From positions 1 to 36,095 of IMG/VR virus record IMGVR_UViG_3300024999_000243: 36,095 nucleotides of DNA; one strand, written 5' to 3'. Numbering within the stretch: position 1 is the first letter of the stretch; the number at the start of each line of letters is the position of its first letter. The notes under the pieces are model-generated. The model did no database searches. It worked only from the letters and a program-made list of their open reading frames with translations, and was not told where the DNA came from. Both the position numbers and the translations under genes were made by a program. The stretch comes from a virus. Below, piece after piece: positions 1 through 36,095 of the stretch.

Positions 1-87
1 CGTTTCCTGTACCTCACTGGCGGCGCCGCCGGGACCGCGGCAGCCTATACGGCCGGGCGGTTCCTGATCGAAATCTGGGGCGTATAA
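1..87 (+). CDS. 3' end of a truncated gene, function unknown
   Basis: The window opens inside a reading frame that runs from base 1 to a TAA at 85-87, giving 28 visible C-terminal residues. They are rich in Gly and Ala and end in a hydrophobic FLIEIWGV. The piece is too short to assign. Being upstream of the adaptor gene on the same strand, it probably belongs to the head or connector module, which is inference from position only. A terminator-like hairpin follows it directly, which supports this being the true gene end rather than a chance frame. Confidence 0.5.
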   Translation, partial: RFLYLTGGAAGTAAAYTAGRFLIEIWGV

Positions 88-100
88 GCAAGTCTCCTCG

Positions 101-128
101 AGGGGAGGGTGCAGAGTCCCTCCCTTTC
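101..128 (+). terminator. Probable intrinsic terminator
   Basis: GGGAGGG at 103-109 pairs with CCCTCCC at 118-124 around an 8-base loop, and TTTC follows. The stem is strong but the U-tract is short, so termination may be partial. It separates the truncated first gene from the small gene at 169. Confidence 0.6.
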
Positions 129-168
129 ATTGAGCCTTGCAAACACCTCTTAAAGGGAGACTTGAAAA

Positions 169-438
169 ATGTACATGAAACGAATGCTGGAGATTGGTCA
201 GGCAAGCAATGGATACGTCATTGAGTGCCGGGTGCCGATCAAGCCGAAGGAGCAAAAAGGCAACAAGAGTTTGTGCGAGTGCTACCCAGGCTCCAGCGAG
301 AAACAGTACATCGCCAAGGACGCCAAAGAGGTCGTAGCGATCATTGAGAAACTGATGCCGATGCTGGACGACAAGTTTACCTCGGAAGAGGAATTTGACG
401 CCGCATTCACTGAAGCTGCAAAAACCAAGGAGAAATAA
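169..438 (+). CDS. Small conserved-type phage protein, unknown function
   Basis: This 89-residue protein starts at an ATG nine bases after a GGGAG ribosome-binding site (155-159). A second in-frame ATG lies two codons later. The sequence is soluble-looking, with a basic middle (residues 25-33), a short CEC motif near residue 36 and a helical acidic/basic C-terminal half. No catalytic motif is visible. It ends one base before the next gene starts, so the two are probably translated together. Its place between head and connector genes suggests a virion assembly or accessory role, but that is inference. Confidence 0.7.
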   Translation: MYMKRMLEIGQASNGYVIECRVPIKPKEQKGNKSLCECYPGSSEKQYIAKDAKEVVAIIEKLMPMLDDKFTSEEEFDAAFTEAAKTKEK

Positions 439-843
439 ATGTCCGTGAACGACGAGTTTGATCTGGCAAATGACCTGGGTATCGGCGAGCCGCCTGCCCC
501 CGCTGCGAAAAAGCCTGCTGCCAAGCCGGCGAAGAAAGCCGAAGCCAAGCCTCCGGTTGTCGATGAGCACGCTGAAGAGGCGGAGGCCCCGGTCGACCCG
601 AACAAAGGTAAGATTCGCATCATGATCGACGAGGTTGCCGGCATGAGCAACTACGAGGTTATTGGTGTCAACGGCAAGGTCATACAGGTAAAACGCGGCG
701 TGCCCGTCTGGGTCGCTCCGGAGTATGTCCACGTCCTCGAGTGTGCGCAGATGACCCACATCGAGAAGCACAAAAACCCGATGACCGGCGAGGTCGAAGA
801 GACTCGGAAGACGTTCTCAGCGATCCCCTGGCGGAGAGTGTAA
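439..843 (+). CDS. Hypothetical virion-module protein with Ala/Lys/Pro-rich linker
   Basis: This 134-residue protein begins immediately after the previous stop, with AAGGAG in the last codons of that gene as its binding site. Residues about 19-50 form a low-complexity linker rich in Ala, Lys and Pro. The C-terminal two thirds (about 56-134) look like a small beta-rich domain, with alternating hydrophobics around KIRIMIDEV and YEVIGVNGKV. The protein ends in a basic tail. I do not recognise the family. A flexible arm plus a compact domain just before the adaptor gene would suit a decoration or connector-accessory protein, but this is only a suggestion. Confidence 0.7.
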   Translation: MSVNDEFDLANDLGIGEPPAPAAKKPAAKPAKKAEAKPPVVDEHAEEAEAPVDPNKGKIRIMIDEVAGMSNYEVIGVNGKVIQVKRGVPVWVAPEYVHVLECAQMTHIEKHKNPMTGEVEETRKTFSAIPWRRV

Positions 844-846
844 GTC

Positions 847-1548
847 ATGACCCGGGCCGAGATGCTTGCAGAACTGCAGACGGTGCTGAACGACGCTACG
901 ACAGGCGGCGCCTGGAGCACCACCACCCTGCTCGGCTATCTGGCCGAGGGCCAGGACAAGTTCTGCGAGGAGACCGGGTATTTCCGCGACCGGACCAACT
1001 TCAGCATCACGCTTGCTACCGGCGTCGCCGTCTACGACATCCCTGACCGAGTTATCCAGATTCTCAACATCTGGGACGGCACCCGCCGGCTTGGCAAGGT
1101 CTTGACCGGCGACGATACCTCGGACTCGGACACTGAGTGGACGTTCGATACCACACAGCCCGGCACCCCGCGGCTCTGGCAGACCGATCAGGAGACCGGG
1201 ACGATCACGCTTTACCCGGTGCCTACCGCCGCCGACAACGGCGATGTCTATGCGCTGCAGGTTTGGCGATACAGCAGGTACGATCTGGCCGGCGACGGCG
1301 CAGCGCCTGAAGGAGGCGGAGACGCCCCAGATGCCGAGCCCGAGATACCCAGTCGCTTCCACCGAGCCTGCGTTGAGTGGGCAGCCTACAAGGCGTTCAT
1401 GCACCGGGATGTGGAGACGCAGGACTCTATTAAGGCGGCAGACCACTTGAACGCTTTTAAGATGTACGTCTCCGATGGCGTTACAACGCTCAGGCGTTAC
1501 CAAAACCAAGAAGTGAGGGTCGGCACAAATCCAGCCTATAGGACGTAA
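847..1548 (+). CDS. Head-tail adaptor protein (phage adaptor family, DUF6682-like)
   Basis: The 233-residue product matches the pattern of podoviral connector adaptors that sit under the portal. It has a helical N-terminus (MTRAEMLAELQTVLND), a segment where a helix carries LLGYLAEGQDKFCEETGYF, then a beta-rich middle beginning with a YDIPDRVIQI strand and an LYPVP strand. Its C-terminal helices contain the RFHRACVEWAAYKAF stretch typical of this family. A Gly/Asp/Pro-rich insert lies at about residues 150-165. The start is three bases after the previous stop. The family assignment is by motif pattern and gene order, without a search. Confidence 0.75.
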   Translation: MTRAEMLAELQTVLNDATTGGAWSTTTLLGYLAEGQDKFCEETGYFRDRTNFSITLATGVAVYDIPDRVIQILNIWDGTRRLGKVLTGDDTSDSDTEWTFDTTQPGTPRLWQTDQETGTITLYPVPTAADNGDVYALQVWRYSRYDLAGDGAAPEGGGDAPDAEPEIPSRFHRACVEWAAYKAFMHRDVETQDSIKAADHLNAFKMYVSDGVTTLRRYQNQEVRVGTNPAYRT

Positions 1549-1551
1549 GCC

Positions 1552-2490
1552 ATGGCGGTCGCAAAGTTCTACCCGATTATTGCCAAGACACTCGGCGTCA
1601 ACAATAGGGTCTTGCCGTCCAGGCTTGCCTACGACATTGAGACTGGTGAGGTTGACCTTGCCGAGGCGGTAAACTGTGACATTGACGATTCTAGGCAGAT
1701 AACGCGGCGGCTTGGGAGTTCACAAATTTCCTCAGTCATTTCCCATTCTGCGTTTTGCAATAAAGGCGACTGCTTCTTTGTCCAGGACAGAACCTCGGAC
1801 GCAGCCATCTACCGGCTAGGCGACGACTTTATATCTTACGCCGGAGTGCGCTCAGGGTTGACTAAGGGGAACCGCGTAGCCTTCTGCCAGGTCGGCGATA
1901 AGACGTATTACACCAATCAGGTGCAGACTGGGGTCATAACCGACGGCGTGTCAGCCGCTTGGCCTGATCAGTCGGCCCATGTCGGAGCCGCTACTACCAG
2001 GGAGTTTTACCCTGCGCCTGCCGGGAAGCACCTCGAATACTGGATGGGCAGGATGTGGATCTCGGTCGGTAGTGTTATCTACGCATCCGAGCCGTTTGCC
2101 GTTGGCAAGTACGCTATGGCGCGGTGTTTTTTCCAGTTCGGCGCAAACGTCGTAATGATGAAGGCGGTTGAGGGCGGAATGTGGGTAAGCACTGCCGAAG
2201 AGATAGGCTTTATATCTCGAGCCGATGATTTTAAGTCGCTCCAGTGGGTCGGAAAGGACTCTCGTAAGCCTGCGCATGAGTGGTCGGTGTGCCACGAATT
2301 GGTTGATCTAAGCAAAACCGCGCTGCAGATTCCCGGGGAGTCGGCGGTATGGTCGAGCGACGACGGCGTCTGTGTTGGAAAAGAGAACGGCCAGTTGGAA
2401 GTTATTACTGAGGAAAGACTTTTATACCCTGCCAGCGCCGAGGGCGCGACGGTGGTGAGCGACGGCAAACTCTTCAACTCAATCTGGTGA
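1552..2490 (+). CDS. Tail tube/stopper-type protein, probably beta-propeller
   Basis: This 312-residue protein follows the adaptor by three bases, where short-tailed phages carry the nozzle or stopper gene (T7 gp12 and P22 gp10 are the functional analogues). Visible features fit: short beta-strand units with repeated aromatic and Gly turns, an early NRVLPSRLAYDIETGEVDLAEAVNCDID stretch (residues about 17-44) in which the protein tells where its data come from, and blade-like elements such as DKTYYTNQ, GRMWISVG and GMWVSTAEEI. No enzyme motif is seen. The function rests on gene order and fold impression and not on a strong sequence signature. Confidence 0.6.
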   Translation: MAVAKFYPIIAKTLGVNNRVLPSRLAYDIETGEVDLAEAVNCDIDDSRQITRRLGSSQISSVISHSAFCNKGDCFFVQDRTSDAAIYRLGDDFISYAGVRSGLTKGNRVAFCQVGDKTYYTNQVQTGVITDGVSAAWPDQSAHVGAATTREFYPAPAGKHLEYWMGRMWISVGSVIYASEPFAVGKYAMARCFFQFGANVVMMKAVEGGMWVSTAEEIGFISRADDFKSLQWVGKDSRKPAHEWSVCHELVDLSKTALQIPGESAVWSSDDGVCVGKENGQLEVITEERLLYPASAEGATVVSDGKLFNSIW

Positions 2491-2494
2491 TATA

Positions 2495-2980
2495 ATGGCA
2501 GAGAAATTTTCAACAGGATTTGTCAATAAAGTCAATGCTACCGGTAGTGTCAAGACGGTTATGGCAAACGGCGTACTAGCCTGGTTCGACGGCACGATGC
2601 CTGCCAACGCCGATGCGACGGAGGGAACGGTAAATCTCCTCGCCCTGTTCACTGTAGACGCTGGGGCGTTTACTCCCGGCGTTGCGACCAATGGGCTTAA
2701 TATGGATGCGTCTGTAGATGGCGTATTGGCAAAGGCCGCGGCGGAGACATGGAAGGCATTGGGTACTGCTGCTGCTGGACCACTTCCAGGTACGACCGCT
2801 ACATGGTTCAGGTGGTATGACAACTCCTACACGACCGGGGCGGACACTACGTCAGCAAGGGTTGACGGGCAGATAGGGACTACCAGCAGTTACGAGATTC
2901 AAGTCGCCAACGCAGTGGTTGTTGAGGACAATCCGATCACTCTCAATGAGTATAACTTCACTCTGCAGAAATCAGCGTAA
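2495..2980 (+). CDS. Small beta-rich virion protein, unknown function
   Basis: This 161-residue protein is poor in charged residues and rich in Ala, Thr, Gly and Val, as expected for a beta-sandwich virion component. It begins with FSTGFVNKVNATGSVKTVM, a pattern of alternating strands, and ends NEYNFTLQKSA. The start lies four bases after the previous stop, with GGTGAT as a weak ribosome site. The stop codon shares its last base with the next ATG (TAATG at 2978-2982), so translation is coupled. A fibre-attachment or decoration role is possible but cannot be shown. Confidence 0.65.
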   Translation: MAEKFSTGFVNKVNATGSVKTVMANGVLAWFDGTMPANADATEGTVNLLALFTVDAGAFTPGVATNGLNMDASVDGVLAKAAAETWKALGTAAAGPLPGTTATWFRWYDNSYTTGADTTSARVDGQIGTTSSYEIQVANAVVVEDNPITLNEYNFTLQKSA

Positions 2981-4101
2981 TGTCCTTACTCACTCCAGCA
3001 CATCTTTCCCCTGAACGGTGGTATGATGGATCTGATGCATCTACCAGGACTATTGATACCGGAATTAGTGTGCTCGGAGACAAATCGGTAAATGCCGAGG
3101 CGGCAACGCAGTCAGTAGGTGCAAGCCAGCCGACAGTCGCTGCCGCCTCGCTCAATGGCTTGGATACGATCAGTTGCGCCAATCAATGGTTTGAAATACC
3201 GGACCTGTCGCATCTTACAGAGGCATCGATTTTCTTACTGGTGAAAGTCGATGCTGATCCTCCGATAGAGGCACGGTCAGGACTATGGAAATTTGGCAAC
3301 GACCCTACCACCAAAAATACGCATTACCCGTATACAGATAGCAATGTCTATGAGGAATTTGGGTCGACTGTAAGAAAAAATACAGGCAATCCAACCCCTT
3401 CGCTTGCAGATTGGCGACTGTATTGTGTCGAGGCCAAAGACGGATTGTGGCGATCCAGTTTTGATGACGTAGATTTCTTCACCGCATCCAGCAATACATT
3501 GGGATGGAGCACTACGCATTACCTCGGCAGAAGCCTGGAGGAGTACTACCTATGGGGAAAATGGGCCGAATGCGTAATTCTTGGTAGAATACCTACAGTC
3601 GACGACAGATCAGCTTTGGTCGCATCGCTTCTTTGGAAATATGGATTACAGGGAAATCTCGCCGCCGGACATCCATATGAGTCAGCAGCTCCTACGACAA
3701 CGGGAGGCGGTATCGTCATGCCTCCCATGCTTATTTCCGGCGTGGCGGTAAACCCTATTGTCGCTATTGGGAATGTTGCTGCCCAGCCCATGATGATTTC
3801 AGGAAAGGTATGGAACGTTGGCCTCGGCGACGTTGTCGCCCCCAGGATGCTTATTACTGGCGAAGCGTTGAATGCGGTAGTAGGGAAAGGCGGCGTTTCG
3901 ATGCTGCCGAAAGTATCAGGGGAGGCATATAACCCTGTCGGATCTGTGGGGGAAGTTGTGATGCAGCATCCAAAAATATCTGGACTGGCCGTCAATACAA
4001 AGATCGCATCCGCAAATGTATCTGCTTTAGGAAAAGTGTGGGGAACCGCAGATAACCCGAAGGCGCTAGAAATAATTCGTTTCCGCCGGTGGGTTCAATG
4101 A
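2980..4101 (+). CDS. Probable tail fibre/receptor-binding protein with lectin-like domain and 20-residue repeats
   Basis: The 373-residue product has two parts. Residues about 1-230 look like a concanavalin/LamG-type sandwich: a LNGLDTISCANQWFEIP strand pair, EASIFLLVKVD, a DWRLYCVEAKDGLWRSSFDD pair and a HYLGRSLEEYYLWGKWAECVI closing strand. Residues about 243-360 hold about six degenerate repeats of roughly 20 residues with a core like P-M-L-I-S-G-x-A-x-N. Such architecture suits adsorption proteins that bind surface sugars. By eye the gene is less GC-rich than its flanks. It overlaps the next gene by an ATGA. Substrate and receptor are unknown. Confidence 0.6.
   Translation: MSLLTPAHLSPERWYDGSDASTRTIDTGISVLGDKSVNAEAATQSVGASQPTVAAASLNGLDTISCANQWFEIPDLSHLTEASIFLLVKVDADPPIEARSGLWKFGNDPTTKNTHYPYTDSNVYEEFGSTVRKNTGNPTPSLADWRLYCVEAKDGLWRSSFDDVDFFTASSNTLGWSTTHYLGRSLEEYYLWGKWAECVILGRIPTVDDRSALVASLLWKYGLQGNLAAGHPYESAAPTTTGGGIVMPPMLISGVAVNPIVAIGNVAAQPMMISGKVWNVGLGDVVAPRMLITGEALNAVVGKGGVSMLPKVSGEAYNPVGSVGEVVMQHPKISGLAVNTKIASANVSALGKVWGTADNPKALEIIRFRRWVQ
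3715..4050 (+). repeat. Six degenerate about 20-codon tandem repeats inside the fibre-like gene
   Basis: The translated repeats run IVMPPMLISGVAVNP, AQPMMISGKVWNV, APRMLITGEALNAV, SMLPKVSGEAYNPV, MQHPKISGLAVNT and SALGKVWGTADNP. Each is separated by a Gly/Val-rich turn (IGNV, LGDV, KGGV, VGEV, SANV). The period is about 19-22 residues, about 60 bases. DNA identity between copies is low, so these are old protein repeats and not recent DNA duplications. Confidence 0.7.
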
Positions 4102-6206
4102 TCCCGCCAAAAATTGTCCTAGCCAATAACTCGCAAGCGGAAGCCGATTTCATCGGCCTGGCACTCAGTCAACTTGCAATTCTCGAACGACTTTTATCGT
4201 TCCACAATGTCAACAGTAATTATCGAAGAGTAGATCCCTACCCGGGAGTGCTTCTTGAGGCATGGAAAACGTTTTCCATTCGAGAGGCGAAAATTACGGT
4301 AGATGAAGATGCCTACAACGAGTATCTGGAGCGCCCTGAGAAGAAGCGCTATGAGAGAAAACTTGACAATAGGTTCTTCGTTAGAATAGGCGCTCCGACC
4401 GATATGGTTTTCGATGAACGCGGCCACCTCGTTTCCGACACCACTCGGTATTACTGGATTGATTTTGCAGCAAGACCTGATGCTCCGGTAATTGCAGACC
4501 AGATAGCTTTTCATGATCCTGGAGAGCGGACGCTTGAGTTCGAGAGCGGCGAAGGGTACTTCTATGCAGTATCTCGGAACGTTTCACACGATACATTTTC
4601 CCAAGCTGTGACCTTTACCGACTATATGTATCACAATTACGTCAGGTCTTTTGATCTGGCGAAAGATATTGATGGCCTTATAACGCAGAGGTTTGTTGCT
4701 GGGTATCACTTTCTAGCAACCGGGAACAATATAATTTACACCCCGACGGTTGTCCCTCCATCTGGAGGGGATTTTGATGAGTACGAAATATGTAAGAATC
4801 CTCCGAACAGGTTTTTTGTTGACCTCGAGTCGAGGACAATGTGCTGGTATCACGTTCTCCAGGAATGGAAACTGCTGTCGGTAGTAACTGACACCGAGTC
4901 AACAGGCTCGATATCCGGAGATGTCGTAGGTGCAGATTTCACAGAGAATGTTTTAAATCTAGACCATATCTGTATCTTTTCTTTCACTGGGAATGCTGCC
5001 GACGCACAAGTCACTGAGACCGCCGGCGATTCTCTATTAGAGCCAATAGGCATTGCTTCCGATATTGAATACCTTGATAGGACTTCGCTGAAGATTATCA
5101 CTTCCTATGAGTCTGTACCTGTCAGGTTAAACTGTACATTAGGGGCATCTCCCGTAGTGTCCTCAGTGGACACTCTCGGAGCCATGACAACTGCTCTCGC
5201 AGTGGCCGACGGATATGAGTGGTACCAGTCAGCTACAGTGGTAATAGAGTCCGGAGATGAACCTGATATCTTGGCGGAAGACACCGCTGTAGTGAATAGT
5301 TATGACGTGAACGAATGCTTGCCGCTCCCTGCTGTGTGTAATCAGGAGATAGAAATAATAGAAGATGGGTGGGAGTATTCAGAAACAAAATCAGCATGGG
5401 AAGAAGCTATCGTTAATTTGTCCATATACGGAATGACCCCTTATGGCTACACAGAGGTAGTGCTTGGCAGGGAAAACGGGACCTACGCCGAAAATGTCTA
5501 CAGCATCCTGCATTATTGCTATCCAGTGCTAGGAGGAAACTGTAACGAAAGTGGGTACTCAACGGCAGCGGCAAGGTCGGTGCAGGGGTATGCCTCCGGT
5601 AGTTTCGGGTCGATTTGCGATGTTTCCATACCATGTCAAAACGTTACCATTCACAGAGAAACCAATGACAAGGTAATAAACACGTCAATTTTAAGGATAA
5701 TCCAAGGCCCTGGTGGTGAAGGGGTTCTTTCCGAGGATTTAGCGCACTGGAACGACTCGACCCCACTTCAAACTGACGATCCTCCTTTTGATATTTGTTC
5801 CGAAGTATACCCCGCCGGCTACACAATGGAAGATCCGGCCAACTGGCTTCCGCTCGGCAATTTTCCCATATCACTCGATGACTTGGTTTTTAATTACGCA
5901 TCCGGCAATGGGACATATAGCAGTAATGTAGTTTATAATTACGACCAAACTGTAACGGTAGACAAGTGCTATGTAAAAGATTGTCCTGATGAATTCACTG
6001 CGTCCGGGCTAATTTCAATCGTGATCCTTGATGATCGGTGGAGCAGGGGGAGCCAAGGGCAGGTTATTGCGGTGAAGTCGAGCACCCCGGGGGAGACGGC
6101 GATATATCACAACGGGGTAGATAAAATGCAAGCCATTCTCGAAGCGTTGACTAGAGATAGTCTCTTAGGAGATGGAGAAAATCTTTACGACATTGGGCTT
6201 ATTTAA
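4098..6206 (+). CDS. Large virion protein of unknown family, probable adsorption/tail protein
   Basis: I chose the ATG at 4098, which makes an ATGA overlap with the previous stop and has GGTGGG just upstream. A GTG at 4089 is possible but poorly placed. The product is about 702 residues. Residues 1-90 look helical and the rest is a long series of beta strands with several Cys clusters (for example CLPLPAVC and CYVKDC). I recognise no enzymatic motif or named domain. Lower GC than the flanks, and position between a lectin-like protein and tail proteins, fit a variable receptor-contact protein. The C-terminal stretch, with NGVDKMQAILEALTRDSLLG, is helical and may be an attachment or trimerisation end. 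Confidence 0.6.
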   Translation: MIPPKIVLANNSQAEADFIGLALSQLAILERLLSFHNVNSNYRRVDPYPGVLLEAWKTFSIREAKITVDEDAYNEYLERPEKKRYERKLDNRFFVRIGAPTDMVFDERGHLVSDTTRYYWIDFAARPDAPVIADQIAFHDPGERTLEFESGEGYFYAVSRNVSHDTFSQAVTFTDYMYHNYVRSFDLAKDIDGLITQRFVAGYHFLATGNNIIYTPTVVPPSGGDFDEYEICKNPPNRFFVDLESRTMCWYHVLQEWKLLSVVTDTESTGSISGDVVGADFTENVLNLDHICIFSFTGNAADAQVTETAGDSLLEPIGIASDIEYLDRTSLKIITSYESVPVRLNCTLGASPVVSSVDTLGAMTTALAVADGYEWYQSATVVIESGDEPDILAEDTAVVNSYDVNECLPLPAVCNQEIEIIEDGWEYSETKSAWEEAIVNLSIYGMTPYGYTEVVLGRENGTYAENVYSILHYCYPVLGGNCNESGYSTAAARSVQGYASGSFGSICDVSIPCQNVTIHRETNDKVINTSILRIIQGPGGEGVLSEDLAHWNDSTPLQTDDPPFDICSEVYPAGYTMEDPANWLPLGNFPISLDDLVFNYASGNGTYSSNVVYNYDQTVTVDKCYVKDCPDEFTASGLISIVILDDRWSRGSQGQVIAVKSSTPGETAIYHNGVDKMQAILEALTRDSLLGDGENLYDIGLI

Positions 6207-6217
6207 AGGAGAGCATC

Positions 6218-7057
6218 ATGGGCGTTTTCGTTGATAGAGTGCCTACCGCACCATTTACTTTTGGAACCGAGGTTTATTCTGGGACAGGGTCAGAAGACGC
6301 TAAAAGCCTGGTAACGGCGAAGTTCAATAACTCTCTTGAAAACAGCGAGTTGATGCTGACCAAGTTGCTCGGCGCCGATGGCGCTGGAGGGTATCTTGGG
6401 GAACTTAACACACTACTTAGTGGGCCTCTGACTTGGGCCGAGGTGTCACCTGATAACTCTGTTTTCCCCACGCTTCTTGCAAGGCTTTTAAACGATCTGT
6501 CGGCCGGGGCAACTGGGCTTGACGCGACGGTAGAGGCAGAGATTATCGCCAGGGCGCAGGCCAGGCAGGATATCGTCGACGACAAGCAGGAGCAGGAGAC
6601 GCTTGAGTTCTTCTCTTCCCGGGGGTTCGACCTTCCCACCGGGGCGATGACGGCGGCTACTGCTGAACTGGCGAACGAGCGGGCGCGAAATCGCTCAGAC
6701 TTGAACGGCAAGATACTAATTGAACAGGCAGAACTTGCACAGAAAAACTCGCAGTTCATTATTGGCATGGCAAAAGACCTCGAGGCCATCCTGCGGGATT
6801 TCTCCAATAAGGTCAACGATAGAGCGCTCAGCTACGCCACGGCGATAGCCAGCCTACGAGAAAAAATCGCCGAAGCCATGGCGAATATCGGAATGCAGTC
6901 TGTTGCATCTTGGGCTGGGTCGTTCCATGCCAACGCAGGGCTGTCGCACAGCACCGGACGGCACCAGAGCGAGTCGCACAGCCACAGCGAGAGCAGGTCC
7001 GCGAGCTTCAGCATTGGCAACAGCCTCTCTGAAAATCATCAATATGAGGAAGCATGA
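6218..7057 (+). CDS. Helical tail-associated protein with Ser/His-rich C-terminus
   Basis: A clear AAAGGAGAGCATC precedes the ATG. The 279-residue protein has an N-terminal 50 residues with FGTEVYSGTG, then long helices. These contain the SSRGFDLPTGAM turn (about 128-139) between helices, then ANERARNRSDLNGKI and heptad-like stretches to about 225, consistent with coiled-coil trimer packing. The C-terminal 38 residues are nearly all Ser, His, Glu, Asn and Gly and end SENHQYEEA. The RGFDLPTGAM-type helical protein recurs in short-tailed phages next to tail genes as far as I recall. Its exact role (tail needle, fibre anchor) is unproven. The stop overlaps the next ATG. Confidence 0.6.
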   Translation: MGVFVDRVPTAPFTFGTEVYSGTGSEDAKSLVTAKFNNSLENSELMLTKLLGADGAGGYLGELNTLLSGPLTWAEVSPDNSVFPTLLARLLNDLSAGATGLDATVEAEIIARAQARQDIVDDKQEQETLEFFSSRGFDLPTGAMTAATAELANERARNRSDLNGKILIEQAELAQKNSQFIIGMAKDLEAILRDFSNKVNDRALSYATAIASLREKIAEAMANIGMQSVASWAGSFHANAGLSHSTGRHQSESHSHSESRSASFSIGNSLSENHQYEEA

Positions 7058-7527
7058 TGCAGACCGTTAGGCTTAACTTAAAGATTCCCGGGACCGCCCC
7101 TACGCAGTACAGCGCGTTTCCGTTCACCAGCATGTGCAGGTTTCGCGGCAAGCTGTTTGGGGCAGGGCCTTCCGGAGTGTTCCGGTTCGACTACGGGGAT
7201 ACGGACAACGGCACAGCGATCGCCGCCTACTTCGTTCTGCCGACGACAACCTTCGGCCAGCATGACACCATGTATGAGCGGTTTATCTACGCCTACGGCT
7301 CTTGGGACTCAGCCATTACGGTTGAGGTTACCGGCAATGGGAAGACTACGATCGGCCCCTACACCTTGACAGCCGACGCGACCGAAGACTACCAGCGTAA
7401 GCGAACCGTGCCCATGGCGCACATGAACTTCAGCTACGTCTCGCACAAGGTGAGTAATGTAAGCGGCGGCGACTTTCTCCTTGACAAAATCGAAGCGCAT
7501 GTGACGATCAACAAGAGAAGAAGGTAG
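7054..7527 (+). CDS. Beta-rich tail/structural protein
   Basis: The ATG at 7054 overlaps the previous TGA (ATGA), with GAGGAAGC as the binding site. The 157-residue product has a pattern known from the C-terminal domains of tail proteins: RGKLFGAGPSGVFRFDYGD, then a strand pair AITVEVTGNGKTT, then HMNFSYVSHKVSN and GGDFLLDKIEAHVTI, where a final strand carries acidic residues. It probably forms a jelly-roll that sits on the tail hub. No catalytic residues are apparent. It ends the first late gene group; the 56-base gap that follows holds a promoter-like element. Confidence 0.6.
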   Translation: MMQTVRLNLKIPGTAPTQYSAFPFTSMCRFRGKLFGAGPSGVFRFDYGDTDNGTAIAAYFVLPTTTFGQHDTMYERFIYAYGSWDSAITVEVTGNGKTTIGPYTLTADATEDYQRKRTVPMAHMNFSYVSHKVSNVSGGDFLLDKIEAHVTINKRRR

Positions 7528-7544
7528 GCGACCGCCCCGTTTCG

Positions 7545-7577
7545 TGGTATAGTAATGTTACATTAAACCTTGGAGGT
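7545..7577 (+). promoter_or_regulatory. Possible extended -10 promoter and strong ribosome site before the ejection genes
   Basis: TGGTATAGT at 7545-7553 matches an extended -10 (TGN then TATAGT, 5/6 to consensus). No good -35 is seen at 17 bases. It lies in the longest gap of the late module, and TTGGAGGT (7570-7577) precedes the ATG at 7584. A host-type promoter could raise expression of the two internal proteins here. Confidence 0.4.
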
Positions 7578-7583
7578 ACGCCG

Positions 7584-8750
7584 ATGGCCGAGCTTGCGAG
7601 ATATAAGAGACCAGAGACTGAGGTGCTGCCCGGAGTAGGTCGTCCGGTAGTAAGTAAACCTGTCGCGCTGGACACAGGGGCTGAGTATGGCCCGCCTGTA
7701 GCTCCGTTCGTTTCTGGAGGCATGAGAGCACCGAGTGCGATTTCCGAGGCTGCTACACCAGATCCTCCCCAAGCTATCGGGATGCCTCGCCGCCAAGTGG
7801 TCCCAACTCAAGTAGGCTCCGACGGAGGCATGATCAGCGTCAACCTTACGCCGGAAGACCGGCAGCTTAAAGGTAACCTTCAGCAGATTGATGGGATGCT
7901 GGCGAGTGGAGTACAACCTACAGCCGAGCAGGCGCAACGCATTCAAGGCATTCGTCGACAGGCAGGGTTCCTCAGAGGAGGCACTGACCGAGTTCCGGTA
8001 GGACCTGACGGACTGCCGCTGGGGCAAAGCGGCGGAACGCCAACTTGGGCAGATATGCAGAGGCAGTGGCAAGGGCGCCAAGGCGATGGTATGCAGGGGA
8101 TGCGAGCAGCGCAGAACGCCTCGAGAATACTGGCCGGTGGAGGGGGAGGAGGCGCGGCCGGCATCCCTGCGCAGATCACCCCGTCCGGGCCAAGCAGGAC
8201 ATGGTCTGAGGCCAAGTCAAACGACAGAGGGGTTATTGCCAATGCAGCTGCCCGGAGGGATTACAACAACAGTATAAAATTCGGGATAGCTGCCGATAAG
8301 AACCAGATTGATCGGGAAACGATCGCCACACAGGCCGGCACTGCCCGATTAGGCTTCCGTAACCAGCAAGAAATAGCCGCTGCCGGGGACGCTATCCAGA
8401 CCGAACGGAATAAACTTCTCTCTGAGGAGTTAGGGATGCGCAAGGTAGGGGTTGAGGCACAGGCCGAGTTGGACCTCGCAAACGCCAAGGTAGCTGGCGT
8501 GCCAAAAATCACCCCGCATTTCGGCGAAATCGAGTCTGTCACCAAGGACGGCATTACCCAGACTCCGTATGTCGTTGTGCCTGACGGCAAGGGTGGGTTT
8601 AGGCAAGTAACTCCAACACAAGGCGGCACGGCGACTCCGGCAGTTAGCTTGTCCGCCGCCCAGAAAGCAAAGGCCGTGGCGTATGCAAAGGCAAACCCGA
8701 AAGAAGACAGAGCCAGTATCCTCGCTAAAATAATGGCAGGAGATATTTAA
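7584..8750 (+). CDS. Probable internal virion (ejection) protein, Gly/Pro/Ala-rich
   Basis: This 388-residue product begins with a disordered Pro/Gly/Val-rich stretch (about 1-80). A segment with VNLTPEDRQLKGNLQQIDGML and a Gln/Gly-rich part follow, including a GGGGGGAAG run near residue 190. Helices lie at about 225-305 (NNSIKFGIAADKNQIDRE and a QAELDLANAKV helix). A small beta part with TQTPYVVVPDGKGGFRQVTP comes next, then a C-terminal helical tail with PKEDRASILAKIMAGDI. Low-complexity, helical proteins directly upstream of the giant ejection protein are usual in podoviruses (compare T7 gp14/gp15 by position). The stop shares a base with the next start (TAATG). Confidence 0.55.
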   Translation: MAELARYKRPETEVLPGVGRPVVSKPVALDTGAEYGPPVAPFVSGGMRAPSAISEAATPDPPQAIGMPRRQVVPTQVGSDGGMISVNLTPEDRQLKGNLQQIDGMLASGVQPTAEQAQRIQGIRRQAGFLRGGTDRVPVGPDGLPLGQSGGTPTWADMQRQWQGRQGDGMQGMRAAQNASRILAGGGGGGAAGIPAQITPSGPSRTWSEAKSNDRGVIANAAARRDYNNSIKFGIAADKNQIDRETIATQAGTARLGFRNQQEIAAAGDAIQTERNKLLSEELGMRKVGVEAQAELDLANAKVAGVPKITPHFGEIESVTKDGITQTPYVVVPDGKGGFRQVTPTQGGTATPAVSLSAAQKAKAVAYAKANPKEDRASILAKIMAGDI

Positions 8751-11700
8751 TGGATGAGTTCGACCAGTTGTTCGGCACCCAGCCGGATGAGTTCGATCAG
8801 CTTTTTGGCACTGCTCCGGCGCAAGTACCTCCTCCAGAAGGAGGCCTCAAAGCCTCCTTAATGTCAACAGCAGGACAGTATATAAAAGGCGCCGGCCAGG
8901 CTGCCGCGGACTTTATTCCTGGTGTCAGCCAAGCCAACCCGGTCAGCACCTACGGCCAGTCGGTAATCGACGCCAACCCGACGGCGATCAACAAACTGAG
9001 CGATGTCATCGACAAGCCGGTCACCGCGGTCAAGGAGGCGGTAGGTAATGTCGCTCCGTCCGTTGCCGGCGCCCTCGGCATCCGCGCTCTTGGGCAGGCA
9101 GTGACCTCGGCAGCGCCGTATGCCACCGCGATTAACCCACTTCTTGGCGGACTTACCGCTGTAGCAGGTCAAGCTATCTCCTGGGGCGGTCCGATTGCCA
9201 TGGCAGCCTTGCCCTCCTATGGCGGGATCAGGGGCAAGCAGATTGAGAAGGACCCAGACGCCACCTCCTCGGGAACGGATAAGGCTATAGCCGCTCTCGG
9301 CGCTGCCACCGTCGGCGCGATCGAGCAGAAGTTCGGCCCGCAGGACTGGGCGACAAAACTCGTCACGAAAGAAGGCCGCGACCAGCTTGCCAAGATGATG
9401 GCAAGCACCACTCTGAAGGGCGCAGTAGTGAAAGGCGCCGGCAAAGGTGCCCTTGTCGAAGGGGCGGAAGAACTCGTCCAGAACCCAGTCGAGCAGCTCG
9501 CTGCTTACGACAACCCGCTGACCAAAGAGAGCCTTGAGGAGACCGCGCTCGGCGGCGTTATGGGCGCCATAGGCGGAGGTGTTGCCGGCGGAGCGTTCGG
9601 CGGTGGGGCACGGCGGAGTCCACAGGCTATTGACCGTATTCAAGAGCAGACCCTAAATAATTTACTGAAAGACACCAACGTCTCCGTCACCGACGGCAAG
9701 GCCTCGTTCGTGGTCGGAGATCAGGAGGTCTCAGTCGACCCGATTGAGTTGGGCGAGCGGCTTACTGCCGGCGAGACTCTTGCCACCATGCCCCAGGACT
9801 TTTTGTTTGGGGAGCGCGGAGCGTTTGTCAAGCCTGATCTTACTCCGCAAGTGGTCGACCGAGGGGAAGACCCGCAGGGAATTATCGACCAACTCAACAT
9901 GGAGAACGATGTCATTGCCGCCAGAAAACTCGGTATTCGGCAGGACATCAACGCCGCAGAGAACCGCGCCCGGCAGCTCTCGGGCATCCCAGTTGTAGAC
10001 GACCCCGTTCAGCAGGCGGAACTTGACTGGCAGGCACAGTACGCCTCCGCTCTCGAAGCCAACAGGCAAGGCATCAGGCAGGACCCGAAGGCAGCCAAGG
10101 CCAGGTTCGACGCACTGTTCCCGACAACGCCGGGAGACAAAGAGGCCGCAGCTGCTAAGGCGAAAGAATACAAGGAAGCCGTCAGCAGTCTTAGAAAGAA
10201 AGTCGCCGAGCCAGCTCCGTTTGCCGAGACTCCAACAGTCGAGCAGGCGGCCAAGTCTACAGCCGTTGAGCAGCCATTCGGCGGTGCACTGGCCCCTGAG
10301 CCACCTTCGCAAGAGATAACTTATCCGTCAGGTCGACCGTTCGCCAACGAGCGAGCCATGGCGACGTATCTCAAATCAAAGAAAGAAGACCCTGCACTGT
10401 TCGAGGCGAAAGTTGTCGAGGGCGGAGTTGTGGCAGTACGGAAACCAGATGCTCCCCAAGCCTCTACCGTCGAGTCGTCATCCGGAAACGGCGTCGCGGC
10501 AAGCTCACCCAGGGGAGCCACTTCTTTAGGAGAGACAAATGAAAACGAGAACACGCGAACGGTACAACCGAGAGTCTCGAACAAGGCCGCGGAGGATGGC
10601 GGAAGAGAGAGCGCACCTGGAGCAGATCAGGAAGTTTCAGGAGGTGGATTTGTCACTGACGCACAGTTACGAGGGCGGGGAGTCGAGGATGGAGGCGTTC
10701 GGTCAGACAGTGGACGACAATCACAGCTTCAGTTGGATGGAGAGCAAGAATCACAACAGCGAGAACCACAATTACCCGGAGAGTTAGATAGGCAAACCAA
10801 CCTGGAGGTTTCGACCCCGGGCGCGGGGGAGGCAACTCCCCCTGCTTCTACGAAGGTCTCCTTCGTCAACCGTCAGGCCTACGACAACTACCTCGCTACG
10901 AACAACCTCAAGCCTGAGGGGGTAAGCACCTCCGTCTCGCCTGAAGGCGTGATCACGGTCGACCCGGCCGCGCCGGTGTTTACTGCGGCGACGAAAGGCG
11001 CAGCCTTGGGGTACATCAGCAGGAACAAACTGCAGGCGACGCATGAGGTCACACCACGACCTGACGGCGGAGCGGACGTAGTCCTCAAAGTGCCTGAGAC
11101 CTATGAATCCCTCCAGGCAAAAAACGCACAAGGCGAAGTGCAGGAAATCACTGCCACGCAGCTTTTCTCTTCGATCGCCAAGGCGAAGAACCCGGTAACG
11201 AGAAACCTCGGCAAGCTCCTGCAGCAGTTCACGCCGCAGTCAAAACTCGCAACTATCAAAGTCGTCATCGACCCGAATGCAAAATCTGCATCTTACCGGC
11301 CGTCGAACCGGACGGTAACGGTCAAGGACCTGAACCAGTTCGAGACCTCGCTGCATGAGATCGTCCACTCCGTCACCGTCGCCGAACTTGCTGCGACCCC
11401 TGGTATGCAGAAACGCCTCAAGCAGGTCATGCTGCAGGCTCGTAGGGAAGCGATCAAGCAAGGGCTGATCTCTGAGAAGCAGATGAAGGAGATCGAGGCT
11501 GCAGGGGGCAGCAAGGCCTTCAAGAACAAGTTCCCGGCCGGCACCCTCTCAGGTGTTGAGAATATCGCTTACGCTTTCGCCAACGAGAAAGAGTTCCTCG
11601 CCCAGGCGTTCTCCTCACCGCAGGTCCAGCAGTTCCTCGAGTCGGTGCAGATTAACAACGGCGGCAAGCTGCGCTCGGCCTGGGACGCTCTCGTTGAGAA

Positions 11701-14700
11701 GGTTATGCAGGTCCTCGGTATCCCGGCAGGGCAGCAGACCGCGTTCAGCGAGACGCTGAAAATCGCCGCGCAGTTGGCGGGGCAGGAGATGTCGATCCCG
11801 CAAAGCGGGGAAGTCTTCGAATCCCTCGACACCGCCCTCAAGGCCGGCCACGACCGGGTGATGCAGGCTGCCCAGGCTCTGGCGAATCCGAAGGCGAAAC
11901 TGCACGATTTCTACCTGCAGCACGCGGACAAATGGCTCGGAGTGCTCCCACCCTCGCACATCGCGCAGACCTTTGGCAAGAAGATCAGTCAGCTTGGCGA
12001 CCTCGATCGCCACTCCAACCAGTTGCAGTCGACCAGGACCAAGCTCTCGGACGACGCCTTCGATGTCTATGGCCAGGCAAAAAAAGTCGCTGAGAAGGGC
12101 GCAGGGGTCGACGCCTTCAATGATGCCTTGCTGAAAGGCACCTACTTCCAGATGCTGCCTTGGGCCGATCAGTACGGACAGGACTGGGTCAGTGGCAAGA
12201 CCAAGGAAGAGCAGATCAGGAACGCTCAGGTTGCGTGGGAGAAAGCCGGGATGGCAAAGTCCACTGGCAAGCATTATCTGCAGGCCTGGCGAGAAGCAAA
12301 CGTCTCATGGAAAAAACTTGACAAGGCCTCGCAGACCCAGTTCATGGCGGTCATCGGCAGCCTGAAAGACATCCGACAGCGTGAGCGGGACAACCTGCTG
12401 GCCTTCATCGAAGTCGCCTCGAAAGACGACCCGGACCTCCGGGCCAAACTCATGTCGCGCTTCGACGCCACCTTCTCCAACATCAAGGGTATCTACGCCC
12501 CGCTCTCCCGCTACGGCAAGTTCTGGCTGGAGTATCAGGATAAGGACGGCATCAAGCATGTTGAGTATTTCGAGACGACCGGCGACCGGGACACCGGCAA
12601 GCTGGCGGCGATCGCTGAAGGGGCCAAGTCCGAGACTGTTTCCGAAGGCGTGAAAGACGAGTCGGTGCGCGGCGAGACCGTCATCCCGAACGAGTTGATC
12701 AATCAGGTCTTTGCCAGGGTGCGGGAGAACTACCTCGCAGACCTAGACCCGGACGACACCGCGGCCATTGCCGACGCTGAGAGCCGCGCCCAGGACCTCG
12801 TCTCCGACATTAACCAGACCTTCCTGCGCTGGCTGCCGGACACCGCGGCCCTGAAGAACTCGATCCATCGTAAGAGCACCAAGGGTGCCAGCACCGACAT
12901 GCTGCGCAGCTACCTCGACTACATGCTCCGCCACTCCTCGTCCATCGCCTGGATGGAGGTCGGCCGGAAGATTGACGCGGACATTCAGAGTTTTGCCAAA
13001 GAGAATCAGGAGTTGAAGAAAAAGGGCGGGGTCGACCTGACCATGCGCGGACACCTCCTGAACAACACCCGCAAGTGGCTGCAGGCCATAAAGCAGGAGA
13101 AGGTCAACCCGATTGCCTCGTTTGCCGGCAAGTGGAGCACCGCCTACTACATGACCTCGCCGTCTACCTTCCTGGTGCAGTTGACCCAGTTGCCCGCCCT
13201 CACGCTGCCGAACCTCTCCTCGCGGTTTGGCTGGGGCAAGGCCTCGTCCGCGCTTGGCAAAGGCTTCCAACAGGCGTTCAGTAAGGACTTCAGCAAGGAC
13301 GCCATGCTGGCCGATGCGAAAGTCAACGCGACCTATCTCGCCCTGCACAGGCGAGTCAGCGAGGCCGAGCGCACCGACGCAAGACCCGTAGGCTCCGAGT
13401 GGCACACGCCTGCCGAGAAGGCAGCGATGGTCAACGAGCTGAACTATAAACAGAAGCAACTGCTCATGCTCCGCGAGGCGGTCGCCATGAACCTGCTAGA
13501 CATCTCCGCGGTTCACGAGGCCCAGGCCATTGCCTTTGGCAAGGAGGACACCGTCGCCGGCCGGGCCATGAAGTGGGCGATGCTGCCCATGCAGTACGGC
13601 GAGCTTGGCAGCCGGAAAGCCGCGGCGCTTGCGACCTTTGACCTCGCCACCAAGAACGGCAAGGACTTCTTCACCGCCATGCAGGAGATCAAGAAGACGG
13701 TCGATGAGACCCTCTACTCCTATGCCAAGGAAGACAAGGGCTACCTGATGCAGGGGTCGATCCCTCGGGTGCTCCTGCAGTTCCAGACCTATCGAATCAA
13801 GACCGCTTTGAGACTCGGCATCCTGCTCAGACAGTCGCTGAATAAGTCCGAGGACCCCAAGGTCCGCGAGTCCGCTTGGAAAGAGTTCAAGGGTATTGCC
13901 GGCATGTCGGCCCTCCTCGGCGGAGCCAATGGTCTCGTCTTCGGCTCGCTCCTTTTCGGTGTTGCGAACCTCTTCGGCGGCGATGACGACGAGCCGTGGG
14001 ATGCGAAACTCGCCATGACCAACTGGCTGAAAGAGACCTTCGGCGAGACTGTCGGCGACGCTGCGATGTTCGGCCTGCCCTCCCTCTTAGGTGTCAACGT
14101 CTCCGAGCGCATCGGCATGAGCAACATCTTCGGCACCCAGACCTCCCCGCCCTCCGGGGCGCACGGCGCAGCCCTCGCCGCTTGGTACGCCGGTAACCTG
14201 CTCGGCCCTGGCTACTCGGTCGCCCAGTCGTGGGTCAAAGGCTACGACCAGATGATGAACAAGGGGAACTACATGCGGGGGCTTGAGGAGGCCACTCCAA
14301 AGCCGATCAGGGACGCCCTGAAGGCCTACCGCGTCGGCACCGAGGGACTGAAGGACGGGCAGGGTAAGCGGCTGCTGGACGATGCTGCGATCGGCCCTGA
14401 CGAGATCCTGATGGTCGGCTTAGGCTTTACTCCCTCTGAGATCGCCGCGGCCCAGACTGCGAACTTTACGCTGAACCAGATGAAGACTGAGGTCAGTGAG
14501 CGCCGCGGCCGACTGATCCGCGACGCGGCCAACGCCATTATCGAAGGCGGAGACACGACCGAGGCTCTCGAATCGATCAGGAGTTACAATGCGAGGATGC
14601 CGGGGAGAGCCATCTCCGGCCGAGACCTCCGCCCAGTCGTGAGAAGACTGGTACTCGGAGACCTCGGGGAGACGGACAGGACTGACCTAATGATGGCCGA

Positions 14701-14737
14701 TCAGTTTGGGATTCCTACTTATACGGAAAACAGGTAA
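8750..14737 (+). CDS. Giant ejection-type virion protein with HExxH metallopeptidase-like motif
   Basis: This 1,995-residue protein has a mosaic layout typical of podoviral ejection proteins and large polyvalent proteins. Residues 2-21 hold two copies of DEFDQLFGT (an 11-codon direct repeat). Residues about 90-290 contain Gly/Ala-rich, weakly hydrophobic segments such as GGVMGAIGGGVAGGAFGGGA that could contact membrane. Three related modules of about 40 residues lie at about 525-566, 701-741 and 740-782; each starts around an F-x-N/A-x3-A-x3-YL pattern. A HEIVH motif sits at 869-873, with a likely third zinc ligand E948 in NEKEFLAQAF. The rest is mostly helical, with a hydrophobic YYMTSPSTFLVQLTQLPAL stretch near 1465. 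No lytic transglycosylase motif is visible. Residues about 575-705 are low complexity, where another frame is open. Function (DNA ejection conduit, host-wall processing) is inferred from architecture. Confidence 0.7.
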   Translation: MDEFDQLFGTQPDEFDQLFGTAPAQVPPPEGGLKASLMSTAGQYIKGAGQAAADFIPGVSQANPVSTYGQSVIDANPTAINKLSDVIDKPVTAVKEAVGNVAPSVAGALGIRALGQAVTSAAPYATAINPLLGGLTAVAGQAISWGGPIAMAALPSYGGIRGKQIEKDPDATSSGTDKAIAALGAATVGAIEQKFGPQDWATKLVTKEGRDQLAKMMASTTLKGAVVKGAGKGALVEGAEELVQNPVEQLAAYDNPLTKESLEETALGGVMGAIGGGVAGGAFGGGARRSPQAIDRIQEQTLNNLLKDTNVSVTDGKASFVVGDQEVSVDPIELGERLTAGETLATMPQDFLFGERGAFVKPDLTPQVVDRGEDPQGIIDQLNMENDVIAARKLGIRQDINAAENRARQLSGIPVVDDPVQQAELDWQAQYASALEANRQGIRQDPKAAKARFDALFPTTPGDKEAAAAKAKEYKEAVSSLRKKVAEPAPFAETPTVEQAAKSTAVEQPFGGALAPEPPSQEITYPSGRPFANERAMATYLKSKKEDPALFEAKVVEGGVVAVRKPDAPQASTVESSSGNGVAASSPRGATSLGETNENENTRTVQPRVSNKAAEDGGRESAPGADQEVSGGGFVTDAQLRGRGVEDGGVRSDSGRQSQLQLDGEQESQQREPQLPGELDRQTNLEVSTPGAGEATPPASTKVSFVNRQAYDNYLATNNLKPEGVSTSVSPEGVITVDPAAPVFTAATKGAALGYISRNKLQATHEVTPRPDGGADVVLKVPETYESLQAKNAQGEVQEITATQLFSSIAKAKNPVTRNLGKLLQQFTPQSKLATIKVVIDPNAKSASYRPSNRTVTVKDLNQFETSLHEIVHSVTVAELAATPGMQKRLKQVMLQARREAIKQGLISEKQMKEIEAAGGSKAFKNKFPAGTLSGVENIAYAFANEKEFLAQAFSSPQVQQFLESVQINNGGKLRSAWDALVEKVMQVLGIPAGQQTAFSETLKIAAQLAGQEMSIPQSGEVFESLDTALKAGHDRVMQAAQALANPKAKLHDFYLQHADKWLGVLPPSHIAQTFGKKISQLGDLDRHSNQLQSTRTKLSDDAFDVYGQAKKVAEKGAGVDAFNDALLKGTYFQMLPWADQYGQDWVSGKTKEEQIRNAQVAWEKAGMAKSTGKHYLQAWREANVSWKKLDKASQTQFMAVIGSLKDIRQRERDNLLAFIEVASKDDPDLRAKLMSRFDATFSNIKGIYAPLSRYGKFWLEYQDKDGIKHVEYFETTGDRDTGKLAAIAEGAKSETVSEGVKDESVRGETVIPNELINQVFARVRENYLADLDPDDTAAIADAESRAQDLVSDINQTFLRWLPDTAALKNSIHRKSTKGASTDMLRSYLDYMLRHSSSIAWMEVGRKIDADIQSFAKENQELKKKGGVDLTMRGHLLNNTRKWLQAIKQEKVNPIASFAGKWSTAYYMTSPSTFLVQLTQLPALTLPNLSSRFGWGKASSALGKGFQQAFSKDFSKDAMLADAKVNATYLALHRRVSEAERTDARPVGSEWHTPAEKAAMVNELNYKQKQLLMLREAVAMNLLDISAVHEAQAIAFGKEDTVAGRAMKWAMLPMQYGELGSRKAAALATFDLATKNGKDFFTAMQEIKKTVDETLYSYAKEDKGYLMQGSIPRVLLQFQTYRIKTALRLGILLRQSLNKSEDPKVRESAWKEFKGIAGMSALLGGANGLVFGSLLFGVANLFGGDDDEPWDAKLAMTNWLKETFGETVGDAAMFGLPSLLGVNVSERIGMSNIFGTQTSPPSGAHGAALAAWYAGNLLGPGYSVAQSWVKGYDQMMNKGNYMRGLEEATPKPIRDALKAYRVGTEGLKDGQGKRLLDDAAIGPDEILMVGLGFTPSEIAAAQTANFTLNQMKTEVSERRGRLIRDAANAIIEGGDTTEALESIRSYNARMPGRAISGRDLRPVVRRLVLGDLGETDRTDLMMADQFGIPTYTENR
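10539..10787 (+). CDS. Nested out-of-frame ORF inside the giant virion gene (candidate overlapping gene)
   Basis: An 82-codon frame, shifted relative to the host gene, begins at ATG 10539 with a textbook AGGAG at 10528-10532, six bases upstream. The product is basic in its first 40 residues (MKTRTRERYNRESRTRPRR) and Glu/His/Asn/Ser-rich later, ending NHNSENHNYPES. Over the same bases the host frame encodes low-complexity sequence rich in Gly, Gln, Glu and Ser, as often seen when a second frame is the constrained one. The end resembles SENHQYEEA at the C-terminus of the 6218-7057 gene. No function can be given. It may equally be a chance frame. Confidence 0.45.
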   Translation: MKTRTRERYNRESRTRPRRMAEERAHLEQIRKFQEVDLSLTHSYEGGESRMEAFGQTVDDNHSFSWMESKNHNSENHNYPES

Positions 14738-15312
14738 TTTACTGCACCGCGCAGGAGACATATGGACAAACTGCGCACTCCATCATTAGAGAACGACACC
14801 CTGCCGTCTGCTTCGGTTACTACCCCGCGCAATTTGAGATCTGCGAGAATGCGTGCGCCATCAAGCCCCCTCTCCACGCACCACTGCATAAAGTCAGGTG
14901 TAGGCGCACTGTCAACGGGGAAACTCCGGCCCTCGGAACGCATTAGTATGAGCACTCGCTCAGTTTTGTCAGTTACTTCTCGCCAAACGAGAGCGCCTTT
15001 CTCCGTGGTTTCTTTGACAAATATTCTATCAAACAATGGTGCGTTTGGTGTAGTACCTGCAGTTCGCAAAAACAAGGTGTCACTTTGGTTCATATGCTTT
15101 CCTTTCTTGCCCTTGGATAGCCTAGCTCTGCAAATGACGTAGTAGCCGAAACACACCGGCCACAAGCCAAGCAGCAGTACGCTTACTCCTATCTTGGTAT
15201 AGATCGACCACTCTAGCCGCGTTATGCCCTCGTCGGCCAATACCAAGACAACCGAGAACAACCAGCTTCCGAGCCAAATTGCTATTACTATAATCCAGAT
15301 TATTGTGGTCAT
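14719..15312 (-). CDS. Two-TM cassette protein with an internal start before a soluble C-terminal domain
   Basis: The 197-residue minus-strand frame starts at 15312 within an ATGA overlap and reads through two membrane segments (residues about 2-24 and 42-64) into a basic RARLSKGKKGKH stretch. It continues into a soluble domain of about 124 residues containing DFMQWCVERG and ADLKLRGVVTEADGRVSFS, a winged-helix-like pattern. AAAGGAAAG sits just before an in-frame ATG at 15093, so the soluble part could also be made alone (14719-15093). Its 3' end overlaps the giant virion gene by 19 bases, tail to tail. No family recognised. It is in a cassette with the next gene and outside the main leftward operon. 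Confidence 0.6.
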   Translation of the reverse strand: MTTIIWIIVIAIWLGSWLFSVVLVLADEGITRLEWSIYTKIGVSVLLLGLWPVCFGYYVICRARLSKGKKGKHMNQSDTLFLRTAGTTPNAPLFDRIFVKETTEKGALVWREVTDKTERVLILMRSEGRSFPVDSAPTPDFMQWCVERGLDGARILADLKLRGVVTEADGRVSFSNDGVRSLSICLLRGAVNYLFSV

Positions 15313-15602
15313 ATTATACCCCCCTCTTCAGTACTGAGTTTCGAATAGATATAACATCTTTGTAATGTCATGGGATCGGGCCCTCTCCCTAACCTGCCCA
15401 CGAACGGCTTGGATAGTACGCCGGCTGAACGCAGGACTTTCACCGCCCGTATTGGGGAGCACCCATTACTGGACAGCCAAGCATGAAACTCGGTTGCAGG
15501 GATACGCACTGAGGTGTATGGTGCAATACCCTCATCCAAGCGGTCGTGAAGAAAACTTCTTAGCAATGAGACAGCCTGCTCAGTCTCGTCTTTGTTGTTC
15601 AT
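15309..15602 (-). CDS. Small winged-helix-like cassette protein
   Basis: I chose the ATG at 15602, because GGAGGGGGGT lies just before it; the open frame continues upstream without a better site. The 97-residue product has an N-terminal helical part and then IPATEFHAWLSSNGCSP followed by VKVLRSAGVLSKPFVGR. This helix-helix-wing pattern is like the small DNA-binding modules at the ends of phage primase-helicases. Its TGA overlaps the ATG of the two-TM gene, so the two are co-translated. Function unknown. The cassette probably has its own promoter in 15603-15680, but I see no convincing -35/-10 pair. Confidence 0.6.
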   Translation of the reverse strand: MNNKDETEQAVSLLRSFLHDRLDEGIAPYTSVRIPATEFHAWLSSNGCSPIRAVKVLRSAGVLSKPFVGRLGRGPDPMTLQRCYIYSKLSTEEGGII

Positions 15603-15627
15603 ACCCCCCTCCATAGTCAGTATGTTC

Positions 15628-15642
15628 AGGGTACTGTGCCCT
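15628..15642 (+). promoter_or_regulatory. Imperfect palindrome, possible operator upstream of the cassette
   Basis: AGGGTAC-T-GTGCCCT reads as a 7-bp inverted repeat with one mismatch per arm. It lies 26 bases upstream of the 15602 start, where a regulator could act on cassette expression. There is no direct evidence of binding. Confidence 0.25.
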
Positions 15643-15684
15643 AAATAACAACTTTTGTCTACTGGTTTTGTTTCGCAACTGGTC

Positions 15685-15768
15685 ATGGAAGACCTCGGCA
15701 CCACCGGCCGGCGAGACCTCGGCGTGGCCGAGGAGTTTGGGATTGAGACGTTTAGGGCTGGGGAGTAA
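15685..15768 (+). pseudogene. Relic of the 3' end of a giant-virion-protein gene
   Basis: Plus-strand codons 15685-15768 read MEDLGTTGRRDLGVAEEFGI and then ETFRAGE and stop. The last 28 codons of the giant gene (14654-14737) give LGDLGETDRTDLMMADQFGI, then PTYTENR and stop. The two align without gaps over 28 codons including the stop, and about half the residues match, including a TTTGGGATT shared at DNA level. Two codons upstream (LV) also match, then similarity ends. There is no ribosome site, so this is a remnant and not a gene. It sits at the convergent junction, just before MazG on the opposite strand. Confidence 0.7.
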
Positions 15769-15774
15769 TCCTCC

Positions 15775-16116
15775 CTAAAACGCTTTGCCGCCGTGCTTGT
15801 GGCTGCGTGTCTTATTGAACTCAGTCTTGGCGACAATCGCCTGCCCGACCCGGTAGCCTTTGGCAGCGGCGTAGTCCATGATCCTGATAATTACGTCGGC
15901 CAGTTCGGCCTCGACACCGGAGAACTCAGGTACTTTGTCATCAGGCGGGTTGCCGTGTCGGAGTGCCTCCAACGCCTCGGACAGTTCGCTGTGCATCAGG
16001 GCTATAAGTTCACCTTCGTTGCGCTCCTCTTCCCACCAGCCCTTGGCTACTGCGGTCCCATGGACTTCGTTTGCCAGAGCGTCGAACGACATCTGGAACC
16101 ATTCGTTGTTGTCCAC
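15775..16116 (-). CDS. mazG: MazG-like nucleotide pyrophosphohydrolase
   Basis: The 113-residue product begins at a GTG that shares its G with the TAG of the upstream gene and has GGGGGAGGGT as binding site. It shows the all-alpha NTP pyrophosphatase signature: E44-x2-E47 in HSELSEALEALR and E71-x2-D74 in EAELADVIIRIMDYA, the paired acidic sites that bind Mg2+. The family removes pyrophosphate from (d)NTPs. Phage versions are proposed to clear non-canonical nucleotides or to alter alarmone levels. It is the last gene of the leftward operon. No C-terminal partner domain is present, so it is the short single-domain form. Substrate is not predictable. Confidence 0.85.
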   Translation of the reverse strand: MDNNEWFQMSFDALANEVHGTAVAKGWWEEERNEGELIALMHSELSEALEALRHGNPPDDKVPEFSGVEAELADVIIRIMDYAAAKGYRVGQAIVAKTEFNKTRSHKHGGKAF

Positions 16117-16793
16117 TATTTACCCTCCCCCAACCGATCAGCAGCGATCGCAGCATACCCACAGAGGTCAACGTAGTTGTCACGACTCGGCTTCTGCCCT
16201 TGGATACGGGCCATCTTGAACAGGACCATCATGTGAGCGATGTCTTTGGCGGAGAACAGGTAAACTTCTTCGTAATACTTCGGAGCAAAATTGGTCAGTT
16301 CGAGGATTGTCTTTTGCTTCTCAAGCATGTAGGTATTCCAATACTTCGCAATCACCGCGAACGAATCCTCCGGACTCCCGTAAACGTCCTGCCGCTCACC
16401 GCAGATCGTGGCCTTGGCCTCGTCGAGGCAGTCTCCTAGTTTCACTTCCTGCTTACGCAGCCTCATCCCACAGTCAGTACATTCAAGGGTGAAGCCATCT
16501 TCGATGGCCGGGTCTATCACCTTGGTATTTCGGTGTTTGCATTCGCTCGTTGTTGTCGCGACAGAGTTCCACACGCCTAAGCAGTGGTGCCCTGCCGTCA
16601 AGGTCTCTCCGCACTTATTGCACTTACCGATAGTCTCCTTCATCTCACACTCCTCGCATAATGTTTTGCCGTGATTCGGCTTGCCGCATTTGATGCACTC
16701 GTTCGGCGCCTTCTCCGTCGGCCGGTAGCACTCACAATGATACGACTCATGGACGCTGCAGTAGCCTGAAGCGTCGATCCAAGATGGTCTCAT
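16116..16793 (-). CDS. Zinc-ribbon protein with C-terminal DUF6378-like domain
   Basis: The 225-residue product has at least four Cys/His pairs in its first 110 residues: CSVHESYHCEC, CIKCGKPNHGKTLCEEC, CNKCGETLTAGHHC and ECTDCGMRLR. These are consistent with several small zinc ribbons. Residues about 130-222 match the phage DUF6378 pattern: ICGERQDVYGSPEDSF, then the LFSAKDIAHMMVLFKMARI helix and RDNYVDLCGYAAIAADR. That domain often lies beside MazG and nucleotide genes, as here; its activity is not known to me. The ATG at 16793 overlaps the upstream TGA. The zinc part might bind nucleic acid or protein. Confidence 0.7.
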   Translation of the reverse strand: MRPSWIDASGYCSVHESYHCECYRPTEKAPNECIKCGKPNHGKTLCEECEMKETIGKCNKCGETLTAGHHCLGVWNSVATTTSECKHRNTKVIDPAIEDGFTLECTDCGMRLRKQEVKLGDCLDEAKATICGERQDVYGSPEDSFAVIAKYWNTYMLEKQKTILELTNFAPKYYEEVYLFSAKDIAHMMVLFKMARIQGQKPSRDNYVDLCGYAAIAADRLGEGK

Positions 16794-17116
16794 AAATTCT
16801 CCTCCAAAAATCTTCTCAATTTCCGGTTCGCCACGACCTCTCGAGTCTCAGCGTCCGTGCCCTCGGCATCGCCTACGATCAGCGCAAGGCACTCGGCGAG
16901 GGCCTGCTTTATGGCTTCGAGCTTGTTGGCATTCGAAACAGCGTTGTCGAACGCAAAGACATACCTTGTCGCTGCACGACAGGACTCAAGCCTGTCTCGC
17001 TCCGGAGGCCGCTTTGCCACGTAACTATCGCAGTAGCTGTGTCGGTGCATGTCGCAGGCGCCTTCGTACTCAACGTCGTGGGAGGAGCACTTAAAGTTTT
17101 GGCAGTCGGGTTTCAT
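16790..17116 (-). CDS. Small Cys-rich N-terminal protein, unknown
   Basis: This 108-residue product starts with a Cys/His-rich segment, CQNFKCSSHDVEYEGACDMHRHSYC (shown as C5, C10, H13, C21, H24, H26 and C29 by position), which could hold a metal. A helical region with NANKLEAIKQALAECLALIVG follows. The ATG at 17116 is preceded by GGGAGGTGAG, and the gene overlaps the DUF6378 gene by an ATGA. It starts three bases after the thymidylate synthase stop. I do not recognise the family. Confidence 0.65.
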   Translation of the reverse strand: MKPDCQNFKCSSHDVEYEGACDMHRHSYCDSYVAKRPPERDRLESCRAATRYVFAFDNAVSNANKLEAIKQALAECLALIVGDAEGTDAETREVVANRKLRRFLEENL

Positions 17117-17119
17117 CTC

Positions 17120-17851
17120 TCACCTCCCGTTCGCTTCAAGAAACAACTGTTTATCCTGCAGTGCAGCCGCGCCCACGGCGATCTTGTCGACGTTGAGGCA
17201 GTCCACAATGGAGAAATATTGGTCGTACAAATGCAGTCCGTCAGAGAACGCGATGATGGAGCCGTCGACTACCGGGAACTCATCCTTCAGGCTGTCCAGC
17301 ACCATCTCCTTCAGAAGCTGCAGCCCTCCGAGGTTCTCAGGCAGTCCGGCGTAGAGGTCCCAGGACCGGAAGTAGACCGTCATGTTCAGCCTGCTATTGA
17401 CAACCTTGAACGAGATACTCCGCAGACATGGAGGATCGTCAAGGAACGTAGTTACGACATCGCCAATGCAGACCGTCGCCTGATTGGTATTGCCTTTCGA
17501 GTCCTTGAGCAGTTGGATTATTCTGGCTAACTGCTGGGTGATGAACTCGCCGTAGGTGTAGACCTCGTTGTCGGCCTTCACATCGCAAGCGATGTACCTG
17601 GCGAAGTAGGCCTCGATCTTCTCATCGTCAGTCGGCGCCGGGATGGACGGCGGCAGGATGGGCGCAAGCGGGCGGCTGCCGGGGGAAGTTATCTCGAGCA
17701 TTACTTTGTCGAGCTGCTTCCTGATCTGCCCTTGGTAGCTCCCACCCTTAACCAGGAAGTCGTAGCCGTTCTTCACGCACAGCCACATAACTTCCCGCCA
17801 CGCGCTGTCAATGGTTGCTGCTTTGACAAAGTTCGCTTCTTCGATTATCAT
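17120..17851 (-). CDS. thyA: Thymidylate synthase family enzyme (ThyA-like)
   Basis: The 243-residue protein carries the family's key motifs. The catalytic Cys is C142 in DPPCLRSISF. Phosphate and nucleotide contacts lie in YFRSWDLYAGLPENLGGLQLL (Arg162, Asp165, Asn173). The nucleotide-binding HLY motif is H207-x-Y209 in DGLHLYDQYF. Asn173 is the residue that favours dUMP over dCMP; dCMP hydroxymethylases carry Asp there. So dUMP to dTMP with methylene-tetrahydrofolate is the likely reaction. The protein is shorter than E. coli ThyA and resembles the archaeal/phage type. It is in the coupled leftward operon (ATGA overlap with the next upstream gene) and would feed phage DNA synthesis. Confidence 0.8.
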   Translation of the reverse strand: MIIEEANFVKAATIDSAWREVMWLCVKNGYDFLVKGGSYQGQIRKQLDKVMLEITSPGSRPLAPILPPSIPAPTDDEKIEAYFARYIACDVKADNEVYTYGEFITQQLARIIQLLKDSKGNTNQATVCIGDVVTTFLDDPPCLRSISFKVVNSRLNMTVYFRSWDLYAGLPENLGGLQLLKEMVLDSLKDEFPVVDGSIIAFSDGLHLYDQYFSIVDCLNVDKIAVGAAALQDKQLFLEANGR

Positions 17852-18069
17852 TCCTCTTCCTCCTCCGTAGTAGCCTCAATAACCAAATCCCAGAGGTTGT
17901 CAGCATCAACCTCGAAGGTAAAATAGATCGTCACTCCGTGGACGGAGGCATTGAAAGATGCCTTCCCTGTCACCCTCTCCAAGCTGGAGCCTTGTTTTTC
18001 AAGGTACTCGTCAAGGGCAGCCACCTCACTGTAGGCTAAAGTAATATTGTAGTTTTTGCCTTTGATCAT
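17848..18069 (-). CDS. Small hypothetical protein, acidic C-terminus
   Basis: I chose the ATG at 18069, which overlaps the upstream TGA (ATGA) and follows GGAGGGAGGGG. The longer frame to 18105 has no better site. The 73-residue product shows strands such as NYNITLAY and VHGVTIYFTFEVD, then a short helix and a run of five Glu at the end. This looks like a small alpha/beta fold. No function can be inferred. It is coupled to the thymidylate synthase gene. Confidence 0.6.
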   Translation of the reverse strand: MIKGKNYNITLAYSEVAALDEYLEKQGSSLERVTGKASFNASVHGVTIYFTFEVDADNLWDLVIEATTEEEEE

Positions 18070-18293
18070 CCCCTCCCTCCTTCGGTAAACCCCACCCATC
18101 GCCACTCGTTCAACCCAAGGCGCAGCCGGGACATCTCGGCCGCTATCGCCGCAGCCTCCTCGGCATGCAGAAGCCTTGTGGCCTCACCCATAGAGGCGAG
18201 GACGACCTTCGTGCCGAACGGAGTGCTCATTATTGCGGCTTGGAAATCTGTTGGTTTGGTCTGCTTCGCAGACACTCGGCACCGTAAACTCAT
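18066..18293 (-). CDS. Small hypothetical protein in the coupled gene train
   Basis: This 75-residue product begins at an ATG in an ATGA overlap with the upstream membrane-protein gene and ends in another ATGA overlap. AAGGGAGATGA precedes the start. The sequence has an N-terminal basic region, then a mainly helical Ala/Glu/Leu-rich middle (ATRLLHAEEAAAIAAEMSR). An internal ATG at MSTPFGTK is a less likely start. I recognise no domain. Confidence 0.55.
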   Translation of the reverse strand: MSLRCRVSAKQTKPTDFQAAIMSTPFGTKVVLASMGEATRLLHAEEAAAIAAEMSRLRLGLNEWRWVGFTEGGRG

Positions 18294-18472
18294 TTCATCT
18301 CCCTTATAAACTCAACAATGTCCATCCCTAAAGCCATGCTTAGTGCCCCGGCCATCCACCATACTATACGACTTTCTTCTATCGGCAGAATCCAGCCGGG
18401 GTGGCTCCAGTTGGTGCCCGCGCCTATAGCGTCTGCGATCATCAGCAGTCCTAAGAAAATCACAGTCCTCAT
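18290..18472 (-). CDS. Small membrane protein, two predicted segments
   Basis: The start at 18472 is chosen because it overlaps the upstream TGA (ATGA) and lies behind GGGGGAGGAGACC. The longer open frame to 18538 lacks such a site. The 60-residue product has hydrophobic stretches at about 3-18 (VIFLGLLMIADAIGAG) and 36-52 (VWWMAGALSMALGMDIV), with a short extracellular-type loop between. Many phages encode such tiny membrane proteins in their early operons; their roles are mostly unknown. It is not obviously a holin, being far from late genes. Confidence 0.55.
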   Translation of the reverse strand: MRTVIFLGLLMIADAIGAGTNWSHPGWILPIEESRIVWWMAGALSMALGMDIVEFIREMK

Positions 18473-18684
18473 ACACGGTCTCCTCCCCCTACTACGGGGT
18501 CTTGGACCAGAATCATAGATCCTGCCTGATACTCCCACTCGTAATACTCATCGCCGACGGACCAGACTCGGCCAGTATCGGACGCAGTCAGGGCCTGCGC
18601 CTCGTCCTCGGTCTCGACGATCCTGGGAGGGACGGTCTCGAATGCCATTGCCAGTTTGATGATTTCTGCAAGAGTTATTTTCAT
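18469..18684 (-). CDS. Small hypothetical protein
   Basis: This 71-residue protein has an N-terminal helix (KITLAEIIKLAMAFETV), then an acidic stretch and a Trp/Tyr-rich patch (GRVWSVGDEYYEWEYQAG), which suggests a small beta-hairpin module. The start is in an ATGA overlap with the upstream gene and has AGGAGCC nearby; the stop overlaps the next start. No function assigned. Confidence 0.6.
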   Translation of the reverse strand: MKITLAEIIKLAMAFETVPPRIVETEDEAQALTASDTGRVWSVGDEYYEWEYQAGSMILVQDPVVGGGDRV

Positions 18685-18998
18685 TTTGGCTCCTCTGAGT
18701 CAACGATTTCTCGGATATAAATCATTGCGGCGAGGTTCACGACATCCCGCATGTCGCCCTTTGCCATGTGGTGCTGAAGCAGTTCCCGCAGGTACTCTAC
18801 CGAGCACACTTCCTGATCCCACCATCCGCCTCGGCCTTTCTCTCTGGCCGCTGCCAATTTCTCTTCCATGGCGTTGTCGGCCATGCGAACCAGCTTCTGG
18901 TCAGCATAACGCTCAAGGACATCCCTGTCTTTCTCATGCTTCCATTTTCTGATTCTGGCTACTTCGTGCCTGACGTAAGTCTCGTAAGCGTCACTCAT
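18681..18998 (-). CDS. Helical hypothetical protein
   Basis: The ATG at 18998 overlaps the upstream TGA and follows GGGGGAGTGGGT; the frame open to 19055 has no site as good. The 105-residue product is charged and helical (YETYVRHEVARIRKWKHEK, ADQKLVRMADNAMEEKLAAA). A short GRGGWWDQEVCSVEYLRELLQ segment and a C-terminal helical part with DVVNLAAMIYIREIVD follow. It may be DNA- or protein-binding, but no family is recognised. Confidence 0.6.
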   Translation of the reverse strand: MSDAYETYVRHEVARIRKWKHEKDRDVLERYADQKLVRMADNAMEEKLAAAREKGRGGWWDQEVCSVEYLRELLQHHMAKGDMRDVVNLAAMIYIREIVDSEEPK

Positions 18999-19192
18999 AC
19001 CCACTCCCCCGCCATCCGCATTATCTCCTCCGCTATGGCGGTCGCGCTCCGCCAAGGGATAACATCACTCTTAATGATCAGCCCCTCGTCCCGAGCGATC
19101 AGGCACACGTCGCCGTCGGCTACCGTGGTCATGGCAGTTTTGCCGGGGAGGCAGTCTTGGGCGGCGACGATCTCGTCTAAGTTGTCTTTCAT
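18995..19192 (-). CDS. Small hypothetical protein
   Basis: The start at 19192 has AAGGAGCT seven to eight bases upstream and overlaps the preceding TGA in an ATGA; earlier in-frame Met codons lack this. The 65-residue product has a mixed pattern (DCLPGKTAMTTVADGDVCLIA, then a C-terminal helix SATAIAEEIMRMAGEW). It could be a small alpha/beta protein. No function is suggested by sequence or by neighbours. Confidence 0.6.
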   Translation of the reverse strand: MKDNLDEIVAAQDCLPGKTAMTTVADGDVCLIARDEGLIIKSDVIPWRSATAIAEEIMRMAGEWV

Positions 19193-19344
19193 AATAGCTC
19201 CTTCAAGATACTGGTTATCGTTGATGCGTTCATCGCTATGTTGAACACTCCGAACCATCTGAGGGCGCCTTGCCATTCCATAACCATGTAGCACCCTAGT
19301 ATGAACAAAAACAAGCACGTAGTTAAGCACAAATATGCGATCAT
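19189..19344 (-). CDS. Tiny membrane protein
   Basis: The ATG at 19344 lies in an ATGA overlap behind AAAGGAGGCGG. The 51-residue product has one strong hydrophobic segment (MIAYLCLTTCLFLFILGCYMV, residues 1-21) and a second, weaker one around WFGVFNIAMNAST. Cys-rich and without an obvious signal cleavage site, it is most likely an inner-membrane peptide. The upstream extension to 19458 lacks a ribosome site. Confidence 0.55.
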   Translation of the reverse strand: MIAYLCLTTCLFLFILGCYMVMEWQGALRWFGVFNIAMNASTITSILKELL

Positions 19345-19547
19345 ACCCCCGCCTCCTTTCCCAGTAAATATGAACTGTTCCGAGTCTTCACGACCCCGCC
19401 TTCCCGCAGCCGGAAGGCTACAATCCGAGACAACTTGATCGGATGCCCGTCTTTCCACCGGCCTTTCTTATCGTCAAAAATTTGTCCGCAGAGCGCCTTA
19501 CCGAAGAACGCCCAGTTCTCTAGCCTGCCTGTTATTTCGTCGCTCAT
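19341..19547 (-). CDS. Small conserved phage protein, unknown function
   Basis: A near-perfect AAAGGAGGTCAACAA precedes the ATG at 19547. The 68-residue protein has the order LENW...GKALCGQIFDD, then GHPIKLSRIVAFR, then a VVKTRNSSYLLG end. I associate this pattern with a small phage protein seen in many tailed-phage genomes, with no assigned activity. It looks like a compact beta-rich fold. It is coupled to the membrane-protein gene by an ATGA overlap. Confidence 0.65.
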   Translation of the reverse strand: MSDEITGRLENWAFFGKALCGQIFDDKKGRWKDGHPIKLSRIVAFRLREGGVVKTRNSSYLLGKEAGV

Positions 19548-19566
19548 TTGTTGACCTCCTTTAAGT

Positions 19567-19773
19567 TTATACGTACGTCCACCTAGCTACGTAGCTTGCC
19601 GAGCCTGAACAGGTTCCGTCGTCGTTAAGCACCGCCCAGTACATACAAACCCCTCTACACCTAAGCGTACCAGACACCGGACTTATCTTCGCAAACCTGT
19701 ACCTGACCTCGCCGTCGAAGTCTTCCGTAGCTACTACAATGGCACCGAATCGTTTAAAAAATTTCCGCCACAT
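19567..19773 (-). CDS. Small hypothetical protein
   Basis: I prefer the ATG at 19773, which sits at a normal distance from AAGGAGGGAGT. A GTG at 19779 would be too close to it. The 68-residue product has a basic N-terminus (MWRKFFKRFG) followed by strands such as AIVVATEDFDGEVRYRFAKI and CMYWAVLNDDGTCSG. The ten-codon overlap with the upstream gene is in a different frame. Function unknown. Confidence 0.5.
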   Translation of the reverse strand: MWRKFFKRFGAIVVATEDFDGEVRYRFAKISPVSGTLRCRGVCMYWAVLNDDGTCSGSASYVARWTYV

Positions 19774-19957
19774 CTTCACTCCCTCCTTGAACTTGGGTTA
19801 TCTCCTCACAAATCGTATCGACTATCCTCCTGACCTTCTCGTTCTCCGGCCGGTTCTCATACGGCGTGGTGGCGTGGGCAAAGTTTTTGCCGATTACGAG
19901 GTAAAACACACCTCCGTCAATGATCACTTTTCTTCTTACTGCGTCTTCGCCTTTCAT
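19754..19957 (-). CDS. Small hypothetical protein coupled to the methyltransferase remnant
   Basis: The ATG at 19957 overlaps the stop of the ancestral methyltransferase frame (ATGA) and is preceded by AAGGAGGTCGG. The 67-residue product has a first strand pair (KVIIDGGVFYLVIGKNFA), then a helix with ENEKVRRIVDTICEEITQV. No family recognised. The intact ATGA overlap shows that the broken methyltransferase still holds its original 3' junction with this gene. Confidence 0.6.
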   Translation of the reverse strand: MKGEDAVRRKVIIDGGVFYLVIGKNFAHATTPYENRPENEKVRRIVDTICEEITQVQGGSEDVAEIF

Positions 19958-20627
19958 ATCTGACCGACCTCCTTGATCCGCTTAACAGCGACTGCGAACA
20001 TCTCAGGAACCAGTTCCATCCCAATGAACTCTCGATTCAGCTTTCGGCAAACGTCACTGTTGGCACGCTGCATCCTACGCAAAAGGCGCGCGCGCCTACA
20101 CCGACGAAGGCGACACAGTGTTGGACAACTGTATGGGGAGTGGCACTGCGAGGGTATCGGTCGGTAGCCCCCTTGGCACTGTTCGTCTGCGTGTGTCTGC
20201 CGTAAACGTCAGTGGTCTTCTTCGGGTTCGCGTAAACCGCATTCATCGGCTTATGCCCTTGCGTCTTTATCGGGTTGTACTTAGGCAGTTTCTTATAGAA
20301 CACCAGAATGTTCTCATGCGCCTTCATCGGAGCTTTCTTTGCGTTGAGATGTCCAGTCGCAGTGCCCTTCTCCCAAATCCACTCGTATCGCAGCATAGGC
20401 AAGTTGCTCGCTCCTAGAACTTTGTCGAACGGAGTTTGCGCGTTGAGGACTATGGCTCCTCGGTCCTTGATTACCCGGCAGTAGTGCTTCCACAGCGAGG
20501 GTATGTCGATAACCACGTCCCATCTGCAGCGAGTAGTCCCAAATGGCAGGTCGGCGCAGATCATATCGACGCTCTTATCAGGTATTTGGTGCAGCAAGTC
20601 CAGGCAGTCGCCTTGCAATAATTTCAT
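19954..20627 (-). pseudogene. DNA methyltransferase gene with an internally inverted segment
   Basis: Reading leftward from an ATG at 20627 (ATGA overlap with the primase gene), codons 1-161 match a phage N6-adenine/N4-cytosine methyltransferase: MKLLQGDCLDLL, then ADLPFGTTRCRWD (the catalytic DPPY-type motif, here DLPF), then RYEWIWEKGTATGHLNAKKAP, APMKAHENILVFYK and TDRYPRS. After YPRS the frame turns to nonsense and stops at 20037. The missing pieces are on the plus strand between 20047 and 20156: TVGTLHPTQK (20059-20085), and YTDEGDTVLDNC with MGSGTARV (20097-20156), the SAM-binding motif. The true C-terminus is back on the minus strand as NREFIGMEL to KEVGQI (20037-19954). About 22 bases also appear lost near 20085-20096. 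So the gene cannot make the full enzyme in this state. Confidence 0.75.
20085..20096. repeat. Perfect 12-bp GC palindrome at the centre of the inverted segment
   Basis: GGCGCGCGCGCC is its own reverse complement. It replaces about 11 codons expected between HPTQK and YTDEGD of the methyltransferase and lies close to the midpoint of the inverted block (about 20038-20156). It may mark a breakpoint, a repair scar or an assembly join. Confidence 0.7.
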
Positions 20628-23497
20628 ACCTCAAACTCCCCTTTCTCCCGAGCCATCTCCTCCGCCACCAGTCGGAACTCCTCGGCGGTGCGCCCAAGGG
20701 CATCACACGACATGTCGATCTCCCACACTGGTGTCAGCGCCCCTCCCCATGTGGTGCCCGCTCCCAGGACCTTCCTCTTGTTAGGGTTTACTAGAGCCTT
20801 CATATTAAGCAGGTCGTTCTTGGTTCTAGAATACGAGGCGTGTTTCCTGCCAAGCCAAGACTGCAGGGCGGTGCGGGACAGGTACAGCAGGCGGTCCTCG
20901 ATCTCGTAGCGGACGACGAGCGGGCCGCGGGGGGCCTCGATCACGGTACAGACGCCACGGGGATTGACCAGCGAACCTTTTACCAGAAGACGGTTGTTCG
21001 CATGATCGTCCAGGAACTGGCCGAGGATGTCGACGGCGGTCGAAGTCAGGTCTACCTTGTCCTCCCGCATCTCAAAGATTTTACCACAGACCCAGTTCAA
21101 AACCGGCATCACCTCGAACTGGATTAAACCGAGCGATTTAGCCACCAGCCCGCCAAAGATCGCCGCCGATACTACCGCGCCCCAGAACCGCTCCTCGCCT
21201 TTCAACTGAGCCATGGCCTCGACCTTGGCCCGGATATTGTCGATCCCGGGCTTGATCTTCTTCTCGTTCTTCACCAGCCATTTCACATACTCCTCGCCGG
21301 CATGGCCGTAGTTCTCAGTGACCGTCCAGTAGAGGGCGGTGGTCACGTCCTCCTGAAAGCTGTCCACGCGGTGGACCTGGTACTCGAACACCCGGTTTAT
21401 CTCGGCGCTGGCGTCGGCCTTGACTCCGGAGAGTTTGTCGATTAGCGACGAGTTTGAGGTGGTGATGGCGATGGTGTTCCACTCGTTTATGCCGGTTCGT
21501 TCCGTACCGTTCTTGGTGCTGGCTACCTTGACCCGGCCTTGGGTAACCTGATAGGCGAAGTCAGAAATGGATATCCCTTCGCTGTTGGTCACCTCATCAA
21601 CAGTCAGTGGGAGATTGCCATAGACCCCGAGGCGGTTCAAGGTGCCGAGCGAGGTGTCACCACGGAGCATCATGAGTTTTTTGTGCGCCCCGTAGATTGA
21701 CTGGATCATGGTCGTGATAAGTGATTTTCCAGTGCCGGACTCGCCATGCAGGGAGACAATAGCCCCGCTGTACCCGGTGAAGCGCATGAGCGGGGCACCG
21801 AGCCCAGTGAGTAAGGCGAAAGCGAACTGCTCCATCCCTGGGGCGCCGAGCAACTTGGTAGCATCGCTCCATTTATACAGGCTGCCCTCGGAGTGGTAGG
21901 CCTCGGCCGCGGCCGGGACGTTCCGGGCAAGACTGGCTTCGTCAACCGAGCCGTCGGCGTTGTAGACCTTACGGCCTAAGACAAACATCGGCGAGCCGTT
22001 ACGGGCCGTCTTCCAGCCCATCTGGCAGAGCAGCTCCTGCATCTTCCGCTCCCGCTGGAGCTTGGCCTGGTACGATTCTAAATATGCAACCATTATCTTT
22101 TTCTCCTTGTTCCCCACAACTTTTATATGATTGTCCGCAAGCGTGGTCATCAGCATCTTCGGGTCGTTGACCAAGGACGACCGCACAGTACACTCGAGAT
22201 CCCCCTCAAACGGCAAGTAGTGGCGGATGGTCATGACCTCGTAGCCGAGCGAATGGTCGTAGGCGAGACGTTCTAGGAAGAGGTCCATGTCATAAAACTT
22301 TACCCAATGGCCGTCCTCGGACCAGTACAGGCCGTCTTCCGCCCTCTTGAAATTCGATGGGGCCGAGGTGTCTTTCTTTTCTTCTGGGACCGGCCGACCG
22401 AGGACGATCGGCGATTTAATCTTGCCGTTGGCCTTGCAGCCGATGCACATCTCAGGGTTGTCAGCACCAAACTTGACACAGGTGGTAGGGCCGACGCCGG
22501 CTGCCCGCCATTGGTCCATCTTGGCGCTAGTCTTGCCGAAGTCATAGTCAGGGTGCCCGGCTGACCAGGCTTGCGCTACTTCGTCTCCGTTCTCGCAGTA
22601 GGCGAGCAGTCCCAGGCAGGCGTACCAGTGAGGTTCAGCGATGTTGCCGCCGGACTCCTTCATCTCGCGCAACTGGGCGCAGAGGTCGGCTACCTGATAA
22701 GCGTCACTGGGAGGCCCTGAAGGCTCTAGGCCGTCGTAGAACTCGGAGTTGATGTCAGTACTAGGCTTCGGTGCGGCGAGCGTGTGGTGGGCAACCTGAG
22801 CCTTTCTTGCGGCTTTATTTAACGCCTCGGCAAAATCCAGGAACCGAATCGGCTCCATGTCACGCAGTATTACAACGGGCTTATTAGGACGGTTAGGCTT
22901 GCGGTTGGTAGTGCCTGGGGCACGCAGGACTGAGGCTGAGTCAGAGGTACGAGAGGAGTCCCCGCCGAGTTTCGGAGCCAGCTTGGCTACGACCTGCTTC
23001 AGGATAAAGGCGACGGAGCGCCACTTCTCGGCGTCGATGGCTTCGTCCAAGAGCCACTGCGCGTAGAGGCCGTTGCCTGAGTTAATTACCGCAGGAAACG
23101 GCAGGCCTGAGTCGGCGATAAATTGCTTGAGCGCGGCTGCGCCTTCTTGCTGGTTCTTCAGTGGCCACTTCTCACCGCAGTCGATGTCGAGGAAGAAGTT
23201 CTTGATGAGAAGCGCGTTGGCCTGGCTGCGCTCTTTCATGCGGAGCGCCTTGTCGTGGCCGTAGGGCAGGGCCTTGTTATGGGCCTGGGCGGTGGTTATC
23301 TTGGCCGGGTCGTAGGTAGCCTGGGCTATGTAGCAGGTCGACCCTGACTGATCGAGTATGCCAAGCTGGGCTTGGGCGTCGGCTAATGATGGGTAGAAGA
23401 AATGCTTAAACCCTCCGGCGGACAGTAACTGCGCGACGCAGTACAGCCCTTCGGACGGGAGGAGTTTGGACAGGAAACCGCCGTCATCAGGAAACAT
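20624..23497 (-). CDS. Primase-helicase: AEP-type primase fused to DUF927-like ATPase
   Basis: This 957-residue protein joins two replication activities. The N-terminal third resembles archaeo-eukaryotic primases: FLDIDCG at 102-108 (two metal-binding Asp), SGNGLYAQW at 140-148, and a third acidic residue D186 before LRAPGTTNRK. Residues about 265-365 end in a Cys cluster (C340, C351, C354) like the PriCT module. The C-terminal half is a DUF927-type ring helicase: GYSGAIVSLHGESGTGKS (Walker A at 585-592), LTVDE (Walker B at 631-635) and an NSS sensor-like motif near 680. A winged-helix-like tail follows (YLSRTALQSWLGRKH). It would prime and unwind DNA for the DNA polymerase A at the right end. 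GGAGGTCCG precedes the ATG. Confidence 0.85.
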   Translation of the reverse strand: MFPDDGGFLSKLLPSEGLYCVAQLLSAGGFKHFFYPSLADAQAQLGILDQSGSTCYIAQATYDPAKITTAQAHNKALPYGHDKALRMKERSQANALLIKNFFLDIDCGEKWPLKNQQEGAAALKQFIADSGLPFPAVINSGNGLYAQWLLDEAIDAEKWRSVAFILKQVVAKLAPKLGGDSSRTSDSASVLRAPGTTNRKPNRPNKPVVILRDMEPIRFLDFAEALNKAARKAQVAHHTLAAPKPSTDINSEFYDGLEPSGPPSDAYQVADLCAQLREMKESGGNIAEPHWYACLGLLAYCENGDEVAQAWSAGHPDYDFGKTSAKMDQWRAAGVGPTTCVKFGADNPEMCIGCKANGKIKSPIVLGRPVPEEKKDTSAPSNFKRAEDGLYWSEDGHWVKFYDMDLFLERLAYDHSLGYEVMTIRHYLPFEGDLECTVRSSLVNDPKMLMTTLADNHIKVVGNKEKKIMVAYLESYQAKLQRERKMQELLCQMGWKTARNGSPMFVLGRKVYNADGSVDEASLARNVPAAAEAYHSEGSLYKWSDATKLLGAPGMEQFAFALLTGLGAPLMRFTGYSGAIVSLHGESGTGKSLITTMIQSIYGAHKKLMMLRGDTSLGTLNRLGVYGNLPLTVDEVTNSEGISISDFAYQVTQGRVKVASTKNGTERTGINEWNTIAITTSNSSLIDKLSGVKADASAEINRVFEYQVHRVDSFQEDVTTALYWTVTENYGHAGEEYVKWLVKNEKKIKPGIDNIRAKVEAMAQLKGEERFWGAVVSAAIFGGLVAKSLGLIQFEVMPVLNWVCGKIFEMREDKVDLTSTAVDILGQFLDDHANNRLLVKGSLVNPRGVCTVIEAPRGPLVVRYEIEDRLLYLSRTALQSWLGRKHASYSRTKNDLLNMKALVNPNKRKVLGAGTTWGGALTPVWEIDMSCDALGRTAEEFRLVAEEMAREKGEFEV

Positions 23498-23529
23498 CGG
23501 ACCTCCAAAGTAGTAAAGTGAGAAACTAC

Positions 23530-23808
23530 TTATTTTGCCGACATTTCTCTGATAATGCTACCGATAACTTGTACCCTCTGATCTTTTTTCAGTCGATCGG
23601 TGAGCGGCAGTCGTTCGTTCTGGACAGCTTTGTTCAACCGCGTCGCTGTGTTATACGCCAAATTGAGGCGCAGCTCGTCCTTCACCTCGCCGCCATTCTT
23701 CCATCGGTGGATAGTGACGCGGCTGATGCTGGTCAGGGTAGAGAAGTCGGTGATCGAGACTTCCGATCTGTCCAGGGCGTTGAGTATATATTGTACTTTT
23801 GTGTTCAT
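23530..23808 (-). CDS. Helix-turn-helix DNA-binding regulator
   Basis: This 92-residue protein has a Cro/CI-type helix-turn-helix at about residues 17-38: ITDFSTLTSISRVTIHRWKNGG, shown here by its positions, with the usual S-x3-I-x-RWK recognition helix. The C-terminal half is basic (RLKKDQRVQVIGSIIREM). No peptidase or dimer domain of a large repressor is present. It lies between the probable ssDNA-binding gene and the primase, so it may control the early operon. CGGAGAAACC precedes the ATG, directly after a terminator hairpin, so expression probably depends on read-through or hairpin melting. Confidence 0.75.
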   Translation of the reverse strand: MNTKVQYILNALDRSEVSITDFSTLTSISRVTIHRWKNGGEVKDELRLNLAYNTATRLNKAVQNERLPLTDRLKKDQRVQVIGSIIREMSAK

Positions 23809-23822
23809 GGTTTCTCCGAGAG

Positions 23823-23853
23823 AAAAATCCCTCAGTTTTTAGGCTGAGGGATT
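23823..23853 (-). terminator. Intrinsic terminator
   Basis: On the minus strand AATCCCTCAG pairs with CTGAGGGATT (10 bp, plus positions 23844-23853 and 23826-23835) around an 8-base loop, followed by TTTTTC. It follows the probable ssDNA-binding gene and ends within 20 bases of the HTH start. It separates the two units and may act as an attenuator. Confidence 0.85.
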
Positions 23854-23881
23854 GAGATTCACTTAACTTCTTCGTGCTTCC

Positions 23882-24931
23882 TTAAATCAACCCAAGCTCG
23901 GCGCGGAGCAGGTCGTCAGAAACATCACCACTGGGAGTGGATGCACTCGCTGCGGCGGCAGCGGCCTTCTCAGCAGCTTCCTTGGCAGCCTTCTCGGCAT
24001 CGGCTTTAGCCTTCGCGGCTTTCTTCGCCGCGGCAGCATCGGCTTTGGCCTTGGCATCGGCAGCAGCTTTTGCCTCTGCTTCAGCTTTGGCAGCTAACTC
24101 CTCTGGAGTCGGGCCAGTCTGGGCAGGCAGTGTCTGCTGCGCAGCAGGCGGAGGAGGCAGGGCCGCGACCGCACCATTATTGCCGATGATCACTTCAGCC
24201 TCGGGAGACTGGGCTTTTTTGGCCAGCAGCTCGACCAGCGCTTGCTGCTTGTCCGGAGTTTTTGCCCCGACGAAACCGCCGAAGCGGAAAGTCAGGACGG
24301 AGAAATCGGAGGCCGTGTCAAAGCCGATCAAGGTGTTGATGGCGTAGAGCGGCACGTCCGGCAGGTTGACCCGGACCTGATCCAGGTAGAGCCGGTAGTT
24401 CTTCAATGATGCCGGCGGGATCTTCAGTTGGTAGACGGCACCAGCGGCGTAGACCGCGAGGATCTTGTTGTCGGTACAGGCTTTGCCCTTGGAGGCGTTG
24501 CCGTTCTGGTCCTTACCTGAGCCGAAGGCGTTGTTCGGACACGCTGCACAGGTCTCGCACTGGGGCGAGGAGGCTTGCGGATCGGGGCGCAGGGCGTCCA
24601 GGCTGAAACAGTCCGGGGCCTTGACTTCCTCATTGTTCGGGTTGTAAGCCTCCAAGTACCATACCTTTGAGAAGGCGCGTTTCGCCCGGAGGATGATGGT
24701 CGGCATGAAGAACCCGTCGTCACCTGCGAACATCTGGCTCGGCGGGAATGCCTTCTCCTCGCCGTTGCTGTCCACCAGCAGGAACTGCTTGGCCGAGAGT
24801 TTAATTCTCGGAGGCATCCCGGCGCCGATGCCGGCTGCCGCGTCGTCAATGATGGCACTGGCCGCTGCCTTGTTCAGCAAAAAAGCGGGGATTGAGTTTT
24901 TGTCGGGGATCATCAGATTGTTGTCGCTCAT
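23882..24931 (-). CDS. Probable phage single-stranded DNA-binding protein with Cys motif and Ala/Lys helix
   Basis: This 349-residue protein has an N-terminal beta-rich core that could be OB-like (about 40-110, with IKLSAKQFLLVDSNGEE and MPTIILRAKRAFSKVWYLE). A metal-type motif follows: C108 and CETCAAC (C125, C128, C131), then FGSG and KGKACTD (C152). A second strand set is YQLKIPPASLKNYRLYLDQ. After residue about 270 comes a long Ala/Lys/Glu helix of about 60 residues and a short acidic end (DVSDDLLRAELGLI), as ssDNA-binding proteins often have for partner binding. The C-x2-C-x2-CPNN with FGSG pattern recurs in podoviral replication loci, but the function label is inference. AAGGAGCAACAACAC precedes the ATG. 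Confidence 0.55.
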   Translation of the reverse strand: MSDNNLMIPDKNSIPAFLLNKAAASAIIDDAAAGIGAGMPPRIKLSAKQFLLVDSNGEEKAFPPSQMFAGDDGFFMPTIILRAKRAFSKVWYLEAYNPNNEEVKAPDCFSLDALRPDPQASSPQCETCAACPNNAFGSGKDQNGNASKGKACTDNKILAVYAAGAVYQLKIPPASLKNYRLYLDQVRVNLPDVPLYAINTLIGFDTASDFSVLTFRFGGFVGAKTPDKQQALVELLAKKAQSPEAEVIIGNNGAVAALPPPPAAQQTLPAQTGPTPEELAAKAEAEAKAAADAKAKADAAAAKKAAKAKADAEKAAKEAAEKAAAAAASASTPSGDVSDDLLRAELGLI

Positions 24932-24986
24932 GTGTTGTTGCTCCTTGTTGGTTGGTGTTGCGCCTCTAGGGGAGGCTGATCAATTC

Positions 24987-25192
24987 TCAGAAAGTTGCGC
25001 GCGCGCTGCGCTCTGCTTCCGCTATATGAGTCTTCGTATAAGATATCGCGTGGTCAAACGCAGCCGAGAGATCAGTGAGGTTTTCCTTAGAAACGCCTCC
25101 TCCGGGATACCGAAAGTCAGGGCGAATATCCCTAAGCACTACGCTGTTATGCACGTACCACCCTGCGTCCTCTCAATTTTCGGTATCTTCAT
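24987..25192 (-). CDS. Small gene with an apparent -1 frameshift
   Basis: A strong AAGGAGGGCGTG and a TGATG overlap with the upstream gene mark an ATG at 25192, but that frame (MKIPKIERTQGG) stops after 17 codons. Shifting by -1 at GAGAGG (plus 25169-25174) gives a continuous product of about 68 residues: MKIPKIE, then EDAGWYVHNSVVLRDIRP, DFRYPGGGVSKENLTD and LSAAFDHAISY, ending SARATF before a TGA at 24987-24989. The downstream frame reads like a real protein. The shift site is not a standard slippery heptamer, so a one-base deletion or a sequencing indel is likelier than programmed frameshifting. Function unknown. Confidence 0.55.
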
Positions 25193-25878
25193 CACGCCCT
25201 CCTTACCTGAACGACCCGAACAGTCGAATAGTTAACTCCTGCAGGAGGAACCTCGCCCTCCTCAACCAGAGCGTCCACTGCGGTCTTGCTGACCCGACGC
25301 TCCAGGAAGTGGTTACGGCTTTCCCAGTCGGCAAGGACCCAGTCGGTGAACGCCTGGCCGTCGGCAACGGTCGCAGACGACGCGGTCTTGAAAAAACAGG
25401 TGCCAGCTGAGGACTTGATTGACTCGGCGCCGAGGTCGGACAGCTTGCTGGCAAGATAGTTCTCCCGCTTGGTCTGCATCTCTTTTAAGGATGCGATCGA
25501 GGCGTCGAACTCTTTCTTCATCTCAGCCAGTTCATCCCGGGTTTTGACGTAGGCCGCGATGACCATCTCCGGCGTGATCGCCGTGGTCTTCGGCCACTGC
25601 TCGACAGGAGTGCCTTCCCTTCGATTACATCCCATATCTACCTCCTTGATCTCTTCGGTGGACACGAGGATGTTCCTCGGCGCCCCTTCGATTTCCTTAA
25701 TTTTTATGTAGGCGACCATGATGTCGCCCCGGCCTTCGTTGACCCACCAGCACCAGCCGTTCTCATGCTCGCGGACGATGGTTGCCGAGCGCATGACTTT
25801 GAAGGTGTCGTCGTACCATTTGATCTTGGTGCCCGGGGCGAGTTCGTCTACGCCGTCTTTGAATGGTCGGTAGGTCAT
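25192..25878 (-). CDS. Two-part phage protein (possible in-frame fusion), unknown function
   Basis: This 228-residue protein starts in an ATGA overlap (25878). Residues 1-82 form a small beta domain (PGTKIKWYDDTFKVM, ENGWCWWVNEG). The second part, from MGCNRREG at residue 82 (ATG at 25635), is a well-known phage pattern: helices RDELAEMKKEFDASIASLKE, then LSDLGAESIKSSAGTCFFK, then SRNHFLERRVSKTAVDALVEE and PPAGVNYSTVRVVQVRR. AAGGAGGTAGAT sits perfectly before that internal ATG, so the second part may also be made alone, or two genes may have fused by losing a stop. The family recurs beside replication genes; its role is not known to me. Confidence 0.65.
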   Translation of the reverse strand: MTYRPFKDGVDELAPGTKIKWYDDTFKVMRSATIVREHENGWCWWVNEGRGDIMVAYIKIKEIEGAPRNILVSTEEIKEVDMGCNRREGTPVEQWPKTTAITPEMVIAAYVKTRDELAEMKKEFDASIASLKEMQTKRENYLASKLSDLGAESIKSSAGTCFFKTASSATVADGQAFTDWVLADWESRNHFLERRVSKTAVDALVEEGEVPPAGVNYSTVRVVQVRRA

Positions 25879-26051
25879 ACGGCCTCCATCAAGTAAACAT
25901 CGTCAACACATTCGACGCGGTCACATTCCTTAGCCTCTGCCTCCGCAACCTGTCGAACATCGTCGAGAGTAGCAGTACCAGCCGCGTCATGGACGAACTC
26001 GCAGGTGTAATAACCGTCGGTAAGTTGGTAGCGAATGCAGTACGTTCTCAT
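25875..26051 (-). CDS. Small hypothetical protein
   Basis: The ATG at 26051 follows TTTAGGAGAGCAT; the frame extending to 26090 runs back through the terminator and is unlikely. The 58-residue product has strands (MRTYCIRYQLTDGYYTCEFVH) then a helix (TLDDVRQVAEAEAKECDRVE) and ends CVDDVYLMEAV. This beta-alpha layout looks like a small phage-specific module of unknown role. The stop overlaps the next start (ATGA). Confidence 0.6.
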   Translation of the reverse strand: MRTYCIRYQLTDGYYTCEFVHDAAGTATLDDVRQVAEAEAKECDRVECVDDVYLMEAV

Positions 26052-26061
26052 ATGCTCTCCT

Positions 26062-26084
26062 AAAAAAAGCTGGTCTCTCCCAGC
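26062..26084 (-). terminator. Intrinsic terminator downstream of tRNA-His
   Basis: Minus-strand GCTGG (26080-26084) pairs with CCAGC (26069-26073) around GAGAGA and is followed by seven T (26062-26068). It lies about 53 bases after the tRNA and abuts the AGGAG of the next gene, so it can end tRNA transcripts and may attenuate the operon. Confidence 0.8.
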
Positions 26085-26136
26085 GGCCACGCCTGTTTTA
26101 CACCGGCGTCCGTGTGCCCCCCGGCAGAGAGGTACT

Positions 26137-26211
26137 TGGAGTGACGCACCAGACTCGAACTGGAATCCCCCAGGGCCACAACCTGATGCTCTACCATTGA
26201 GCTGACGCCAC
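26137..26211 (-). tRNA. tRNA-His (anticodon GTG), CCA encoded
   Basis: The minus strand folds as a cloverleaf. The acceptor is GTGGCGT with GCGTCAC (26205-26211 with 26141-26147), the D-stem GCTC with GAGC, and the anticodon stem TCAGG with CCTGG. The loop is TTGTGGC, with GTG at 26177-26179. The variable loop is GGGAT, and the T-arm is TCCAG/CTGGT around TTCGAGT (one mismatch). A CCA follows at 26137-26139. The -1 position is A and the discriminator is T, whereas bacterial tRNA-His normally has G-1 and C73; A-1 could pair with T73. It sits inside the leftward operon between the helicase gene and a terminator. Confidence 0.9.
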
Positions 26212-26281
26212 TCTTAATCATCATGTAACTACCGTAACACATATCCTACGAGGGTGCAACAGGTTTTTGTATCGCGGGTTA

Positions 26282-27853
26282 CTAGTTTTCTTTCGCGAGG
26301 TCGAGGATAATATCCTGAAGCCTCTTCTTCTCCCGCAACGCCGCGTACATCCGTTTTTCTTCTGCTGTCGCGTAGATGCAGGCGATGTCAATCTTGGTGT
26401 TCTGCTTGCTGCCATCGGTGCGGGCATTGGCCTGCTGCACCTTCGCCGCCTTGACATAAGGGGCGTACCAGATAGAGAGCGTTGCCGTCGTCAGATCCAG
26501 GCCGTGAGCCATGGTGTCCGGGTTGGCAAGGATGATCCAAGGATCTGGAAGTGTTCTGAACTCCCTGAATATCTTATTACGTTGCGCCGGAGACGTGGCC
26601 CCCTCGACGACTGCCACTGACCATCTCTTACGCAGTTCCGCCGCGAGGGTGTTGAGCGCTCCGGTGAACGGGACGAAGACCAGGACCTTCTCGTTGTTCG
26701 TTTCAATCAGTTCTTCGAGGACCTTTAGCCTCGGGCCGTAGTCGAACTTGACCATATTGCCGGAGGCATCGTAGGCCACGCCACAGGCGATTTGTACCAA
26801 TTTACTTAATAATACAGCAGCGTTAACTGCTGTGATGGTCTGCCCTCGCAGGTTGGTCGAGGCCTGCTGGAGCAGTTGCTTGTACGCTTTGGTCTGCTCA
26901 GCCGAGAGTTCCGCCCGGCGGTCTATGAAGCTCGGCTCCATGGTACTGCATACCTTCCGCTCGAACCTGATGGCTGGTTTTAGGACTCTCGCCACTACTT
27001 GCTCGTGTCCCTGCTTAGGCATCCACTTGAACTGTTTGAGTTGCCACATAGTCTCCTGCTTGAACGCGGTGAAGTGGCCTTTGAAATTCTCTGGAGTAAT
27101 CAGCTTGCACTGGCCGAAGGCATCGGTAGGCCCGTTCGGCGTCGGGGTGCCGGTTAAGCCCCAGGCGGATCTCGCAATCCCTTGACGGTTCAGCACTTCA
27201 TTCAGCGGTGTCCACAGTACTCCGCCCTTCTTGTCTTTGGTCCTGCGGTTTTTCGCGCTGCGCAGTTCGGCCAGCTCGTCTACAATAACTAGGTTGATGT
27301 CTGGGCGGGACTTCAGGGCGTCCTCTATTATCCCTACCCCGTGGTGGTTGCAGATATAGAAATCGCAGGGCTTGGCGAGGAGGTCAAGGCGTTTTTGTCT
27401 CGGCCCGTGCAGGACGGCAAATGTCCGAAGCGGGAAACTCTCAAAAATGTTCTGCTCCCACACGTCCCACAGGGTGGAGAGCGGGGCGACAATCAGCGTT
27501 CTTTTTATCTGCCCGGCGAGGCGGAGGTAGTCTGCGCCCCAGAGGGCGCTCAGGGTTTTTCCTGTGCGCATTTCTGACAGACAGTAGCAGCGAGAGTGAA
27601 GCGTAAAAAACTCCGCAGTTTCGACCTGATACCATCTCGGCTTATACCGCCCAGGCCACTCGTACTGTCTCCTGATCGGCGACTCGACTTTCAGCCCGAG
27701 GTTGTTCAAGACCCGAGCACTCTCCAGCGTGTGCGGCACGGCGACGAACCTCTCGCCTTTGATGGTCGCTTCCTTAATGTCGGGGAAGACGGCGCGGAGT
27801 TGGCTGGGGTTCTCATGTTTGAGAACTACGTGATTATCTAGGATGCGGATCAT
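26282..27853 (-). CDS. SNF2-type superfamily 2 helicase
   Basis: I start this gene at the ATG at 27853, which overlaps the upstream TGA (ATGA). The longer frame begins at a TTG with no ribosome site. The 523-residue protein has motif I (SEMRTGKT, residues 93-100), motif Ia region (TLIVAPLSTLWDVW), motif II (DELAE, 192-196), motif III (GLTGTPTPNG, 232-241), and the second domain with VLVFVPFTGAL, NPDTMAHGLDL and QANARTDGSKQ, the motif V and VI regions. Phage SNF2-like helicases serve in replication or recombination fork remodelling. Neighbouring nucleases and the primase fit that. No extra domain is fused. Confidence 0.85.
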   Translation of the reverse strand: MIRILDNHVVLKHENPSQLRAVFPDIKEATIKGERFVAVPHTLESARVLNNLGLKVESPIRRQYEWPGRYKPRWYQVETAEFFTLHSRCYCLSEMRTGKTLSALWGADYLRLAGQIKRTLIVAPLSTLWDVWEQNIFESFPLRTFAVLHGPRQKRLDLLAKPCDFYICNHHGVGIIEDALKSRPDINLVIVDELAELRSAKNRRTKDKKGGVLWTPLNEVLNRQGIARSAWGLTGTPTPNGPTDAFGQCKLITPENFKGHFTAFKQETMWQLKQFKWMPKQGHEQVVARVLKPAIRFERKVCSTMEPSFIDRRAELSAEQTKAYKQLLQQASTNLRGQTITAVNAAVLLSKLVQIACGVAYDASGNMVKFDYGPRLKVLEELIETNNEKVLVFVPFTGALNTLAAELRKRWSVAVVEGATSPAQRNKIFREFRTLPDPWIILANPDTMAHGLDLTTATLSIWYAPYVKAAKVQQANARTDGSKQNTKIDIACIYATAEEKRMYAALREKKRLQDIILDLAKEN

Positions 27854-28017
27854 TCGGCGGTCTCGTCCAGAAGTAACGGGCAATTACATGGAGCACAGCA
27901 CATGCAGGAGAAGTCTATATCAGGGTGCTCACAATCTGTTTTACTCCATGATCGGTGCTCGCAGCCATCGGCTAACCGTGCAAAGGCGTCCAAGGCGTCC
28001 TTGATTAATTCGTCCAT
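27850..28017 (-). CDS. Small Cys-rich protein, 55 residues
   Basis: GAGGAGGGAGTGGT precedes the ATG at 28017 and the TGA overlaps the helicase start. The product begins with an acidic helix (MDELIKDALDAFARLADGCEH) shown by its order and ends with a dense Cys cluster, SCMCCAPCNCP, with other Cys/His pairs before it (C19, H21, C29, H31). It may bind zinc or another metal. It is below the usual size for gene calls, but its ribosome site and overlap are convincing. Function unknown. Confidence 0.65.
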   Translation of the reverse strand: MDELIKDALDAFARLADGCEHRSWSKTDCEHPDIDFSCMCCAPCNCPLLLDETAE

Positions 28018-28081
28018 ACCACTCCCTCCTCAAAATTCATTAAGAATGAGATTATTTCGATATCGTGCAGGCTACCCGACA

Positions 28082-28585
28082 TCATTCTCGCCAATAATCC
28101 TCGCCACCGGCAGACAAATATGCTTTCTTCAACCTGTCCCTTACGGCTGGTAACGACGCTTTCAATGCCGCAAAATGGTGCTCTGGCTTCATCGGCAAAT
28201 TGGTTGCAGCAATAAGATTGTCCAAAGTTTCAACAATTTTTGCTATTTCTTCCATATTAACCACCTGCCTCTTCCATTCTGTGTAAAACGCTAAAGCCTC
28301 GTCGTGGGTTGGCCAAAAAGAATCAGCCACTCCAAATCGCACTATGCCGTCATTATGTAGATACCAAGAGCTGTTGGCTCCGCCGCAACCACATATGTAC
28401 CATCCACGATTTTCATAGGGGTCTTGCGCTATCTTTACAGATTGTTCGAGCGATTTCCGCAAAGTAATTTGATGGGCTTCTTTGACTCCAGCGGAATATG
28501 CCTCTTTCGCCACCTCATAAAGCGGTCCACCTTTGGAATATCCTTGCTTTTTCTCGGAAACCCACTGGTCGAATGTTTTGATCAT
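28082..28585 (-). CDS. Hypothetical protein with a helical C-terminal part
   Basis: AGGAGGTAACAG precedes the ATG at 28585. The 167-residue product has an N-terminal region (TFDQWVSEKKQGYSKG) with helices, then a GWYICGCGGANSSWYLHNDG beta section and TEWKRQVVN. The C-terminal 57 residues (MEEIAKIVETLDNLIA onward) form a helical part that is preceded by AGGTGG and could be a separate start. The DNA is lower in GC than the surrounding operon by eye. No family recognised. Confidence 0.6.
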   Translation of the reverse strand: MIKTFDQWVSEKKQGYSKGGPLYEVAKEAYSAGVKEAHQITLRKSLEQSVKIAQDPYENRGWYICGCGGANSSWYLHNDGIVRFGVADSFWPTHDEALAFYTEWKRQVVNMEEIAKIVETLDNLIAATNLPMKPEHHFAALKASLPAVRDRLKKAYLSAGGEDYWRE

Positions 28586-28637
28586 CTGTTACCTCCTGTT
28601 ATGGAAAATTGTTATCAGAGGTGGTATGGTAGCAATT

Positions 28638-29231
28638 TTATGCTTCTCGTGCCCATCCGAAACTACTATAGTGTGTTCCGTCACTTATATGTCCCAATAC
28701 CTCTTTAACCTCAGGTACCATATTATTCGGCAGTGCATTGAGTGGAAACCAGCCTAACTCAGCACATTTTTCCGGCTCCATATTTCTTATATCTCCCGTC
28801 CATGATTGTGTTTTAAGATACACATCAAAATACTCCCTAGGTGGAATGGATGGAGAATATCTGTGTGCGACGTGAACGATAGATAAATCATCAGGATGTA
28901 TATGAATGCCGGCCTCTTCGTATGCCTCCCTTATGGCACATTGTTTTGCCGTCTCACCAACTTCGAAATGTCCAGCTACCAAGCTATACTCCCCGTCCCT
29001 ATAGCCCGTATTTAACCTGTTTAGCAGCAAGACATTGTCGCCGGAAATGATTACTAAATAGGCTGCTGCGTACAGTTTGGGTAGTGACTTATTGCGGAAG
29101 TGTGCAGCTTGCCAGCCAAACCACATAATGTCGTTCCAGTCCCAGGCATACTCACCTGATGAGTTTTTCAATGGCTCTGGCATTCCTCTATCCTTCAACC
29201 ACTGCTCAAAAGCTATTCTACACTCGCTCAT
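28638..29231 (-). CDS. Nudix hydrolase with N-terminal phage-type domain
   Basis: The ATG at 29231 follows AAGGAGCAGTT and overlaps the upstream TGA. The 197-residue protein has a complete Nudix box at residues 87-109: G-x5-E-x7-REAYEEAGI (G87, E93, R101 to E106), which binds Mg2+ and cleaves nucleoside diphosphates linked to another group. Residues 1-50 are a separate piece (CRIAFEQWLKDRG, WFGWQAAHF) with the Trp-rich pattern of small phage proteins, so this may be a fusion. Substrate is open: damaged dNTPs, NDP-sugars, NAD or alarmones are all possible. By eye the gene is AT-richer than neighbours. Confidence 0.85.
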   Translation of the reverse strand: MSECRIAFEQWLKDRGMPEPLKNSSGEYAWDWNDIMWFGWQAAHFRNKSLPKLYAAAYLVIISGDNVLLLNRLNTGYRDGEYSLVAGHFEVGETAKQCAIREAYEEAGIHIHPDDLSIVHVAHRYSPSIPPREYFDVYLKTQSWTGDIRNMEPEKCAELGWFPLNALPNNMVPEVKEVLGHISDGTHYSSFGWAREA

Positions 29232-29617
29232 AACTGCTCCTTGGCACATTTGCCTTTGGTAAGAGGTAACGACATCGCTGCGTCTCCGTTGTCATATTGA
29301 TAGGCAAAGATAAAGCCGGTCTTGTCGTAAAACTTCCGCGCGCCATCGTTACCGTTTTCCAGAAGCAACCCAAGTGTTTCACATCCGGCATCTTTAGCAA
29401 TCCGACAACACTCTTTGATCAGCATCGTCCCTATCCTACTTAGGCGATAAGCAGGATCAACATAGAGTTGCAAAACACAGGCAGCTTTTCGGCCCCTAAA
29501 TTGAAGCCCGACCGTTCCCGCAAAGTTGCGCTTAGAATCGACGAAGATAATTTTAGTCTCCTCGTTGCCGTCTATGCGGCAATCCAGTATCAAAATGTTG
29601 TTAGAATTCTGCTGCAT
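29228..29617 (-). CDS. GNAT-family N-acetyltransferase
   Basis: The 129-residue protein shows the GNAT order. A central strand leads to LYVDPAYRLSRIGTMLIKECC, where R-L-S-R-I-G-T stands in for the acetyl-CoA pyrophosphate loop. A following strand is ETLGLLLENGNDGARKFYDKTGF, in which the Asn and the KFYDKTGF helix-strand pair are typical. The acceptor is not deducible; phage GNATs can modify proteins, small molecules or antibiotics. Its start follows GAGGAAACAGACGAAA and its stop overlaps the Nudix gene, so the two are co-translated. Confidence 0.8.
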   Translation of the reverse strand: MQQNSNNILILDCRIDGNEETKIIFVDSKRNFAGTVGLQFRGRKAACVLQLYVDPAYRLSRIGTMLIKECCRIAKDAGCETLGLLLENGNDGARKFYDKTGFIFAYQYDNGDAAMSLPLTKGKCAKEQL

Positions 29618-29650
29618 TTTCGTCTGTTTCCTCTGGTTGCTTCTAGTTTC

Positions 29651-30010
29651 TTAGCGATCAGCCTCAACTGTCTTCAGCCACGCTTGAAAGACGCTCAGTG
29701 TCTCCGGACCGTCCACGACAAAGACTGCGCCGCCGGAACTTCGGATAGCGTTGATTTGCAACTGCTGGAAGCCCGTCGGAGATTTTTTCAGGGCTTTTGA
29801 TTCGATGCCAAACAGTAAGCCCTTGAAATGCCCTAGGAAATCCGGCAGACCTTTCACGCCCATACCGTTGGAACTTGCCATGAAGTACCACCCGACGGCG
29901 TCTGCCGGCAGTCCTTTATCCGGCCCGGTCCCTGCCATCTTGGCCGGGTAAATTTTGTAGGACAGGAGGAGTTTGGCGATGTCGGATTTTACTCGGCCTT
30001 CTGGTGTCAT
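29651..30010 (-). CDS. VRR-NUC nuclease
   Basis: The 119-residue product matches the VRR-NUC fold of the PD-(D/E)XK group. Asp57 lies in GVKGLPDFLGHFKG, Glu70 and Lys72 in LLFGIESKA (the E-x-K core), and Gln82/83 in TGFQQLQINAIRSSGG. These enzymes cut branched or structured DNA and often work with SNF2-like helicases, which is encoded 1.8 kb downstream. The single-domain, stand-alone form is usual in phages. The ATG overlaps the upstream gene by an ATGA. The phage probably uses it for recombination or junction resolution (inference). Confidence 0.8.
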   Translation of the reverse strand: MTPEGRVKSDIAKLLLSYKIYPAKMAGTGPDKGLPADAVGWYFMASSNGMGVKGLPDFLGHFKGLLFGIESKALKKSPTGFQQLQINAIRSSGGAVFVVDGPETLSVFQAWLKTVEADR

Positions 30011-30339
30011 GCTTCCGCCTCCTCAATATACGCCCAGTGAGTAACAGCGTTGGTAAGCGCCACTGGCAACTTATCCTCCCAGTCTCTCCGCAGCACGCCA
30101 AGGTCCTTGATGTACGCGCAACGGGCTGAGTAAAACTTGTAGCCTTTCGGATGTTCAAAAGGTATATCGGTGTTGCATCCCATCGACCCGTTGTAGGTCT
30201 CCATGATGAAGTGCCCGATAATTGGATAGTCCTCGCGCCACGTTCCCCACATAATGGCGGGCACCGTCATAAACGTCATGTACGGGACGCCTACTCCCTT
30301 GTCTGGAAGCCTGTCTTTTACTGAGATTTTTTCGAGCAC
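30007..30339 (-). CDS. Hypothetical protein with DUF551-like N-terminus
   Basis: A GTG at 30339 behind GGAGGTGGTGAA is the best start; the frame open to 30477 overlaps the exonuclease gene and reads poorly. The 110-residue product begins LEKISVKDRLPDKGVGVPY, the SVKDRLP motif of DUF551, a short phage domain with a conserved WI-S-V-x-DRLP sequence. A strand-rich middle (TFMTVPAIMWGTW) and a helical end with THWAYIEEAEA follow. DUF551 proteins have no known activity. It overlaps the exonuclease gene by 22 bases. Confidence 0.6.
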   Translation of the reverse strand: MLEKISVKDRLPDKGVGVPYMTFMTVPAIMWGTWREDYPIIGHFIMETYNGSMGCNTDIPFEHPKGYKFYSARCAYIKDLGVLRRDWEDKLPVALTNAVTHWAYIEEAEA

Positions 30340-30851
30340 TTCACCACCTCCATAAGGTAAACCGCCTGCGACTTGGCATCGTCGAGGGCGTTGTGCGCCG
30401 TGCCTTGGTAGGGCCAATCGATGGCCGGGTGCATGGCCTTCACAGTACGGAAACACCTGTCGTTCCTGAACGACCAAGGGGCAGTCAGGCCCAGGCGGTC
30501 GTAAGCCGAGCGGAGTATGACATTGTCAAAAGCGGCGCCGTTGCCCCAGACCGACGCGCTGCTGCCGCCGCAGTTAAAGACCCACATCGCAAACAGTCCG
30601 AGGGCGCTCCGGATCTCAATCCCCGGCCTCTTAAAAGCCTCCCGAGCCGCATCGCTCTGCTGCATCCACCAGAGGATCGTCGAGGCGTCAACAGTGCCTC
30701 CGGCCTTCATTGCCGAGTCGAGGTCAACGACCTCATAAAACTCCCGCCCGGGGGTCTTGGCTTGCAGGTCAAACTCGACAGCGCCAATGGCCATGATTGC
30801 TGCAGTTGGGCCGGTGCCCATTGTTTCTAAATCGAGCATGATGTCGTTCAT
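30318..30851 (-). CDS. 3'-5' exonuclease, DEDDh family
   Basis: The 177-residue protein starts MNDIMLDLETMGTGPTAAI, with catalytic D7 and E9. It continues with WGNGAAFDN (third acidic residue D109) and finishes the active site with H153 and D158 in HNALDDAKSQA. This is the four-acid DEDDh arrangement of ExoVIII/Rv2179c-like single-domain exonucleases. It may trim recombination intermediates, degrade RNA, or proofread in trans for the polymerase, whose visible part does not include its exonuclease region. The start overlaps the upstream TGA in an ATGA. Confidence 0.8.
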   Translation of the reverse strand: MNDIMLDLETMGTGPTAAIMAIGAVEFDLQAKTPGREFYEVVDLDSAMKAGGTVDASTILWWMQQSDAAREAFKRPGIEIRSALGLFAMWVFNCGGSSASVWGNGAAFDNVILRSAYDRLGLTAPWSFRNDRCFRTVKAMHPAIDWPYQGTAHNALDDAKSQAVYLMEVVKCSKKSQ

Positions 30852-31537
30852 ACCGCGCCCTCCACAACTTCATGTTCGTCAACCAGAGCAAGGCCGTCGA
30901 TCGCCACCAGCGGGTCCACCTCACGCAGCAGGTCGCACAACACTCTGGCTGAGTCCTTCTCATTCTCAATCTTGCCCCACTCAACAGCGGCGCACAGGCG
31001 GGCAAGCACGGCAGCAAGGCTCGGTGACTGGGTATTGTAGCCGCGCTTCAGGAACTTCCGAACCCTGAGCAGGGAGCCGCCTGCGTCTTCGTTCCGGATC
31101 GGTGCGCAGTAGGTCAGCCGCCTGGCGGCGAGGTCGCGGTAGAAAGCCTCATGACAGGCAGAGAGCCAGATCACTCCGTCGTGCCAGATAACTGCTTGGG
31201 CCACAGTGAAGTCGAAGGAGTCCATGCAGTCCCGCGGACGTTCGAATACCCATCGGTGGATAAACTGCACCGGCATCCGGGAACTGGAGAGGACCGTGTA
31301 AGCGTTCTTCGACTCGTGGAACCGGCAACCGTGCCGGGAGTCTTTCAAGGCCCGAGCAGCAGCCTCAAGCTGGTCTTTGGACTTGCCAAACAGGTCAATG
31401 TCCGACGGCTTCTCGCCGGCAATGGTGGCGCGGATGAACCCGCCGCCTAGGATAACACCACGGTCTTTCATCAGGGCCTTGATGTCTTTCGGCAAACGGG
31501 ATACGACGAAATGCAGATCCTCTCTGCTCAGTTCCAT
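30848..31537 (-). CDS. Nucleotidyltransferase of the polymerase-beta superfamily
   Basis: The 229-residue product has the signature Gly-Gly loop and acidic pair: ILGGGFIRATIAGEKPSDIDLF, with GGG at 31-33 and D46-x-D48. This arrangement resembles CCA-adding/poly(A) polymerase heads. The remainder is strand and helix with VLSSSRMPVQFIHRW and a long C-terminal helical domain (VLARLCAAVEWGKIENEK). Phage members are known but few have tested activities; adding nucleotides to RNA 3' ends or modifying a protein are both possible. SD: AGGAGACACTT before the ATG. Confidence 0.7.
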   Translation of the reverse strand: MELSREDLHFVVSRLPKDIKALMKDRGVILGGGFIRATIAGEKPSDIDLFGKSKDQLEAAARALKDSRHGCRFHESKNAYTVLSSSRMPVQFIHRWVFERPRDCMDSFDFTVAQAVIWHDGVIWLSACHEAFYRDLAARRLTYCAPIRNEDAGGSLLRVRKFLKRGYNTQSPSLAAVLARLCAAVEWGKIENEKDSARVLCDLLREVDPLVAIDGLALVDEHEVVEGAV

Positions 31538-31549
31538 AAGTGTCTCCTC

Positions 31550-31750
31550 TCAATATTCATCATAAAGATCATAATCCGGCTCCCCCGCCCAGTCGTCGTT
31601 GGCGAAGTCTCGCTTCCTATTCTTGCACGCCTCACAAGGCTGCATTGGCTCCTCGCAGGAGCAGTCGGCGCAGCACTTCAGTCCTTTGTAGTTCGGGTCC
31701 TCGGCTGCATCGTTTTTTTCTTGGAACTTGTCGAAGTTTTTGGGGATCAT
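31550..31750 (-). CDS. Small Cys-rich protein (zinc-binding candidate)
   Basis: AAGGAGGCCCCCAA precedes the ATG at 31750. The 66-residue product has CCADCSCEEPMQPCEACKNRK near residues 26-46 (C26, C27, C30, C32, C39, C42), which can hold one or two zinc ions, and an acidic C-terminus rich in Asp and Tyr. No family recognised. It lies between two nuclease/nucleotidyltransferase genes, so a nucleic-acid-related accessory role is possible. Confidence 0.6.
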   Translation of the reverse strand: MIPKNFDKFQEKNDAAEDPNYKGLKCCADCSCEEPMQPCEACKNRKRDFANDDWAGEPDYDLYDEY

Positions 31751-31762
31751 TTGGGGGCCTCC

Positions 31763-32011
31763 TTAGTCTGCCATCTGTTTGAGCAATGCCCACGCTGCAG
31801 CCTGCAAAGGAGAGGGGTCTCCCATCTCAGTGGTAGTGCCAGAGCCGTGCGGCCAACTTGTCCAATGCTCGAGTTTTCCTTCCTTAGTGATGTAGCAGCC
31901 CTCCCCGATTATCTTCTTAGTAATGTACTCTTTGACAACCTCTTTCGCAGTTTCGTCAGTCAGGGTTATTGTTCGAATTTCTTTTTGATGTACTTTGATG
32001 TCGTCGCTCAT
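31763..32011 (-). CDS. Small hypothetical protein
   Basis: The ATG at 32011 overlaps the upstream nuclease stop (ATGA) with GGAAGGAG as its site. The 82-residue product has an N-terminal strand-helix part (IRTITLTDETAKEVVKEYI), then KKIIGEGCYITKEGKLEHW, and ends with PLQAAAWALLKQMAD. It may be a small alpha/beta phage protein. No conserved motif allows a function. Confidence 0.6.
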   Translation of the reverse strand: MSDDIKVHQKEIRTITLTDETAKEVVKEYITKKIIGEGCYITKEGKLEHWTSWPHGSGTTTEMGDPSPLQAAAWALLKQMAD

Positions 32012-32700
32012 CTCCTTCCTCCCTTCCCGCAGTGCGGGCAGCTTGTAACTTCACAATAGTTCTTACAAAGCCCGGAAGCTCTTGGCTCAAACTTCTCAGC
32101 CTTCCAGGCATTCTTCACCCTCTCCACCCAGCCAAGGATCTCCTCCCACATGGCAGGGATATCTTCTTTTGTGAACACTCCGTCCTTGGGGGTGACTGCG
32201 TCGTGTTTCAGCCAGATGTACTTGGTGACGAATGTCTCGATCTCGGGGTGCTTGAGGGAGAGGAAGCAGGCATTTATTTTCAACTGCAGGGAGTCCTCCT
32301 TGATGTTGCCAGTTTTCCAGTCGTAACAGGAAACCTTGTCATCCTGCCTGAGACTCACGTCGATCTTACACCTGCCGTAGGCCGTCTTGTCGAACCACTT
32401 GACGAACTTCATGTTCTCGTCAATCGCCAGTTCCTGCTCGGCAAAGAGGGTACCCCCGGAAGACTCAAGGATTCGGCAATACTTCTCACCGCGGGTGTAG
32501 CCCGCCGGCAGCGGGGTCTTTTTCAGGAGCCGATCTTCGAGGTGCTTGTGCTCTACCTCCCCATGCTTCTTCTGGATGGTCTGCACAAATGGTAGAGTGC
32601 AATAAAACCGCTTGGCCCCATACTGGGTCGGACAATTGATATAGTCCGAGATAGCGGATGGGGACCAGGAGAAGTTTTTACCTACGGCGTTTTTTAGCAT
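32008..32700 (-). CDS. Cas4/RecB-like PD-(D/E)XK nuclease
   Basis: The 230-residue protein has WSPSAISDYINCPTQY near its start (C23), the core acidic residues D114 in CKIDVSLR and DWK at 127-129 in CYDWKTGN, then QLKINACFL, the usual Gln helix. The C-terminus holds C212, C216, C221 and C224, so with C23 an iron-sulfur cluster is likely, as in Cas4 and AddB. Such nucleases process DNA ends during recombination and may also serve replication. No CRISPR array or other cas gene is present here, so a phage recombination role is more likely than immunity. Confidence 0.8.
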   Translation of the reverse strand: MLKNAVGKNFSWSPSAISDYINCPTQYGAKRFYCTLPFVQTIQKKHGEVEHKHLEDRLLKKTPLPAGYTRGEKYCRILESSGGTLFAEQELAIDENMKFVKWFDKTAYGRCKIDVSLRQDDKVSCYDWKTGNIKEDSLQLKINACFLSLKHPEIETFVTKYIWLKHDAVTPKDGVFTKEDIPAMWEEILGWVERVKNAWKAEKFEPRASGLCKNYCEVTSCPHCGKGGRR

Positions 32701-32736
32701 TTGGGTTCCTTTGTGAAGGAAGATTCTATTTCGTAA

Positions 32737-32925
32737 TCAATCTTTCTTAAACTGCTCCTTGGCCCAGTCTATGATGGCATCTTTTACTATTCTTGTTCCC
32801 TCAAATTTTGACTCAAGGCAGACTGCTGCGTGTTTCCCATTTGATTCAAATAACAGCCAATGTTCATCCCCACGCCTTTGAATCTCAAGGCCTTCTGCAA
32901 CCTTCTTTTTCTGTAATGCGCTCAT
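32737..32925 (-). CDS. Small hypothetical protein
   Basis: I chose the ATG at 32925 behind GTGGTGGAAATT; four codons further on the frame starts at a weaker position. The 62-residue product is mixed: a basic helix (LQKKKVAEGLEIQRRG), a strand pair (EHWLLFESNGKHAAVCLE) and a C-terminal helix with DAIIDWAKEQFKK. A small fold of unknown role. The gaps on either side hold no other gene. Confidence 0.55.
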   Translation of the reverse strand: MSALQKKKVAEGLEIQRRGDEHWLLFESNGKHAAVCLESKFEGTRIVKDAIIDWAKEQFKKD

Positions 32926-32971
32926 AATTTCCACCACTTTTTGTTGTCGGGCAAAAGCCCTATACTAGTTT

Positions 32972-33127
32972 CTACCCAATCCTCACAGTATTCCCATGAA
33001 AGTTTACCATCTCAACCTCGGAGACGGGTTCCCACGACTCCCATCCATCCTCGTCCGTATCCAAACACTCCACCTCCATGTCCGGAGGAAATTCTTTCAG
33101 TCTGTCTATCAGGTCTTGGACTTTCAT
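32972..33127 (-). CDS. Small conserved-type phage protein, 51 residues
   Basis: This gene is short but clear. Its ATG at 33127 overlaps the upstream HD-protein stop (ATGA), with GGAGTCCAA upstream. The product starts MKVQDLIDRLKEFPPDMEV, then ECLDTDEDGWESWEPVSEV, ending MVNFHGNTVRIG. This pattern (a helix then strands with an acidic middle) recurs widely in phages and prophages as a small protein of unknown role. It would be missed by a 60-residue cut-off. Confidence 0.7.
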   Translation of the reverse strand: MKVQDLIDRLKEFPPDMEVECLDTDEDGWESWEPVSEVEMVNFHGNTVRIG

Positions 33128-33651
33128 TTGGACTCCTGTCGTTTCATATAGTAGTCTCGCACCATGTTCTCGGCCAGAGCGAACAACGTAGCATCGCCGT
33201 CTACTAAGACCTCCAGCAGGCGCTGTTTCTCTCGCATATACACTTTGGCGAAATCAGGATCGAACGTCGTTATTGACTTGGTGTTGTCAATAAGATCAGC
33301 CAGCTTTATGGTCTTCGCTTCCTTGCTGGCTGCGGCCGTGTGCTCGAGGTCGATCTGTTTCCGTACTCTGCGATTGCCGTCACTCTTTTTAGACACGTCG
33401 GTCAAGTCGCTGACCATGCCGGCTATTCGAAGACCGAACACTCCTTTGATAGTATCCAAAGAAACGTCGGAGTCCTCAACTACATCATGCAGCAGCGCGG
33501 CAATGATCATGCCGTCGTCGTTTGTCACCGAGGCGACTAAACCCGATACTGCAAAGGGATGCACTATGTAAGGCTCGTTCGTATATTTCCTCAACTGCTT
33601 GGCATGAGCCATGCGGGCTACGTCTATTGCTGCCTGATAAAGAAACTCCAT
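33124..33651 (-). CDS. HD-domain (p)ppGpp hydrolase-like protein (MESH1/SpoT-HD type)
   Basis: The ATG at 33651 follows AAGGAGGCAGC. The 175-residue protein is the size of a stand-alone small alarmone hydrolase. It shows RKYTNEPYIVHP (H31), LLHDVVED (H55, D56, E59, D60), GMVSDLTDVSK and KLADLIDNTKSI (D119, N123), the metal and nucleotide residues of the SpoT/MESH1 HD domain. No synthetase, TGS or ACT domain is present. The expected reaction is removal of the 3'-pyrophosphate from (p)ppGpp; some relatives act on NADPH. It could keep the host from growth arrest in infection (inference). It starts 11 bases after the RlaP-like gene. Confidence 0.8.
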   Translation of the reverse strand: MEFLYQAAIDVARMAHAKQLRKYTNEPYIVHPFAVSGLVASVTNDDGMIIAALLHDVVEDSDVSLDTIKGVFGLRIAGMVSDLTDVSKKSDGNRRVRKQIDLEHTAAASKEAKTIKLADLIDNTKSITTFDPDFAKVYMREKQRLLEVLVDGDATLFALAENMVRDYYMKRQESK

Positions 33652-33661
33652 GCTGCCTCCT

Positions 33662-34603
33662 TCAAGGTACGAGTTTAGTTCGGACTGTATGTAGGAGAAA
33701 ACCTTCCCAAAATACTCTATCTGGTGCCTCCGGAAGCTGAGAGGTTGCACTGATGGCGGTTACTTCATCAATTATGTTGTCAAGTTCTTCCGCCACCTGC
33801 GCGTATCTGAGCTGCCCAGTTTTCACAGCGACCAAATGCGTTGCTTCTGGACGAGGGAAGGTTATGGTATTACTCTGCAGCAACTCTTTTACTTGATAGG
33901 CTGCCCGAAGGGCGTGGCTGACAGCTTTCCAGTCGACTCCTTCGTCCCTTGCGGCTGCTCTGGCCCGCTCTCCGTACTTATCGTAGTAGTTCTGCACAAC
34001 TTCCTTGCAATACCCTACCCTGCTTGTTACCTGCAGTCCTTTCCCGCACACATTAAACTGCGGGATACCACCTTTTGAGATTTCATATGTGCAATGCTCC
34101 CCAGTAGGGAACGTCTGCTCATACCCTGCCACATCAGATATGCGAGCATCTGCTGGAGCAGAGTTTAGCCAGTCTATGACAGCCTTGGCTGCGTGCAGCC
34201 TGCTCCCTTTTACCCCATACTTGGCTGCTTGCTTGCGGGCGTAGCCAACGAAGGCTGTCATATTTTTGGTGTAGAATTTACTGCGATGAGAGACGATCTC
34301 CGCCCACAAGTCGGAGGTAGACAACAGCATTTCAGCTGGGGCATGAAGCATGTCCAAAGCGACCGTCTGCCCTTCAAGTGCAAGTTTAACAAACTCGTGG
34401 AGGCAGAACACTTCGGTGTCAGTATCATTAGAAGTATTTTTGCTGGACTCACTGCCGGTACTACTGTACTCAATATGCTTTGGAATCTTCCCCAAAGCGA
34501 CCTGCCGCCATGTGGGGAGGGCCACTCCTTTGATGTCAGTATCGGAGTCTTTCGTGGCGGTGCCATACAAATGCGATCCAAACTTCATCTTGACAATAGT
34601 CAT
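33662..34603 (-). CDS. RlaP-like nucleotidyltransferase
   Basis: The ATG at 34603 follows TTGGAGGGGAGT. The 313-residue protein opens with KFGSHLYGTATKDSDTDIKGV: G9-S10, then D21-x-D23. This GS-x3-YGT-x4-SDxDxxG signature marks the RlaP/YcgL branch of polymerase-beta-like enzymes, associated elsewhere with RNA-repair ligases. Downstream there is ALDMLHAP and a helical C-terminal part (VGYARKQAAKYGVKGSRLHAA, RAAYQVKELLQ). No RNA ligase is in this window. The gene leads the alarmone-hydrolase gene and has a 5' leader with a hairpin. Its substrate is unknown; an RNA-end or tRNA role is inference. Confidence 0.75.
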   Translation of the reverse strand: MTIVKMKFGSHLYGTATKDSDTDIKGVALPTWRQVALGKIPKHIEYSSTGSESSKNTSNDTDTEVFCLHEFVKLALEGQTVALDMLHAPAEMLLSTSDLWAEIVSHRSKFYTKNMTAFVGYARKQAAKYGVKGSRLHAAKAVIDWLNSAPADARISDVAGYEQTFPTGEHCTYEISKGGIPQFNVCGKGLQVTSRVGYCKEVVQNYYDKYGERARAAARDEGVDWKAVSHALRAAYQVKELLQSNTITFPRPEATHLVAVKTGQLRYAQVAEELDNIIDEVTAISATSQLPEAPDRVFWEGFLLHTVRTKLVP

Positions 34604-34624
34604 ACTCCCCTCCAAAAGAAATTC

Positions 34625-34666
34625 CACCCTCGCTTCAGGTCCAGGAGTTTACCGTCCGCGAGGGTG
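34625..34666 (-). promoter_or_regulatory. Leader hairpin before the RlaP-like gene
   Basis: CACCCTCGC (34625-34633) pairs with GCGAGGGTG (34658-34666), a perfect 9-bp stem around a 24-base loop, in the leader just upstream of the GGAGGGG site. No U-tract follows directly (the minus strand continues GAATTTCTTTTGG), so it may be a 5' stabilising or regulatory stem more than a terminator. Confidence 0.45.
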
Positions 34667-34681
34667 TTTGCGCACGGTATG

Positions 34682-34710
34682 ATAGTAACCCATTTGACTT
34701 AGTACTGCAA
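34682..34710 (-). promoter_or_regulatory. Weak sigma70-like promoter candidate
   Basis: On the minus strand TTGCAG (34705-34710) is 17 bases from TACTAT (34682-34687). Match to consensus is modest (3/6 and 4/6). It lies in a 132-base gap, the longest in the leftward module, and would start transcripts carrying the 34625-34666 hairpin ahead of the RlaP-like gene. Confidence 0.3.
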
Positions 34711-34735
34711 CTGTTTTGTTTCTTGGGTTACAGAT

Positions 34736-34978
34736 TTATTGCATGCCGGCAACGTCAAGCCCAGCAGACAATCCTCCTTCTTCGACCTCACAAAGGTTAT
34801 ACCAGACTTCTTCATTCCCTCGTCGACCTCCGCCTGCAAGTATGTGTTTTTTCGTCATGGCGTCTACGGTCAGGTTGCCGAGGTCTCCCAGCACTGGACG
34901 CTTGGCGAACGCCATCACAAAGTACTCGCCATACTGGTCGTATTCATTTACTTCGCAAGTAATTACGAATAATTTCAT
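34736..34978 (-). CDS. Small conserved-type phage protein
   Basis: AAAAGGAGGAAGTAA precedes the ATG at 34978. The 80-residue product reads MKLFVITCEVNEYDQYGEYF, then VMAFAKRPVLGDL, and ends with a Gly-rich stretch and VWYNLCEVEEGGL. The motif YDQYGEYF with an F-x-K-x-P follow-up is frequent in small phage proteins; I know of no activity for it. It lies between DNA polymerase and the RlaP-like gene and has its own strong ribosome site. Confidence 0.65.
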   Translation of the reverse strand: MKLFVITCEVNEYDQYGEYFVMAFAKRPVLGDLGNLTVDAMTKKHILAGGGRRGNEEVWYNLCEVEEGGLSAGLDVAGMQ

Positions 34979-34991
34979 TTACTTCCTCCTT

Positions 34992-36095
34992 TTATTTTTC
35001 ACAGTCTCCATAGGAGACAGCATACCCTCCCGACGACTTCAGCGGGAGGTCGGGGCACCAGGATGGTGCGGTTGCCATTTCTGTTTTCATCATCTGTAAG
35101 CACTCATCAGCGTACCTCTCGGGCACGACCGTGATCAACTCGTCGTGAGTGCTGGACACGATCTCCGCGACCTCGCCGGGGCGCAGGGAGTATTCCCGCA
35201 GCCGGGGGATGACCTTCAGGGCCTGGTCGGAGATGACCAGCCGGGACAAAGCCTGGGTGCCATTTTCCGCGCATTTACCGGCATATAGCTTAGTCCACTC
35301 TTTCTTCCTGGCGTTCGCCAGATACTTGTAGTCGCCGCTGTCCGACTTCCGGAGTTTGTTGTAGCGGATCTTCATGCCGTTCGGCAGAGCATAACCTTCC
35401 TTGTCCGTATGCACCAGCGGTCTGCCGCCCACTCCGCGCTCTTGGCCGAGGAGGATGTCCGTAAGGGACGCCTGGCAGTCCTTCCATAGCGCCGTCACTC
35501 TGTTGTTCGAGGATCGGAACGAGTCCACCAGGAACTTCGTCACGGCGCAGTGGGTCAGGTGGGCATCCAAGGCTACGTTCAACGGGCAGCAGGCTTCGGC
35601 CTCTTCATAAGCGTAGGTGAAGCCCTTCTTATAGGACTTTTGATACCGGAACGCCTCGACATCGACGCCAAGTTGCTTGACGTAGGTCTGGTCGAAGATA
35701 ATACCCTCCATCCCCATGAACCCGACCCGGACGCTCTCCTGGAGTTTCCAGGCACCCATCTGGTACCCACATCCGAGAATGATAATCTTTCCTACTTGCC
35801 CCGCCGTCTTGTGTTCGGGGTTCGTCTTCCGGCTGATCGGGTAGCCGTAGACTTTCGTCGCCATGAAGTCGTAAGGGTCGCCGCCGGCACGAAACATTTC
35901 AAGCATGTCCTCTTGACCGGCCCAGTAGCAGAGCATCCTAGCCTCGATCTGGCTCAGGTCGCGCACTACGACAACATGCCCCGGAGGGGCGCAGAGCGAC
36001 ATCCGCAAGGCCCCGGCAGTCGGGTCCCGGTCGTCTACCCGGTTAAGGTTCTGGGCGTTCTGTTTATCCCCGCCGCTCCATCTGTTTGAGATCGG
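34992..36095 (-). CDS. polA: DNA polymerase A family, C-terminal part (5' end outside the window)
   Basis: The frame is open to the window edge; 367 residues and the stop are visible. Family A motifs are clear. RWSGGDKQNAQNLNR at the beginning corresponds to the RFS...NLQN region. Motif A is VVVRDLSQIEARML (catalytic Asp near visible residue 46), motif B is GQVGKIIILGCGYQMG, and motif C is STHDELITVV (HDE near residue 317). The palm and finger domains are complete; any 3'-5' exonuclease domain would be in the unseen part. This is the phage replicative polymerase and points to a T7-like or similar lytic replication style with the primase-helicase in the same operon. Codon phase matches from 36095 onward without stop. 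Confidence 0.9.
   Translation of the reverse strand, partial: PISNRWSGGDKQNAQNLNRVDDRDPTAGALRMSLCAPPGHVVVVRDLSQIEARMLCYWAGQEDMLEMFRAGGDPYDFMATKVYGYPISRKTNPEHKTAGQVGKIIILGCGYQMGAWKLQESVRVGFMGMEGIIFDQTYVKQLGVDVEAFRYQKSYKKGFTYAYEEAEACCPLNVALDAHLTHCAVTKFLVDSFRSSNNRVTALWKDCQASLTDILLGQERGVGGRPLVHTDKEGYALPNGMKIRYNKLRKSDSGDYKYLANARKKEWTKLYAGKCAENGTQALSRLVISDQALKVIPRLREYSLRPGEVAEIVSSTHDELITVVPERYADECLQMMKTEMATAPSWCPDLPLKSSGGYAVSYGDCEK

Follow-up and report, generated by a model that had tools for sequence, protein, structure and literature searches.

An inverted and shortened catalytic block within a DNA methyltransferase gene of an uncultivated phage

The DNA analysed here (the window) is the whole of a 36,095-base record from an uncultivated phage, G000, and was considered alongside two related records, G001 and G002. 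Structural genes are found on the plus strand up to position 14737, and beyond this point genes for replication and accessory functions are found on the minus strand. The 1995-aa reading frame at 8750–14737 gave no Pfam match, and over its C-terminal half it shares 78% identity with L082, the closest record; at 33662–34627 there is an RlaP or nucleotidyltransferase-like phage protein (PF10127, phrog_388), possibly concerned with RNA repair. The subject of this study is a beta-type N6/N4 DNA methyltransferase gene that spans 20627 to 19954 on the minus strand, with its original TGA stop at 19956–19954. The features of the locus are as follows.

20624–23497, minus strand: DUF927 primase/helicase, the upstream neighbour, 95% identical to that of L082
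20145–20627, minus strand: intact N-terminal two thirds of the methyltransferase, 161 aa (245 bits, profile columns 1–160)
20037–20627, minus strand: present open reading frame, with 161 native residues and 35 from the inverted block, lacking motif I
20144–20150: right junction, with 4–7 nt common to piece B and the flank encoding PRS-V (CACT to CACTGCG)
20050–20144, plus strand: inverted, shortened block inside the methyltransferase gene, 95 nt, its outer limits uncertain by a few nucleotides
20091–20147, plus strand: inverted piece B, RAYTDEGDTVLDNCMGSGT, with the SAM-binding motif I (22–26 bits, columns 186–208)
20084–20097: perfect 14-nt palindrome AGGCGCGCGCGCCT at the joint of pieces A and B, the site of a 22-nt loss
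20056–20085, plus strand: inverted piece A, TVGTLHPTQK (columns 169–177; weak alone at 0.3 bit, collinear)
19954–20049, minus strand: original C-terminus, intact from CRKLNREF (CRKLNREFIGMELVPEMFAVAVKRIKEVGQI and then the stop; columns 209–240, 13 bits)
19754–19957, minus strand: downstream neighbour, 67 aa, function unassigned

Both motif IV, with the sequence DLPFGTT, and the specificity region fall within the N-terminal part of the gene, which ends in ATDRYPRS (S codon at 20147–20145). Its 161 residues share 68% identity with the phage methyltransferases L002–L004, which are relatives of CcrM, MboIIA, and RsrI and belong to the same PF01555 (N6_N4_Mtase) family, but are uninterrupted. ATGA overlaps are present at both ends of the gene, joining its start to the primase stop and its original stop to the start of the next gene. 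Since these borders are intact and in the original frame, the rearranged block is internal to one former gene. On the far side of the block the minus-strand methyltransferase reading picks up again as CRKLNREFIGMEL..., out of frame with the N-terminus. The first-pass annotation placed the end of TDRYPRS at 20145, in agreement with our reading, and the resumption at 20037, which we move to approximately 20049.

The section expected between these two parts lies on the plus strand. Against an alignment profile built from 75 intact relatives, successive parts of the locus match columns 1–160 (minus), 161–177 (plus), 186–208 (plus), and 209–240 (minus), and are therefore collinear once strand is set aside. 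The match to columns 161–177 is weak, and its certain section is 169–177, GTLHPTQK, the expected sequence at the expected place. Piece B, with the residues (R)AYTDEGDTVLDNCMGSGT inside the 95-nt block, matches phage methyltransferases at 85%, and positions 176–195 of the Pfam N6_N4_Mtase model also match the plus strand at 20091–20150 (E 0.004, below cut-off). Furthermore, the real block scored 26.4 bits and the best shuffle 5.6, with none of 3000 dinucleotide-preserving shuffles matching it. This collinearity, together with the shuffles, bears out the original proposal that a catalytic segment with the SAM-binding loop is inverted inside its own gene, and at the level of sequence the inversion is confirmed as a real observation.

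When both strands are translated, pieces A and B occupy different frames of the plus strand. A separate plus-strand gene as the source of these peptides is ruled out by the two frames. The Pfam N6_N4_Mtase model gives the N-terminal part alone 17.5 bits, under the cut-off of 26.7, compared with 101 for the intact protein of L004. Motif IV, the specificity region, and motif I (DxCxGSGT), which define PF01555 members when collinear in one frame, are not so arranged in the window. The methyltransferase gene is a PF01555-family pseudogene in which all the parts are present and motif I is on the opposite strand.

The block is shorter than the section that it replaces. From PRS to the C of the CRK position the distance is 95 nt, compared with 141–162 nt in 72 relatives (150 nt in 69 of them), and the spacing between TQK and YT is 11 nt instead of the 33 nt (11 residues) found in all 72. 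The total loss is 46–55 nt, including a central 22 nt that changes the frame, in keeping with the claim that bases had gone from the left junction and the centre. Because the central loss shifts the frame, A and B are unreadable together in either orientation, and the accompanying prediction, under which simply turning the block round would leave the enzyme defective, also stands. By difference, approximately 12–18 nt (VLRF, perhaps more) would have been lost beside PRS at the right edge and approximately 10–12 nt (TGVA) beside CRK at the left edge.

The exact junctions and the extent of microhomology are approximate, the nearest intact gene being ~72% identical in DNA. At the right junction, the final 4 nt of piece B (CACT) are common to the flank on its right. 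A count of 4 nt presumes the usual Val after PRS and a count of 7 nt presumes Ala after GSGT; the shorter sharing seems the more likely, because the residue after GSGT is usually Thr in relatives (70 of 72). There is no clear repeat at the left edge. At the centre, 4 nt (GCGC) that may be untemplated would complete the palindrome AGGCGCGCGCGCCT, which shares second place for length among the perfect palindromes of the window. The single longer one, the 18-nt ATGGAAAACGTTTTCCAT at 4262–4279, lies within the reading frame 4089–6206, where GC content is locally low.

Different genes, or none, occupy this slot in related phages. In L138–L141 the primase runs straight into the homologue of the downstream gene with no methyltransferase between them, and the ATGA joint is seen in L138. 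In L137 a C5-cytosine methyltransferase (3072–4001; PF00145, 169 bits) fills the slot, again with ATGA overlaps. L082 lacks the methyltransferase, and so supplies no ancestral sequence, and has a different small reading frame in its place. Since relatives may have nothing in the slot, or the C5 type instead, the methyltransferase is an exchangeable accessory gene and, on this comparison of gene content, dispensable. Other members of the methyltransferase group show ordinary decay, with a frameshift in L039 and stops in L045 and L135. In L005 (4196–4930), a 65% identical relative, motif I reads VDTCAGVLSS, compared with LDNCMGSGTT.

The first-pass annotation offered three readings of the locus, a dying gene, a tiny phase-switch, and an artefact, and the dying gene is the best supported. 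The arrangement is likely to be a real mutation, and we consider it probable that a one-off, local, non-programmed rearrangement inactivated an accessory beta-class N6-adenine/N4-cytosine methyltransferase gene. The DNA between the PRS and CRK codons would have been swapped for its own reverse complement, with bases lost at the edges and the centre. The most likely cause would be an accident of replication or break repair in which two strand switches took place at short shared sequences (MMBIR or template switching), and the central GC palindrome may mark a break, a hairpin, or a second slip. Any product that is made would be without the SAM-binding motif I and is expected to be inactive. Loss of the gene would be tolerated, because relatives live without the methyltransferase, and as the remainder of the gene is undamaged the event was probably recent.

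Two types of small inversion provide precedents. In Escherichia coli, inversions that are almost reciprocal, with junction indels of a few tens of bases, were attributed to two template switches at one fork (PMC3161906). The microinversions of human and chimpanzee genomes are 17–33 nt long and mostly precise, with flanking inverted repeats that meet the boundaries, and their proposed origin is either the repair of a break within the segment being inverted or a template switch (PMC8755829). The phage block resembles the latter in being tiny and inverted in place, but it is impure and shortened, and its left edge is without a clear repeat. With the near-reciprocal, non-homologous E. coli inversions it has in common junctions that lose or gain a few tens of bases, apparently with little or no homology: judged against relatives, it is a reverse complement in place, and 46–55 nt in total are absent around near-reciprocal junctions, as in that precedent. 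The E. coli events differ in coming from the lac system of starving cells, whereas here ~95 nt of a phage gene are involved, with a central loss in addition. Overall, the anatomy of the block appears to fit the E. coli template-switch inversions better than the primate microinversions. Weighing against a single-event account, no fewer than three distinct losses must be assigned to a single event or spread over several.

The main rival is that the arrangement arose during library preparation, amplification, or assembly, where a chimeric or low-coverage path inserted an inverted, trimmed piece into a gene that is intact in nature. We regard this as unlikely, though it has to be taken seriously. 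The contig is a singleton: an exact-DNA search of IMG/VR with piece A found neither a match nor a near-identical contig, a gapped-pattern search of the same database, narrow but able to recover the window itself, found no second inverted case, and no near-identical phage record was found in GenBank. Moreover, the gene shows no other decay, and several losses are clustered around a GC-rich palindrome that is difficult to sequence and assemble. On the other hand, an artefact requires two inverted joins ~95 nt apart together with a central loss, all of them kept through the consensus. The remainder of the contig also speaks against generally poor assembly, as the conserved genes of the window, in a comparison limited to those with a match in L082 or L100, align in frame and in a single orientation, with no frame breaks and no other inversions.

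Far less probable is a programmed and reversible intragenic inversion, an inverton-like phase switch that toggles the methyltransferase. Methyltransferase systems are known to switch by recombination, for example through duplicated hsdS genes (PMC7394358), and the block coincides exactly with a catalytic part. Like those phase-variable systems and invertons, the locus has a DNA rearrangement that affects a methyltransferase; unlike them, it has no long inverted repeats, no recombinase that we could find, and no second state that could be restored. Terminal inverted repeats sought at the borders of the block were imperfect or central only, and none at its ends is longer than 4–7 nt. A cognate recombinase was sought in G000, G001, and G002, possibly incomplete records, with no match to the serine type (Resolvase, PF00239) or the tyrosine type (Phage_integrase, PF00589), though an enzyme of the host might serve. 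The frame-changing 22-nt loss, in a block that is 46–55 nt short, leaves no intact enzyme in either orientation, and neither the 96 related loci, among which there are no other inverted copies, nor the IMG/VR pattern search provides a second case. Taken together, these observations disfavour the tiny phase-switch suggested at first.

Equally improbable is that the truncated 196-aa protein, or a plus-strand reading, is a new product under selection. The reading frame does stay open through the block to 20037, and phrog_12862 (149 positions, function unassigned) matches residues 2–119 of the present frame, so that short forms of the N-terminal part may exist. However, motif I is absent from the truncated protein, nothing independent supports the new tail of 35 residues, and on the plus strand A and B are readable only in separate frames. 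Slightly less credible still is that the contig holds a degenerate, locked-off copy of a former methylation switch flipped by a host or phage recombinase.

If the local, non-programmed rearrangement is real, a phage genome has preserved the clean trace of an inversion of under 100 nt accompanied by deletions, legible only through the very conserved motif on the inverted piece. The finding changes no concept, and would illustrate one route by which accessory phage methyltransferases disappear. The slot between the primase and the 67-aa gene, which may be empty or hold an N6/N4 or a C5 methyltransferase, is of mild interest in itself. Elsewhere in the window, a ThyA-like gene (PF00303) is located at 17120–17851, and a search of the window gave no ThyX match; L083, L084, L088, and L138 have ThyX (PF02511) instead, slightly downstream of the primase, and the type of thymidylate synthase thus appears to have been exchanged between the window and its relatives.
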